Shown here: positions 1 through 64,000 of the stretch, one piece after another | Numbering within the stretch: position 1 is the first letter of the stretch | Layout of the letters: each line of letters begins with the position of its first letter | Assembly (NCBI GenBank): GCA_024742765.1 | Contig: JANSXT010000007.1 | Span: 1-64,000, forward strand | Direction of reading: 5' to 3' | Origin: Phyllobacteriaceae bacterium | GTDB taxonomy: Bacteria; Pseudomonadota; Alphaproteobacteria; Rhizobiales; Rhizobiaceae | DNA: 64,000 nt | Notes under the pieces: generated by a model | Told to the model about the DNA's origin: nothing | Databases searched by the model: none | The model's input: the letters and a program-made list of their open reading frames with translations, nothing else | Program-made: the position numbers and the translations under genes

Positions 1-1233
1 CATCCGCCGTTCCGCATATTCGGTGACGATGATCGCATCGTCGACGAGCATGCCGACCGCCAGGATCAGGCTGAACAGGACGACGATGTTCACGGTGTAG
101 CCGGCGATCGACAGGAACATGATCCCCATCAGGAACGATGTTGGGATGGCAAGACCGATCAAGAGTGACGAGCGGAAGCCGAGATAGAACAGGATCACCA
201 TGAAGACGAGCAGAACCGCGGTCAAAACCGAGTTCTGCAGGTCGGCAAGAAGGGTCCGGATGTCGGTCGACTTGTCCTGGCTGAACGTGATCTCGACACC
301 CTGGGGCAATTCCGCCCGGAACGCCGTTGCCTCCGCCTTCACCGCATCGACCGTGGCGATCAGGTTGGCGCCGGCGCGTTTGGAGACTTCGATGGCGATT
401 GCCGGCTTGCCGTTCAGGCGGGCCAGCGTTTCCCGGTCTTCGAACGTGTTGCGTATTGTCGCTAGATCTCGTGCCCGCACGACCGCGTTGCCGTTCACAG
501 CAATCGGCAAGTTGGCAATGTCTTCAATGGTCTCGATCAGCGCCGGCACCTTGACCGCATACTGGCCCTGATCGCCTTGCAGCGTTCCGGCGGCGACCAG
601 CTGGTTGTTGGTGCTCACACCGCCGATCAGCGCATCAAGCTGCAGATTGTAGGACGACAGCTTGACCGGATCGATGATGACATCGACCTGCTCCTTGCGT
701 GAGCCCTGGAGCGTTGCTTCCAAAACACCGGAGACCTCCTCCAGCCTGTCACGCAGTTCACGCGCCGTCCGCGTCAAGACACGCTCGGGCGCGTCGCCCG
801 ACAGCGTGACGACCAAGACCGGAAACTCGGAAATGTTCACTTCGGCGACGGTCGGCTCGTCGGTTCCGGCCGGGAATTCGCCCTTCACCTGATCGACCTC
901 GGTGCGCACATCGTCGAGCGCCGTGCCGAGATCGGCACTGGGATCGAACTCGACCACCACATTGCCGCCGCCCTGATAGGCGCTGGCAGTGATCGTATCG
1001 ACGCCCTTGATGTTCTGCAGTTCCGATTCCAGCGGCCTGATCAGCAGGCGCTCGGCATCTTCCGGCGACACACCCTGAAGCGACAGGCCCACATAGACAA
1101 CCGGGAACTGGATGTCGGGCTCGGCTTCCTTGGGGATGCTGATATAGGACAGCGAGCCCGCGATCAGGAAGAACAGCAGGGTGACGATCGTCAGCCGCGC
1201 ATTTTTGACGGCAAGTTCAAGCAGTCCCATCAT
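1..1233 (-). CDS. RND family multidrug efflux transporter, inner-membrane subunit (partial, N-terminal 411 residues)
   Basis: Proton-driven inner-membrane pump of the HAE1/AcrB-like RND family, which expels drugs, dyes or metabolites through an adaptor and an outer-membrane channel. Reading back from position 1233 gives an N-terminal membrane helix (about residues 12-32), a long periplasmic porter region and the start of the second helix cluster. It ends at the window edge in AVGMLVDDAIIVTEY; the Asp pair (about residues 398-399) matches the proton-relay Asp407/408 of AcrB. The gene is open at the window edge, so it is missing from the ORF track. Its ATGATG start overlaps the stop codon of the upstream adaptor gene, indicating translational coupling. 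Substrate cannot be told from sequence. Confidence 0.93.
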   Translation of the reverse strand, partial: MMGLLELAVKNARLTIVTLLFFLIAGSLSYISIPKEAEPDIQFPVVYVGLSLQGVSPEDAERLLIRPLESELQNIKGVDTITASAYQGGGNVVVEFDPSADLGTALDDVRTEVDQVKGEFPAGTDEPTVAEVNISEFPVLVVTLSGDAPERVLTRTARELRDRLEEVSGVLEATLQGSRKEQVDVIIDPVKLSSYNLQLDALIGGVSTNNQLVAAGTLQGDQGQYAVKVPALIETIEDIANLPIAVNGNAVVRARDLATIRNTFEDRETLARLNGKPAIAIEVSKRAGANLIATVDAVKAEATAFRAELPQGVEITFSQDKSTDIRTLLADLQNSVLTAVLLVFMVILFYLGFRSSLLIGLAIPTSFLMGIMFLSIAGYTVNIVVLFSLILAVGMLVDDAIIVTEYAERRM

Positions 1234-2393
1234 TGGCTTGCAGCCTCGCCGCTTGCTTCCGCGATCAGCCGGTCGATGACCGCATTGTCGGCGTCGACCG
1301 GTGCGACGGTCTGGCCCTCACTGACAAAGTTCTGGCCGACGACGATGATCCGCGCGTCTTCGGGAATACCGCCGAGCAACAGCGCATCGGTCGAATCATC
1401 GACCAGGTCGATCGGATAGAACACAACCGTGCCATCCTCATCCACGGCGCGCACGCCCAACTCGCCCGAATCATCAAGCGTGACCACCGAGCGCGGCACC
1501 GGGGTTGCCACCACCGGCTCGCCGCGCAGGATCACTTCGGCGGTCATGCCCGCAGGCACGGCAAGGTCTGCGTTCGGCGCCTCCACTTCAACCGTGAAGG
1601 TTCGGGTGGACGACTGGGCCTCGCGGCTGATGAAGCGGATCGTGCCGTCGATCACATCGCCGGTCACGAGGCGCAACTGAGCTGTGCCGCCGACGCGAAT
1701 CGTGTTGAGATCGCTTTCATTGACCTCGCCAATGCCGATGATCGGGTCGAGCGCGATCAGATTGGCGACCGGCGTCCCCTGGTCGACCGAGCTGCCCTGC
1801 TCGACCATCACATTGTCGACGACACCGCCGAACGGCGCCGTCACGTCCAGCCGGTCCAGTTCGGCGGCAGCTGCTTCATACTGGCTTTCGGCCAGCCGCA
1901 GCGCAGAACGCTGCTGGTCCAGTTGCAGGCGCGGCAGTGTTCCGCGTTCCACCAGCTCCTCGCGTGCGGCAAACTCGGCACGCGCCTGTTCGAGTGCCGC
2001 CTCGGCACTGCGCACGGCCGCATCGCGACCCTCGGGCGCAATCCGCGCAACCGTGTCGCCTTGTGCGACCAGATCGCCCTGCTCGACAAGCAGTTCGGCG
2101 ATGACGCCGCCGGCACGCGCGGTCATGTTGGTCCGCTTGTCGGCCTGGGTGACACCGGAAACGCGCACGGTGCGGGCATGGTCGATGCTGGGAATGACCG
2201 CGACCGCCACCGACTGCTGCGGCCTGGCATCGTCCGGCGCGGCATCGGAGGCGGAATCGGTTTCCGCGACGGCGGCCGGCTCACCGCCCTCCTGATCCGA
2301 TGCGCTGCCCACCGACGAAAAATCGCCGGTCAGAACCCAGGCGGCCGAGGCGACAAACACCAAAATGGCCGCATAACGATGCGCTTTCATCAA
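1230..2393 (-). CDS. RND efflux periplasmic adaptor subunit (membrane fusion protein)
   Basis: Periplasmic adaptor that bridges the RND pump and an outer-membrane factor. The 387-residue protein starts with a hydrophobic signal/anchor (AAILVFVASAAWVLTG) and an Asp/Ala-rich linker. Then come a biotinyl-lipoyl half (GGVIAELLVEQGDLVAQGD), an alpha-hairpin with heptad-like Ala/Glu/Leu pattern, the second lipoyl half (APFGGVVDNVMVEQGSSVDQG) and beta-barrel regions. There is no lipobox Cys, so it is probably anchored by an uncleaved helix. It is the first gene of the efflux operon, and the pump gene follows with a 4-base overlap. No outer-membrane channel gene is visible in the window. The divergent TetR gene is the likely repressor (inference). 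Confidence 0.92.
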   Translation of the reverse strand: MMKAHRYAAILVFVASAAWVLTGDFSSVGSASDQEGGEPAAVAETDSASDAAPDDARPQQSVAVAVIPSIDHARTVRVSGVTQADKRTNMTARAGGVIAELLVEQGDLVAQGDTVARIAPEGRDAAVRSAEAALEQARAEFAAREELVERGTLPRLQLDQQRSALRLAESQYEAAAAELDRLDVTAPFGGVVDNVMVEQGSSVDQGTPVANLIALDPIIGIGEVNESDLNTIRVGGTAQLRLVTGDVIDGTIRFISREAQSSTRTFTVEVEAPNADLAVPAGMTAEVILRGEPVVATPVPRSVVTLDDSGELGVRAVDEDGTVVFYPIDLVDDSTDALLLGGIPEDARIIVVGQNFVSEGQTVAPVDADNAVIDRLIAEASGEAASQ

Positions 2394-2521
2394 TCAATCC
2401 AACATGAATGCTTGCCCACGATGGGGCCGTTCAAGGCGACTATACGCAGAGCCGGCCATTTGGACCGGCAATCAATCACACATTGCAGCGCAATATAAGA
2501 TCGAAATGCCCGCAATGGTAG

Positions 2522-2565
2522 TGTCTGCTGACAATTTGACAAAATAACAAAAAATGTCATACAGT
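2522..2565 (+). promoter_or_regulatory. Candidate promoter/operator between the efflux operon and tetR
   Basis: TTGACA at 2536-2541, a spacer of 18 bases and TACAGT at 2560-2565 form a sigma70-like promoter reading toward tetR. It lies inside two dyads: TGTC-N4-GACA at 2522-2533 and TGACA-N13-TGTCA at 2537-2559. Such dyads over a promoter between a TetR gene and the pump it faces are typical of a TetR operator. The transcript would begin only a few bases before the ATG at 2575, so it could be almost leaderless. Confidence 0.5.
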
Positions 2566-2574
2566 CAAGAGATC

Positions 2575-3171
2575 ATGCTTCACATCATTCCCGACGACAA
2601 GCGCAGCACAATCCTGCGATCGGCTTTCGAGGTTTTTGTGACCTACGGGTTCCGCAAGACCTCGATGGACGACATTGCGCGGCAGGCGGGCATGTCGCGT
2701 CCGGCACTCTATCAGGTGTTTCGCAACAAGACGGAGATCTTCCGCGGACTTGCCGAAGAGATGATGAGCGGCGCCGCCGCCAAGGCCCGTGCCGCACTGA
2801 TGAGGCCCGGCTCGTTTCACGACCGTTTGAAGGCGGCAATGGACGAATCGATCCTCGACGTGCACCGCTTCATCGAACAGACGCCGCACGGTCTGGAACT
2901 GATGGGCGTCAATGACGAGATCGCCGCAGACATCGAGGAACGCTGGTGCGACGTGATGGCCGATGTGGTCGCGCACGGTATTGCATCAGCCGTCGATGAT
3001 GGCGAACTCGATCTGTCGCGCACCGGATCGACGCCGGAATCGGCCGCGCTCGTCTTTATGCAGGCCATGGAGGGCCTGAAAAGTGATGCGATGCGCGGAA
3101 AACCCATCGAGCATCACGTCGACGCACTGGTGCGTTTCGTCTCCGGAGCGCTTACCGCCGACCGACCATAA
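2575..3171 (+). CDS. TetR/AcrR family transcriptional regulator
   Basis: One-component repressor, probably controlling the divergent RND pump and itself. The N-terminal helix-turn-helix is clear (RSAFEVFVTYGFRKTSMDDI, then RQAGMSRPALYQVFRNKTE), followed by a variable all-helical ligand domain. The ORF track begins at 2554, but that ATG lies inside the candidate promoter/operator. The ATG at 2575 follows AAGAGA at good distance and gives 198 residues, so I prefer it; the 205-residue start is still possible. The ligand cannot be predicted. Confidence 0.9.
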   Translation: MLHIIPDDKRSTILRSAFEVFVTYGFRKTSMDDIARQAGMSRPALYQVFRNKTEIFRGLAEEMMSGAAAKARAALMRPGSFHDRLKAAMDESILDVHRFIEQTPHGLELMGVNDEIAADIEERWCDVMADVVAHGIASAVDDGELDLSRTGSTPESAALVFMQAMEGLKSDAMRGKPIEHHVDALVRFVSGALTADRP

Positions 3172-3192
3172 TCCGGTCTTTCCGCCGCCTTC

Positions 3193-4314
3193 CTAAGTGG
3201 CCGAAGACCTGCCAATGCGCCTAATGGCATCGCGCATCCGGGCGCCCATCGGCTCGCGCTTGTTCGCCGGGAGAATATCGGCCCGCAATTCAGCGCTGAG
3301 ATCGAGCGTCGGTCTTTCACCGATATCGTCAAAATGCGCGTCCAGAAAATCCTTCACCGCAGCCCGGCCCGTGTCGCGAAGGTCGGTGAGGAAGGACCAT
3401 TCCGCATTGAGTTTCGATGAGGCCGAAAGAGTCTCGACCACCGGATCGGCGGCGACCCTGTGCATGCGGATGGACCGGTAGTCAGTGCCCTCGAGCCGCC
3501 CGTCGCGCTTCAGCCGACGAATGAACTCGATTGCCCGGAACTCGCGCAACAGCCCGGCATTGAACGTGATTTCGTTCATCCGGTCCTGGATTTCCTGGGC
3601 GGTCCGCGGCGTCGTCTCCCGCTCGATCGGGTTGATCTGCACCAGAAGGCAGTCTTCGGTCTCGGTCTCGTAGAAGAACGGAAACAGCACGGGATTGCCC
3701 CCGAACCCGCCGTCCCAATAGGGAACGCCATCGATCTCGACCGCTTTGAACAGCATGGGCAAACAGGCCGATGCCATCACCGCATCGATGCTGATCTCCT
3801 CGCCGGAAAAGACTCGGACCTTGCCATTGTGGACATTGGTCGCCGACACGAACACCTTGAACGCGTCACAGCCATGCACCAGATCGAAATCGATCTCCGA
3901 TGCGACCACATCGCGCAGCGGATTGATATCGAGGAAATTGGTGTCATAGGGCGAAAAGACTCGGCTGAAAATGTCAAAGAACCGATAGCTCGGCGAGTTT
4001 TCATAGCCGTAATTGCCGAACCACAGATCCATCGGCGTCCGCTGGATGGGCGAAAACCGGCCCTTGCGCGCCACCGCCGCCCAAAAGTCGTGCAGGCTCT
4101 GTCTGGCGCCACCCACGCCGCCGCGCGCCCAACCCTCGGCAAGCGCAACGGCATTCATCGCCCCGGCGCTGGTCCCCGAAATCCCCTCAAAATCCAGCCG
4201 GCCGTCCTCAAGCAGGCCGTCCAGCACGCCCCATGAAAACGCGCCGTGCGATCCCCCGCCCTGCAAGGCCAGATTGATACGCTTTCGATTGGTCTTTCCG
4301 TTGGGTTTGGACAC
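3193..4314 (-). CDS. Patatin-like phospholipase family protein
   Basis: Serine acyl hydrolase with a patatin catalytic dyad. Visible are the oxyanion-hole loop LALQGGGSHGAF, the nucleophile elbow GISGTSAGAM (GxSxG) and the Asp box YWDGGFGGNP. The ORF track starts at 4449, inside the next gene. A GTG at 4314 preceded by AGAGG gives 373 residues that begin just before the oxyanion loop and leaves 25 bases after the bdhA stop, so I chose it. It is probably co-transcribed with bdhA. Patatin-like proteins next to 3-hydroxybutyrate dehydrogenase suggest a link to polyhydroxybutyrate or lipid turnover (inference only). No signal peptide, so a cytoplasmic location is likely. Confidence 0.9.
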   Translation of the reverse strand: MSKPNGKTNRKRINLALQGGGSHGAFSWGVLDGLLEDGRLDFEGISGTSAGAMNAVALAEGWARGGVGGARQSLHDFWAAVARKGRFSPIQRTPMDLWFGNYGYENSPSYRFFDIFSRVFSPYDTNFLDINPLRDVVASEIDFDLVHGCDAFKVFVSATNVHNGKVRVFSGEEISIDAVMASACLPMLFKAVEIDGVPYWDGGFGGNPVLFPFFYETETEDCLLVQINPIERETTPRTAQEIQDRMNEITFNAGLLREFRAIEFIRRLKRDGRLEGTDYRSIRMHRVAADPVVETLSASSKLNAEWSFLTDLRDTGRAAVKDFLDAHFDDIGERPTLDLSAELRADILPANKREPMGARMRDAIRRIGRSSAT

Positions 4315-4339
4315 GTCCGATTGCCTCTTCAACCGGTGG

Positions 4340-5134
4340 TCAAAGCGCCGTCCAGCCACCATCGACGGAGATCGTCGTGCCGGTGATCTGGCGCGCATGC
4401 TCGGAACACAGGAAAACCACCGTTCCACCCAGTTCTTCGACGGTGGCAAACTCTCGGGTCGGCTGGCGCTGAAGCATCACCTTGTCCAGCACCTCCTGCC
4501 GGTCCATGCCGTGCGCCTTCATCTGGTCTTCGATCTGGCCCTCGACCAGCGGTGTCAGCACGTAACCGGGACAGATGGCATTGCAGGTCGCGGCGAGCTT
4601 GGCTTCGGCAAATTCGAGCGCGATCGTCTTGGTCAGCCCGACAACGCCATGTTTGGCAGCGATATAGGCGGACTTGTAGGGCGACGCGGTCAGCCCGTGC
4701 GCCGAGGCGATGTTGACGATCCGGCCCCAGCCCTTTTCCTTCATCATCGGGATGGCGGCGGCGGCCGTGTGAAACGCCGACGACAGGTTGATGGCGATGA
4801 TCGCGTCCCACTTCTCGGTCGGAAAATCCTCGACCGCCGACACGTGTTGGATGCCCGCATTGTTGACGAGGATATCGACCGACCCGAACCGTTCGGCTGC
4901 CTTCTCCACCAGCATGCGCGACTGGTCGGCTTTGGAGAGGTCCGCCTGGATATAGACGGTCTGGTTCCCGGCACTGGCCGCGATTTTCTTGGCCAGCGCA
5001 TGATCATCATCGGAATCGGTGTAGGAATTGAGCACCACATTGTGCCCTTCGGCGGCGAGTGCCCGGGCGATGCCGAGCCCGATGCCGGAATTGGACCCCG
5101 TCACGATGGCGGTCTTCGGTGCGTCGCTGGCCAT
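4340..5134 (-). CDS. bdhA: 3-hydroxybutyrate dehydrogenase (short-chain dehydrogenase)
   Basis: NAD-dependent SDR predicted to interconvert D-3-hydroxybutyrate and acetoacetate, the last step of polyhydroxybutyrate use. It shows the cofactor motif [16 protein letters not shown] (in [17 protein letters not shown]), catalytic Ser (NIASAHG) and the YxxxK pair ([11 protein letters not shown]), and ends SVDGGWTAL. The [20 protein letters not shown] stretch is typical of the 3-hydroxybutyrate dehydrogenase branch rather than generic SDRs. Length 264 is normal for the family. It is the first gene of a two-gene unit with the patatin gene. Substrate assignment is by family resemblance. Confidence 0.85.
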
Positions 5135-5312
5135 GGCTTGTCCCCGTTCAAATGCTGACGTTGCGGTGCAACATAGGCTGGCCTTTATGGCTTGTCATCG
5201 CCCTGGCATGATTGTGATGGCAGTTTGCGACCATGGCAGCGCGCCGGGCGACGCCGATTGCAGCGCGTCTTCGAAGCCGCTAAAACCGGAGCGGATCAAA
5301 CAAGAAATCGAC

Positions 5313-6563
5313 ATGAACACGCTGGCAGCCCCTCTTCCGCGACGCAAATCGGTTCCCGTCAATGTGGGCGGCGTCATGGTCGGCGGCGACGCACCGGTCA
5401 TGGTCCAATCCATGACCAACACCGACACGGCCGATATCGATGCGACGGTCGCCCAGTGCGCCGCGCTGCACAGGGCCGGATCGGAAGTGGTCCGCATTAC
5501 CGTCGACCGGGACGAAAGCGCCGCTGCCGTGCCGAAGATTCGCGAGCGGCTGGAGCGGCTCGGCCATGACGTGCCGCTGGTCGGCGACTTCCATTATATC
5601 GGCCACAAGCTTCTGGCCGATCATCCCGCCTGCGCGGAAGCGCTGGCCAAATACCGCATCAATCCGGGCAATGTCGGCTTCAGGGACAAGCGCGACCGGC
5701 AGTTCATCGAAATCGTCGAAATGGCGATCCGGCATGACAAACCCGTGCGCATCGGCGTCAATTGGGGTTCGCTCGATCAGGAACTGCTGACCCGCCTGAT
5801 GGACGACAACCAGAAGAAGGGCTTTCCCATGTCGGCCGACGAGGTGACACGGGAGGCAATCGTCCAGTCCGCTCTGCTGTCGGCCGAACTCGCCGAACAG
5901 ACCGGATTGCCGCGCAACAGGATTCTGTTGTCGGCAAAGGTTTCACGTGTTCAGGATCTGATCGCCGTCTACACCGATCTGGCGGCGCGCTGTGATCATG
6001 CCCTGCATCTGGGCCTAACTGAAGCGGGCATGGGGTCCAAGGGCATCGTCGCATCGTCCGCGGCGCTCGCCGTGCTGCTGCAGCAGGGGATCGGCGACAC
6101 GATCCGCATTTCTCTGACGCCGGAGCCTGGCGGCGATCGGACCAAGGAGGTCCAGGTCGCGCAGGAATTGCTGCAGTCCATGAGTTTCCGACAGTTCGTG
6201 CCGCTCGTCGCAGCATGCCCCGGTTGCGGCCGCACGACGTCGACCGTCTTTCAGGAACTGGCCCGCAAGATCGAGGACGATCTGCGGCGCAACATGCCCG
6301 TCTGGCGCGAAAAATATCCGGGCGTCGAGGAACTCAAGGTCGCGGTCATGGGCTGCATCGTCAACGGGCCGGGCGAATCCAAACACGCCGACATCGGCAT
6401 TTCGCTGCCGGGAACGGGCGAAACGCCCGCCGCGCCCGTCTTCGTGGATGGCAAGAAGGCAGCCACGCTCCGCGGCGACGACATTGCGGGCAAGTTCGAG
6501 GCGATGGTCGGCGACTATATCGAGGCCCGCTTTGGCGAAGGCGGCAGGGATGCGGCGGCTTGA
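5313..6563 (+). CDS. ispG: 4-hydroxy-3-methylbut-2-enyl diphosphate synthase (flavodoxin)
   Basis: IspG/GcpE converts methylerythritol cyclodiphosphate to HMBPP in the non-mevalonate isoprenoid pathway, using a [4Fe-4S] cluster. The 416-residue product shows the TIM-barrel start ([11 protein letters not shown]) and the three Cys ligands at about 302, 305 (CPGCGRTTS) and 348 (GCIVNGPGE), with the fourth-ligand Glu at about 355. The ORF track starts at 5028, antisense to bdhA. The ATG at 5313 matches the family start. The next gene overlaps its end by 14 bases. ispA, another gene of the pathway, lies about 0.9 kb further on, facing it. Confidence 0.96.
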
Positions 6564-7425
6564 ACGAACATTCACGCCGAATTTAAAGACGCTCATCGCA
6601 GCGGCGTTTATCTGTTTCGTACCCGCAACAAGCTGGGCAACACAAGACATTTCGCCGGAAGAGATCGGGCACGGAACGATCTGTTCACTGATTGAGCGCG
6701 AAGCACAGCGCAATGGTCTGCCACCGGCGTTCTTTGCCCGCTTGATCTGGAAGGAAAGCCGCTTCGACCCGCTGGCCGTTTCGCCGAAGGGCGCCGAGGG
6801 CATCGCACAATTCATGCCCGCCACCGCCGAGCGGCGCGGTCTTGAAAACAGTTTCGATCCGGCACAGGCCCTGCCGGCATCGGCCACCTACCTTGCCGCG
6901 CTGCGCCTGCAGTTCGGCAATCTCGGCCTTGCCGCCGCGGCCTACAATGCCGGCGAGGCGCGCATTGATCGCTGGCTGGTGGGCGCTTCGTCGCTGCCGC
7001 TCGAGACCGAGGACTACGTCCTTTCGATCACCGGTGAACCCGCCAATAATTTCATCGAACGCCGCCGTCAGATTCGCGAATTGCCGCTCGAACAGGGCAA
7101 ACCGTTTGAAGAAGCATGCGTGCGCATGGCATCCGTCGCCGGCATCGGCGTTGCCGGCCTCGCCCAGGTGCCGACAAAACCGTGGGGTGTGCAGGTTGCC
7201 GGCGGCTACAGACGCGCGGCCGTGATGCGCCAGTGGAACCAGATCAAACGCCGGCACAGTACACTTCTGGCCGGTTTGCCGGTCAATATCAGCCGGCAAA
7301 AGAGCCCGCTCGGCCCCAAGCCAATCTATGCCGTGCGCATCGGCGCCGATTCGCGGATCGAGGCCAATGCCATTTGCGGGCGGCTGCGCGCCGCTGGCGG
7401 CGCGTGCGTGGTCAAGAAGAACTGA
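6550..7425 (+). CDS. Lytic transglycosylase domain-containing protein (SLT family)
   Basis: Secreted peptidoglycan-cleaving enzyme. The 291-residue product begins with a signal peptide ([16 protein letters not shown]), then an SLT/goose-lysozyme-like domain with the catalytic Glu in [29 protein letters not shown] and the later [13 protein letters not shown] motif. The C-terminal part resembles no domain I can name; its end ([20 protein letters not shown]) could be a degenerate SPOR-like fold. The start at 6550 overlaps the end of ispG and was chosen because it places the signal peptide at the N-terminus. It ends 6 bases before the end of the convergent ispA. Confidence 0.88.
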
Positions 7426-7431
7426 ATCCGG

Positions 7432-8337
7432 CTAATTTGTCCGGTTGGCGATAAAGCGCGCCGCGCCGCGCAGAACCGAGGCACGCGCGCCGTAAGACGC
7501 GAGCAACGCTTCGGCCTCTGCGACATGGGCATCGAGTTGCCGGCGCGCCCAGTCGATCCCGTGCATGCCGACCAGCGTCTGTTTTCCCGCTGCAGCATCC
7601 TTGCCGGTCGCCTTGCCCATCGACGTGCTGTCGGCCGTCACGTCGAGAAGATCGTCGGCCAGTTGAAACGCAAGCCCGATCACCTCGCCAAAGCGGCGCA
7701 TGCGCGCCCGCTCCGTCCCGCCGGCAGCAATCGCGCCGGCCTCGCACGCGTAACGGATCAGAGCGCCGGTCTTCATCGCATGGATGGTCGTGATCATTTC
7801 GGGGGCGGCATCGCCATGCTCGAGCGCCAGATCGAGCATCTGCCCGCCGACCATCCCGCCAAGCCCCGCAGAGCGGGCCAGAAGCAGCGCCAGTTCGCTG
7901 CGCTGGTCGGCCGACAGAGCGGCCGAGCCCGATATGGTCAGGTCGAACGCCATTGTCAGTAGCGCATCGCCCGCCAAGATGGCCGTCGCCTCATCGAATT
8001 TGCGGTGGACGGTTGGCTGTCCGCGCCGCAGATCATCATCGTCCATCGACGGCAGATCGTCATGGACCAGCGAATAGCAATGCACCAGCTCCAGCCCCGC
8101 CGCCGCGCCGAGTGCGGCATCGTCCGAACCGCCCAGCAGGGCATTGACCTCGAGCACCAGAAACGGCCGCAACCTCTTTCCGCCATTGAGAACCGCATGG
8201 CGCATCGCCGCCAGCAAACGCTCGGGCCGCCCGGTTTCATGATCGCGGGGGTCCGCCGAGAGGCGATTGTCAAGAAACGCCTCGACAAGGACTGCGCGAT
8301 CGGCAAGGGACTGACGAAAAGCATCATGATCGGACAT
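7432..8337 (-). CDS. ispA: Polyprenyl synthetase, probable farnesyl/geranylgeranyl diphosphate synthase
   Basis: All-helical prenyltransferase that joins IPP to allylic diphosphates. The first Asp-rich motif is DDLPSMDDDDLRRG (DDx4D form) and the second is QLADDLLD. GGKRLRPFL, the IPP-binding motif, is also present. The 301-residue length and the DDx4D form fit bacterial FPP synthase (IspA), but product chain length cannot be fixed by eye. It stands alone on the minus strand, convergent with the SLT gene. The usual xseB and dxs neighbours are absent. Confidence 0.9.
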   Translation of the reverse strand: MSDHDAFRQSLADRAVLVEAFLDNRLSADPRDHETGRPERLLAAMRHAVLNGGKRLRPFLVLEVNALLGGSDDAALGAAAGLELVHCYSLVHDDLPSMDDDDLRRGQPTVHRKFDEATAILAGDALLTMAFDLTISGSAALSADQRSELALLLARSAGLGGMVGGQMLDLALEHGDAAPEMITTIHAMKTGALIRYACEAGAIAAGGTERARMRRFGEVIGLAFQLADDLLDVTADSTSMGKATGKDAAAGKQTLVGMHGIDWARRQLDAHVAEAEALLASYGARASVLRGAARFIANRTN

Positions 8338-8454
8338 GGCTTGCTTTTGGCGTTTTCATCACCGATCTGCAATAAGCCTTCGACATGGACGTGACGGTGT
8401 GCGCCCCAAGGGCGTCGCCCAGCACTGCTGTAATGCAACCGGGACCACGATAAG

Positions 8455-9210
8455 GTGAGCCGAGCCAAAGCCAAATCGAAGACCAGCGGCCGCCAACGGT
8501 CGGCCGCAAACGGTCGGCTTCGATCATGGCTGCGCCGGCGCTGGCTGCGCTATCCGCTCTTTGCCCTGCTGGTCCTCATGGCACTGCCGATCGTTCTGCC
8601 GCTTGTCTATCGCATCGAGGCGGTGCGGCCGGTCTCGACGCTGATGCTGTCGCGGGCAGTCACGTTGCAGCCCGTCGACCGGCAATGGGTCGAGATCGAT
8701 GATGTCACGCCGCGCCTTTATCAATCCGTCATGATGTCCGAGGACGGCCAGTTCTGCCGCCATCACGGTGTTGACCTGCGCGAATTGCGGGCGGTTATCG
8801 ACGACGCGCTGGAAGGCGAGCGTGTGCGCGGTGCATCGACCATCACCATGCAGACCGCCAGGAACCTGTTTCTGTGGAACGGCCGCTCCTTCATCCGCAA
8901 GGGTCTGGAGGTGCCGCTTGCCATTTGGATCGATCTGGTTCTGCCCAAGCAGCGGATCATGGAGATCTATCTGAACATCGCCGAATGGGGCCCAAGCGGC
9001 CAGTTCGGCATCAAGGCAGGGGCCACCCATCATTTCGGCCGTGCGCCGGACGGGTTGAGCAACCGTCAATCGGCGCTTCTGGCGGTCACCTTGCCCAACC
9101 CCCATGTCCGCGATCCTGCGCGCCCCGGCGCCGGCATGCAAAGGGTGGCAGACATCGTGCAGCGGCGTGCCGCCCAGTCGGGCGCCTATGTCGGGTGCCT
9201 GCCCGGTTGA
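8455..9210 (+). CDS. mtgA: Monofunctional biosynthetic peptidoglycan transglycosylase
   Basis: Family GT51 enzyme that polymerises lipid II into glycan strands at the inner membrane. The 251-residue protein has a basic N-terminus, one membrane helix (YPLFALLVLMALPIVLPLVY) and the GT51 motifs SEDGQFCRHHGVD (catalytic Glu), GASTITMQTARNLFLW and RIMEIYLNIAEWG. There is no transpeptidase domain. It starts with GTG. The mtgA-rpmF order is common in Alphaproteobacteria. Confidence 0.95.
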   Translation: MSRAKAKSKTSGRQRSAANGRLRSWLRRRWLRYPLFALLVLMALPIVLPLVYRIEAVRPVSTLMLSRAVTLQPVDRQWVEIDDVTPRLYQSVMMSEDGQFCRHHGVDLRELRAVIDDALEGERVRGASTITMQTARNLFLWNGRSFIRKGLEVPLAIWIDLVLPKQRIMEIYLNIAEWGPSGQFGIKAGATHHFGRAPDGLSNRQSALLAVTLPNPHVRDPARPGAGMQRVADIVQRRAAQSGAYVGCLPG

Positions 9211-9236
9211 GCGGCGCAAAAAACGTCGGGACCATC

Positions 9237-9265
9237 TTCCAAAACCCGCATCGATTGTGTATAGG
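9237..9265 (+). promoter_or_regulatory. Candidate sigma70-type promoter of rpmF
   Basis: TTCCAA (9237-9242), a 17-base spacer and TATAGG (9260-9265) lie in the mtgA-rpmF gap, about 90 bases before the rpmF start. The -10 box is good and the -35 box weak. No other candidate stands out in this gap. Confidence 0.3.
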
Positions 9266-9351
9266 CCACCCACTTTTCCGCGCATGACGGTATGGGACGG
9301 GCCGGCCACCGGTCAGGTCTCGCTGTTGCGCCGATATCTGGAGTGACGAAA

Positions 9352-9534
9352 ATGGCTGTACCCAAGAGGAAGGTCACCCGCGCAAAACGCGGCATGCGTC
9401 GTTCAAGCGACGCGCTGAAGAACCCGACCTATGTCGAGGACAAGGCGTCGGGCGAGTTGCGCCGGCCGCACCATATCGACCTGAAGACCGGCATGTATCG
9501 CGGCCGCCAGGTGCTCGCGCCCAAGGAAGACTAG
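9352..9534 (+). CDS. rpmF: 50S ribosomal protein L32
   Basis: Small basic protein of the large ribosomal subunit. The 60 residues start [20 protein letters not shown], the standard L32 N-terminus, and end in the usual rhizobial form ([18 protein letters not shown]). The start follows GGAG. The zinc-binding Cys residues found in some L32 proteins are absent, as is usual in this group. A strong intrinsic terminator follows directly. Confidence 0.98.
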
Positions 9535-9552
9535 GTCTTCTCATCTGGTTTG

Positions 9553-9589
9553 AAAAAACCCGCGCTGGCTTCGGCCGGCGCGGGTTTTT
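9553..9589 (+). terminator. Intrinsic terminator after rpmF
   Basis: AAACCCGCGCTGG and CCGGCGCGGGTTT pair around a short loop and are followed by a T run. On the complementary strand the A run that opens the element would serve as the T run, so it may also end transcription of the opposing lytic transglycosylase gene. Confidence 0.85.
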
Positions 9590-9620
9590 GTGTGGACCGC
9601 TTTTGCTGCCCGGTCAGTGC

Positions 9621-10448
9621 TTACTGATCGATCAGGCTTGCCGCATAGGCGATGGCACGCTGATAATTGCCGCTGTCGTTCCAAGCCGACAGGACGCGGA
9701 AATTGCGCGAACCCTCGTTGAAGGGCTGGCCGGCGCGCCATCCATTGCGGCGCAGCATGTTGGCGGCTGTTGCCAGCGCATCGGCGGAGTTGTTGGGATC
9801 GGCCCGTCCATCGCCGCTTCCATCGACCGCAAAGCGGATCCAGTTGCCGGCCAGAAACTGCATATGACCCAGCTCGCCGGACGGCCCCCCCCGGCTGTTG
9901 CTGGAAATAAGCCCGCGATCGACGAGCTTCAGCGCAGCAATCGCATCGTCCTCGAACCGCGGGTGACGCCGACAATAGGATGCGAGCGTCACAGCACCGC
10001 TGACGATCGGTGTGTCACCCGTATAGCCGCCCCACGACGTCTCATAGCCCCAGATTGCAACGAGGATCGAACCGGGCACGCCATACTGGCGTTCGAGCGC
10101 CTGGAACAGGCCGGCCTTTTGGCCCAGACGGCGCTTGGCGCCCGACACAAACGAATTGACACTCGAGAAGCGGCTTTTGAGAAATTGTTCCGGGCTGCGG
10201 TACCGTGTCCCGGTCTGCGAAGACGGATTGGATTCAAACCGCCAGGTGATGCCTGATATCCCGGACCGTTGAAGCGCCTGCATGCCGCGTTGTCCGACGC
10301 CAGCCGATGCGGCCTGCTGGGCCAAAGCCTGCTTGTAGGCCTCGAACTGGCCCTGACTGGTGATGCATCGCGCCGCATGTGCCGGTGCTGTCGCCAGTAC
10401 GCCGGCCAAAACTACCCCTACACCCAACCGGACCCATTTCGGTGTCAT
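9621..10448 (-). CDS. Lytic murein transglycosylase (MltB-like, SLT_2 domain)
   Basis: Secreted MltB-type lytic transglycosylase. It has a signal peptide (VGVVLAGVLATAPAHA) and the catalytic region GVPGSILVAIWGYETSWGGYTG with its Glu. Downstream are the family motifs GELGHMQFLAGNW and DPNNSADALATAANML. The ORF track extends to 10730, but the ATG at 10448 follows GAGGGAG at ideal distance and opens directly into the signal peptide, giving 275 residues. No C-terminal peptidoglycan-binding domain is present, so it is the short form. It runs toward rpmF and shares the hairpin between them. Confidence 0.9.
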   Translation of the reverse strand: MTPKWVRLGVGVVLAGVLATAPAHAARCITSQGQFEAYKQALAQQAASAGVGQRGMQALQRSGISGITWRFESNPSSQTGTRYRSPEQFLKSRFSSVNSFVSGAKRRLGQKAGLFQALERQYGVPGSILVAIWGYETSWGGYTGDTPIVSGAVTLASYCRRHPRFEDDAIAALKLVDRGLISSNSRGGPSGELGHMQFLAGNWIRFAVDGSGDGRADPNNSADALATAANMLRRNGWRAGQPFNEGSRNFRVLSAWNDSGNYQRAIAYAASLIDQ

Positions 10449-10572
10449 GTGAAACTCCCTCATCTGCAAAGGAATGCTCCGGACTGGCTGTCGCGAAGCT
10501 CCGCCCCGGCCCACACTGCCGGATTCGCGCGCGAAAGTCAGGCACAAACACTGCAAAAAGATGAAGGCACCT

Positions 10573-11262
10573 TTATCGCGCGCCGAATATGGCCGATCCG
10601 ACGCGAACGCTGGTCGCACCGAACGCAATCGCTGTCTCGAAATCGCCCGACATGCCCATCGACAAGCGCGCGACACCGCATTCGGCAGCCAGTTTCTTGA
10701 GCAGCGCAAAATGTGGACCCGGATTCTCATCGAACGGCGGAATGCACATCAGTCCCTCGATCTCAAGGCCCAGTTCGTTGCGGCACATGGCCACGAAAGC
10801 GACGGCATCAGATGGTGCAATGCCGGCCTTTTGCGGTTCCTCGCCCGTGTTCACCTGCACATAAAGCCGTGGGTTTCGTCCTTGTTTCGCCATCTCCTTG
10901 GCCAGTGCCCTGGCGATCTTTTCGCGATCGACGCTTTCGATTACGTCAAACAGGGCGACCGCTTCGGCAGCCTTGTTCGATTGCAGCGGTCCGATCAGAT
11001 GCAGTTCGATATCGGCATAGGTTTCGCGCAAGTCCGGCCATTTGCCGGCCGCTTCCTGGACACGGTTTTCACCGAACACACGGTGACCGCGCTCAAGAAC
11101 GGGCATGATGGCTTCGGCGTCGAACGTCTTGCTGACGGCCACGAGCGTGACCGTCTCGGCCGCGCGATCCGCCTTCCTTGTCGCCGTGGCAATCGTTTCG
11201 ACGACCGCATCGAACCGGTCCGCCGAGGTTTGATCGGGCTTGCTCTGCTGCTGGTCCGACAC
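10573..11262 (-). CDS. yggS: YggS family pyridoxal phosphate-dependent enzyme / PLP homeostasis protein
   Basis: PROSC/YggS-type PLP carrier with an alanine-racemase-like barrel, involved in vitamin B6 and amino-acid homeostasis. The PLP Lys lies in TLVAVSKTFDAEAI. Other family marks are VFGENRVQEA, LHLIGPLQSNK, VQVNTGEEPQKAG and LSMGMSGDFETAI. The ORF track starts at 11343. A GTG at 11262 gives the usual 229 residues, while the upstream ATG codons add a low-complexity tail, so I chose the GTG with moderate certainty. It is divergent from leuS. Confidence 0.92.
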   Translation of the reverse strand: MSDQQQSKPDQTSADRFDAVVETIATATRKADRAAETVTLVAVSKTFDAEAIMPVLERGHRVFGENRVQEAAGKWPDLRETYADIELHLIGPLQSNKAAEAVALFDVIESVDREKIARALAKEMAKQGRNPRLYVQVNTGEEPQKAGIAPSDAVAFVAMCRNELGLEIEGLMCIPPFDENPGPHFALLKKLAAECGVARLSMGMSGDFETAIAFGATSVRVGSAIFGAR

Positions 11263-11397
11263 GCTTGCCGCCCCCGTCGCATGGTTGACGCTGTGCGCAT
11301 TTGGCGGCATGACACCGGCGCGCATCCGACAGCTTAAGTGCATGCCGATGCTCCGATTTCAAGCCGCATGGCCGCCCCACCGGACAGCTCTGACCCG

Positions 11398-14016
11398 ATG
11401 ACGACACCTGAACGCTACAATCCGCGCGCATCCGAGCCCAAATGGCAAAGGGCCTGGGACGAGGCAAATCTGTTTGAGACCGACAATGCCGATCCGCGGC
11501 CAAAATATTACGTGCTTGAGATGTTCCCCTATCCGTCGGGGCGCATCCATATCGGCCACACGCGCAACTATACGATGGGCGACGTCGTTGCCCGCCACAA
11601 GCGCGCCATGGGCTACAATGTTCTGCACCCGATGGGTTGGGACGCGTTCGGCATGCCGGCGGAAAACGCAGCGATGCAAAACAAGGTGCATCCGCGCGAC
11701 TGGACCTACCAGAACATCGACACGATGCGTGCTCAACTCAAGCTCATGGGCCTGTCGATCGACTGGTCGCGCGAATTCGCCACCTGCGATGTCGACTATT
11801 ACCACCGTCAACAGATGCTCTTCGTCGATTTTCTCGAGGCCGGCCTGGTCGGTCGCCGCATCTCCAAGGTCAATTGGGACCCGGTGGACCAGACCGTTCT
11901 GGCCAACGAACAGGTGATCGACGGCAAGGGCTGGCGCTCGGGCGCCGAGGTCGAGCAGCGCGAACTGGCGCAATGGGTCTTCAAGATCACTGATTTTTCG
12001 CAGGATCTGCTCGATTCCATCGACGATCTTGACCAATGGCCCGACAAGGTGCGCCTGATGCAGCGCAACTGGATCGGCCGTTCCGAGGGCCTGTCGATCC
12101 GCTGGGCGCTGACGCCGGACACCGCGCCCGACGGGGAAACCGAACTCGACGTCTATACGACGCGGCCCGACACGCTGTTCGGCGCGTCTTTCATGGCGAT
12201 TGCCGCTGACCACCCGCTGGCCAGAAAGGCCGCCGAGACGAACGCCGAGCTTGCCGCCTTCTGCGAGGACTGCCGCCGGATGGGGACCTCGGTGACCGCG
12301 CTCGAAACGGCCGAGAAGAGGGGTTTCGATACCGGCATCAAGGTCCGGCATCCGTTCGACGCCGCTTGGGAACTGCCCGTCTATGTCGCCAATTTCGTCC
12401 TGATGGACTACGGCACCGGCGCGATCTTCGGCTGTCCTTCCGGCGACCAGCGCGACCTCGATTTTGCGCGCAAATATGACCTGCCGGTGGTGCCGGTCGT
12501 ATTGCCACCCGATGCCGATGCCAACGACTTTGCGATCGACGACGAAGCTTGGACCGGCGACGGCACGATGATCAATTCGTCCTTCCTCGATGGCATGACA
12601 CCGGCCGATGCATTCGTCGCCATTGCCGATCGTCTGGAGGCGATGGCGTTGGACGACCGTCCGCAAGGCAATCGGCAGGTGAAATTCAAGCTGCGTGACT
12701 GGGGCATTTCGCGCCAGCGCTACTGGGGCTGCCCGATCCCGGTCGTCCATTGTGACGATTGCGGCCTCGTGCCGGTGCCCAAGGAGCACATGCCGGTCAC
12801 GCTGCCCGACGACATATCGTTCGACCGGCCGGGCAATCCGCTCGACCATCATCCGACATGGAAGCATGTGGCTTGCCCGTCCTGCGGCAAGCCGGCACGC
12901 CGCGAAACCGACACGATGGACACGTTCGTCGATTCATCCTGGTATTTCGCGCGCTTCACCGCGCCGAAAGAGGATGCCCCGACCGACCCGGACGCGGCCA
13001 ATGCCTGGCTGCCCGTCGACCAGTATATTGGCGGCATCGAGCACGCGATCCTGCACCTTCTCTATTCGCGCTTTTTCGCCCGCGCAATGAGCCGCACCGG
13101 CCACATGGCGGTCGACGAACCGTTCAAGGGCCTGTTCACCCAGGGCATGGTCGTGCACGAAACCTATCGGTCCGAGGACGGCGGCTGGCTCGATCCCGGC
13201 CAGGTCCGGATCGAAGGGCATGATGCGAACCGCAAGGCATTCGACGCCGAAACCGGTGCGCCGGTGGCCATCGGGCCACTCGAAAAGATGTCGAAGTCCA
13301 AGAAGAACACCATCGGGCCAGAGGACATCACACAGAGCTTCGGCGCGGATACGGCGCGCTGGTTTATGCTGTCCGATTCACCGCCCGAGCGGGATGTGGA
13401 GTGGACCGATTCGGGCGCCGAGGGGGCCCATCGTTTCATCCAGCGTGTCTGGCGCCTTGTCGCGGGCGCGGCGCCAAACATCGCGGCCGGCGACCCTTCC
13501 GCCGCGACAGGTGATGCCGCAACGATGCGAAAAGCGGCCCACAAGGCGCTCAAGGGGGTCGGAGAAGATTTCGAACGGTTGGCCTTCAACAAGGCAATCG
13601 CCCGCATCCATGAACTGGTGAATGCAATCGCCCCGGCGATCGAAAAGGCGGCAAACGGAGACGATCCGGCCAACAAGGCGGCCGCCCACGAGGCGCTGTC
13701 CATCCTTGTCCAGATCATGGCGCCGATCGCGCCGCATCTGGCCGAGGAATGCTGGGCCGTTCTGGGCCATGCGGACATGGTGGCCAATGCGTCCTGGCCC
13801 GCCTTTGATCCAGAACTGGTCAAGGACGACTCGATCATTCTGCCGGTCCAGATCAACGGCAAGAAACGCGCCGAGCTTGAAGTCGCACGCGATGCCGGAA
13901 AAGACAGCGTCGAGGCATCGGCGCTGGAACTTGAGGCCGTGCAGCGCCATTTGAACGGCGCGGCGCCCAAAAAGGTGATTGTCGTGCCCGGCCGCATCGT
14001 CAATATAGTCGCATGA
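11398..14016 (+). CDS. leuS: Leucine--tRNA ligase
   Basis: Class I aminoacyl-tRNA synthetase that charges tRNA-Leu and edits mischarged products. The 872-residue product has the HIGH-type motif ([12 protein letters not shown]), the KMSKS loop (KMSKSKKN), a CP1 editing domain (about residues 225-420) and Cys pairs in the zinc region (CDDCG, CPSCG). The start at 11398 ([11 protein letters not shown]) matches the family; the track start at 11338 adds 20 unrelated residues. lptE overlaps its stop by four bases and holA follows, the usual rhizobial order. Confidence 0.98.
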
Positions 14017-14564
14017 TGGAAACCGCGCCCAACCAACGCCGAAAGTGGAGCGTCACACGACGAACCGCGATGCTCGGCGCGCTGGCGATGCTTGGCGGCT
14101 GCACCGTCCAGCCGCTCTACCATGCCGGTTCGACAAATTTCGTGGTGTCAACGGCGCCGCTCAGCCGCGTCAGCGTCGACGATGTCAACGACCGGATCAG
14201 CCAGCAGGTCCGAAACGAACTCATCTTCCTGCTTTACAATGGCGGTTCGGCGGACCCGGCCGCCGACCACCGGGCAACCTTGTCGACATCGTCTTCCATT
14301 GCCGACATTTTCCGCGTGTCCGAACCTGATGGCTCGACCAACATCACTGCCAGGCGCGTGACACTGACCGGGACGTTGACACTGACGCGGATCGAGGATG
14401 GCGTCACCATCGCCTCCGAAACCCGGTCGGCCACCGCTTCCTTCGACAATACGAGGCAGGAATTTGCCAATCTGCGCGCCTTGCGCGATGCCGAAAACCG
14501 CGCGGCCGCCGAACTTGCCGAACGGTTCCGGATTGTCGTGGCGACAGCGCTTGCCGCCCGCTGA
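14013..14564 (+). CDS. lptE: LPS assembly lipoprotein LptE
   Basis: Outer-membrane lipoprotein partner of LptD, needed to insert lipopolysaccharide. After a basic N-terminus comes a signal with lipobox LGGC (Cys30), then VQPLYHAG, the short motif typical of alphaproteobacterial LptE. The rest is a low-conservation alpha/beta sandwich. Length is 183 residues. It overlaps leuS by ATGA and precedes holA by 12 bases, the leuS-lptE-holA order seen across the group, which supports the call more than sequence similarity does. Confidence 0.88.
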
Positions 14565-14576
14565 GGGGCTTGCACC

Positions 14577-15611
14577 GTGGCGCAGATCAAGAACCATGAG
14601 GCCGACCGCTTCATAGCCCGGCCCGATCACGACTATGCGGTCTATCTGGTCTATGGGCCCGATCACGGCCTGGTCGCGGAGCGTGCCTCGGCGCTGGCCA
14701 AAGGGAGCGCTGTTCCGCTGGACGATCCGTTCAGCGCGATCCGCATCGATGCCGCAAGCCCCGGCGCCGACCCGGAACGGCTGGTCAACGAGGCCTATAC
14801 AGTCGGCTTGTTTGGTGGCCGCCGGCTGATCTGGCTCCGTGGCGCCGGCAACGACCGAACACTTTTGGGTCAGATCGAGAAACTGCTTGGCGACCCACCA
14901 TCGGACATGATGATTATCGTGGAAGCCGGCGATCTGAAGAAGGGCGGCCTGCGCGGTGCTGTCGAAAAAGCGCCCACGGGTCTCGCCATTCCCTGCTACA
15001 CTGACAATGACAGGGCGCTGCAAGAGCTTATCGACCGCACATTCTCGGAGGCTGGTCTGCGGCTCGAACTCGACGCCCGCCATTTCCTGATCCAGCATCT
15101 GGGTGGCGACCGCGCCGCATCGCGGGCCGAACTCGACAAGATCACGCTCTATGCGCTCGGCCAGCCCACCGTGACGCTATCGGATGTGCAGGCCATTTGC
15201 GGCGACGCATCGGCGCTGGGGTTCGACGACATCTCGATGGCGGTGATGACGGGCGATCTCAAGGCGCTTGACCGGGCAGTGGTCAAATTCGAAAGCGGCG
15301 GCGGCTCGCCGTCGGCGCTGCTCGCGATCCTGACCCGGCATTTCCAGGCGCTGGACAGGATCCGGGCCGACATGGACGTGCAGGGCAAAAACCCTGCCGC
15401 GGCGGTGGCCCAGGCCAAACCGCCGGTCTTCTTCGCCCGCCGCAAGGCGATGGAGCAGGCGGTCGCCATATGGAGCGCACCCGCCATTCGCGCCGGGCTT
15501 GGCCGACTGCGCGAAGCGGTCCTTCAGGCCCGCAAGGCGCGGCATCTCGAAACCGACATTCTGCGCATGACCTTGCTGGCGCTCACCGTTCAAAGCGCCC
15601 GACGGCGTTAG
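14577..15611 (+). CDS. holA: DNA polymerase III subunit delta
   Basis: Clamp-loader subunit that opens the beta sliding clamp. The 344-residue product has the N-terminal AAA+-like fold without a Walker motif, beginning VYLVYGPDHGLVAERA. Family signatures include the acidic NEAYTVGLFGGRRLIWLRGA stretch. The start is GTG at 14577. It is the last gene of the leuS-lptE-holA unit and converges on parB. Confidence 0.93.
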   Translation: MAQIKNHEADRFIARPDHDYAVYLVYGPDHGLVAERASALAKGSAVPLDDPFSAIRIDAASPGADPERLVNEAYTVGLFGGRRLIWLRGAGNDRTLLGQIEKLLGDPPSDMMIIVEAGDLKKGGLRGAVEKAPTGLAIPCYTDNDRALQELIDRTFSEAGLRLELDARHFLIQHLGGDRAASRAELDKITLYALGQPTVTLSDVQAICGDASALGFDDISMAVMTGDLKALDRAVVKFESGGGSPSALLAILTRHFQALDRIRADMDVQGKNPAAAVAQAKPPVFFARRKAMEQAVAIWSAPAIRAGLGRLREAVLQARKARHLETDILRMTLLALTVQSARRR

Positions 15612-15648
15612 GATCGGAATCGTTTCGACCGCGAATCGTTACGCAGAT

Positions 15649-16524
15649 CTACTGGCGTTGCAGCAAGCGGCAAAGATCGTCGAGCTGATCGAGGGATTGA
15701 TAAGCAATGCGGACTTCGCCACCCCTTGCCTTTGGTTTGATATCGACACGGTAGCCCGATGCATCGGACAGCGTTTTCTCAAGTGCTATGAGATCGCTAT
15801 CCTTTGCCGGCTTATTTTTTGCGGATTTGCCGCCGATTGCCGGCTCCTGAGCCAAAGTCTCCGCTTGCCGCACGGACAATCCTTCCGCGACGATCTTACG
15901 CGCAATTGCGGCTGGATCACCGGCTGTTATTAGCGTCCGCGCATGGCCGGCCGACAGATCGCCTGCCGAGACCATGGCCTGCACTGAATCGGGAAGTTTC
16001 AAGAGGCGCAACGTATTGGCCACATGGCTGCGGCTCTTGCCGATGACGTCTCCAAGGTCCGCCTGCCCGTAATTGTACTCGTCCATCAGTTGCTGATAGC
16101 CGAGCGCTTCCTCGATCGGATTGAGATCGGAGCGCTGGACGTTTTCGACAATGGCAAGTTCGAGCGCCGACCGGTCGTCCACTTCGCGAACGATCACGGG
16201 GACCTCGGTCAGCCCGGCCCGCTGTGCCGCGCGCCATCGGCGTTCGCCCGCGATGATCTCATGCGAGGCACCGCCGGTTCCCCCCACCGGGCGCACGACA
16301 ATCGGCTGGATGATTCCATGATCGCTCATCGATCGGGCGAGATCGTCCAGTTCATCGTTGCTGAAAGTGCGCCGCGGATTGTTGGGGTTGCGGGCAATCA
16401 TTTCGATCGGGAGGCTGCGGTCACTGGCCACTGGCGCCGCCGCTGCCTGCACCGGCTGGTCCATCTCGCCGATCAGTGCCGCCAGTCCGCGGCCCAGCCG
16501 CCTGTCCGATCTGTCCTCTGCCAT
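15649..16524 (-). CDS. parB: Chromosome partitioning protein ParB
   Basis: CTP-dependent DNA clamp that loads at parS and, with ParA, moves newly replicated origins apart. The 291-residue protein has the N-terminal RRLGRGLAALIGE (ParA-interacting region), the CTP/arginine motif IIAGERRWRAAQRAGL and the helix-turn-helix KSRSHVANTLRLL. The C-terminal dimer domain ends in LCRLLQRQ. The start at 16524 removes an artefactual 56-residue extension. It lies 34 bases after parA in one operon. Three parS-like sites lie 1.4 to 3.5 kb upstream, in and after mnmG and rsmG. Confidence 0.97.
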   Translation of the reverse strand: MAEDRSDRRLGRGLAALIGEMDQPVQAAAAPVASDRSLPIEMIARNPNNPRRTFSNDELDDLARSMSDHGIIQPIVVRPVGGTGGASHEIIAGERRWRAAQRAGLTEVPVIVREVDDRSALELAIVENVQRSDLNPIEEALGYQQLMDEYNYGQADLGDVIGKSRSHVANTLRLLKLPDSVQAMVSAGDLSAGHARTLITAGDPAAIARKIVAEGLSVRQAETLAQEPAIGGKSAKNKPAKDSDLIALEKTLSDASGYRVDIKPKARGGEVRIAYQSLDQLDDLCRLLQRQ

Positions 16525-16558
16525 AATGATATCCGTATCGTTCCGGGTTCGAATCCGT

Positions 16559-17350
16559 TCAGGCGGCCTGCGCGCCGCGTTCGCGTTGAATGACTTCCGA
16601 CGCAAGGTTGAGATAGGCTTGGCTTCCCGCGCATTGCAGATCGTAGAGAATGGCTGGCTTGCCATGAGATGGGGCCTCGGACAGCCGGACATTGCGCGGG
16701 ATCACCGTGGTGTAGACGGTATCGCCCATATAGCTGCGCACATCGTCCACCACCTGGTTGGCCAAATTGTTGCGGCCGTCATACATGGTCAGCACGATCC
16801 CCTGGATCGTCAGGCCCGGATTCACCGAACCGCGAATCTGATCGACCGTCTTCAGAAGCTGGCTGAGCCCCTCGAGCGCAAAGAACTCGCACTGTAGCGG
16901 CACCAGCACCGAATGCGCCGCCGCCATCGCATTCAGAGTCAGAAGGTTCAGCGAGGGCGGGCAATCGATGATGACATAGGAAAAGCGCCGAACATCCGGT
17001 TGACCGAGTGCCGTGCGCAACCGGAAAACACGGTCGGACGCCGAAGCGATTTCCATCTCGATGCCCAGCAGATCCATGGTCGACGGCACGATGGACAGGC
17101 CGGGAACCGCCGTTGCGATGGCTGCGTCAGTCACAGACGCCTCGCCCAGCAGGATCTCGTAAGCGGACACGGTCCGATCGTCCCGCTCGATGCCAAGCCC
17201 TGTGCTGGCATTGCCCTGAGGATCGACATCGACCACCAGCACCCGCTCGCCGATGGCCGCAAGCGCCGTTGCGAGATTGATCGCGGTGGTCGTCTTGCCG
17301 ACGCCCCCCTTCTGGTTGGCAATGGTGATGACCTTTGGTGAACTGGTCAT
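16559..17350 (-). CDS. parA: Chromosome partitioning ATPase ParA
   Basis: Walker-type ATPase that binds DNA nonspecifically in its ATP-bound dimer form and pulls ParB-parS complexes. The deviant Walker A box is NQKGGVGKTTTAINLA, followed by VDVDPQGNAS and IIDCPPSLNLLTLNAM. Length is 263 residues from the ATG at 17350. An ATG at 17392 in the track would overlap rsmG and adds residues atypical for the family. The gene follows rsmG by 13 bases and precedes parB. Confidence 0.97.
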   Translation of the reverse strand: MTSSPKVITIANQKGGVGKTTTAINLATALAAIGERVLVVDVDPQGNASTGLGIERDDRTVSAYEILLGEASVTDAAIATAVPGLSIVPSTMDLLGIEMEIASASDRVFRLRTALGQPDVRRFSYVIIDCPPSLNLLTLNAMAAAHSVLVPLQCEFFALEGLSQLLKTVDQIRGSVNPGLTIQGIVLTMYDGRNNLANQVVDDVRSYMGDTVYTTVIPRNVRLSEAPSHGKPAILYDLQCAGSQAYLNLASEVIQRERGAQAA

Positions 17351-17363
17351 GCCGATCCCCGGT

Positions 17364-18016
17364 TTAGTGTGAACTGGCCGCCCGCCGGACATGGCTCATG
17401 TCCAATATGACTGAGTCCGGGGCGGCAACACTGTCATGTACTACCAGATCGAACTGCCAGTGTGCACGGCTTTCCTCCACTTCATCGGCATATCCACGGC
17501 CTTTGTGGAAGAGGCAGGATGCGCCGGCGGCCAGCCAGGGCTCAGCCAGTGAAAGCAGGTCCGCAAGCGGGGCCAGCGCACGCGCCGTGATCACCTCCGG
17601 CGCCGGAAGGCGCCTCACCGCATCCTCGATGCGGGCGGGATGGACATTGGCGACCGGAGCGCAGGCCGCCCGCACCGTTTGCAGGAAGGCGGCTTTCTTG
17701 CGGTTGCTCTCGATCAGGTCGACATGCGCTCCTTCGGTCTCTGACAGGAGGATGGCGATCACCATTCCGGGAAAACCGCCGCCCGAGCCCAGATCGGACC
17801 AATGACAAGCATCGGGTCTCAACCGCAACAGTTGTGAGCTGTCGGCCACATGCCGCGTCCAAAAGTCGCCGCCAGTGGATGCCGCAACGAGATTGATCCG
17901 CTTCGACCAGGCGTCGAACAGATCAGCGAATTGCGCCATGCGCGTCAGCGTTTCACGTGAAACATCACCGCCATCACTGCCAAAGGAAAGCGCAGCGCGC
18001 ACAGCATCCAGATCGC

Positions 18017-18020
<4 letters not shown>
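17364..18020 (-). CDS. rsmG: 16S rRNA (guanine(527)-N(7))-methyltransferase RsmG
   Basis: SAM-dependent methyltransferase acting on G527 of 16S rRNA; loss gives low-level streptomycin resistance in several bacteria. The SAM motif is [16 protein letters not shown] and the RNA-side motif KRINLVAAS. The 218-residue product starts with ATG overlapping the mnmG stop by four bases, giving the classic gidA-gidB coupling. A parS-like sequence sits inside the reading frame near codon 20. Confidence 0.96.
17949..17964. promoter_or_regulatory. parS-like site (15 of 16 match), inside rsmG
   Basis: CGTTTCACGTGAAACA differs from the consensus TGTTTCACGTGAAACA only at the first base. It lies near the start of rsmG, within 1.5 kb of parB, about 6.7 kb from the presumed origin. 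Confidence 0.85.
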
Positions 18021-19894
<1,874 letters not shown>

Positions 19895-19974
19895 CGGCCT
19901 GCCTCCGAACAGCATTTTGAGGGGTCTTCTCAGCAGCACATGGCGTGATTGACCGACAAGGTCAAGACAAACCC

Positions 19975-19990
19975 TGTTTCACGTGAAACA
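19975..19990. promoter_or_regulatory. parS site, perfect consensus
   Basis: TGTTTCACGTGAAACA is an exact 16-base palindrome and matches the parS consensus fully. It lies in the mnmE-mnmG gap about 4.7 kb from the presumed oriC, where ParB is expected to load. Confidence 0.96.
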
Positions 19991-20018
19991 GTGTGTCGCC
20001 GCCATTAGCACGCCATCG

Positions 20019-20034
20019 TGTTTCACGTGAATCA
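20019..20034. promoter_or_regulatory. parS-like site (15 of 16 match), overlapping the mnmE stop codon
   Basis: TGTTTCACGTGAATCA has one mismatch (T for A at position 14). Its last three bases, TCA, are the complement of the mnmE TGA stop codon. It lies 28 bases from the perfect site. Confidence 0.85.
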
Positions 20035-21342
20035 TTTGCCGATACAGAACTGCGAGAAAATCGTTCCGAGTATATCCTCGACATCGATCCGGCCCGTGAT
20101 GCGCCCCAGTTGTTCACTGGCAAGACGCAGATGCTCCGCTCTCAACTCCAGCGGCAATTGTTCCGATAGCGAATCGATCAGGTGGGTCTTGCAGTTCGCC
20201 AGATGCTGCATATGTCGGGCGCGACCCGGCGCTAGATCCGACCCGCCCGCTCGATCTTGAGCGAAGTCCGTCACCGCGGCGACAAGAGCATTCACGCCAT
20301 CACCGGTCGCAGCGCTCAGCGTGTAATCGGCCGCCTCGACAGCAGTTACGCCATCATCCATGAGATCGGCCTTCGATCGAACCGTCCAGATTGAAGGTCC
20401 ATCAGGCAGTTCAGACGTTTCGAACAAGCCTGTCTCGGACACATGCAGCACAAGGTCGGCCTCCGACGCGCGTTGGATTGCGCGGCGAATGCCCTCGCCT
20501 TCGATCACGCTCACGCCATCACGCAATCCAGCCGTATCCGCCAGCACCACCAGAAAGCCGCCAAGGTCGAGGCGCGCCTCGACAATATCGCGCGTGGTGC
20601 CCGGCTCCGGCGAAACAATCGCTCGATCGCTGCCGGCCAGCGCATTGAGCAGCGTGGATTTGCCGGCATTGGGCGCCCCGACAATCGCCACCTGCAGGCC
20701 AGACCGCATGATACGACCGCGGCGTTCACCATACATGTGACGCGACAAGGCGTCGGCCAGCGTCCGCATATCGGCCCAAACCTGATCCGACACCGACCCC
20801 GGAACGTCGTCCTCGTCGGCAAAATCGATCTCGGCCTCGATCATTGCCCGCGCATGGAGCAGGCGCGTCCGCCAATCCTCATAGAGCGCTGATTGAGCAC
20901 CGCCGGCCAGCTCGACCGCAAAACGCCGCTGCGCCTCCGTCTCCGCCGAAATCAGATCGCCAAGCGCTTCGGCCTCGACCAGATCGAGTTTCCCGTTGAC
21001 AAAGGCCCGGCGGGCAAATTCACCCGCTTCCGCAAGACGAACACCGTCCATTTGCGTGGCCAGGCCCAGAACCCGATCGACCACCGCGCGGCTTCCATGC
21101 AGATGGAACTCGACGCAATCCTCTCCGGTAAAGCTGGCCGGACCTGGCAACCACAGGACATACCCGCGGTCGACCTCCAAACCATTACCATCGCGAAAGA
21201 CCCGAAACCCAGCTTCGCGCGGTGATGGAAGATCGCCGCACATTTGTGTTCCGATTGCGCGCGAAGCCGGACCGGAAGCGCGGACGATGGCAATGCCGGA
21301 CGGCAGAGCCCCACTGGAAAGAGCGATGATCGTATCCGTCAT
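20032..21342 (-). CDS. mnmE: tRNA uridine-5-carboxymethylaminomethyl(34) synthesis GTPase MnmE
   Basis: GTPase partner of MnmG in wobble-uridine modification. The 436-residue product has the folate-binding N-domain (IIALSSGALPSGIAIVRASG), a G domain inserted in the helical region with P-loop VGAPNAGKSTLLNAL, the G2/G3 region PGTTRDIVEA / LADTAGLRD, and the invariant C-terminal CIGK whose Cys is catalytic. Length is slightly below the usual 440-455. Upstream is rho in the same orientation with a 106-base gap. Confidence 0.97.
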   Translation of the reverse strand: MTDTIIALSSGALPSGIAIVRASGPASRAIGTQMCGDLPSPREAGFRVFRDGNGLEVDRGYVLWLPGPASFTGEDCVEFHLHGSRAVVDRVLGLATQMDGVRLAEAGEFARRAFVNGKLDLVEAEALGDLISAETEAQRRFAVELAGGAQSALYEDWRTRLLHARAMIEAEIDFADEDDVPGSVSDQVWADMRTLADALSRHMYGERRGRIMRSGLQVAIVGAPNAGKSTLLNALAGSDRAIVSPEPGTTRDIVEARLDLGGFLVVLADTAGLRDGVSVIEGEGIRRAIQRASEADLVLHVSETGLFETSELPDGPSIWTVRSKADLMDDGVTAVEAADYTLSAATGDGVNALVAAVTDFAQDRAGGSDLAPGRARHMQHLANCKTHLIDSLSEQLPLELRAEHLRLASEQLGRITGRIDVEDILGTIFSQFCIGK

Positions 21343-21448
21343 ACCAATCCCGTACGACGACCAAGGTCAGCAAACGCCCGATTCGTTTCACATCAGAATC
21401 GAAACCGATGGACGGACCCGGATGTTTGACGTTTCGAATCCGAATCGA

Positions 21449-22714
<1,266 letters not shown>

Positions 22715-22866
22715 GGTTGAACCAATGCGGAAGTAAAGGGAAAAAACCGGCGCGGAGGGAAGGAAGAAGGGCGCCGGCAACTGGCCGCCACATACGCCGT
22801 CATCATGGCGATTTCAAGCCGCACCGGCAAGACAATTCGCGACAGTCAATGACGACACGGGCGTTC

Positions 22867-23412
22867 CTAGAACGGCTTGACGATGACCAGAATGACGATT
22901 GCGATCATCGCGAGCGTCGGCACCTCATTGATGATCCGCCAGTACCGCGCTGGCTTCTCATTGCGCCCTTCGGCAAACAACCGGGCGGACTTCGCCAGGT
23001 AACCATGCGCCCAGCTCATGATCAGCACGGCAACGAGCTTGCCGATGAACCAGAGTTCGGCGAAAAATCCTGCCGTCCAGGCCAGCCAAAGGCCGACAAC
23101 CCATGAGACGATCATCGCCGGCGTCATGATCACCTTCAGGAGCCGCCGTTCCATGACGACGAAGGTTTCGGCCTGCACGGAGCCCGGTTCCGCATCGCTG
23201 TGATAGACAAACAGGCGCGGCAGATAGAGCATACCCGCCATCCACGATATCACCGCGATCACATGGACCGCCTTCGCCCAATCATAGCGGGCCGAAGGCG
23301 ACAAAAGGAAAATGAACGCGGCCAGACCCAGGAAGACCACAAGCGCCATGGCGGCGCGTAGCGCAGCCTTCCGACCCTTGGCCTCCGATATCTCTCGGTC
23401 CGGCGTCGCCAT
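22867..23412 (-). CDS. hemJ: Protoporphyrinogen oxidase HemJ
   Basis: Membrane enzyme that oxidises protoporphyrinogen IX to protoporphyrin IX in Gram-negatives lacking HemY/HemG. The 181-residue product has an N-terminal helix, then DWAKAVHVIAVISWMAGMLYLPRLFVYH with the conserved His, MTPAMIVSWVVGLWL and GFFAELWFIGKLVAV with a conserved Lys, a late LMSWAHGYL-type helix and INEVPTLAMIAIVILVIVKPF at the end. I chose ATG 23412, five bases after the hemE stop. The hemE-hemJ pair beside rho and the origin is usual for the group. Confidence 0.93.
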   Translation of the reverse strand: MATPDREISEAKGRKAALRAAMALVVFLGLAAFIFLLSPSARYDWAKAVHVIAVISWMAGMLYLPRLFVYHSDAEPGSVQAETFVVMERRLLKVIMTPAMIVSWVVGLWLAWTAGFFAELWFIGKLVAVLIMSWAHGYLAKSARLFAEGRNEKPARYWRIINEVPTLAMIAIVILVIVKPF

Positions 23413-23417
23413 AACAG

Positions 23418-24443
23418 TCAGGCCTTGCCGCGCACACAATCGACCAGATAGGCCATGTCGTCGGGGTCGGCCTGCGGCGTGATCCCGTGCCCCAGATTAA
23501 AGACAAAAGGCCCGCCCGACAGCGCATCGAGAATACGATCGACCCCTTCCTTGATCGCAGGCCTGCCGGCCACGACACGCAACGGATCCAGATTGCCCTG
23601 CACCGGCCCTTCCTTCTGAAGTTCGGCCGCAACATCGAGCGGCACCGTCCAGTCGAGCGCGATCATGTCCGCGCCGGTCTTTGCGCGATAGTCGCGATAT
23701 TGCCAGCCCGCACCCTTCGGAAAGGCAATGACCGGCGTTCCGGGCCGTTCGCGCTTGACCGTTTCGATGATCTTGCGGACGGGCGCCACCGAACAACGCT
23801 CGAACGCCTCGCGATCGAGAACACCCGCCCAACTGTCGAAGATCTTGACAGCGTCGGCCCCCGCGTCGACCTGCGCGATCAGATAGCTGGCCGACGCGTC
23901 AGCGAGGATGTCGAGCAGTTTCTCCAGCCGCGCCGGCTCGCGATAGAGCATGAGGCGCGACGGCGCCTGGTCGGGTGTACCATGTCCGGCGATCATATAG
24001 GTCGCCACAGTCCACGGCGCGCCGCAAAAGCCCAAAAGCGCTGTTTCCTCGGGCAGTTCCACACGCAATCGCCGCACCGTCTCGAAAACCGGCGCAAGAT
24101 GATCGAGAACCCGGCTCGCATCGAGCTTTTCGATCTCATCCCCTTCCAGCGGCCGCATCCTTGGCCCTTCTCCCTGCACAAAGGACACATCACGGTCGAG
24201 CGCATCGGGAATGACGAGAATGTCGGAGAAAAGGATCGCCGCATCAAAGCCATAGCGCCGGATCGGCTGCAATGTCGCTTCGACGGCCAAATCCGGTGTA
24301 TAGCAGAAATCGAGAAAGTTCTTCGCCTTGGCGCGCGTCTCTCGGTACTCGGGCAGATATCGCCCAGCCTGCCGCATCACCCAGATTGGCGGTGGCGTGA
24401 CCGTCGCACCCTGCATGACTTCCAGTATCGTCCGCTGGCCCAT
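23418..24443 (-). CDS. hemE: Uroporphyrinogen decarboxylase
   Basis: Removes four acetate carboxyls from uroporphyrinogen III to give coproporphyrinogen III. The signature [20 protein letters not shown] sits near the N-terminus, and [22 protein letters not shown] and NLGHGITPQ are further family motifs. The track starts at 24461 (GTG). The ATG at 24443 follows AAAGGAG at ideal spacing and yields 341 residues, the normal length. hemE next to oriC is a hallmark of alphaproteobacterial origins, as in Caulobacter. It is divergent from maf. Confidence 0.97.
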
Positions 24444-24921
24444 GCAACGCACTCCTTTCACAGCCCTTTTAAGAATGAGATGTCTAACGAAGGTTTTTTG
24501 ATTTTTCTATGAGTCTGTGGGTTGCGGGCATGAATCTTTTGTCAGCGCTTTTCCACCGCCAGCTCACAAACCTCGCGCTGTGGATTGAAGATCGGTGAAG
24601 CGAGGTAGAACCGAGGACAATCTCAAAAAGTATGATATTTCAGCTATTTAATTGAGTATCGCCGAAATCGTCCTTGTGGAGAATATGTGGATTGTTCCTT
24701 GTTGTTCTGCCCACGGCCCCTGAACGGAAACAAAAGTCCGCAGCATTCATGTTGACCGATCGGCCGCCTTTGTCCCCGTGTGTGAACCAGGCGATGGACG
24801 TACGCGTTTGCCCACCGGAATTGTCCCCAACCAGTGCGTCTCGCCGTTCCGGGCTTTGCGCTTGTTCGGCGCCCTCCGGCGGAGTAGGCCACGCATTGAC
24901 GCCCAGCCTTGAAAGCCGATC
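24444..24921. other. Candidate chromosomal replication origin (oriC) between hemE and maf
   Basis: This 478-base gap holds no credible gene and is the longest non-coding stretch in the window. It has TGTGGATTG at 24579-24587 and 24686-24694, which are near-consensus DnaA boxes. Weaker boxes are TGTGGGTTG (24516), TGTGGAGAA (24675) and TTTTCCACC (24549, reverse strand). An AT-rich stretch at about 24622-24660 lies between the strong boxes and could be the unwinding element. Two CcrM-type GANTC sites are at 24511 and 24532. The hemE-maf position is the known alphaproteobacterial origin site, and genes on both sides run mostly away from it. Confidence 0.85.
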
Positions 24922-25515
24922 ATGACGTTCATCCTTGCATCCACGAGCCCCTTCCGCGCCGAACTTCTATCGAAGGCCGGTCTCACCTTCACAACCGATG
25001 CAGCCAACATCGACGAGCGGGCGGTGGAAGCGCCGCTGCTCGAAAGCGGTCTCGACGCGGCCGATGTCGCCGCGGTGCTGGCCGAGGCAAAAGCGCTCGA
25101 TGTCGCCGTACGTCATCCCGGCGCTCTGGTTCTCGGCGCCGATCAGACGATGGCGCTCGAAGGCGAACTGCTGCACAAGCCCGCAAACATGGAGGATGCA
25201 CGGTTCCGCCTTCTGGCCATGTCCGGAAAGGTGCACACGCTGCACAGCGCGCTCGCACTCGTCCGCGACGGCGAGACGCTTTGGCGGCACACATCCACCG
25301 CGCACATGCATGTCCGGACCTTGTCGCCGGCATTCATCGGCCGGTATCTGGCCGACGTCGGAGAAACGGCCTTGCAGAGCGTTGGCGCCTATCAGATTGA
25401 AGGCCCAGGCGTCCGGCTGTTCGAGCGGATCGAGGGCGACCATTTCGCCATTATCGGAATGCCCATGCTGCCGCTTTTGGCCGAACTGCGCCGTATGGAC
25501 ATGATCGATGGCTGA
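24922..25515 (+). CDS. maf: Maf family nucleotide pyrophosphatase
   Basis: Pyrophosphatase of the Maf/YceF/YhdE family acting on non-canonical or canonical nucleoside triphosphates. Motifs are the N-terminal [15 protein letters not shown], the acidic base-side [14 protein letters not shown] and [20 protein letters not shown]. Length 197 is normal. It opens the rightward maf-aroE-coaE unit directly after oriC. aroE overlaps its end by 8 bases. Which nucleotide it prefers cannot be decided here. Confidence 0.93.
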
Positions 25516-26365
25516 TCCGGCGCGCGCATTCGTCGCCGGCCATCCGATCGGCCATTCCCGGTCGCCGCTGATTCACCGTTTCTGGCTGGACACGTTGGGC
25601 CTGACCGGATCCTATGAGCCGCTCGACATCGCCCCTTACGATTTTCCAGTTTTCCTCGCCGGGCTGCTGGCATCCGATTGGACCGGCGGCAACGTCACCA
25701 TCCCCCACAAGCAGACGGCGTTTGCCGCAATCGAGAACCGCGACGCGGCGGCCGAAGCGATCGGCGCGATCAACACGATCTGGAAAGAGGGCGGCAAGCT
25801 CGCCGCTGGCAACACCGATGCCTACGGTTTTGCGGCCAATCTCGACGATTGGACACCGCAATGGCGAAATGGTCAGCGCGCGCTGGTGATCGGTGCCGGT
25901 GGTGCCAGCCGCGCGATTCTCCACGCGTTGGTCCAAGCCGGTTATCGCCATGTCGACCTGGCCAACCGCACGCGTGAGCGGGCGGCCGAGCTCGCCGACC
26001 TGTTTGGCGAGCGCATCCATCCTGCCTCGCTTGCCGCGATCGACGAATTGGCCGGGGACGCCGACCTGATCGTCAACACGACATCGCTCGGCATGTCCGG
26101 CGAACCGTCCTTGACGGTCGATTTTGCAAGGGTCGGCGACAGCACGATCGTGACCGACATCGTCTATGCGCCGCTGGTCACGCCCATGCTGGCTGCCGCG
26201 CGGGAACGCGGCCTGACGACTGCCGATGGGCTCGGCATGTTGCTGCATCAGGCTGTCCCCGGTTTCCAACACTGGTTCGGCATCCGGCCGCGGGTGACAT
26301 CGGACCTCCGTGCCCATATCGTCGCGGACCTTGAAGCGCATTCGGCGGGGGACGACGCGTCATGA
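25508..26365 (+). CDS. aroE: Shikimate dehydrogenase (NADP+)
   Basis: Reduces 3-dehydroshikimate to shikimate on the way to aromatic amino acids. Substrate site: [17 protein letters not shown] and [14 protein letters not shown], with the catalytic Lys. NADP site: [15 protein letters not shown] followed by LANRTRERA. Length is 285. It overlaps maf by 8 bases and coaE by 4, so the three are probably translated in coupled fashion. Confidence 0.96.
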
Positions 26366-26973
26366 TCCGATTGGGGCTGACCGGTTCGATCGGCATGGGC
26401 AAGTCGACGACCGCCGCCATGTTTGCCGATGCCGGAATTCCCGTGCACGATTCCGATGCCGCCGTTCATGAACTCTACAGTGGCGATGCCGCGCCACTCA
26501 TCGAGGCAGCTTTTCCGGGCACTGTCATCGACGGCGTCGTCGATCGCAAAATGCTGGGCGAGCGGGTTCTGGGCGATTCAGATGCGCTTGGCCGGCTCGA
26601 AGCGATCGTCCATCCGCTGGTTGCCGCGCACGAGGCTGCATTCGTCGACCAGGCGCGTGCCGCAGGAGCGGACCTCGTGGTCCTCGATATCCCGCTCCTG
26701 TTCGAGGTCGGTGCACAGGACCGCGTGGACAAGGTGCTTGTGGTCACCGCGCCGGCCGCCGTGCAGCGCGAGCGCGTTCTGGCGCGGCCGGGCATGACCG
26801 AAGACCGGTTCGCGGCGATCCTCGCACGGCAGGTTCCCGATCGGGCAAAGCGAGCCAAGGCTGATTTCATCATCGACACGTCCCTGGGCATGGACTGTGC
26901 CCGCGCAAAGGTGCGTGATCTGATCTCGGTTCTGACGCCTGAACCCGCAGCGATGAACAACGCAGCCGTTTAA
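26362..26973 (+). CDS. coaE: Dephospho-CoA kinase
   Basis: Phosphorylates the ribose 3'-OH of dephospho-CoA, the last CoA step. The P-loop is [16 protein letters not shown], and the family motifs [23 protein letters not shown] and [19 protein letters not shown] follow. Length is 203. Its ATGA start overlaps the aroE stop. panD and coaA, two other CoA-pathway genes, also lie in this window near 38-41 kb. Confidence 0.96.
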
Positions 26974-27066
26974 TCGGGCAAATGCCTTTGGATCGTTCTG
27001 CATGCGCCTTGTCCCTGCCACGGTGCAGGGCCATCCTATAACGGCGATTTGAAACCTGGACACCCG

Positions 27067-27774
27067 ATGCGCGAAATCATCTTCGACACCGAAACGACCG
27101 GCCTCGACAACAAGGCCGACCGGATCATTGAAATCGGCGCGGTGGAACTGGATAACCGGTTCATCACCGGGCGCTCCTTCCACGTCTTCATCAATCCGGA
27201 CGGACGTCAGGTGCATCCAGAGGCGCTGGCAGTGCATGGCATTTCCAACGACATGCTGGTCGACAAGCCGCGCTTTGCCGAGATCGTCGATGACTGGTTT
27301 GCCTTTGTCGGCGACGCCAAGCTGATCGCGCACAATGCGGGCTTCGATGCCGGCTTCTTCAATGAAGAGTTTGCCCGGATCGGCTTTCCGGCGCTCGATC
27401 CGGCCCGGATCGTCGATTCGCTTGCGCTGGCCCGCCGCCGCCATCCGATGGGGCCGAATTCGCTCGATGCCCTGTGTAAGCGCTACGGGATCGACAATTC
27501 ACGGCGCGAGAAGCATGGCGCGCTGCTCGACAGCGAACTTCTGGCCGAGGTCTATATCGAACTGGTCGGCGGCAAGCAGGCGGCGCTTGGCCTATCGGTG
27601 GCGGCTGACACCGCAGCCGACGAAGGAGCGGGCGCCGACAGCCGCGACAGGGCCGCTACGGTTGGCCCGCGCGCCGAACCGCTTCCATCACGGCTGACGG
27701 CGGCTGAAGCCGCCGCGCATGAGGACATGATCGGTCTGCTGGGCGAAGCGGCGCTCTGGCGCCGCCCCGGCTGA
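27067..27774 (+). CDS. dnaQ: DNA polymerase III subunit epsilon (proofreading exonuclease)
   Basis: DEDDh 3'-5' exonuclease of the replicative polymerase. Exo I is IIFDTETTGLD, Exo II is IAHNAGFDAGFFN, and Exo III is KHGALLDSELLAEVY with the catalytic His. A long Ala/Asp-rich C-terminal tail (about residues 175-235) should carry the clamp- and alpha-binding region. The track start at 27049 is TTG; the ATG at 27067 is preferred and gives 235 residues. It ends 27 bases before the convergent secB. Confidence 0.95.
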   Translation: MREIIFDTETTGLDNKADRIIEIGAVELDNRFITGRSFHVFINPDGRQVHPEALAVHGISNDMLVDKPRFAEIVDDWFAFVGDAKLIAHNAGFDAGFFNEEFARIGFPALDPARIVDSLALARRRHPMGPNSLDALCKRYGIDNSRREKHGALLDSELLAEVYIELVGGKQAALGLSVAADTAADEGAGADSRDRAATVGPRAEPLPSRLTAAEAAAHEDMIGLLGEAALWRRPG

Positions 27775-27801
27775 AATCGCGCGGCCGGGCCTGATTTGAC
27801 G

Positions 27802-28323
27802 TCAGTTGGTCGTCTCGACCTTCTGGCGGGCCTGCTCTTCGGCCATGCGCTGCTGGAACATGCGCGCGAAATCGACCGGATCGATCATCAGCGGCGGGAA
27901 GCCGCCATTGCGCGTGCATTCGGCCACGATCTGCCGCGCGAACGGGAACAGCATGCGCGGGCACTCGATGAAGACCACCGGCAGTGTGTGTTCCTTCGGA
28001 AATCCGTCCACGCGGAAGACACCGCCATAGATCAGTTCGACATTGAACAGGACCTTGTCGTCGTCCTTAGCGGTCGCGTTCAGCGTCAGCACCACGTCAT
28101 AGTCGGTTTCCGACATCGGATTGGCGTTGACGTTGATGTTGATATTGATCGCCGGCGCCTTGTCACGCTGGCGCAGCGTCAGCGGCGCGCCAGGGCTTTC
28201 GAAAGACAGATCCTTGACGTACTGGGTCAGAATGCTGAGCTGCGGCGATTTGCCGTTGCCCGGCGTGGCACCCGCTGCTGCCGTCTCGCCATCGTTCGTC
28301 TTGTCGGTTTCATCCGCCATCAT
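27802..28323 (-). CDS. secB: Protein-export chaperone SecB
   Basis: Tetrameric chaperone that keeps preproteins unfolded for SecA. Visible are [49 protein letters not shown] and the [36 protein letters not shown] block. Length 173 fits, with an acidic N-terminus and a Gln/Glu-rich tail. It lies convergent with dnaQ, an order usual in rhizobia. Confidence 0.97.
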
Positions 28324-28442
28324 GATTGCCTTCTTGGAATTGTCGGAGCGGCGCCAGCGCGCCGGATCGGGAGATTTCGCGGTCGCCTAGCATGGTGCCC
28401 ACTGTGTGACAAGCGGGCCGCCGTGACCGGCCAAACTGTCAG

Positions 28443-28943
28443 CTAGGAGCGTGGCGGGTCGTCGCCCCAGGGTGTGTTGGGATCGGGCTCGCGCGCAAAA
28501 TCATCCTCGTCGAGATCGATCGTGCGGCCGCCGCCCGGACCGGACGCAGCGCCATCGCCATCATATGTGGTCCCGTCCGAACGGACCACCCGAATGCGGC
28601 TCCGGACAAAGCGCCACACCGCGTCGCGCACCGGTGGCACGAAGAGCAGAAAACCCGCCGCATCGGTGACAAATCCGGGCGTCAGCAGCAGGATGCCCGC
28701 GACCAGCAGCATCACGCCATGCACCAGTTCGCGCGCCGGCACGCGGCCGGCATCCATCTCGGTCTGGATGCGGCTGAGTAGCCCGAACCCCTGAACGCGC
28801 AGCAGGATCGAACCGATGATCGCCGTGACGACCACCAGTGCCAGTGTCGGAAAGACGCCGATCTGGCCACCGATCACCACGAAAGCGGCGATTTCCAGCA
28901 GCGGAATGACGAGCAGTGCGAAGGGGATCAGCGAAAATGGCAT
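28443..28943 (-). CDS. fxsA: FxsA family membrane protein
   Basis: Small inner-membrane protein related to E. coli FxsA, whose overproduction relieves F-plasmid exclusion of phage T7; the native role is unknown. It has three or four membrane helices (LIPFALLVIPLLEIAAFVVIGG, PTLALVVVTAIIGSILLRVQG, MLLVAGILLLTPGFVTDAAGFLLF). The acidic cytoplasmic tail has Pro, Gly and Asp runs. I start at 28943 (MPFSLIPF), giving 166 residues; the longer track start adds a charged extension not seen in the family. Divergent from the Tim44-like gene. Confidence 0.88.
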   Translation of the reverse strand: MPFSLIPFALLVIPLLEIAAFVVIGGQIGVFPTLALVVVTAIIGSILLRVQGFGLLSRIQTEMDAGRVPARELVHGVMLLVAGILLLTPGFVTDAAGFLLFVPPVRDAVWRFVRSRIRVVRSDGTTYDGDGAASGPGGGRTIDLDEDDFAREPDPNTPWGDDPPRS

Positions 28944-29080
28944 GGCGGCGGTCCGGACAGGTTGAACAGGGCGTTTGAACCCATGTAAGCGTGACCGGCC
29001 CCGGTTTGAATGATGGCGTTGCACGTTCTATATCATCAAGGCGCGCCGCGTGCGACAACCAGACCGAAAACGGAAACCCA

Positions 29081-29779
29081 ATGGACTCCTCGAATTTTGT
29101 CACCCTGATATTCGTCGTCGCGGCTGTCTTTGTCTTTATTCAGCTCCGCAATGTACTGGGGCGTCGCACCGGTCACGAGCGTCCGCCCTTTGATCCCTAT
29201 TCCCGTCAGGGCGAGGATGTGGCCCGCGATGATGCCGGCGAAGCGGACAATGTGATCACCTTGCCCGGCCGTGGCGAGAACCCCGAGCCCTATGCCGATA
29301 TCGACAAGATCGCCAAACCGGGTACCGAAGTGAACAAGGGTCTGCGCGCCATCCGTGACGCGTCGTCCGAATTCCACCCCGGAGAGTTCCTTACCGGCGC
29401 CAGAATGGCCTACGAGATGATCGTCATGGCGTTCGCCGATGGCGACCGCAAGACGCTGCGCAACCTTTTGTCCGCCGATGTCTATGACGGATTTGCCGCA
29501 GCACTCGACGAGCGCGAGGCGCGCGGCGAAACGGTGCAGACCAATTTCGTCGGCATCGATACGATCGACATTGTCGGCGCGCAGATGCGCGATTCGGAAG
29601 CCCATGTGACCGTGTCGGTCGTCAGCCAGCTTGTCTCGGCAACGCGCGGCAAGGATGGCGAGATCATCGAAGGCGATCCCGAAGCCGTCGCCGAGGTCAA
29701 GGATGTGTGGACCTTCATGCGCGACGTGCGCAGTGAAGCGCCCGACTGGAAGCTCGAAGCGACCGAAGCCGACGAATAG
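29081..29779 (+). CDS. Tim44/TimA domain-containing protein
   Basis: Bacterial relative of the mitochondrial import subunit Tim44. An N-terminal membrane helix (NFVTLIFVVAAVFVFIQLRNVLG) is followed by a disordered acidic linker and the C-terminal Tim44-like domain (FLTGARMAYEMIVMAFADGDRKTLRNLLSADVYDGFAAAL, then VTVSVVSQLVSATRGKDG). Length 232. In alphaproteobacteria this gene sits between secB/fxsA and mltA, as here; a role in membrane protein assembly is suggested but unproven. I chose ATG 29081; the track start at 28991 puts 30 poorly matching residues ahead of the helix. Confidence 0.9.
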   Translation: MDSSNFVTLIFVVAAVFVFIQLRNVLGRRTGHERPPFDPYSRQGEDVARDDAGEADNVITLPGRGENPEPYADIDKIAKPGTEVNKGLRAIRDASSEFHPGEFLTGARMAYEMIVMAFADGDRKTLRNLLSADVYDGFAAALDEREARGETVQTNFVGIDTIDIVGAQMRDSEAHVTVSVVSQLVSATRGKDGEIIEGDPEAVAEVKDVWTFMRDVRSEAPDWKLEATEADE

Positions 29780-29802
29780 GCTGCGGCACGGGCGGCATCG
29801 CC

Positions 29803-30900
29803 ATGTGGTCCCTGCGCCCGATCGCCTTCAATGACATGGCCGGTTGGGCGGGCGACGATCATCGCGCGGCGCTTGCGGCATTGGCGCGCCACACCGAAAA
29901 GCCCGTCGTTGAAACCTATCGGACCGGCAGGCTGGGCATTCCGCCCAAAACGTTGATGGAACTGGCCACCGAGGCGGCGGAGCCCGACGCCCGCACCGAT
30001 CCGCGCGGGTTTTTCGAGAGCCGGTTTGTCCCGGTGCGTCTCGATCCCGGGCCCGGCGAGCGGGGCCTTGTGACCGGCTTTTATGAGCCCGAGCTTTCGG
30101 CCTCCCGTATTTGCACATCGTCTTTTGCCGTGCCGTTCCTGCGGCGACCGCCAGATCTAGTGCCCGTAGACGACAACAACCGGCCATCGGGCTTCGATCC
30201 GGAGATGCGCTTTGCGCGCCGCACTGACGATGGCGCGCTGACCGAACATCACGACCGGGCGGCGATCGAAGCCGGCGCGCTCGACGGGCAAAACCTTGAA
30301 ATCGCCTATGTTACCGATCCGGTGGATGCCTTCTTCGTCCACATTCAGGGGGCAGCAAGCCTGACATTTGACGATGGCAGCGCCACGCGCATCACCTATG
30401 ACGGCAAGACCGGTCACCCATTCACCGCCATTGGCGCGCTTCTCGTCGCGCGGGGCGAAATAGCGGCCGAAGCGATCTCGATGCAATCGATCCGCGCATG
30501 GCTGGCAAGCCATCCCGACAAGGCCGCCGGGCTGATGGCCGAAAACCGGTCCTACATCTTCTTCAAGGAAACGCCGCCAGGCCAGCCCGGCGACGGCCCG
30601 ATTGCCGCCGCCAAGGTGCCGCTGACGGCCGGGCGTTCGCTCGCCGTCGACCGGCTTTTGCATACATTTGGCACACCGATATTTGTCGATGCCGAAAGGG
30701 ATGAAGGCGTGCCCTTCCGACGGCTGATGATCGCGCAGGAAACCGGATCGGCGATCGTCGGGCCGGCGCGCGGCGACATTTTCTTCGGCACGGGCGCGGA
30801 AGCGGGCGAGGCGGCGGGCGGCGTCAAGTCGCCATGCACCTTCACGATTCTCGTTCCCCGTGACATGGTGGACCGGTTGCCGGAGGAATGGGCGCCGTGA
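29803..30900 (+). CDS. mltA: Murein transglycosylase A (MltA)
   Basis: Lytic transglycosylase of the MltA fold. The domain starts at RPIAFNDMAGWAGDDHRAAL and continues with RGFFESRFVPVRL, LVTGFYEPELSASR, FFVHIQGAASLTFDDG and IAAKVPLTAGRSLAVD. The 3D domain at the end (GPARGDIFFGTGAEAGEAAG) contains the catalytic Asp. From the only plausible ATG (29803) there is no signal peptide or lipobox, odd for a periplasmic enzyme. The Smr gene overlaps its end. Length 365 is normal for the catalytic part alone. Confidence 0.9.
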   Translation: MWSLRPIAFNDMAGWAGDDHRAALAALARHTEKPVVETYRTGRLGIPPKTLMELATEAAEPDARTDPRGFFESRFVPVRLDPGPGERGLVTGFYEPELSASRICTSSFAVPFLRRPPDLVPVDDNNRPSGFDPEMRFARRTDDGALTEHHDRAAIEAGALDGQNLEIAYVTDPVDAFFVHIQGAASLTFDDGSATRITYDGKTGHPFTAIGALLVARGEIAAEAISMQSIRAWLASHPDKAAGLMAENRSYIFFKETPPGQPGDGPIAAAKVPLTAGRSLAVDRLLHTFGTPIFVDAERDEGVPFRRLMIAQETGSAIVGPARGDIFFGTGAEAGEAAGGVKSPCTFTILVPRDMVDRLPEEWAP

Positions 30901-31529
30901 CCGAGCATCGCAAAACCCGAAAATCGACCCATCCGCTCAGCCTCGATGACCGCATCCTGTGGAACAAGGTGGCGCGGACGGTCAATCCGCTGGATCGGGC
31001 GCGGCATCGTCAGGCGCAGCAGGATGTGTGGGACGATTGGGTTGCCGGAGCCTTCGGCGACGATGAACCGACGCAACGGACGCCGACCAAGCCTCGTGCC
31101 GCGAGCGAACCGAAGCGGCCGGCACCACCGCCGGAACCCGTCCCCTCGGCCCCCCGCGCGACACGAGCACCGAGCCCCGCCCCCATCGAACAGCCGGTCT
31201 ACAGGAAACTGTCGCGGGGCCGGACGCCGATCGACGCGAGCATCGATCTTCACAACATGAACCAGGACGAGGCGATGAGCCAGTTGCACCGCTTTCTGGT
31301 GCAGGCGCGGGCGCGCGAATGCCGCCACGTCCTGGTGATCACCGGCAAGGGCCGTTCGCCGCACAGCGACGGCGTACTGCGCCGCATGGTGCCGTTTTGG
31401 CTGTCGCGCGAGCCGTTCGCCGGCCTTGTCAGCGGTGTGCGGTCCGCCGCGCGCGGCCATGGTGGCGAGGGCGCGTTCTATGTCCGTCTGCGCAAGCCGG
31501 CCGAACCGCACGGGCACCGGAACCGATGA
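30897..31529 (+). CDS. Smr/MutS2 C-terminal domain protein
   Basis: Protein with a C-terminal Smr domain, found in MutS2 and in stand-alone nucleases that nick branched DNA or cleave RNA. The N-terminal 60 residues are basic and are followed by a Pro/Ala/Arg-rich disordered linker (about residues 60-105). The Smr core shows SIDLHNMNQDEAMSQLHRF and VITGKGRSPHSDGVLRRMVPFWL. GTG at 30897 is 10 bases after GGAGG and overlaps the mltA stop. The ATG at 30888 is too close to the Shine-Dalgarno sequence. Activity and substrate are unknown. Confidence 0.85.
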   Translation: MTEHRKTRKSTHPLSLDDRILWNKVARTVNPLDRARHRQAQQDVWDDWVAGAFGDDEPTQRTPTKPRAASEPKRPAPPPEPVPSAPRATRAPSPAPIEQPVYRKLSRGRTPIDASIDLHNMNQDEAMSQLHRFLVQARARECRHVLVITGKGRSPHSDGVLRRMVPFWLSREPFAGLVSGVRSAARGHGGEGAFYVRLRKPAEPHGHRNR

Positions 31530-31897
31530 CCCCGTTCGGCGAACGGTTGCGGGAACTGCGCGCCGAGCGCGGGGTGACTCAGAGGCAGATGGCGCAGGCG
31601 ATCGGCGTCTCGCCCGCCTATCTGTCAGCGCTCGAACATGGCAAGCGCGGCACGCCGCGCTGGATCCTGGTGCAGGAGATCATCGCCTGCCTGAACATCA
31701 TCTGGGACGAGGCCGACGAGTTGCAGCGGCTTGCGCTTCAGTCTGCACCGCGCGTGACGATCGACACGACCGAGCTGTCGCCGCGCGCGACCGAGCTGGC
31801 CAATTTGCTGGCGTCGGGGATCGATGTTCTGTCCGACGAGGCGATCGAAGATCTACGGCTGAGGCTCGATGCCGCAATTCGGCAATCGGAGCGATAG
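31526..31897 (+). CDS. XRE family transcriptional regulator
   Basis: Small Cro/CI-type DNA-binding protein of 123 residues. The helix-turn-helix covers about residues 3-60: FGERLRELRAERGVTQRQMA, IGVSPAYLSALEHGKRGTP, then LVQEIIACLNIIWDEADELQ. The C-terminal half has Leu-rich helices (ELSPRATELANLLASGIDVLSDEAIEDLRLRL) likely used for dimerisation. Its ATG overlaps the stop of the Smr gene. The conserved order mltA-Smr-XRE in rhizobia suggests co-transcription; the regulon is unknown. Confidence 0.9.
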   Translation: MTPFGERLRELRAERGVTQRQMAQAIGVSPAYLSALEHGKRGTPRWILVQEIIACLNIIWDEADELQRLALQSAPRVTIDTTELSPRATELANLLASGIDVLSDEAIEDLRLRLDAAIRQSER

Positions 31898-31906
31898 CTG
31901 AGGCTT

Positions 31907-32023
31907 TGCTTTTTCCCTCATCCTGAGGTGTGAGCGATCATCCCCTCTTCATTCGAGGCTCGCTGTACTCGCACCTCAAGATGAGGGGATGATCGGCGCG
32001 CCTCGAAGGGCGAGGGGAAAGCA
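31907..32023. repeat. Palindromic intergenic repeat with nested inverted arms
   Basis: Between the convergent XRE and hslU genes lie several pairs of inverted arms. CCTCATCCTGAGGTG (31916-31930) pairs with CACCTCAAGATGAGG (31972-31986), 14 of 15. GATCATCCCCTC (31936-31947) pairs exactly with GAGGGGATGATC (31983-31994). An outer arm TGCTTTTTCCCTC pairs loosely with GAGGGGAAAGCA (32012-32023). The CCTCATCCTGAGGTG...TCGAGG form resembles short palindromic elements scattered between genes in rhizobial genomes. It may also end both converging transcripts. Confidence 0.75.
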
Positions 32024-32033
32024 CAACCGGAAC

Positions 32034-33344
32034 CTACAGAATGAACCGCGACAGGTCCGTGTTGCGGGCCAGCTCGCCGACATTGGTCTTCACATAATCG
32101 GCGTCGATCACCATCGTCGTGCCGGCCTTGTCCGGCGCTTCGAAGGAGATGTCGTCGAGGACGCGTTCCATCACGGTTTGAAGCCGCCGCGCGCCGATAT
32201 TTTCGACCGAAGCATTCAGATCGACGGCGATGTCTGCCAGCGCATCGATCGCATCGTCGGTGAATTCGAGCGTCACCTCTTCGGTCGCCATCAGCGCGAT
32301 ATATTGCTTGATCAGGCTGGCCTCGGTCTCGGTCAGGATGCGGCGGAAATCGTCGCGCTCCAGCGCGCGCAGTTCGACGCGGATCGGCAGCCGCCCCTGC
32401 AGTTCCGGCAGAAGGTCCGAAGGTTTGGAGACGTGGAAGGCACCCGAGGCGATGAACAGCACGTGGTCGGTCTTCACCGGCCCGTATTTGGTCGCAACCG
32501 TCGTGCCTTCGACCAGCGGCAGCAGGTCGCGCTGCACGCCTTCGCGGCTGACGCCGCCTGACATACGGCCGTCGCCGGCTGCGATCTTGTCGATCTCGTC
32601 CAGAAAGACGATGCCGTCATTTTCGACCGAGCGCAGCGCCTCGGCCACCACCTGGTCCTCGTCCAGAAGCTTGTCGGACTCGTCAGCCACCAGAATGTCA
32701 TGGCTCTCGCGCACGCTGGTCTTGATCTGCTTGGTGCGCTGGCCGAACGCCTTGCCCATGATCTCGCCCAGATTGATCATGCTCACATTGCCGCCGGGCA
32801 TGCCGGGTATGTCGAAGCCGGGCATGCCGCCCTGACCCTGATCGGCCACCTCGATCTCGATTTCCTTGTCGTCGAGCTGGCCTTCGCGCAGCTTCTTGCG
32901 GAACGAATCGCGGGTCGCCGGGCTGGCATTCTTGCCGACCAGCGCTTCGAGCACGCGCTCTTCGGCGTTGATGCGCGCCTTGGCCTTGACCGCTTCGCGT
33001 TTCTTGTCGCGGACCAGTCCGATGCCCACCTCGACCAGATCGCGGATGATCTGTTCGACATCGCGGCCGACATAGCCAACTTCGGTGAACTTGGTCGCTT
33101 CCACCTTGATGAAGGGCGCGCCGGCAAGGCGGGCCAGGCGCCGGGAAATCTCGGTCTTGCCGACACCGGTCGGTCCGATCATCAAAATGTTCTTGGGCAT
33201 CACCTCGTCACGCAGATCGTCGGCGAGCTGCTGGCGCCTCCAGCGATTGCGCAGCGCGATCGCGACGGCGCGCTTGGCGTCCTTCTGTCCGATAATATGG
33301 CGGTCGAGTTCCGAGACGGTCTCCCGGGGCGAGAAATTGGTCAT
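32034..33344 (-). CDS. hslU: ATP-dependent protease ATPase subunit HslU
   Basis: AAA+ unfoldase of the HslUV protease. Motifs: [22 protein letters not shown], Walker [34 protein letters not shown] (pore loop), FLDEIDKIA (Walker B) and the C-terminal RFIL tail that docks on HslV. The inserted I-domain lies around residues 115-225. Length is 436 from the ATG at 33344. The track start adds 29 unrelated residues. The upstream DUF2157 gene overlaps its start by four bases. Confidence 0.98.
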
Positions 33345-34507
33345 GTGGTGTGCACTCTGATGGGGGGAAGTTTGTCGAGCAGCGATGTGGGGAGGGTCGG
33401 GCGGATGATCAAGCCGCGGATGCGTTGCCACCCCGCGCCGAACACCATGATCAGCGCGCCGACGACGAGCAGGATCAGCGCAAAAGGCGGAATTCCGGTC
33501 TGGTTGGCGGCCGAATTGACCAGATAATAGATACCGAGCGACCCGAAATAGGCCAGCGTCGGGATCAGCAGTGAACGCCGGTCGATGGCGAGCGCCACAT
33601 AGACGAAGACCGTGATCAGAACCGCCAGCATGACCATTGCGCTCACGCCCGGCTCGATTTCGCCGAAGACGACGTCCTGACCCGTCGACATTATGAACAG
33701 CGGATGGACCAGCAGTGGCGCCGAAATCACGTGCAGCCAGAAGGCGCAGTCGGACCAGACCGTCACACGCTCCCGGTCGCGCAGATCGAACATCACGCCG
33801 ACCGTGAAGATGACGAGCCCGGAAATCAGCGGCATGTAAAGCGCGTTGCGCAACAGTTCCGGCAGATCGTCGAGCGCCGGCAGGTAGAGCCGGCCTTCGG
33901 TCACACCGTCATAAAGGAACAGCGTCACGTAGAAGAAGGCCAGCGCCGTCAGGCAGAGCGCGATCGCGCCTGCCATGATCGGCACGCGAAAGCGCCAGAA
34001 ATAGAGTGCTGCCGCCAGGACAATTCCGCCCAGCAAAACCGTGCCCGCAATGCCCAATTGCGGGCGCATGGCGGCCAGTTGCAGCGGGTTTTCCGGCATC
34101 GCGATGCCGTAGCCGGAGACCACCCATTCGGTAAGAATCGCCTGGATGGCGAACAGAAAGCCCAGACCGATGACGGTCGAGGCCAGCCGCATGCGGTGCT
34201 GACGCGTAACGAACTCGGCAACGGCCCACAGGAACACCGCCATGATTGCGAACACCGTCAGCGTTTGCTCGCCGACAACGGTCATCAGCGCCGCGAACAG
34301 GCCGGCGCTGAGCATGACGACGCCGATGGTGACGAACACATCATTACCGCCGCCGATCAGGCGCATGTTCTCGTCGATGCTTGGCGCCGGCGGGCGGTTC
34401 GCCTCGGCATCGAGCGTGCCATCGGCAAGGGCGATCAGCCGGTCCCGCTGGCCGGCATCGATTATGCTGCGGCTGACCGCATCGTCCAGTTGCGCGCGTG
34501 ACAGCAT
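33341..34507 (-). CDS. DUF2157 domain-containing membrane protein
   Basis: Uncharacterised integral membrane protein of 388 residues. A cytoplasmic N-terminal part (about residues 1-55, [23 protein letters not shown]) is typical of DUF2157. About ten hydrophobic helices follow, with short loops. No catalytic motif is visible. It sits between hslU and a GNAT gene inside the hslV-hslU cluster. Its stop overlaps the hslU start (ATGA), so the two are probably translationally coupled. Function unknown; a stress link is only suggested by the neighbours. Confidence 0.8.
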
Positions 34508-35053
34508 TCAGTGTCTCCGTTGGTCGATGTTTTGGTGATCGTAGCGCATGATGAGGAAATCGCCGGTCTGCCCCGAAAGGGCTTCGGCCGGCCGGAAACC
34601 GGCCTTTTCATAGGCGCGCACGGCACGCGCGTTTTTCAGCTCCGGGTCGATCAGGATCGCGCGATGGCCCTTTTGCCAGAGCATCTCGGCCATCGTCCGG
34701 ACCACGGCCGATCCGATGCCTTTCGACAGTGATTCCGCTTCAGCAATGAACAGATCAATGCCCACCGCGCCCTCGGGCAGCATGTCGAGCCATGGGTTTT
34801 CGGCAAGCTGATCGGGCGTTTTGTTGTCGTCGAAGAACGAATATTGGATGTAGCCGGCCGGCACACCGTCCAGTTCGAAAATGAACGGCCGGGTGGTGTC
34901 GCGGCCGTCCAGCTTAGCCCTCATACGTCCGATCTGCCGATCCACATCGCCCCACCATTGACGCACATGGTCCCGCGCCAGCCATTGGGCGAGCATCGGC
35001 AAATCCCCGGTTGTTACCGGGCGCAACCGGATGTCGGATGCATCAGCCTTCAT
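34508..35053 (-). CDS. GNAT family N-acetyltransferase, AAC(6')-like
   Basis: Acetyl-CoA-dependent acetyltransferase of 181 residues. It begins [19 protein letters not shown] and has the GNAT cofactor loop ([17 protein letters not shown]). Further on come [19 protein letters not shown] and a GDFLIMRYD end, which resemble the aminoglycoside 6'-acetyltransferase subgroup. Resistance activity cannot be assumed: chromosomal relatives in the hslV-hslU cluster are widespread in rhizobia and of unknown substrate. It overlaps hslV by 11 bases and abuts the DUF2157 gene. Confidence 0.85.
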
Positions 35054-35606
35054 CCAGCGTTTCCATCACCAGATTGTCGTTGGTGTAGACGCATATGTCG
35101 GCGGCGATTGCCATCGCCTTGCGGGCGATGGTTTCCGCATCATGATCGCCGTCCGCCAATGCGCGGGCGGCCGCAAGCGCATAATTGCCGCCCGATCCGA
35201 TCGCCATCACGCCATGTTCGGGTTCCAGCACGTCGCCATTGCCCGTTACGCACAGCGACACGTCCTTGTCGGCGACCAGCATCAGCGCTTCCAGATTGCG
35301 CAGATATTTGTCCGTGCGCCAGTCTTTGGCCAGTTCCACGCAGGCGCGCATCAGCTGGTTGGGATATTGTTCGAGCTTCTTCTCGAGCCGTTCGAGCAGC
35401 GTGAAGGCGTCGGCCGTCGCGCCGGCAAAACCGGCGATCACCTGGCCATCCTTGCCGATGCGGCGCACCTTTCGGGCATTGCCCTTCATCACGGTTGCCT
35501 GGCCCATGGTCACCTGCCCGTCGCCGGCGATGACCACCTTGCCGCCCTTTCGGACGGTCACGATCGTCGTCGCGTGCATGGAGGGCAGTCCGTTTTGTTC
35601 GCTCAT
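35043..35606 (-). CDS. hslV: ATP-dependent protease subunit HslV
   Basis: Threonine protease of the HslUV complex. The N-terminal peptide [12 protein letters not shown] should be cleaved to expose Thr in [20 protein letters not shown]. The GNARKVRRI and [17 protein letters not shown] motifs are canonical. Length is 187. The track start at 36344 runs antisense through hisB; the ATG at 35606 is used here. It is the first gene of the unit hslV-GNAT-DUF2157-hslU and is divergent from hisB. Confidence 0.97.
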
Positions 35607-35738
35607 CTCTTCGTCCTTGTTGAACCGTTGCGCCCTATGTAGGTGGCGCTCCGGTCCATGCAATCCGGGCCTTCGCCCGGCTGGCGTTTGCGCCCGTCGC
35701 TTGGTAAGAGGCGCCCGATCAACCCGGAGTGCAAGGTG

Positions 35739-36338
35739 ATGAGCGCGCGCACGGCCACCGTCAACCGCAAGACCAATGAAACCGACATCGCTGTGTCCGT
35801 CGACCTGGACGGCACCGGCGAACGGTCGATTGCGACCGGAATCGGCTTTTTCGACCATATGCTGGACCAGCTGTCGCGCCATTCGCTGATCGACATGACC
35901 GTCAAGGCGACCGGTGACACCCATATTGACGATCACCACACGGTCGAGGATGTCGGCATCGCGCTCGGCCAGGCGATCAACGAGGCGCTTGGCGACCGGC
36001 GCGGCGTGACGCGCTATGCCAGCCTCGATCTTGCCATGGACGAGGCATTGACGCGTGCCGCGCTCGATGTCTCTGGCCGGCCGTTCCTTGTCTGGAAGGT
36101 GGACTTCACCGCGCCCAAGATCGGCACGTTTGACACCGAGCTTGTGCGCGAGTTCTTTCAGGCGCTGAGCCAGCATGCCGGCATTACGCTGCATGTCGAG
36201 AACTTTTATGCCGCCAACAGCCACCATATTGCCGAGACCTGCTTCAAGGCGGTGGCACGTGTGCTTCGGACCGCGGTCGAGATCGATCCGCGGCAGGCCG
36301 GCGCCATTCCGTCCACCAAAGGTTCTTTGAGCGGGTAG
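35739..36338 (+). CDS. hisB: Imidazoleglycerol-phosphate dehydratase
   Basis: Sixth step of histidine synthesis; manganese enzyme removing water from IGP. The metal motifs are [31 protein letters not shown], and the second copy [16 protein letters not shown]. Length is 199 from the ATG at 35739, the single-function form without the phosphatase domain of enterobacterial HisB. It opens the histidine cluster, divergent from hslV. Confidence 0.97.
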
Positions 36339-36342
36339 ATCC

Positions 36343-36822
36343 ATGGCACGCTATGTGATCCTGCGGCACGAGGACCGGACACCGCCGCGTGGCCGGGCGC
36401 CGGTCCTGATCGTCAGAGACGGCTGGTCGTGGATCGGTTTCATCGTGCCGCTGTTCTGGCTCCTGTGGCACAGGCTTTGGTTTGCGGCATTCGGCGTTTT
36501 CGCTGCCTCTCTGGCCATCGCGCTGTTGGCGCAGAACCCGCAATGGGCATCGCTCGCCCTTCCGTTCAACCTGTTGGTCGGGATTTTTGTGGGACTGGAA
36601 GGGCAAGGCTGGCGGATCGGCGCAGCCCGCCTGCGCGGTTACCGGCTGGCCGATGTCGTCGAAGCGGACACGCAAGAGGCCGCCGAGTTGCGGTTTGCCG
36701 ACATGACGAGCGATGGACCGGACGAAGCGTCACTTGCCGCCGCGATGGTGCCCGGTCGCGGGCTGGCGGCCGCCGAAGCGCCCGATTTCCTCTTTGCCGC
36801 GCCGGGCGGAGTGAACCGCTGA
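36343..36822 (+). CDS. DUF2628 domain-containing membrane protein
   Basis: Small membrane protein of 159 residues with unknown role. It begins [10 protein letters not shown] and has two or three helices ([53 protein letters not shown]). A soluble tail follows with [21 protein letters not shown]. It lies 4 bases after hisB and overlaps hisH by one base (TGATG), as in many rhizobia. Co-expression with histidine genes is clear, but no enzymatic link is visible. Confidence 0.85.
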
Positions 36823-37472
36823 TGCGCGTCGCGATCATCGATTACGGCTCGGGCAACCTGCGCTCCGCCCATAAGGCGTTCGAACGCGCTGCCCGCGAGC
36901 GGGGCATTGGCGCGGAGATCGAAGTCACCGCCGATGCTGACCGCGTCGCATCTGCCGACAGCGTCGTTCTGCCGGGCGTTGGCGCCTATGCCGATTGCCG
37001 TGCCGGCCTTGATGCCGTGCCCGGCATGCATGATGCGATCGACGACGCCGTCATCGCCAAAGGGCGACCATTTCTGGGTATCTGCGTCGGCATGCAGCTC
37101 ATGTCGACGCGCGGGCTCGAAAAGACGGTGACGCCCGGTTTCGACTGGATCAAGGGCGACGTGACGCTGATGACACCGTCCGATCCGGCGCTGCGCATCC
37201 CGCAGATTGGCTGGAACACGCTGGATGTGCGGCGCGACCACAAGCTGTTCGCCGGCATCCCGACGGGTCCGGACGGCCTGCACGCCTATTTTGTTCATTC
37301 CTATCATCTGGCCGCGGCGGAGGGCGCCGACATTGTTGCTACATGCGGCTATGGCGGGCCGGTGACGGCGGCGGTCGTGCGCGACAATATGGCCGGAACC
37401 CAGTTCCACCCCGAAAAGAGCCAGACGCTTGGCCTGGCCCTGATCGGTAATTTCTTGGAGTGGGCGCCATGA
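36822..37472 (+). CDS. hisH: Imidazole glycerol phosphate synthase subunit HisH
   Basis: Glutamine amidotransferase that feeds ammonia to HisF. Class I motifs: [19 protein letters not shown], the nucleophile Cys in [11 protein letters not shown], and His/Glu in [14 protein letters not shown]. Length is 216. The ATG overlaps the DUF2628 stop. Its own stop overlaps an ATG that opens the displaced hisA-like fragment at 37469. Confidence 0.97.
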
Positions 37473-37585
37473 GTCAGACCAAGATTCTCTTCCCCGCCAT
37501 AGACTTGAAAGACGGCCCAGCGCGGCGCCCGCAGCGGCCTGTCCGCGAGGACGCGCGAACGAAAAAGGGTACTGGCCATGTCTAA
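37469..37585 (+). pseudogene. Duplicated 5' fragment of hisA between hisH and the intact hisA
   Basis: A 38-codon reading frame starts [16 protein letters not shown] and then diverges ([15 protein letters not shown]...) until TAA at 37583-37585, just inside hisA. Its first 16 codons encode almost the same peptide as the hisA start ([14 protein letters not shown]). The DNA differs at only a handful of positions, all synonymous, and both copies use the ATA Ile codon that is rare at this GC content. The ATG overlaps the hisH stop (ATGA), the normal place for hisA to begin. This looks like the remnant of an older hisA start; it may still be translated. Confidence 0.8.
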
Positions 37586-38339
37586 GATCCTTTTTCCCGC
37601 CATAGACCTCAAAGACGGCCAATGCGTTCGGCTGAAGCTCGGCGACATGGATCAGGCGACGGTCTACAATGACGATCCCGCCGCGCAGGCCAAAGCCTTC
37701 GAGGATGAAGGGTTTCGTTGGCTGCATGTGGTCGATTTGAACGGTGCATTTGAGGGCGAAAGCGTCAATGGTGACGCCGTCGATGCGATCCTGTCGGCCA
37801 CGAATAACCCGGTCCAGCTCGGCGGCGGCATCCGCACACTGGCCGATATCGAACGCTGGCTCAACAAGGGCCTCGCCCGGGTGATCCTCGGCACGGTTGC
37901 GGTGCGCAATCCGGACCTTGTCCGGGAAGCCTGCCGCGCCTTTCCCGACAGGATCGCCGTCGGCATCGACGCGAAAGGCGGCAAGGTTGCCGTCGAGGGC
38001 TGGGCCGAGGCGTCCGAACTCGGCGCCATCGAACTGGCGCATCGGTTCGAAGGCGCGGGTGTCGCCGCCATCATCTTCACCGACATCGATCGCGACGGCG
38101 TGCTCACCGGCATCAACTGGGACGCGACCATCGATCTGGCCGAAGCGGTCTCGATCCCGGTGATCGCTTCGGGCGGCATGGCGTCGCTCGCCGACGTGGT
38201 CCGGATGGTCATGCCCGATGCTGAACGGCTCGAAGGCGCCATTTCCGGCCGCGCGCTCTATGATGGGCGTATCGACCCGCAGATCGCGCTCGGTGTGCTC
38301 GAAGGCATCCTGCCGCCTGACGAGGGTCTGTTCACCTGA
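37578..38339 (+). CDS. hisA: Phosphoribosylformimino-5-aminoimidazole carboxamide ribotide isomerase
   Basis: TIM-barrel isomerase (ProFAR to PRFAR) of histidine synthesis. Signatures: [16 protein letters not shown] with the catalytic Asp, [48 protein letters not shown] and [15 protein letters not shown]. Length is 253. The start follows AAAGGG and lies 105 bases after the hisH stop. The gap is taken up by the duplicated hisA start. panD follows after about 115 bases. Confidence 0.97.
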
Positions 38340-38454
38340 ACGGTCCGGCACCGCCGAATTTACCACAGCATGAACTTCCGCGCTGCCGTTAACCCCTGAT
38401 GCGCCGACCTGATGTACTGAACGGCCTCCATTCTCCGAAGGATGATGGCAGGTC

Positions 38455-38913
38455 ATGAAAAAGATTGTCGCGGCGAAACTGCACGGAATCTACATCACCG
38501 AGTGCGAACTGAACTATCATGGTTCGATCACGCTCGATCCGGACCATTGCGAACTGGCCGGCATCATGCCGATGGAGTTCGTCGAGATCTGGAACAAGCA
38601 GTCCGGTGCGCGGATCTCGACCTATGTGATCTATGGCGAGCGCGGCTCGAACTGCTGCATCGTCAATGGCGCCGCCGCCCGCACCTGTCAGGCCGGCGAT
38701 CAGATCATCATCTGTTCGTCAGACTATCGCGACGCGTCGGCCCTGACGGAGATGACGCCAAAAGTGGTGACGTTCGAACGCGACAATTCGGTTGCCGAGG
38801 TCCTCGAATACCGCACGCGACGCAATGCACGCGGCTGGTATGATTTCGAGATCGTCGATCTGGCAACCGAAGAAAAGCAGCCGATCCCGCTGATGGGACG
38901 AGCCGCCAACTGA
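38455..38913 (+). CDS. panD: Aspartate 1-decarboxylase (PanD-type, C-terminally extended)
   Basis: Pyruvoyl enzyme that makes beta-alanine for pantothenate and CoA. The double-psi barrel begins KIVAAKLHGIYITECELNYHGSITLDP. Self-cleavage should occur between Gly23 and Ser24 of YHGS, as in E. coli (24/25). SGARISTYVIYGERGS and INGAA-like IVNGAAARTCQAGDQIII also fit. It is 152 residues, about 25 longer than E. coli PanD, with an unknown acidic C-terminal extension. It lies inside the his cluster between hisA and hisF; coaA is 1.2 kb further on, which suggests shared CoA supply. Confidence 0.85.
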   Translation: MKKIVAAKLHGIYITECELNYHGSITLDPDHCELAGIMPMEFVEIWNKQSGARISTYVIYGERGSNCCIVNGAAARTCQAGDQIIICSSDYRDASALTEMTPKVVTFERDNSVAEVLEYRTRRNARGWYDFEIVDLATEEKQPIPLMGRAAN

Positions 38914-38940
38914 CCGGCGGCGTGTTGCCAGCGCCCGGCC

Positions 38941-38961
38941 GCGGCGCCTATATGGCGCCGC
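38941..38961. other. Perfect palindrome upstream of hisF
   Basis: GCGGCGCC-TATAT-GGCGCCGC forms an 8-base-pair GC stem with a five-base loop, 31 bases before hisF. No T run follows, so it is not a standard terminator; it could be a weak RNA hairpin shaping hisF expression. Confidence 0.45.
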
Positions 38962-38991
38962 GATATCACAATGCGCCAGCCGGATCACGCC

Positions 38992-39777
38992 ATGACCATG
39001 AAAGCCCGTGTCATTCCCTGCCTTGACGTCAAGGACGGCCGTGTCGTCAAGGGCGTCAACTTTGTCGACCTGATCGATGCGGGCGATCCGGTCGAGGCGG
39101 CCAAGGCCTATGACGCCGCCGGCGCCGACGAACTGTGCTTCCTCGACATTACCGCTTCATCCGATGATCGTGAGACGATCTTCGATGTGGTCGCGCGTAC
39201 GGCTGAACACTGTTTCATGCCGCTGACGGTGGGCGGGGGTGTCCGCACGATCGAGGACATTCGCAAGCTGCTCCTCGCCGGCGCCGACAAGGTCTCGATC
39301 AACACGGCGGCGGTCAAGAACCCGCAATTTGTCGCCGAGGCTGCCGACAAGTTCGGCAATCAGTGCATCGTCGTCGCCATCGACGCCAAGAAAGTGTCCG
39401 GCGCGGGTGAGCCCGACCGCTGGGAAATCTTCACCCATGGCGGCCGCGAGCCGACAGGGATCGACGCCATCGAATTTGCCAGGAAGGTCGTCGATCTGGG
39501 TGCCGGCGAGATATTGCTCACTTCGATGGACCGGGACGGGACCAAGGCGGGCTTCGACATCGCATTGACGCGCGCCATAGCTGACGCCGTGCGCGTGCCG
39601 GTGATCGCCTCGGGCGGCGTCGGCAATCTCGATCATCTGGTGGAGGGCGTTCGCGACGGCCATGCCACGGGCGTTTTGGCCGCTTCGATCTTCCATTTCG
39701 GCACATACACGATCGGCCAAGCCAAAGCGCATATGGCGGATGCCGGGCTTGAAGTGCGCCTTGATCCTGCGGCATGA
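38992..39777 (+). CDS. hisF: Imidazole glycerol phosphate synthase subunit HisF
   Basis: Cyclase subunit that uses ammonia from HisH to form IGP and AICAR. It has the barrel motifs [63 protein letters not shown] and [15 protein letters not shown]. The start is ATG 38992 (261 residues) or ATG 38998; the track start at 38971 is upstream. Followed by hisE after 6 bases. Confidence 0.97.
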
Positions 39778-39783
39778 ACAGCC

Positions 39784-40101
39784 ATGGCTTTCACCCTGAA
39801 CGACCTTGAAACGATCATCGTTGCGCGCGCCAAGGCCGATCCTGCCGAAAGCTGGACGGCCAGGCTCGTCGCCGCCGGACCGGAACGGGCTGCCAAGAAA
39901 CTCGGTGAGGAGGCGGTCGAAACGGTGATCGCCGCGCTCGGCGATGATCGGGACGCGCTCGTCGCCGAAAGCGCCGATCTTCTTTATCACTGGCTGGTCG
40001 TCTGCCATGCCCGTGGCGTCGCGCTCAATGACGTTCTCGCCGAGCTTGAACGCCGTACCGCCCAAAGTGGACTTGCGGAGAAGGCCGCGCGCGACGCATA
40101 A
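39784..40101 (+). CDS. hisE: Phosphoribosyl-ATP diphosphatase
   Basis: Hydrolyses phosphoribosyl-ATP to phosphoribosyl-AMP, the second histidine step. The all-alpha NTP-PPase (MazG-like) motif is [15 protein letters not shown] with later [18 protein letters not shown]. It is the stand-alone 105-residue form, not fused to HisI; no hisI occurs in the window. coaA follows after about 35 bases. Confidence 0.95.
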
Positions 40102-40137
40102 AGGCGCTCCGAGTTGCCGACCGACGGGGATCGACCC

Positions 40138-41178
40138 ATGGATCGCACCGCCGATAGCTCCGATCAGCGTGCCGGACTTGCGCCGGACAGTCTCGATGCG
40201 GTTGCCGATGGCATGTCCCTGGCGGACCAGTTGTCCGGCGGCGACCTCTCGCCCTACCGCCATTTCACCGCGACCAAATGGGCCGAGTTCCGCGCCGATA
40301 CGCCGCTCACGCTGAGCGCCGACGAGGTCAAGCGCCTGCGTTCGCTCAACGACCCGGTCGATCTCGAAGAGGTCCGCCGGATTTATCTTTCCATCTCCCG
40401 ACTTTTGTCGGCTCATGTCGAGGCATCGCAGGAGCTGTTTCGCCAGCGCAAGCGGTTCCTGAACTTTCCCGAGGCGATCAAGACGCCCTACATTATCGGC
40501 ATCGCCGGATCGGTAGCGGTCGGCAAGTCGACCACCGCGCGCGTCTTGAAGGAGCTGCTGTCGCGCTGGCCGTCCAGCCCCAAGGTGGACCTGATCACCA
40601 CAGATGGTTTCCTGCTGCCCAATGCGGACCTACGCGAACGCGGGCTGATGGAACGCAAGGGTTTTCCCGAAAGCTATGATGTGGGCGCGATCCTGCGGTT
40701 CCTGTCGGCGATCAAGGCGGGCGAGCAGACGGTCAAGGCGCCGCTTTATTCGCACCTGACCTACGATGTGTGCGAAGGTGTCTACAAGACGATCGACCGG
40801 CCGGACATCCTGATCTTCGAGGGCATCAACGTGCTCCAAGTGCGCGATCTGCCCGAAGACGGACGGACGATTCCCTTCGTCTCGGATTTCTTCGACTATT
40901 CGATCTATATCGATGCGGACGACGATTTGATCCACTCATGGTATGTGGACCGCTTCATGAAGCTGCGGCAGACGGCGTTTCAGGACCCGCAATCCTTCTT
41001 CCATCGCTATTCGCAACTCTCCGAAGACGCCGCACGCGCTATCGCCGAGGGGCTGTGGGCGAACATCAATTTGCGAAACCTGCGCGAGAATATCCTGCCG
41101 ACCCGGCCGCGTGCCGATCTGATCCTGCGCAAGGGTTCGGACCATCTGGTCGATTCCGTGTTGCTCCGAAAACTATAG
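40138..41178 (+). CDS. coaA: Type I pantothenate kinase
   Basis: First CoA step, phosphorylating pantothenate; type I enzymes are feedback-inhibited by CoA. The P-loop is [20 protein letters not shown] and further motifs are [24 protein letters not shown] and [13 protein letters not shown]. The track start (40114) is TTG. The ATG at 40138 has GGGGA upstream and gives 346 residues, with an N-terminal extension of about 35 residues compared with E. coli. The hisE-coaA order is common in rhizobia. Confidence 0.96.
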
Positions 41179-41209
41179 CCGGCAAATCGCACAGGTGAGT
41201 TTGCCGGCT
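41177..41209. terminator. Hairpin between convergent coaA and alkB
   Basis: AGCCGGCAAA (41177-41186) and TTTGCCGGCT (41200-41209) form an exact 10-base inverted repeat that includes both stop codons. It has A/T-rich stem ends but no T run. Probably a bidirectional terminator or a mRNA 3'-end stabiliser. Confidence 0.6.
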
Positions 41210-41822
41210 ATGGAACGGTGACGCGCCTCAGCGTCAGATTGATCCGGCCGGGCTTCTCAAGAAGCATCGACGTGCCCGGATAAATCCGGTCGACGCCGTG
41301 AAAAGCGAGCCGGCTGGCGCCGCCCAGAACGATGACATCGCCGGAAACAAGGCGCAGAGAGACGGTCTTGCCGCCGCGCTTGGTGCCGCCGATGCGGAAC
41401 AGGCAATCATCGCCCAGCGAGATCGACAGAACTGGTGCGTTGAAATCGGCTTCGTCCCGGTCCTGGTGCAGGCCCATTTTCGTTTCGGGCGCGTAGAAGT
41501 TGATCAGGCAGGCTTCCGGCGGATGCGCATAACCGGAAAGCTCCGACCAGAGTTCCAGAAGCTGTGGCGGCATGGACGGCCAAGTCGCGCCGGTGACCGG
41601 ATGGGTTGCCTGATAGCGATAGCCGCGCTCCTTGTCGGTCACCCAGCCGAGCGGGCCGCAATTGCTCATTCGCACGCTCATCGGTTTGCCCGTGCGCGGC
41701 ATGACGGGCACGAATAGGGGCGCCTGCGAGACGACGGCGCGGATTTCGTCAACGAGCTCCGCCTGCGCCTGAGGATTCAGAGCGCCGGGAATATGGCGCA
41801 CGCCGTCCGGCAGCGCAGTCAC
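41208..41822 (-). CDS. alkB: DNA oxidative demethylase AlkB
   Basis: Fe(II)/2-oxoglutarate dioxygenase that repairs 1-methyladenine and 3-methylcytosine in DNA. The iron ligands lie in LHQDRDEADF (HxD) and AFHGVDRIYPG (His), and the 2-oxoglutarate/iron-binding Arg in PGRINLTLRRV (RxNxTxR). YRYQATHPVTGATWPSMPP and CLINFYAPETKMGLHQD follow the E. coli AlkB pattern. Length is 204. It starts 33 bases after the cydB stop, so it may be read with the oxidase genes; the functional link is unclear. Confidence 0.93.
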   Translation of the reverse strand: MTALPDGVRHIPGALNPQAQAELVDEIRAVVSQAPLFVPVMPRTGKPMSVRMSNCGPLGWVTDKERGYRYQATHPVTGATWPSMPPQLLELWSELSGYAHPPEACLINFYAPETKMGLHQDRDEADFNAPVLSISLGDDCLFRIGGTKRGGKTVSLRLVSGDVIVLGGASRLAFHGVDRIYPGTSMLLEKPGRINLTLRRVTVP

Positions 41823-41855
41823 GCCGGCGCTTCCCGCACAAGGGCTTCGATTGCC

Positions 41856-42863
41856 TCAGTCATAGCGCAGGTCGGTCGCCTTGCCGCCGAACACGCGGTA
41901 GGCGTAGATCGAATAGATGGCGATGACCGGTATGACGACCATCGCGCCGACCAGCACGATCATCAGGCTCTCGGGCGCCGCCGCCGCTTCGTAGATCGTC
42001 GTCCGCTCCGGTACCACATAGGGGTAGAACGAGTAGGCGAGCCCGAAAAAGCCCAGCACCATGATCGCCGTCATCGCAATGAAAGGGAGCAGGGAAAACC
42101 GGTCGTTGCGGTCGGGCAGATGCGCCAATTGCCAGAACAGGTAACCGAACAGGATCGCAGTCATCAGCGGCAGTGGCGCCAGCGCCACGATCGAGGGCAC
42201 CGAGAACCATTTGTCGAAGATGCGCGCGCTGGCAAATGGGGTCGCCAGCGAAATCGCCACCATGCCGACCATCGCAAGGATGAGCGCGCGGCGCATCCAA
42301 TTGACGGCGCGTTTCTGCAGATCGCCGTCTGTCTTGTGGATTAGCCAGGCCGCGCCGATCGCCGCATAGGCCGCGGTCAGGCACAAGGCTACGACCAGCC
42401 CGAACGCCACAGTGGCTCCATCGCCATTGAGCCCCAGCACATAGGCGCCGAGCATGTAGCCCTGGCTGAGCGCAGTGACCAGCGAGCCGGCAAAAAACAC
42501 CCGGTTCCACAGCCATTTTTCCTCGTCCGTCGCCTTGGCGCGAAACTCGAACGCCACGCCGCGCGCGATCAGGCCGATCAGCATGATGGCGACCGGCAGG
42601 TAAAGTTCGGTCAGGATCACGCCATGGGCAACCGGAAAGGCGACCAGCAAAATGCCGATCGCCAGGACCAGCCATGTCTCGTTGGCGTCCCAGAAGGGGC
42701 CGATCGAGGCGATCATCCGGTCGCGGTCCTCGACGGGCGCCACGGCAAACAGGATACCGACACCCAGATCAAAACCGTCCAGGATCACATAGACAAGGAT
42801 GGAAATCCCCATCAGCCCGGCGAAGATGACCGGCAGGTACGGATACAAAAGCGTCACGTCCAT
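41856..42863 (-). CDS. cydB: Cytochrome bd-type (cyanide-insensitive) ubiquinol oxidase subunit II
   Basis: Second subunit of a bd-type quinol oxidase in the inner membrane. Eight or nine helices are visible, with the opening LLYPYLPVIFAGLMGISILVYVILDGFDLGVG and the motif GPFWDANETWLVLAIGILLVAFP. Length is 335. ATG 42863 is preferred, since it has GGCGGAG upstream; a GTG at 42872 would overlap the cydA stop. No cydDC assembly genes or cydX are visible, which fits the CIO-type group. Confidence 0.93.
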   Translation of the reverse strand: MDVTLLYPYLPVIFAGLMGISILVYVILDGFDLGVGILFAVAPVEDRDRMIASIGPFWDANETWLVLAIGILLVAFPVAHGVILTELYLPVAIMLIGLIARGVAFEFRAKATDEEKWLWNRVFFAGSLVTALSQGYMLGAYVLGLNGDGATVAFGLVVALCLTAAYAAIGAAWLIHKTDGDLQKRAVNWMRRALILAMVGMVAISLATPFASARIFDKWFSVPSIVALAPLPLMTAILFGYLFWQLAHLPDRNDRFSLLPFIAMTAIMVLGFFGLAYSFYPYVVPERTTIYEAAAAPESLMIVLVGAMVVIPVIAIYSIYAYRVFGGKATDLRYD

Positions 42864-42868
42864 CGCCG

Positions 42869-44290
42869 TCACTCCGCCGGCTGGGGCATCGCGTCTTTGC
42901 CGCCCGGGATTGCAGTGCCGCCCGCAGGGCCGGGCTCCGGCCGTTCATCGCCCTGTCTGGCTGCCTTGACGGCCAGCCGGATGATGACGAAGCCATAGGC
43001 GCCGAGCAGCAGCACATAGACGGCGAGATAGGCCAGAAGCGTCGACAGAACCATGCCGCCGGCAACCGGGCCGAGCGCGTCCTTTGTGGTCATCACGCCT
43101 GTGACGAGCCAGGGCTGCCGGCCGATTTCGGTGACGTACCAGCCCGACAGGGTGGCGACCCAGCCGCTGACGGCCATCGGCACGAAGCCGAGCGCCAGCC
43201 AGCGCGGCAGCGGATCGGCAGTGCCGCCGCGCCGCCACAGGAAGAAGGTGCCGGTCCATGCCATGACCAGCATCAGGACGCCTGTGCCGACCATGATGCG
43301 GAAACCCCAGAAGACTGGCGCCACGGGTGGGTGCTTGATCGTGCCGTCTTCGAGCCCGAAATCATTGAGGCCCGGCACTTCGCCATCCAGAGAATGGGTC
43401 AGGATCAGGCTCGCAAGGCCGGGAATCTTCACCTGGAAATGGTTCTCGCGGGCTTCTTCGTCCGGCAGCGCGAACAGGATCAGCGGCGCGCGGCTTTGGG
43501 TTTCCCAATGGCCTTCCATAGCCGCGATCTTGGCGGGCTGGTGCTCGAGCGTGTTCAGCCCGTGCATGTCGCCGGCCAGGATCTGGACCGGGATCAGGAT
43601 TGCGCCGAGCACGATGCCCGTGTTCAGCGCCTTGCGCAGCGCCGGCGTCCGGTCGCCGAGCAGATAGCGCAGCGCCGAGATGCCTGCGATCAGGAACGCG
43701 ACCGTCAAGCCCGATGCCAGAAGCATGTGCGCGAGCCGATAGGGCATGGACGGATTGAAGATGATGGCGAACCAGTCGGTCGCATGGGCAACGCCATCGC
43801 GCATTTCAAAGCCCGCCGGCGTCTGCATCCAGGAATTGAGGACCAGGATCCAAAACGCGCTCATCGTCGTGCCGAACGCGACGAGGAAGGTTGCCAGCGT
43901 ATGGATGCGGTTCGAAACGCGCCGGAAGCCGAACAGCATGATGCCGACAAACACCGCCTCCAGGAAAAAGGCGGTCATGATCTCATAGGCCAGCAAAGGA
44001 CCGGCAATGTTGCCGACGGTTTCCATGAAACCGGGCCAGTTCGTGCCGAACTGGAAGCTCATGGTGATGCCCGAGACAACGCCCATCGCAAAGGACAGGG
44101 CGAACACCTTCACCCAGAAGAAATAGGCGTCCATCCAGGCCGCATCGCCCGAGCGGTGGTAGCGCAGCTTGAAATAGAACAGCACCCAGCCGAGCGCGAT
44201 GGTGATCGTCGGAAACAGGATGTGGAACGAGATGTTCGCCGCGAACTGGATGCGCGACAGAATGAACGGGTCGAAAGCGGTGGTATCCAT
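42869..44290 (-). CDS. cydA: Cytochrome ubiquinol oxidase subunit I (CIO/bd-type)
   Basis: Quinol oxidase core carrying the hemes. N-terminal ILSRIQFAANISFHILFPTITIALGW holds a heme-ligand His. Further marks are GITMSFQFGTNWPGF, EIMTAFFLEAVFVGIMLFG and GHWETQSRAPLILF in the Q loop. The Q loop is short and the length (473) is below E. coli CydA (522), as in cyanide-insensitive oxidases. The start at 44290 (MDTTAFDPF) is used; the track begins upstream of it. First gene of cydA-cydB. Confidence 0.93.
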   Translation of the reverse strand: MDTTAFDPFILSRIQFAANISFHILFPTITIALGWVLFYFKLRYHRSGDAAWMDAYFFWVKVFALSFAMGVVSGITMSFQFGTNWPGFMETVGNIAGPLLAYEIMTAFFLEAVFVGIMLFGFRRVSNRIHTLATFLVAFGTTMSAFWILVLNSWMQTPAGFEMRDGVAHATDWFAIIFNPSMPYRLAHMLLASGLTVAFLIAGISALRYLLGDRTPALRKALNTGIVLGAILIPVQILAGDMHGLNTLEHQPAKIAAMEGHWETQSRAPLILFALPDEEARENHFQVKIPGLASLILTHSLDGEVPGLNDFGLEDGTIKHPPVAPVFWGFRIMVGTGVLMLVMAWTGTFFLWRRGGTADPLPRWLALGFVPMAVSGWVATLSGWYVTEIGRQPWLVTGVMTTKDALGPVAGGMVLSTLLAYLAVYVLLLGAYGFVIIRLAVKAARQGDERPEPGPAGGTAIPGGKDAMPQPAE

Positions 44291-44453
44291 GACTAAGCCT
44301 TTCGAGGCCGGATATGGATGCCGCACCGCACAAAGGGGATAGGACACGCTGCCGCATGAAACAATGTTGGCGGAATCGTCCGACGGCACGATCGGATCCA
44401 AGCGGCATGCGAAGGCAAAGACGGCTCAACCGCGATTGCCGACGGTTTGCAGG

Positions 44454-46223
44454 TCAGTTGTGCCCGGTCAGTGCGGCCACCTTCTTGGAATGGGCGACCG
44501 CTTCAGTGCCGCCGGTCGTCTTGGTATAGAGATCGAGCGCATCGTCCTCGTCGGTCACCGGTGTGAGCGCGGTGTCGGTATAGTCCTTTGATGCCGGATC
44601 GCGGGCGATCCGCACCGCCCAGATCGTGGCTCGGGCGATCGCCAGACCGAACAGGACGTGGGTGCGCACCGTGTCCCAGGCAAAACGCGACCAGAAAATG
44701 AGCGGGTTCTCAGCGGGTCGCTCCGGACGGCGCTCGCTGGGGTGGCGCAGGCGCAATATGCCCGATTCCAGCGGATGGACGTCTTCGAGGCGGATCGTCG
44801 TCTCGAACTGGACCAGCAGTTTGACGAGGCTCGCGATCGGCACGCCCGTCGCGGCCGCCCGCCGCAGCAACGTCTTCATGTGGGCCGGCGTGTAATAGAG
44901 CCGCCACGCCTCGTAATAGATGGCTTCCCACTCGCCCCGGCTCATCTGCGCATGATCGGTCACCACATGGTGCAGATCATAGGCGTTGAGATCGGCGCTC
45001 ATGTCGACGCCCTTCTCCCACAACACCTTGTGGTCCTCGGAACCGGGCAACGGCGTCAGGTTGAAGAATTCGATAATGTCGAGCGGCAGCTCTTCCTGCA
45101 AAATCTTGATGTCGCGCCGGATCGTTTCAGGCGTGTCGGCGGGAAAGCCCAGAATGTAGCCGGCGAGCGTGATGATGCCCTGTGCCTTCCAGGCGAGCAG
45201 CATCTTGCGGTACTCGGTGATCTTGTTCTGGCGCTTCTTGGCGGCGATCAGATTGTCTGGATTGACGTTTTCAAGCCCGATGAAGACGCGCGTCACGCCG
45301 GCGCGCTTGGCCTTTTCGACGAAACCGTCAATCTTGTGGCACAGCGTATCGACCTGGATCATCAGGCCGAGCGGGATGCCGTCTTCCTCGCGCAGCTTGA
45401 TCAGCCGATCGAAGATCGATTCCCATTCGCGGTTGCGGGCGAAATTGTCGTCGGTGATGAAGAATTTGTGGATGCCCTGTTCCCAGTTCAGCCGCACCAA
45501 GCGCTCGACATCGTCCGCCGACCGGTAGCGCGACTTGCGGCCCTGCACATTGATGATCGTGCAGAAGGAGCACTGGTATGGACAGCCCCGGCCGGCATCG
45601 AAGCTGGTCGAATGGCCGACCGTGCGTTCGACATAGCGCTTGGGCAGGAAAGGGGCCGGCGTGCCCTCGATGCCGGGCAGGTCGTTCATATAGTCATAGA
45701 CCGGTTGAAGCCGGCCTTGAGCGGCATCCGACAGGATGACGTCAAACCGGCCCTCGGCTTCGCCCGTGAACATGGAAACGCCGAGATCGCGGCAGGCGTC
45801 GAGATCGACCGCGTGACCGTCGAGCATGGCCAGGCACCCGGATACATGAAAACCGCCCATGGCCACCTGAATGCCGGCGGCGCGGAACTGACGGGCCAGA
45901 TCGAGCGCGCGGGGATATTGGTTCGACTGCACGCCGACCAGCGCCACCATGCCGAAATTGTTGTTGTCCGCGAACCGCTTGACGAGCCGGTCGACATCGA
46001 TGCGCGTGTTGGTTTCGTCCATGGCGTCGATCTCGATCGCCGTATCCGGACCCAACACGCGCGCCTCGGCGCACTCAGCGGCGATGCCATAGACGGCGGC
46101 CAGCGAATTGGACGGGATGATCGACCGCCACCAGCGGATGACATAGCCATCGGCACCATAGTGCGACGGCTTGATCAGAACGAGCTGAAATCGGCGTTTG
46201 GCAATGTTGGGCGTCTGCAGCAC
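44454..46223 (-). CDS. B12-binding domain-containing radical SAM protein
   Basis: Class B-type radical SAM enzyme with an N-terminal cobalamin-binding-like domain (about residues 1-165) and the [4Fe-4S]/SAM motif CPYQCSFC (Cys 214, 218, 221). SRYRSADDVERLVRLNWEQG, FFITDDNFARNR and FIGLENVNPDNL are typical of the BchE/HpnJ-like family. The C-terminus (about 470-589) is helical, with one hydrophobic segment (HVLFGLAIARATIWAVRIA) that may bind the membrane. The substrate is unknown; methylation or ring chemistry is likely. The next gene upstream is a 72-residue zinc-ribbon protein. Confidence 0.88.
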   Translation of the reverse strand: MLQTPNIAKRRFQLVLIKPSHYGADGYVIRWWRSIIPSNSLAAVYGIAAECAEARVLGPDTAIEIDAMDETNTRIDVDRLVKRFADNNNFGMVALVGVQSNQYPRALDLARQFRAAGIQVAMGGFHVSGCLAMLDGHAVDLDACRDLGVSMFTGEAEGRFDVILSDAAQGRLQPVYDYMNDLPGIEGTPAPFLPKRYVERTVGHSTSFDAGRGCPYQCSFCTIINVQGRKSRYRSADDVERLVRLNWEQGIHKFFITDDNFARNREWESIFDRLIKLREEDGIPLGLMIQVDTLCHKIDGFVEKAKRAGVTRVFIGLENVNPDNLIAAKKRQNKITEYRKMLLAWKAQGIITLAGYILGFPADTPETIRRDIKILQEELPLDIIEFFNLTPLPGSEDHKVLWEKGVDMSADLNAYDLHHVVTDHAQMSRGEWEAIYYEAWRLYYTPAHMKTLLRRAAATGVPIASLVKLLVQFETTIRLEDVHPLESGILRLRHPSERRPERPAENPLIFWSRFAWDTVRTHVLFGLAIARATIWAVRIARDPASKDYTDTALTPVTDEDDALDLYTKTTGGTEAVAHSKKVAALTGHN

Positions 46224-46319
46224 GAGGCCATCCCCCTGACGGACGGTTTGGCGCCTTCTACCATAGGCTGAGAGGGAAGGCGACCGTCGTTCGCCAAGGC
46301 GCCGATGGTGATGCGAAAG

Positions 46320-46538
46320 CTATGCCATGCCGGTCTTGCCGCAGCGCGGGCAGGCCATGTTGCGCTTGAAGTAATTGACCCGCGTCTGCGGCCCGTGCTT
46401 GCGCGCCAGCGCCGGTATGTCGAGGATCTTGGTATGCGTGCAATGGCTGCACTCGAACATCACCACCTGGCCGGATCGCGCCAGATCCTCCAGTGTCCAA
46501 TAGCCGGGCACACCCAGAAAATCGTCGGATGACGCCAT
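46320..46538 (-). CDS. Small zinc-ribbon protein of unknown function
   Basis: A 72-residue acidic/basic mixed protein with two CxxC pairs (MFECSHCTHTK and MACPRCGKTG) that suggest one zinc-ribbon. Between them lies a basic helix (LARKHGPQTRVNYFKRN). No enzyme motif and no membrane segment are present. It lies 55 bases downstream of gyrB and about 96 bases upstream of the radical SAM gene, all on the minus strand. A small zinc-ribbon that binds nucleic acid or a partner protein is likely, but the function is unknown. Confidence 0.7.
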   Translation of the reverse strand: MASSDDFLGVPGYWTLEDLARSGQVVMFECSHCTHTKILDIPALARKHGPQTRVNYFKRNMACPRCGKTGMA

Positions 46539-46593
46539 GGCGGCCCTCCCACGTCATTGGCCGAGCGTGTCGCACCGGTCATCCGCCGGCCGG

Positions 46594-49101
<2,508 letters not shown>

Positions 49102-49121
49102 TCAACGGGCCAATTGCCCCG

Positions 49122-49150
49122 AATATATAGGCTTTTGCGGGTCCGAATCC
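49122..49150 (-). promoter_or_regulatory. Candidate sigma70 promoter of gyrB
   Basis: On the minus strand TTGGAT (49150-49145), a 17-base spacer and TATATA (49127-49122) form a good promoter about 70 bases before the gyrB start. Confidence 0.55.
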
Positions 49151-49316
49151 AAATCGGTGGCGCAGTTTGCGGGGGATAGAGTCACCGTTCGCGCCGGCGG
49201 TCGGTCCCGTCTGGCAGCACTCTGTCGGGCAGGCTGCCAAGTTATTGAATTTATTGTTTGTTTACCATGCCTCTTTCAGCATGCTTGGATCGTTCCACGT
49301 TCAGGCGAGGACACGC

Positions 49317-49589
49317 ATGACCGACATCAGCGATTTCGAGCGGCAACTGACCGGATATGGGCTGACCACGGCGCACATTCTTTACCGCTTGCCCGACCAT
49401 CCCGGCATCCTTCAGACCTTCATCTGGCAGCATTACGATCTGGCCCCGGACTTTCCCGAAATGTACCGGTTCCTGGACTTTTGGGAAGACAATCTGGACG
49501 GCCCGCTTCATTCGGTGCGTTACGCGCACAAGCGGCTGATCAGCCCCGGCGAATGGCGCAAGGTGGACGGCGAAATCATCCTGCACTGA
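49317..49589 (+). CDS. Usg family protein
   Basis: Small conserved alphaproteobacterial protein of 90 residues. It begins MTDISDFERQLTGYGLTTAH and holds ILYRLPDHPGILQTFIWQHYDLAPDFPEMYRFLDFW, the pattern of Usg-like proteins. The name comes from an old upstream-of-gene link in enteric bacteria (tRNA pseudouridine/trp context), and no function has been shown for the alphaproteobacterial family. The start is ATG 49317 after GCGAGG; the track start runs 50 residues further upstream. It is divergent from gyrB. Confidence 0.82.
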   Translation: MTDISDFERQLTGYGLTTAHILYRLPDHPGILQTFIWQHYDLAPDFPEMYRFLDFWEDNLDGPLHSVRYAHKRLISPGEWRKVDGEIILH

Positions 49590-49620
49590 CGGACGGTGCG
49601 GGCCAGCGTAATCATGCCTT

Positions 49621-50178
49621 TCAGGCCGCCTTGGCCGGCCGTTGCTCGCCCGTCGCGACGGTTTCGGGCTGGACAGCATCTGGCCGGCTTCTGTGACCCT
49701 TTGCCATCGGCCTGCGCGACAGGCGCGGGCGCCACACGCCCAGAACGACATTGGCCGCCGACAACGCCATCACGGTCCAAAGTGCGGCCCATTCATAGGC
49801 GACGGCTCTTTCGAGGAGTTCGGAGCCGGCCTCGCCGCTGGCAACCCGTTCCGCCACCGTTGCCGCATGATCGGCCTGCGCCGCGATCACGGTCAGAACG
49901 CCCTTGAACATCAAGATGCCCATCGCCGCCTTGAGCAGCACCCAGCCCTTGTCGATGAACGGCTTGTGCACGGCCATCGACAGGAGCCCCGACACCAGCG
50001 CGATCGCCAGCGACGGAACCAGGACATAGTCGCTGATGGCGGCAATCGCCTGCCGCAGGGCGCTGTAGGACCCGGGGGTCTCGGGCTGTGCCACGAGGAG
50101 AAGCACCATGTGCGCGGCAAGTCCGCCGATCAGCCCGCAGGCCGCTATCGTGTGCAGAATTTTCAAGGTCTTGCGCAT
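49621..50178 (-). CDS. DUF2269-like four-helix membrane protein
   Basis: Predicted inner-membrane protein of 185 residues. Four helices are visible: LHTIAACGLIGGLAAHMVLLLVA, ISDYVLVPSLAIALVSGLLSMAV, WVLLKAAMGILMFKGVLTVI and EWAALWTVMALSAANVVLGVW. The His in LHTIAA and Lys/His loops resemble the DUF2269/CopD-like heme-binding membrane group. A basic tail ends the protein. It is convergent with Usg and divergent from the AraC gene. Role unknown. Confidence 0.7.
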   Translation of the reverse strand: MRKTLKILHTIAACGLIGGLAAHMVLLLVAQPETPGSYSALRQAIAAISDYVLVPSLAIALVSGLLSMAVHKPFIDKGWVLLKAAMGILMFKGVLTVIAAQADHAATVAERVASGEAGSELLERAVAYEWAALWTVMALSAANVVLGVWRPRLSRRPMAKGHRSRPDAVQPETVATGEQRPAKAA

Positions 50179-50371
50179 GCGCCCTCCTTCTCGGCGTTGC
50201 CGATCACCTTACAGGGCTTGAGGGGACCATTCAAAGGCCGGCTGCGCTGCTACGGAACCCTGCCTCGTCCGCGTTGCGTTCCTCGATCGTACCCACTCAT
50301 GTCTGTTCTCTTGGTGCCAAGAGTGGGCGGGCCTGTCTTGACAAGCGGCCAGCGCCACCGATCTGTTGGCT

Positions 50372-51127
50372 ATGCCCGGGCTACGCGCCAAAAAATCGCG
50401 TCTTCCCGCAGGCGGCGGGCCGTTCCGGCTCGAACGCCTGACCCTTGGCGTCTTCCTCAATGACCAGCCCACCCATCGTCTGGCGCTGGGCGACGATCGT
50501 GCCGACCCGCGACCGCTGACGGTCAATCAGGGCTGGATCCTGCCACCGGGCGCAACCGGCCTGTGTGAGTTCGACCAGCCGCTCGACGTGATGATGGTCG
50601 AGGTCGACCCGTCGGTCCTGCAGGAAGTCGGCATGGACGCGCCCGAAGCGATCCGGCCGCAGGTCGGCGATTTCGATCCCGTGACGTTGCAATTGTCCAT
50701 GGCCGCCGAGGGGTTCAACGAGGGCGGCACGCTTTATCGCGAGACAATGCACCGGGCTCTCGCCGCGCAACTGACCAAGACACTGGCCGTCCGGCCCGAG
50801 GCCAGCCAGATCGGGGACGTTCGCCTTCGGCGGGTCGTCGAATATATCCACGACAACCTTGCCGAGGACCTCACGCTGGGCATGATGACCGATCTTGCGG
50901 CCATGAGCGGTTTCCATTTCTCCCGCTCGTTCAGGGCGGCGACTGGCAAGAGCCCGCTGCAATATGTCATCGCCGCGCGCATCGACATGGCCAAGGTGCT
51001 CCTGAAGACGACGGAACTGACCGTCGCCGAGATCGGCTATCGCGTCGGCTACAACGACGTTTCGCGCTTTGGTCAGCACTTCAAGCGGGCCACGGGCGGA
51101 ACGCCGGCTCAGTTTCGCGCACAATAA
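50372..51127 (+). CDS. AraC family transcriptional regulator
   Basis: One-component regulator of 251 residues. The N-terminal 140 residues look like a small cupin-type sensor (LTVNQGWILPPGATGLCEFDQPLDVMMVEVD). The C-terminal AraC/XylS DNA-binding domain has two helix-turn-helix units: LTLGMMTDLAAMSGFHFSRSF with TGKSPLQYVIAARIDMAKVLL, then LTVAEIGYRVGYNDVSRFGQHFKRATGGTPAQFR. ATG 50372 is preferred to the TTG in the track. It lies about 150 bases upstream of a secreted hydrolase gene on the same strand, a plausible target. Confidence 0.9.
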   Translation: MPGLRAKKSRLPAGGGPFRLERLTLGVFLNDQPTHRLALGDDRADPRPLTVNQGWILPPGATGLCEFDQPLDVMMVEVDPSVLQEVGMDAPEAIRPQVGDFDPVTLQLSMAAEGFNEGGTLYRETMHRALAAQLTKTLAVRPEASQIGDVRLRRVVEYIHDNLAEDLTLGMMTDLAAMSGFHFSRSFRAATGKSPLQYVIAARIDMAKVLLKTTELTVAEIGYRVGYNDVSRFGQHFKRATGGTPAQFRAQ

Positions 51128-51275
51128 TCGCGCACCGCAAGACAGCAGGAATCGCATAGCCAAAGGCAGGTTCCGCGCGTCCGTCGACCGTAACTTTGCG
51201 CGATTGTCTCCTCACCGCACCGGCACAGACCAACCCCCATCCCAACCGCCCGGTGCATGATTGAGGAGAACAGAC

Positions 51276-52235
51276 ATGAAGACGCTGCTTGCATCTGCCA
51301 TCGCCACCGGCCTGATGGCGACCACCGCGCTGGCCGGCGAGATCACCACCCGCACCATGACCTTCGAGAACGAAGGCGCGACCATGTCCGGCACGCTCTA
51401 CCTGCCAGCTGGCTACGAGGCTGGCGACAAGCTGCCGACAATTGTCGTCACCGGCGCGTGGACGACGGTGCAGCAGCAAATGCCCGCCGCGTACGCAAGA
51501 CAGATGGCCGAGCGCGGTTTTGCCGCCTTCACCTTCGATTTCCGCGGCTGGGGCCAGTCCGGCGACCTGCCGCAGAGTATCCGGTTCAAGGAAGACCCGA
51601 CCGCCAAGACCGACGACATCCGCGCGGCGATCCGGTTCGTGTCGACGCTGCCGGAGGTCGATGCCACGCAGATCAATGGCCTCGGCATCTGCGCGTCAGC
51701 CGGATACATGGTCGATGCGGTGTCCGGCAATCCGCTGGTCCGGTCGGTCGGCCTGGTCGCGCCATGGCTGCAGAACGAAGCGATCGTCAATGCCGTCTAT
51801 GGCGGCGAAGAAGGCGTTGCCGGCCTGATCGAGGTCTCACGCTCGGCCGAAGCTGCGGGCGGCGAGATCATTCCCGCCGCGGGTCCTGAAGGCGCCGAAG
51901 GCGTGCTGATGCCGATTGGCGGCTATTACTATGAGCCCACGCGCGGCGCGATCCCTGAATATGACAATCAGTGGAACCAGGCCTCCTGGGAAGGCTGGCT
52001 GACCTACCACCCGGCCGACAACGCGCAGCGTCTCGACAAACCGCTGGCCGTTGTTCACTCCGAGGCTGCCGCGATTCCGCAAGGCGTTCAAGCCTTCCTT
52101 GATGGCTATCTCGGTGACGCGACGCTGCAGATGCTCGAAGATGTCACGCAGTTCGACTTCTACGACAATCCAGACGACGTGACCCGCGCGGCTGACACGG
52201 TCGCCGAGCACTTTCGGGCAAATGGCGCGAGCTGA
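51276..52235 (+). CDS. Secreted alpha/beta hydrolase (YcjY-like)
   Basis: Exported hydrolase of 319 residues. The signal peptide is MKTLLASAIATGLMATTALAG. Then come MSGTLYLPAGYEAGDKLPTIVVTGAWTTVQQQMPAAYA and FDFRGWGQSGD, which are typical of YcjY-like alpha/beta hydrolases. The nucleophile elbow is GLGICASAGYM, so Ser (or the neighbouring Cys) would be catalytic, not a standard GxSxG. ATG 51276 follows GAGGAGAA. A short intergenic gap separates it from the AraC gene. The substrate is unknown, and the C-terminal FDFYD motif lacks a clear catalytic His. Confidence 0.82.
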   Translation: MKTLLASAIATGLMATTALAGEITTRTMTFENEGATMSGTLYLPAGYEAGDKLPTIVVTGAWTTVQQQMPAAYARQMAERGFAAFTFDFRGWGQSGDLPQSIRFKEDPTAKTDDIRAAIRFVSTLPEVDATQINGLGICASAGYMVDAVSGNPLVRSVGLVAPWLQNEAIVNAVYGGEEGVAGLIEVSRSAEAAGGEIIPAAGPEGAEGVLMPIGGYYYEPTRGAIPEYDNQWNQASWEGWLTYHPADNAQRLDKPLAVVHSEAAAIPQGVQAFLDGYLGDATLQMLEDVTQFDFYDNPDDVTRAADTVAEHFRANGAS

Positions 52236-52335
52236 CCGGGGCCGAAGTACGAACCGGCATCCATGTCCTGTTCGGGGACCCTGCTGATGGCGGGGTTCTT
52301 TTGACGGCCTTGGCGGCGCGCCCGAGCATCAAGGA

Positions 52336-52692
52336 TCAGCCTGAGCCAGGCTGCCACAGCTCGATCGGATTGCCTTCGGGATCGTGGATGCGGGCGAAGC
52401 GACCCACTTCCGGATGCGCGTCCCACTCGGCGCGTGTCTCGACCGCGATGCCGGCGGTTTCCAGTTGCGCGATCAGCGCGTCCAGATCGTCGATCCGGAG
52501 GTTGAGCATGAAAGCCTTGTCGGTGGGGAAATAGTCGGTGTCGGCCGCAAATGGCGCGAACACGGTCGGCCCCGCCGCTTGCATCCAGACCGGCGCGCTG
52601 TCGACACCAAGATGCCGTGCGTACCAGGCTTTGAGCGCGTCCGGGTCTTTCGCCCGAAAAAACACTCCGCCAATGCCGTTTGCCCGTTCCAT
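52336..52692 (-). CDS. VOC family (glyoxalase-like) protein
   Basis: Small metalloenzyme-fold protein of 118 residues with the glyoxalase/bleomycin-resistance fold. It shows GGVFFRAKDPDALKAWYARHLG at the start and MLNLRIDDLDALIAQLETAG in the middle. The closing RFARIHDPEGNPIELWQP has the usual metal-ligand Glu. Only one VOC unit of two beta-alpha-beta modules is present. Monocistronic on the minus strand; the substrate is unknown. Confidence 0.88.
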   Translation of the reverse strand: MERANGIGGVFFRAKDPDALKAWYARHLGVDSAPVWMQAAGPTVFAPFAADTDYFPTDKAFMLNLRIDDLDALIAQLETAGIAVETRAEWDAHPEVGRFARIHDPEGNPIELWQPGSG

Positions 52693-52857
52693 CGCCTTCT
52701 CCGGTCTGCTGCTGCCCGCGCACCATCATCGCATATCGCAAGGCACGGCGCATCCACGGACCGGTTCCGCCGATCGTCAACGACGATGGATGGCTTGTAT
52801 GCTTGATCTTCCTCTTACGTAAACGTAATATCGAGGCGCTTCGTTCGATGGTGCGCC

Positions 52858-53355
52858 ATGAATCTCATCTTCCGCCTGATCTGGGTCGTGCTCGCCGCGT
52901 TCCGAAAGCCCGCCACCGGCCTGTTCGATGAGACGCGCATCCGCTTGCGTGTCCTGCCGAACGATCTGGACACCAACATCCACATGAACAATGGCCGCTA
53001 TCTGACCATCATGGATCTTGGTCGGGTCGACCTGACGATCCGTTCGGGCCTCTGGCGTACCATGCGGGCCAATCGCTGGTATCCCGTTGTCGGCAGCGCC
53101 AAGATGGTGTTCCGCCGTCCGCTCGACCCGTTCCAGGCCTATGAGCTGACCACACGGGTCGTCGGCTGGGACAGCAAATGGGTCTATATGGAGCAACGCT
53201 TCATGGTCGGCGAAACGGTGCATGCGCGCGGCGTGCTGAAGGCACTGTTCCTCAAGGGCCTGGAAAAGGTGCCCAGCGCCGATCTTGCCCAGGCGCTCGG
53301 CCATGATGGCCCCTCGCCCACGCTCGATCCGGAGATGGTCGCGGCACTGGGTTGA
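52858..53355 (+). CDS. Acyl-CoA thioesterase, 4HBT/hotdog family
   Basis: Hotdog-fold thioesterase-like protein of 165 residues. The first 20 residues are hydrophobic (MNLIFRLIWVVLAAFRKP) and may bind the membrane. The hotdog core has RVLPNDLDTNIHMNNGRYLTIMDLGRVDL with the catalytic Asn/Asp region, then KMVFRRPLDPFQAYELTTRVVGWD and YMEQRFMVGETVHARGVLKALFL. It resembles the THEM6/Them-type branch. It converges on the aldo/keto reductase with only 6 bases between. Confidence 0.85.
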   Translation: MNLIFRLIWVVLAAFRKPATGLFDETRIRLRVLPNDLDTNIHMNNGRYLTIMDLGRVDLTIRSGLWRTMRANRWYPVVGSAKMVFRRPLDPFQAYELTTRVVGWDSKWVYMEQRFMVGETVHARGVLKALFLKGLEKVPSADLAQALGHDGPSPTLDPEMVAALG

Positions 53356-53361
53356 CCTGCC

Positions 53362-54405
53362 TCACATCGGGATCGGCCATTTGCGGTGGGCCTGCTCGAT
53401 GTCTTCAAGCACCGCGTCATCAAGCGTGATATTGGCGGCATCGATGCAGGTCTTGAGCTGGTCCATCCCAGTTGCGCCGATGATCACCGACGTGAGGAAC
53501 GGACGCGTCAGACAGAAGGCCAGCGCCATCTGTGCCGGATCAAGACCATGCTTGCGGGCAATGTTCAGATATCGGCCGAGCGCCGGTTCCAGATAGTCCG
53601 TCACGCGTCCGCCGATCGTCTCATTGATTGTCCGCCGCGAGCCCTCGGGCATTTTGCCGCCTTCATATTTGCCGGTCAGCAGCCCGCCGGCCAGCGATGA
53701 ATAGGACAAGAGCCCCACTTCTTCGTGGTGCCCCAGTTCGGCAAAGTCGAGATCGTAGATGCGGTGCAGCAGCGAATATTCGTTTTGCATGGACTGTACG
53801 CGCGGCAGGCCCTTGTCTTCGGCGATTCGCAGATATTGCGCCGTCCCCCACACCGTCTCGTTGGACAGGCCAAGATGCCTGATCTTGCCCTCGTCGACCA
53901 GCGCCTGGGCGGTTTCAAGGATCTCGGCAATGTCGTCGAGCGCCTTGGCGGTATCCTGCGCCCCGGGCGCATAGGTCCAGCTCTGGCGGAAATGGTAGGA
54001 GCCGCGGTTGGGCCAGTGAATCTGGTAGAGGTCGATATGATCGGTCTGCAGCCGCTTGAGCGAGCTTTCGCATGCATTGCGCATCTTCTTGGCATCGATC
54101 GGCCGCCCGCCATCAACCCCATGGCCGCCCGGCCCGATCACCTTGGTGGCGAGAACGATCCCGTCGCGCCGCCCGCCCTCGGCCAGCCAGGTGCCGATGA
54201 TCTCCTCGGTGCGTCCGGCGGTTTCCTGCGTGAACGGCGTGGTCGGATACATTTCGGCCGTGTCGAAGAAATTGATCCCGGCTTCGACCGCATAGCTCAT
54301 CTGCTCATGGGCTTCGGCTTCACTGTTCTGCGATCCCCATGTCATTGTGCCGAGGCAGATTTCGGACACGTCGAGGCCCGTGCGGCCAAGCTTGCGCATT
54401 TTCAT
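53362..54405 (-). CDS. Aldo/keto reductase (Tas/YajO-like)
   Basis: NADPH-dependent oxidoreductase with a TIM-barrel fold. Signature LGTMTWGSQNSEAEAHEQM and the catalytic Tyr in FFDTAEMYPTTPF are present. TKVIGPGG holds the catalytic Lys and DLYQIHWPNRG the His. The C-terminal motif is TSVIIGATGMDQL. Length is 347. The start is ATG 54405 after GGGGA; the track start is 765 bases upstream and antisense to the GST gene. The substrate is not clear. It is divergent from the GST gene. Confidence 0.9.
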   Translation of the reverse strand: MKMRKLGRTGLDVSEICLGTMTWGSQNSEAEAHEQMSYAVEAGINFFDTAEMYPTTPFTQETAGRTEEIIGTWLAEGGRRDGIVLATKVIGPGGHGVDGGRPIDAKKMRNACESSLKRLQTDHIDLYQIHWPNRGSYHFRQSWTYAPGAQDTAKALDDIAEILETAQALVDEGKIRHLGLSNETVWGTAQYLRIAEDKGLPRVQSMQNEYSLLHRIYDLDFAELGHHEEVGLLSYSSLAGGLLTGKYEGGKMPEGSRRTINETIGGRVTDYLEPALGRYLNIARKHGLDPAQMALAFCLTRPFLTSVIIGATGMDQLKTCIDAANITLDDAVLEDIEQAHRKWPIPM

Positions 54406-54465
54406 GATCGTCCCCAGATGGATGGCTGAATTAACCGGATTGAAGACCGTCAACATAGGCCGGCC

Positions 54466-55122
54466 ATGACCGCCCCGCCACCCGTGCTCTATTCTTTTCG
54501 CCGCTGCCCCTATGCGATGCGGGCCCGGCTGGCGATTGCTGCAAGCCGCACGACAGTCGAACTGCGCGAGGTCGTCCTGCGCGACAAGCCGGACGCCATG
54601 ATCCAGGCCTCCCCCAAGGCGACGGTTCCGGTGCTCGTCCTGCTCGATGGCGCAGTGATCGACGAAAGCCTCGATGTTATGCGATGGGCCTTGTCGCAGG
54701 CCGACCCTGAGGGCTGGTGGCCCGGGGATTGCGGGCTTCGTTCCGAGATCGAAATGCTGGTTGCCACCAATGACGGCCCGTTCAAGTCGGCGCTGGATCG
54801 CTACAAATACCCAAATCGTTACGAAAACGAAATGATATCGGAATCCGGGCAACGCTCCATTGCGGCGGACCATCTTCGGCCGTTGAATGAACGGCTGGAA
54901 CGCCGAAGCTGGCTGTGCGGCGATCGGGCGACGCTCGCTGATTACGCCATCCTTCCCTTCGTGCGCCAGTTCGCCCATGTCGACCGAAACTGGTTCGATG
55001 CCCAGCCCTGGCCGCATCTGCGGGACTGGCTGGACCGGTTTCTGGCGTCGGAACGCTTTGCATCGATCATGCGGAAATATCCGCAATGGCGACCCGGCGA
55101 CGCGGAAACCATGTTCCCGTGA
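54466..55122 (+). CDS. Glutathione S-transferase family protein
   Basis: Thioredoxin-fold N-domain plus helical C-domain. The N-terminus PPVLYSFRRCPYAMRARLAI has a CPYA motif that could act as a redox/glutathione Cys. SPKATVPVLVLLDGAVIDESLDVMRW is the usual GSH-binding cis-Pro region. Length is 218. The C-domain has ATLADYAILPFVRQFAHVD. It resembles the Grx2/YibF-like group rather than classic detoxifying GSTs. It lies 65 bases upstream of a P450 on the same strand. Confidence 0.85.
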   Translation: MTAPPPVLYSFRRCPYAMRARLAIAASRTTVELREVVLRDKPDAMIQASPKATVPVLVLLDGAVIDESLDVMRWALSQADPEGWWPGDCGLRSEIEMLVATNDGPFKSALDRYKYPNRYENEMISESGQRSIAADHLRPLNERLERRSWLCGDRATLADYAILPFVRQFAHVDRNWFDAQPWPHLRDWLDRFLASERFASIMRKYPQWRPGDAETMFP

Positions 55123-55187
55123 TCTTCTGTCGCCTTTGACGCCGCGCAATCTGTGGCCATATTGGTCCAAGTCGAGGACAGACCGCC

Positions 55188-56576
55188 ATGGACACCAAGC
55201 CGCAACCTTTCGTGCCGCCCCACCCGGTGCCGCGCACCCACATTCCGACGCGGCTCGAAGTCGTGCGCACCGTTATGCGCAACCCGCTCGAACTGTGGGG
55301 CGAGCCGTCCTACACCAAGACGCACATCACCGCGCGCTTTCTCAACGAGACGACGCTGATCTGCAATCACCCCGAACTGATCCGCCACGTCCTTGTCGAC
55401 AATCAGAAGAACTACCGCATGGCGCGGGTGCGCCAGCTCATCCTGCGGCCGATCCTGCGCGACGGGCTCCTGACCGCCGAGGGCGAAACCTGGCGGCGCG
55501 GCCGCAAGGCGATGGCACCGGTCTTCACGCCGCGCCATATCAACGGCTTTGCCGACATGATGCGGTCGCGCGCCGACACATTCCTCGATTTCTATCGCGA
55601 GGGCGCCGGCTCGGTGCGCGACATCAGCCACGACATGACCGAGCTGACCTACGAGATCCTCGCCTACACGCTGTTTTCCGATGAAGTGGTCACCGAGGGC
55701 GTCGATTTTGCCGAGGATGTGGACCGGCTTTTGTCGACGATGGGCCGGGTCGACCCGCTCGACCTGCTCAAGGCGCCCGAATGGTTTCCGCGCATCCAGC
55801 GCCTGCGCGGCAAGGCGACGCTGGCCAAGTTCCGCAAGGTCGTGCGCGACACAATGAATGCGCGGCGCGAAAAGATGCGCAGCGACCCCGATACCGTCCG
55901 CAACGACTTTCTGTCGCTTTTGCTCAATGCCGAAGGCCCCGACGGCCTGGATGCCGACGAGATCGAGGACAATCTGATCACCTTCATCGGCGCCGGTCAC
56001 GAAACCACCGCGCGCGCCCTAGGCTGGACGCTCTACCTCCTCGCCAATGCGCCGCACGAACGGGCGTTGATTGAGGAAGAGATCGCCGGGGTTCTGGCCG
56101 ACAATCCGCCGCCGGTCGAGTGGCTTGAGAAGATGCCAAAGACCCGCGCTGCGTTCGAGGAAGCGATGCGGCTCTATCCGCCCGCGCCCTCGATCAACCG
56201 CATGGCTATCGAGGACGAGACCTTCACCTTCAAGGATGGCACGTCGGTTCACATCGAGGCTGGGACGACGGTGCTCGTCATGCCCTGGGTGCTGCACCGG
56301 CATCGCCTTTACTGGGACAGTCCGAACGCCTTCCAGCCCTCGCGCTTCTGGCCGGAAAACCGCGATGCCATCGACCGGTTCCAATATCTGCCGTTCGGCG
56401 CTGGCCCGCGCATCTGTATCGGCGCCACTTTCGCGCTGCAGGAGGCGGTGATCGCGCTGGCGCTGATGCTGAACGAATTCCGCTTCGAACCGACCCCCGG
56501 GCTTGCACCCTGGCCGGTCCAGAAGCTCACCGTTCAGGCGCAAAACGGCCTGCCGATGCGCATCGTCCGGCGCTGA
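55188..56576 (+). CDS. Cytochrome P450
   Basis: Soluble bacterial monooxygenase of 462 residues. The I-helix oxygen motif is IGAGHETTARALGW, the K-helix ExxR is in AFEEAMRLYPPAPS, and the heme ligand Cys is in FGAGPRICIGATFALQEA. It has no membrane anchor and lacks a fused reductase domain. No ferredoxin or ferredoxin reductase gene lies nearby, so redox partners are elsewhere. The length and the AGHETT form suggest the CYP102/CYP4-like branch of self-standing P450s. Substrate unknown. Confidence 0.93.
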   Translation: MDTKPQPFVPPHPVPRTHIPTRLEVVRTVMRNPLELWGEPSYTKTHITARFLNETTLICNHPELIRHVLVDNQKNYRMARVRQLILRPILRDGLLTAEGETWRRGRKAMAPVFTPRHINGFADMMRSRADTFLDFYREGAGSVRDISHDMTELTYEILAYTLFSDEVVTEGVDFAEDVDRLLSTMGRVDPLDLLKAPEWFPRIQRLRGKATLAKFRKVVRDTMNARREKMRSDPDTVRNDFLSLLLNAEGPDGLDADEIEDNLITFIGAGHETTARALGWTLYLLANAPHERALIEEEIAGVLADNPPPVEWLEKMPKTRAAFEEAMRLYPPAPSINRMAIEDETFTFKDGTSVHIEAGTTVLVMPWVLHRHRLYWDSPNAFQPSRFWPENRDAIDRFQYLPFGAGPRICIGATFALQEAVIALALMLNEFRFEPTPGLAPWPVQKLTVQAQNGLPMRIVRR

Positions 56577-56649
56577 CGTCCGGCGGCACAATTCCGTTGC
56601 GGCTTTTGCCCGCACGCCATACATGCTGACGCCGCAACAGGCGTGATCC

Positions 56650-58656
56650 ATGTCCCTTTCCCTTGGCCTCGATACGGGCGGCACATACACCGATGCTGTG
56701 GTCTTCGACGCCGCCGTCGGAACGGTGGTGGCAAAGGCCAAGGCGCTGACCACCCGGCACGATCTGGCGATCGGCATCGCCGAAGCGGCCGGCAAGGCAC
56801 TCGATGCATCCGGGGTCGATCCGGGCGCGATTGGCCTCGTATCGGTTTCGACGACACTGGCGACCAACGCGCTGGTCGAAGGGCAGGGTGGTCGGGTCGC
56901 GCTCGTGATGATCGGGTTCGGCGATGCGGACCTCGACAAGGCCGGCCTGCGGCAGGCTATTGCCGACGATCCGGTCCTGTTTCTGCCTGGCGGTCACGAC
57001 ATTCACGGTCGGGCCCAGCCGCTCGATCTTTCGCCGCTCGAAGCCCGGATTGACGCACTTGGCAGCGACGTGTCCGCCTTTGCGGTCGCCGGCTATTTTG
57101 CGGTGCGCAATCCCGAGCATGAGATCGCCGTGCGCGACCTGATCGCCGCGCGCACCGGCCGCGCCGTCACCTGCAGCCACGAATTGTCGTCGAAACTGGA
57201 CGGCCCGCGTCGCGCATTGACCACGGTGCTCAATGCACGGCTGATCGGCCTGATCGCGCGGCTGATCGCGGCCACGGACGGCTTTTTGGCGGAACGCGGC
57301 ATCACCGCGCCGTTGATGGTCGTGCGTGGCGACGGCTCGCTTGTCTCGGCGGAGTTTGCGGCCCTGCGCCCGATCGAAACGATCCTGTCGGGTCCTGCTG
57401 CGAGCGTCGTCGGCGCGCATTTTCTCACCGGCCGCGACAATGGCTATGTCGCCGATATCGGTGGCACGACGACGGATATCGCGATCCTGGATGGCGGACG
57501 GCCGAGACTGGACCCGGCGGGCGCCGAAGTGGGCGGGCATCGCACCATGGTCGAAGCCATCGACGTGCACACCTATGGGCTGGGCGGAGACAGCGAAATC
57601 CACTTTGAAGACGGCGCACTCGACCCCGAACTGTCCTTGGGCCCCCGACGTCTTTTGCCCCTGTCCCTGCTCGAAACGCTATATCCCGGACAAATCATTC
57701 CGCATCTGAAACGACAGATCGATGCCAGTTTCGCCAGTCGCCTCGACGGCCGCTTTGCCGTCCGTGCCGGCTTGCCCGACGACCAATCGAGCGGCCTCAG
57801 CCGGTCGCAGGCCGACCTGTTCGCACGGATCGGCGATGAACCCGCGCCGCTCGACCGGCTTCTGAGATCGACGGCGGAGTTGGCAACGCTCGACCGGCTC
57901 GCCGCACGGGGCCTTGTGCTGCGTGCTGGCTTCACACCGACCGATGCCGGCCATGTGGAAGGTCGGTTTGCGCACTGGAGCGCAGCGGCTGCCGAACTTG
58001 GCGCTGCATTGTTCGCCCGCCGCAAGACCGGGCGCGGCCGGCCGCTTGCCGCGTCACCGGAAGCGATCGCCAATGCGGTCTCGGAACGCCTCGTCCGCCT
58101 GTCCGCCGAACGGGTGCTGCAAACCGGTCTGGCAGCCGATGGGCTTGCCGACCAACGCCTTCTCGCCTCGCCGCTCATCCGGCGTGCCCTTGACCGGTCG
58201 GGGCATTATGTTCGGACGGCGCTTCTTCTCGACCGTCCGGTGATCGGGCTCGGCGCTGGCGCGGCCACGGTCTATCCCGGTGTCGGCACACTTCTGGCGA
58301 TCGAGGCGGTGGTTCCGGATCATGCCGATGTCGCTAATGCGATCGGCGCGGTGGCCGGTCAGGTTCGTGTTTCCGCGAGTGCCGAGATCGTCCCGGATGA
58401 CGAAAGCGGCGGTTTCGTCGTCTCCGGCGCGTTGATCAAACCGCCGCGCCAGCTTCTTCGGTCCGAGAAAGCCGCGCTCGAAGCGGCTGCAGCAGCTTGC
58501 CGGGTCGCGGTGGCCGCCAAAGCCGCAGCGGCCGGCGCCGGCGAACCACAGATCGATGTGCGCTGCGACATCGAGGCTGTGACGCTGGACGATCGCCGCC
58601 AGTTCGTTTCCGCAACGGTGACCGCCACCGCCACGGGAAGGCCGGCGGCGGTCTGA
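56650..58656 (+). CDS. Hydantoinase/oxoprolinase family protein (HyuA-like)
   Basis: ATP-dependent amidohydrolase/carboxylase subunit of the HyuA family (5-oxoprolinase, N-methylhydantoinase, acetone carboxylase beta). The N-domain begins LGLDTGGTYTDAVVFDAAVG, a phosphate-binding loop. The central part has SVSTTLATNALVEGQGGRVAL, LSGPAASVVGAHFLTG and VADIGGTTTDIAILDGG, and GLGGDSEIHF. Length is 668. The partner subunit HyuB is not found next to it, so the complex or the reaction cannot be defined. The gene lies 73 bases after the P450. Confidence 0.82.
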   Translation: MSLSLGLDTGGTYTDAVVFDAAVGTVVAKAKALTTRHDLAIGIAEAAGKALDASGVDPGAIGLVSVSTTLATNALVEGQGGRVALVMIGFGDADLDKAGLRQAIADDPVLFLPGGHDIHGRAQPLDLSPLEARIDALGSDVSAFAVAGYFAVRNPEHEIAVRDLIAARTGRAVTCSHELSSKLDGPRRALTTVLNARLIGLIARLIAATDGFLAERGITAPLMVVRGDGSLVSAEFAALRPIETILSGPAASVVGAHFLTGRDNGYVADIGGTTTDIAILDGGRPRLDPAGAEVGGHRTMVEAIDVHTYGLGGDSEIHFEDGALDPELSLGPRRLLPLSLLETLYPGQIIPHLKRQIDASFASRLDGRFAVRAGLPDDQSSGLSRSQADLFARIGDEPAPLDRLLRSTAELATLDRLAARGLVLRAGFTPTDAGHVEGRFAHWSAAAAELGAALFARRKTGRGRPLAASPEAIANAVSERLVRLSAERVLQTGLAADGLADQRLLASPLIRRALDRSGHYVRTALLLDRPVIGLGAGAATVYPGVGTLLAIEAVVPDHADVANAIGAVAGQVRVSASAEIVPDDESGGFVVSGALIKPPRQLLRSEKAALEAAAAACRVAVAAKAAAAGAGEPQIDVRCDIEAVTLDDRRQFVSATVTATATGRPAAV

Positions 58657-58773
58657 CGTCCGGCGACGGTGCCGCGTCGCACTATCGGCTGGATTGACAC
58701 CGAGCGGCTGGGCGCGATAACCGCGCGCAACCCCTTTGCTGCACCGCAGCCAAACCAGCTCTTGGAGACCTTC

Positions 58774-60951
58774 ATGGCCGACCGCATCGACCGCAATGGA
58801 TTGCAGATCGACAAGGGCCTGCATGATTTCCTCGTCAATGAGGCGATGCCGGGAACAGGTGTCGAGGCCAACGCGTTCTTTGCCGCCTTTGCGGCGATCG
58901 TCTCCGATCTGACGCCGAAGAACCGCGATCTTTTGAAGACCCGCGAGAATCTGCAATCACAGATCGATGCATGGCACGCAAAGCGCCGCAACCAGCCACA
59001 CGATCACGACGCCTATCGCGGATTTCTCGAAGAGATCGGCTATTTGATGCCCGAGGGTCCGGATTTCGAGATCGATACCGCCAATGTCGATCCGGAGATC
59101 GCCAGCGTCGCCGGCCCGCAGCTTGTCGTCCCGATCACCAATGCGCGTTATGCGCTCAACGCCGCCAATGCCCGCTGGGGCAGTCTCTATGACGGCTTTT
59201 ACGGCACCGATGCGATGGGAACGCCGCCCAAGCCGGGCGGCTATGACCGCGGCCGCGGCGCCCGTGTCGTCGCCCGCGCACGGGTCTTTCTCGATCAGGC
59301 TTTTCCGGTGGAAGGCACGAGCCATGCCGACGCACGCCGCTATTATGTCTCCGATGGCGCGCTTCTGGTCGACGATTTGCCGCTGGTCCAACCGGAAAAA
59401 TTTGCCGGCTACAAGGGCAATCCGAAGGCGCCGGACGCGGTTCTGCTCGTCAATAACGGGCTGCATGTCGAACTCGTCTTCGACCGCGCGCATCCGATCG
59501 GCAGCCGCGACCAGGCCGGCCTTGCCGACGTGATGCTGGAAAGCGCCGTTTCGGCGATCATGGATTGCGAGGATTCGGTCGCCTGCGTCGATGCCGAAGA
59601 CAAGCTGCTCGCCTATGCCAACTGGCTCGGCCTGATGAAGGGCGATCTGAAGACCTCATTTGAAAAGGCCGGCCAGACGGTCGATCGCAAGCTCGAGGCC
59701 GATCGCGTCTACACGGCGCCCGATGGCGGCGAACTGGTGGTGAAGGGCCGCGCGCTGCTCTGGGTGCGCAATGTCGGCCACCTGATGACCAATCCGGCGA
59801 TCCTCGATGCCGATGGCAACGAGATTTTCGAAGGCCTGATGGATGCGATGATCACCACGCTCATCGCCATGCATGACCTCAAAAAGGACGGCGGCGACCG
59901 CAACTCGCTGCATGGCTCGGTCTATGTGGTCAAGCCGAAGATGCATGGGCCGGCTGAGGTGGCGTTCGCCGGCGAGATTTTCGACCGGATCGAGGATGCG
60001 CTCGGCCTGCCGCGCCACACGGTCAAGCTCGGCGTTATGGACGAGGAGCGCCGCACCAGCGTCAATCTCAAGGAGTGCATCCGCGCCGCCAGCCATCGTG
60101 TCGCCTTCATCAATACGGGCTTTCTGGACCGTACCGGCGACGAGATCCACACATCGATGGAGGCGGGCCCGTTCAGCCGCAAGGACTTCATCAAGCGAAA
60201 GTCCTGGATTACGGCCTACGAGAACCAGAATGTCGATATCGGTCTGGAATGCGGCCTGTCCGGCAAGGCGCAGATCGGCAAGGGCATGTGGGCCATGCCA
60301 GACCGGATGCACGCCATGCTGGAACAGAAGATCGAACATCCCAAGGCCGGCGCCAATTGCGCCTGGGTGCCGAGCCCGACGGCGGCAACGCTGCACGCGC
60401 TGCACTATCATCAGGTCAATGTCTTCGCTGTTCAGTCGGACCTGAAGGCGGCCGGGCGCCGCGCCTATGTTGATGCGCTGCTGGACATTCCGCTCGCCAC
60501 CTATCGCAAATGGAGTGACCGGCAAAAGCTGCGCGAGGTGGAAAACAATGCGCAGGGGATTCTGGGCTATGTCGTGCGCTGGATCGACCAGGGCGTCGGA
60601 TGCTCGAAGGTGCCGGACATCAACGATGTTGGCCTGATGGAGGATCGTGCAACGTTGCGCATCTCCTCGCAGCACATCGCCAACTGGCTGCATCACGGCA
60701 TCGTCTCCAAAGACGAGGTCGTCGAGACCATGAAGAAGATGGCCGAGGTGGTCGACGGGCAAAATGCCGGCGATCCGTCATACCGGCCGATGGCACCCGA
60801 TTTCGATGGATCGATTGCGTTCCAGGCGGCGCTCGATCTGGTGCTCAAGGGCCGCGAGCAACCTTCCGGCTATACCGAACCGATCTTGCATGCGCGGCGG
60901 CTGGAACTGAAGGCGGCCTTGGACGGTTCGCAATTGGCGAAAGCCGGCTGA
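58774..60951 (+). CDS. glcB: Malate synthase G
   Basis: Condenses glyoxylate with acetyl-CoA to malate in the glyoxylate route. The 725-residue product is the G form, with [11 protein letters not shown]-like [61 protein letters not shown] and [22 protein letters not shown]. The start at 58774 follows GGAG; the track start 105 bases upstream adds unmatched residues. It converges on the ion channel gene with 6 bases between. Confidence 0.96.
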
Positions 60952-60957
60952 CCTTAC

Positions 60958-61260
60958 TCAGTTGATCCGGTCCTTGTCGGCGCGCGGTCTGATCCGCCGG
61001 CGTTGCAGCGTCGCGGCAGCGATTTGCTGAATGGCTGCCGCGAAAATGCCGAGCCCCAGAACGATGAACACGGTTGTTCCGATCTTGCCGAGCGCCGTAA
61101 CCGGCACCAGATTGCCGTAGCCGACGGTCGACAGCGTGACGACGGCGAAAAAGTAGCTGTCGACCCAGCTCCAGCCCTCGACAAGACGGAAAAAGACCGT
61201 GCCGCCAGCGATGATCAGCGACAGCGAGCTGACAAGAGCGGCGATGCGGATGCTGGGCAT
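60958..61260 (-). CDS. Two-helix potassium channel family protein
   Basis: Minimal K+ channel of 100 residues. Helix one is IRIAALVSSLSLIIAGGTVFF, then a pore loop with selectivity filter VVTLSTVGYGNLVP, then helix two GKIGTTVFIVLGLGIFAAAIQQIAAATL. The tail is short and basic (QRRRIRPRADKD), with no RCK or ligand-binding domain. ATG 61260 is used, since the longer track start is TTG. A two-helix subunit would form a tetramer. Physiological role unknown. Confidence 0.87.
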   Translation of the reverse strand: MPSIRIAALVSSLSLIIAGGTVFFRLVEGWSWVDSYFFAVVTLSTVGYGNLVPVTALGKIGTTVFIVLGLGIFAAAIQQIAAATLQRRRIRPRADKDRIN

Positions 61261-61367
61261 GGCTGATGACGGTCCTTTGGATGCCGCCAAGTCTGTCTTT
61301 GGTCGTGCGTGAAGGCCAGCGCATCACGCCGGCCTCCCCAGAAAAATGGCAGTGATTGTCGCGCCTG

Positions 61368-62216
61368 TCAGGTCCCGCCGAACCGGATCGACGTGATCCG
61401 GCCTTCCCAGAAGGGCATGATCTCCCCGCCTGCGGCGCGCGCGATGGTGAAGGCCATCGGCACGCGGACGCCGTCGACCATTTGGTAATCGCTCCGCGCC
61501 GTGTGCTCGCCCGAGCCATGATAGGGCGTGGTCAGGTCGCCGTCGGTCTCCGCGACGAACCGTGTCAGCGCGCCCTCCGCATCGAAGGTCGCAACCAGGG
61601 ACGCTTCCTCGCCAAAGGCGCGGACGACCGCCCGTGCCCGATTGTCGTCGACCGGCTCCCACGTCACGGGTCCGCCGGGCAGCAGCGCCATCGGGTATGC
61701 CGGACTCTCGAGAAGCCACCGGCGCAACGACGTCCGGTTGAGCGCCGGCGTCGACGTTTCGTGCATGACCGTCACCGTCGACAGGAGCTTGGCCGCCATC
61801 TCCATCTCGCCGTCGATATAGGCGTCATAGGCAATCGCCCAGACCGGGCCCCAGAGCGGTGTGTCGGCCGAGAACACGAGATCGGGTTCCCGCAGCGAGA
61901 TCACCTGCCGCGCCGTCGTCGGCTGGAACGTCTCGGTCAAGGGTCGGCGAAACTGGCCCGCCGCCTCGATTTCCACATAGGCATGGTCGGGTGGGCCATC
62001 AGGAAAGACATAGCCGAAATAGCGGGCGACCGGTTCTGGAAGCGTGTCGGGCAACGTTTCGGTCCACGGCACGGACGTTTCGGTGGCCCGGTCGATGACC
62101 GTTTGCTCGAACCCTGTGATTGCCGCGCGGGTCACGTGGGCGTGGTAGGCGATGGTGCTTGTGGCGACGACGATTGCGGCGACTGTCGCCGACAAGATCA
62201 GATTGCGTGTTTTCAT
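61368..62216 (-). CDS. DUF6544-like secreted/anchored protein
   Basis: Uncharacterised 282-residue protein with a signal or anchor helix (LILSATVAAIVVATSTIAYHA). The mature part contains LPDTLPEPVARYFGYVFPDGPP and VISLREPDLVFSADTPLWGPVWAIAYDAYIDGEGEM-like features of DUF6544, and a C-terminal beta-rich half ending ITSIRFGGT. No catalytic motif is visible. It follows the DUF1772 gene by 24 bases, probably in one operon controlled by the divergent TetR. Family naming is by memory of the LPEPVxRYF motif and is moderately sure. Confidence 0.7.
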   Translation of the reverse strand: MKTRNLILSATVAAIVVATSTIAYHAHVTRAAITGFEQTVIDRATETSVPWTETLPDTLPEPVARYFGYVFPDGPPDHAYVEIEAAGQFRRPLTETFQPTTARQVISLREPDLVFSADTPLWGPVWAIAYDAYIDGEMEMAAKLLSTVTVMHETSTPALNRTSLRRWLLESPAYPMALLPGGPVTWEPVDDNRARAVVRAFGEEASLVATFDAEGALTRFVAETDGDLTTPYHGSGEHTARSDYQMVDGVRVPMAFTIARAAGGEIMPFWEGRITSIRFGGT

Positions 62217-62240
62217 GGGAAGTCTCCTGTCGGGTGCCGC

Positions 62241-62726
62241 CTAGCGGCTTTCGATGAGAGGGAAGAGGGCGACCGCAAGCGCAAGGGTCGTCGTCAGCGT
62301 CCGGATCGTGTTCCAGAGGGTCCAGCGCGCCGAATAGTCGGTCCAGATCGCGGCCGCGTCGTCCCGTGCCGGATCGATCGCGGCCAGTACCTCGTTCATC
62401 GGCACATTCACGAGCGCGGTCGGCACGACGGCGGCCAGCACATAGATGCCGGCGGCTGCGGCCATGAAGAGGCCCGAACGGGCGTCTCCGGTCGCAAATG
62501 CCAGCACCGAAGCGCCAACGGCGACGAACGGGGTCAGAAAAAAGGTGATGAAGAAGACAGGATTGCGCACCGCCGCATTGATCGCCTGCATGGCGCTGAT
62601 GGCCTTTTCAGGCGCGACGGCGTCGAGACCGGCCATGACGCAGACCGAGAAAGCATAGAAGAAGCCGGCCATCAGGCCGAGCATGAGGATCGGCGCCATG
62701 GGCGCGATACGGGCGAGTTCGTTCAT
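62241..62726 (-). CDS. DUF1772 domain-containing membrane protein
   Basis: Membrane protein of 161 residues with four helices (IAPMAPILMLGLMAGFFYAFSVCV, PVFFITFFLTPFVAVGASVLAF, GLFMAAAAGIYVLAAVVPTALVNVPMN, and TLTTTLALAVALFPLIES). The NVPMNEVLA and MAGFFYAFS motifs are typical of DUF1772, a family that includes fungal anthrone oxygenase-like proteins; the bacterial role is unknown. I use ATG 62726, which has GGAG upstream. It is divergent from a TetR gene with a palindrome-rich gap. Confidence 0.85.
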   Translation of the reverse strand: MNELARIAPMAPILMLGLMAGFFYAFSVCVMAGLDAVAPEKAISAMQAINAAVRNPVFFITFFLTPFVAVGASVLAFATGDARSGLFMAAAAGIYVLAAVVPTALVNVPMNEVLAAIDPARDDAAAIWTDYSARWTLWNTIRTLTTTLALAVALFPLIESR

Positions 62727-62744
62727 GGCAATTTGCTCCATAAA

Positions 62745-62813
62745 TGTAAAGTTCTGTACGTTTGCAATAATCCGTAAAAAGCTTTACGGAAAAATGCAAA
62801 TGAAACTTTCGTA
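62745..62813. promoter_or_regulatory. Candidate TetR operator region with nested inverted repeats
   Basis: The central dyad is CCGTAAA-N4-TTTACGG (62772-62789). It is flanked symmetrically by TTTGCA (62761-62766) and TGCAAA (62795-62800), and further out by TGTAAAGTT (62745-62753) and AACTTTCGTA (62804-62813). The region lies between the tetR and DUF1772 genes and is AT-rich against the rest of the window. A divergent promoter region bound by the TetR dimer is likely. Confidence 0.6.
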
Positions 62814-62828
62814 AGGGAGTGGCCCGCC

Positions 62829-63434
62829 ATGGGCGATTATGCCGACCGGCGCCGCACGGCGATCGAGGATGCTGCCTTCGCGCTTTTGATCGAGAATGGC
62901 TACAAGGCCACATCCATGCTGGAGGTCGCGCGCCGGGCCGGTGCGTCCAACGAGACGCTCTACAAATGGTACGGCAACAAGCAGGGCCTGTTCGCAGCGC
63001 TCGTCGAAGCCAATGCGCGAACCGTGGCTGAACTGCTGCGCGGGCATCTTGATGGCGCGGATGCCGACCCGCTTGAAACGCTGGCCGCCGTCGGCCCGCT
63101 GCTGCTTGAACTCGTCACCGGCGAACGCGCCATCGCGCTCAACCGCGCCGCGGTCGGCGATGTCCATGACACGGGAACGCTGGGTCCGGCGCTGGCCGCA
63201 TCGGGCCGTGACACCGTCGTGCCCCTGATCGCGGAACTGATTGAGCAGGCACGCGACAAGGGGCAATTGGCCTTCGACAATGCCGGGGAGGTGGCCGAGA
63301 CCTATGTCGCCCTGCTCATCGGAGACCTGCAGATCCGCCGCGCCACAGGCGCGATCGGGCCGTTAAACGATGCCGCGATTCAGGCCCGGTCGAAGCGGGC
63401 CATGTCACGTCTGCAACGCCTTTATGCGCCCTGA
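62829..63434 (+). CDS. TetR/AcrR family transcriptional regulator
   Basis: Repressor of 201 residues. The N-terminal helix-turn-helix covers RRTAIEDAAFALLIENGYKATSMLEVARRAGASNETLYKWYGNKQGLF. The C-terminal domain (RAAVGDVHDTGTLGPALAASGRD, IAELIEQARDKGQLAF) fits the TetR_C AcrR/AefR-like group. The start is ATG 62829 after AGGGAG. It is divergent from the DUF1772-DUF6544 pair, and the shared operator suggests it controls them and itself. The ligand is unknown. Confidence 0.92.
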   Translation: MGDYADRRRTAIEDAAFALLIENGYKATSMLEVARRAGASNETLYKWYGNKQGLFAALVEANARTVAELLRGHLDGADADPLETLAAVGPLLLELVTGERAIALNRAAVGDVHDTGTLGPALAASGRDTVVPLIAELIEQARDKGQLAFDNAGEVAETYVALLIGDLQIRRATGAIGPLNDAAIQARSKRAMSRLQRLYAP

Positions 63435-63440
63435 TCGCCG

Positions 63441-64000
63441 TCACCCCCGCGTGGGAAGATCCGGCAGGCCGACGCCGGTGGCGGCAAAGCCGCCGTCCGC
63501 TGCGATGATCTGGCCGGTGACGAACGCCGAATCGGGTGAACAGAGGAACCAGATGACGCTGGCGATCTCGCTTTCGGCAGCATGGCGCGGCAGCGGCATG
63601 TGATCATAATAGGATTGGCGGATTTCCGGCGTGTGCACCTTGGCGGCCATGGCGGTTTCGACCGGTCCCGGCGCCACGCCATTGACCCGGATTCGATAAT
63701 CGCCCAGTTCGGCCGCATATTGCTTGGTCAGATGGGCCAGCCCGGCCTTTGACGTGCCATAGGCAACGCGCATGGTCGACGCGCGAATGCCGGAGATCGA
63801 GGTCACGTTGACGACGGCGCCGCCGCGTCCGGCGGCCACCATGTGCGGGGCTACCGCCTGCATCATCAGGAACGGGCCGTCCAGATTGGTGGCCATCACC
63901 TCGCTCCATGTCTCAAAACTCGTCTCGAGCAGCGGCGCGAATTCGGCGATGCCGGCATTGTTGACCAGCGCGTCGATCCGGCCCAGCGTCTCGATCGTTT
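63441..64000 (-). CDS. SDR family oxidoreductase (partial, N-terminus beyond the window)
   Basis: Short-chain dehydrogenase cut by the right window edge; the N-terminal Rossmann loop is missing. Visible are DALVNNAGIAEFAPLLETSF, the catalytic Ser in VVNVTSISGIRAS, YGTSKAGLAHLTKQYAAEL (YxxxK pair) and IRVNGVAPGPVETAM, then GQIIAADGGFAATG at the end. The track starts at 63899 because the true start is outside. It ends 6 bases beyond the convergent TetR. Substrate unknown. Confidence 0.9.
   Translation of the reverse strand, partial: TIETLGRIDALVNNAGIAEFAPLLETSFETWSEVMATNLDGPFLMMQAVAPHMVAAGRGGAVVNVTSISGIRASTMRVAYGTSKAGLAHLTKQYAAELGDYRIRVNGVAPGPVETAMAAKVHTPEIRQSYYDHMPLPRHAAESEIASVIWFLCSPDSAFVTGQIIAADGGFAATGVGLPDLPTRG

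What the first reader, a model, noticed from the sequence alone, without database searches (positions are those of the whole stretch)
37469..37585. Second hisA start between hisH and hisA
The ATGA-linked reading frame after hisH encodes [16 protein letters not shown], nearly the same as the real hisA start 109 bases later. The DNA of the two copies differs only at synonymous positions and shares the rare ATA codon, so they are homologous, not convergent. One explanation is that a related hisA allele was recombined in and left the old start behind. Another is a partial tandem duplication kept as a leader peptide. If translated, its TAA overlaps the hisA start by 8 bases and could couple hisA translation to hisH.
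Basis: partly seen in the sequence, partly recalled or inferred. Interest (0 to 1): 0.75.

Follow-up and report, generated by a model that had tools for sequence, protein, structure and literature searches.

The report
Gene-end-copying hairpin insertion before hisA
The extra start in front of hisA is the old start of the gene, cut off by a tiny hairpin DNA element that brought a fresh copy of the gene's beginning with it, and the same kind of element sits at the edges of many unrelated genes in other bacteria, which looks like an undescribed family of miniature mobile DNA.

Summary
Window 37469-37516 is a second, homologous hisA start; the real gene starts at 37578. The key lies between the two copies. 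The 61-bp filler holds a conserved hairpin (about 41 nt, ...CCCGCA-[stem-loop]-GAGGACGCGCAAA) that recurs in other genomes, nearly always flanked by a duplicated gene edge: starts of hisA, hisF, glyS, cimA and rnhA; 3' ends of ilvC, mmsA, groEL, rpsI and a serA-like gene; ends of tRNA-Gln and tRNA-fMet. Order is always displaced fragment, hairpin, intact gene. The hairpin's stems covary. Between hairpin and gene lies a 7-12 nt inverted copy of the gene sequence at the insertion point (12 target types; mispaired controls never reach it). In 30 of 32 start-type cases the fragment's reading frame runs through the hairpin and stops on the real start codon. All three frames of the hairpin are used, so coupling, not a peptide, is conserved. 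Here the upstream copy is the native start; the present hisA start came with the element. I read this as an ORF-less mobile element that enters gene edges while restoring the gene. How it moves is inferred: integration of a roughly 104-136-nt circle, perhaps guided by the inverted copy.

The parts
36822..37472 (+). hisH; its TGA overlaps the upstream (native) hisA start codon
   Evidence: NCBIfam TIGR01855, 194.9 bits; sequence
37469..37517 (+). displaced native hisA start (fragment), ATG to GACGGCC; ends at the insertion point
   Evidence: congeners' hisA start at the same hisH overlap with an xQTK N-terminus
37519..37559 (+). conserved hairpin core of the element (partly decayed here: inner stem GCGG/CCGC)
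   Evidence: covariance model R1: 50.8 bits, E 3.4e-9 (the window copy was one of the 26 training rows); family alignment and covariation
37569..37577 (+). inverted copy (GTACTGGCC) of the gene sequence at the insertion point; pairs with hisA 37617-37625 (GGCCAATGC) with one mismatch and one wobble; exact in G025 and G150
37469..37585 (+). 38-codon reading frame fused across fragment, hairpin and spacer; TAA overlaps the hisA start by 8 bases
37578..38339 (+). intact hisA; its start is the element-borne copy, its body is native to the genus
   Evidence: NCBIfam TIGR00007, 259.5 bits; 94-95% identical to congeners G002 and G004, 81% to G025
37617..37625 (+). restored intact target site in hisA (GGC CAA TGC)

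Best explanation
The filler is one copy of a family of very small, ORF-less mobile hairpin elements. A unit is [hairpin core]-[A-rich, GGAAAGG-like spacer]-[7-12 nt inverted copy of the target site]-[a copy of the target gene's own edge, from the start or stop codon to the insertion point]. When a unit sits inside a gene edge, the original edge is left behind as a dead fragment and the unit's copy completes the gene. The target is therefore restored and can be entered again, giving tandem arrays. At gene starts the fused reading frame from the old start runs through the hairpin and stops on the new start codon, so translation stays coupled to the upstream gene or native ribosome site. SHOWN: dispersal, hairpin covariation, gene-edge duplication with fixed polarity, inverted target copy, stop-on-start overlap. 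INFERRED: movement by integration of a roughly 104-136-nt circle (or equivalent) at the x1|x2 point, recognised through the inverted copy, by an enzyme supplied in trans; spread between relatives at one target may simply be homologous recombination.
For: Same core with duplicated edges of unrelated genes in Rhizobiales, at tRNA and protein genes, and in Oscillospiraceae (gene identities). Polarity fragment-core-intact gene in every case read. Core absent from Rfam. Covariation: 53 double-change cells against 20.8 in shuffles, all 5 inner pairs compensated. Inverted target copy: true pairing 8.27 against 4.92 for deranged targets, maximum 6.00, 0 of 3000; direct-orientation control 5.25 (per case). 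Stop-on-start overlap 30/32, other frames 2/64. Empty sites in congeners for glyS and hisA show that the upstream fragment is the native edge. Tandem arrays in which gene-proximal copies are usually the most like the gene. Present in 24 of 150 genomes of the order and 4 of about 237 elsewhere in the class, some of those four weak.
Against: No mobilising enzyme identified and no circle observed. Copy number is only 1-3 loci per rhizobial genome, and many copies at one target look inherited, so recent jumps are not proven. Some cases lack a clear inverted copy at the junction I chose (L112, L114, L206; weak in rpsI). rnhA cases lack the stop-on-start overlap. The window unit folds no better than shuffles as RNA (z -0.30). 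Core conservation is partly set by the search pattern.
Confidence: 0.6

Rival explanations
1. Hybrid gene by homologous import: a related hisA allele with its own leader was recombined in and left the old start behind, with no mobile element involved.
For: The upstream fragment matches congeners (xQTK, hisH overlap), while the new start (MSK and its leader) is shared with another genus and the gene body is native.
Against: Does not explain the same hairpin, with the same polarity and an inverted target copy, at hisF, glyS, cimA, ilvC, rnhA, rpsI and tRNA genes. It may well be how this copy entered this genus.
Confidence: 0.2
2. Cis-regulatory leader (attenuator or coupled leader peptide) that evolved by partial tandem duplication and was retained for control of hisA.
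For: Conserved stop-on-start overlap; complementarity between leader and early coding region.
Against: The same unit sits at 3' ends and tRNA ends; all three frames of the core are used; the peptide decays in G004; sporadic distribution; no unusual RNA stability.
Confidence: 0.07
3. Residue of ordinary integrative elements (tyrosine-recombinase islands) that target gene ends, reduced to their attachment junctions.
For: Same logic: gene end restored, old end displaced, tandem integration possible (general knowledge of such elements).
Against: The same core of about 41 nt recurs across different targets that would need different integrases; unit length is narrow (mostly 95-128 bp at gene starts); no integrase fits between the two edge copies.
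Confidence: 0.1
4. REP or MITE of an IS200/IS605-RAYT (Y1 transposase) system.
For: Small imperfect hairpin with conserved irregularities.
Against: Y1_Tnp found in none of 12 near-complete rhizobial carriers, the window's genome included; low copy number; insertion with gene-edge duplication is not their mode (general knowledge).
Confidence: 0.03

Closest known systems
Mobile endonuclease ORFs (mORFs) that make hybrid genes in fungal mitochondria (Allomyces atp6; Glomus atp6, atp9, cox2, nad3; PMC3630166)
   Same: The element brings a substitute gene end, the native end is displaced beyond the insertion, the hybrid gene is transcribed
   Different: mORFs carry a homing-endonuclease ORF and act at 3' ends; here there is no ORF, both 5' and 3' edges and tRNA genes are used, and there is a conserved hairpin plus an inverted target copy
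tRNA- or gene-end-targeting integrative elements (tyrosine recombinase)
   Same: Gene edge duplicated, intact gene rebuilt with the element's copy, fragment displaced, tandem integration possible
   Different: About 100-130 bp, no integrase, same core for many different targets
Integron cassettes / attC sites
   Same: Small units with a folded hairpin of variable terminal stem; the fragment end pairs with the inverted copy and encloses the core, as R'' and R' do
   Different: No R-box consensus (RYYYAAC / GTTRRRY) seen; target-specific stem; carries a host gene edge, not a cassette gene
Rickettsia palindromic elements (RPE)
   Same: Small palindromes in genes of Alphaproteobacteria with the reading frame kept open
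   Different: RPEs lie in frame inside genes without gene-edge duplication (general knowledge); here the frame is ended on a new start codon
REP / RAYT elements
   Same: Imperfect hairpin, intergenic copies in Oscillospiraceae
   Different: No Y1 transposase in the rhizobial carriers tested; few copies; duplicated gene edge
IS110 bridge RNA (PMC11208160, found, abstract only)
   Same: A non-coding part complementary to the insertion site could act as target guide
   Different: No recombinase gene in the unit, no donor guide shown, gene edge duplicated

Membership tests
REP/RAYT (IS200/IS605) | Y1 (RAYT) transposase in the genome | tested here: not met
   PF01797 absent in G000 and all 12 near-complete rhizobial carriers; present in 2 of 17 genomes searched (G226, G682)
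REP/RAYT (IS200/IS605) | Many dispersed copies per genome | tested here: not met
   1-3 loci per rhizobial genome; up to 5 matches in some Oscillospiraceae
Integrative element with tyrosine recombinase | Gene edge restored and old edge displaced | tested here: met
Integrative element with tyrosine recombinase | Encodes an integrase between the two copies of the edge | tested here: not met
   Only about 60-100 bp lie between the copies
Integron attC | R''/R' boxes RYYYAAC ... GTTRRRY | tested here: not met
   Not present in the aligned cores and spacers, by reading; integron integrase genes were not searched for
Fungal mORF gene hybrids | Native end displaced, substitute end in the gene | tested here: met
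   hisA N-termini against congeners; glyS empty sites
Fungal mORF gene hybrids | Homing endonuclease ORF in the insert | tested here: not met
   No room and no ORF other than the fused frame
Rickettsia palindromic element | In-frame insertion inside a continuing gene | tested here: not met
   The fused frame stops on the next start codon in 30/32
Amino-acid attenuator leader | Conserved leader peptide rich in the regulatory amino acid | tested here: not met
   Peptide has one His near its end, is not conserved, all frames used
Known Rfam RNA family | Match to a curated covariance model | tested here: not met
   No match at the element at E up to 5

The most novel reading that the evidence does not exclude
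A new class of minimal mobile element: ORF-less units of about 100-130 bp that carry a conserved folded core, a target-complementary guide of about 9 nt, and a copy of the host gene's edge, and that integrate at guide-matched sites in essential genes without inactivating them, driven by an unknown host- or phage-encoded enzyme.
Probability: 0.35. Interest if true: 0.95.

Novelty: categorically new. Interest (0 to 1): 0.82.

Why it matters
If right, bacteria carry a family of mobile DNA so small that it encodes nothing, yet it enters essential genes (tRNAs, ribosomal protein S9, glycyl-tRNA synthetase, histidine enzymes) safely by bringing the missing gene edge with it. The inverted target copy makes guide-directed insertion a testable idea, and the displaced starts explain puzzling double starts that gene callers and proteomics would misread.

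Tried and rejected
Filler as a repeat within the window's own genome: only itself. Rfam: nothing. Viral contigs: 5 pattern hits, one real-looking hairpin (L194), no carrier phage identified. Y1 transposase as partner: absent from the rhizobial carriers. RNA fold of the whole unit: not more stable than shuffles. Automatic junction finding was too noisy and was replaced by hand-placed anchors. Target-site duplication of fixed length: rejected because duplicated stretches vary from about 12 to 75 nt and stop close to start or stop codons (L126: 47 of 48 identical inside the gene, none outside). About eight hits of the collection scan are chance matches inside genes (L117, L121, L131, L136, L137, L139, L142, L146); L210, L213-L217, L219, L220 and L248, L249 are weak or chance model hits. 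Paper searches, by words and by the core sequence itself, found no description; subscription journals and bioRxiv are not held.

Full report
WHAT IS THERE. The window holds hisB, a small ORF of weak similarity, hisH, hisA, panD and hisF. After hisH an ATGA-overlapping frame at 37469 encodes [16 protein letters not shown] and continues for 38 codons to a TAA at 37583-37585. The real hisA starts at 37578. The two starts match at 32 of 37 aligned bases.

THE FILLER IS A DISPERSED ELEMENT. A search with the whole junction gave side hits to the filler alone, just upstream of hisF in other genomes. Reading them showed the same layout at other genes: a copy of the gene's first 45-50 bases, then the filler, then the intact gene. 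Pattern and covariance-model searches extended this to starts of hisF, hisA, glyS, citramalate synthase and rnhA, to 3' ends of ilvC, mmsA, groEL, rpsI and a phosphoglycerate-dehydrogenase-like gene, and to ends of tRNA-Gln and tRNA-fMet (identities; groEL was named by reading its GGMGGMM end). Hairpins near tRNA-Leu, tRNA-Ile and sdhB look alike but their duplicated stretches are short or decayed. The polarity is constant: displaced fragment, core, intact gene. The order Rhizobiales is the stronghold (24 of 150 genomes at E 0.05, several of them weak), against 4 of about 237 in the rest of the class at a stricter E 0.002, of which one (L246, tRNA-fMet) is clear and one (L247) lies among repeats. 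Rumen and gut Oscillospiraceae carry a longer relative, partly intergenic and in several copies. Rhizobial genomes have only 1-3 loci.

THE HAIRPIN. The consensus is an outer stem, one mismatch, CC, GCA, a variable stem-loop, GA, GG, A, and the other arm of the outer stem. On 76 distinct copies, 53 cells show changes on both sides that keep the pair, against 20.8 expected from shuffling, and all five inner pairs have such changes. That alignment was fitted to the model and the starting set was chosen by a pattern, so sequence conservation of the core is overstated, and relatedness inflates counts; the compensations in the variable inner stem (GCGGC/GCCGC, GCGCC/GGCGC, GGGGC/GCCCC) do not depend on that. 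Rfam has no such family. The window's own copy is partly decayed.

AN INVERTED COPY OF THE TARGET. Between hairpin and intact gene lies a stretch complementary to the gene where the fragment ends. Examples: CCGTGGATCA against TGATCCACGG in ilvC; GCATGCGGG against CCCGCATGC in glyS; GCACTGGCC against GGCCAGTGC in hisA of G025 and GCATTGGCC against GGCCAATGC in hisA of G150, where both sides changed. Over 12 target types the true pairing averages 8.27; spacers paired with the wrong targets average 4.92 and never exceed 6.00 in 3000 trials; the direct orientation gives 5.25. Anchors and junctions were placed by hand. Exceptions at the junctions I chose are L112, L114 and L206, and the signal is weak in rpsI. 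In the window it is GTACTGGCC against GGCCAATGC, with one mismatch and one wobble.

TRANSLATION. In 30 of 32 start-type units the frame from the fragment's start codon stays open through the hairpin and its stop codon ends between -3 and +8 of the real start codon; the other frames do so in 2 of 64. The cases are not independent, but hisA, hisF, glyS and cimA reach this with different phases, and all three frames of the hairpin are used. What is conserved is therefore the stop-on-start overlap, not a peptide.

WHICH COPY IS NATIVE. Empty sites show glyQ stop-G-ATG-glyS, the junction that the fragment keeps. At hisA the fragment keeps the hisH overlap and the xQTK N-terminus of the genus, while MSK and its leader are shared with the other genus; the gene body is 94-95% identical to congeners G002 and G004 and 81% to G025. 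So the new start came with the element, and this copy may have reached the genus by import from a relative. The ATA codon shared by both copies, absent in the closest relatives read, suggests exchange between the two copies after insertion. In arrays the gene-proximal copies are usually the most like the gene (38, 40, 41 of 43 in G036; 43 and 46 of 48 in G248; tied in G247), as expected if each new unit enters the restored target, though unequal crossing-over would also build arrays.

HOW IT MAY WORK. A circle made of [core, spacer, inverted copy, gene edge up to x1] joined into the gene at x1|x2 gives the observed order of parts and leaves x1|x2 intact for another round. The fragment end pairs with the inverted copy around the core, much as the arms of an integron attC site do. 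The inverted copy could be what recognises the target. None of these steps has been observed and no enzyme has been found; Y1 transposases are absent from the rhizobial carriers tested.

COMPARISON. The nearest logic is the mORF gene hybrids of fungal mitochondria (PMC3630166) and ordinary gene-end integrative elements, but both carry their enzyme. REP/RAYT, RPE and attC each fail a tested feature. I therefore file it under none of them. I call it categorically new with reserve: small palindromic repeats as such are known, and a paper outside the held library may describe this one.

Noticed in passing
window 38340-38991: A panD (aspartate 1-decarboxylase) gene lies between hisA and hisF; in congeners G002 and G004 hisF overlaps the end of hisA directly.
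   Followed up: partly
L204 (G266) 1501-1863: A core-only tandem array, six to seven hairpins at 46-bp spacing, without gene-edge copies seen; L135 has two at 48 bp.
   Followed up: no
L253-L269 (Oscillospiraceae): A longer intergenic relative with a first hairpin (TCGG..GCGTTAAGAAAATGTGCCGGTGGCACATTTTTAGC..CCGA) before the same core, several copies per genome; L267 has a duplicated terminator flanking it.
   Followed up: partly
L108, L111, L132, L147 (Sphingomonas): The same core hairpin embedded in long GGGGAGGGGGACC / GGTGGAGGGGC palindromic intergenic repeats.
   Followed up: no
L194 2741-2781 (IMG/VR contig): A viral contig carries the hairpin with a 10-bp outer stem, in frame inside an ORF.
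   Followed up: no
window 36343-36822: Small ORF between hisB and hisH, weakly like the Erum7620/ECH_0207 family (below cut-off); similar ORFs lie there in relatives.
   Followed up: no
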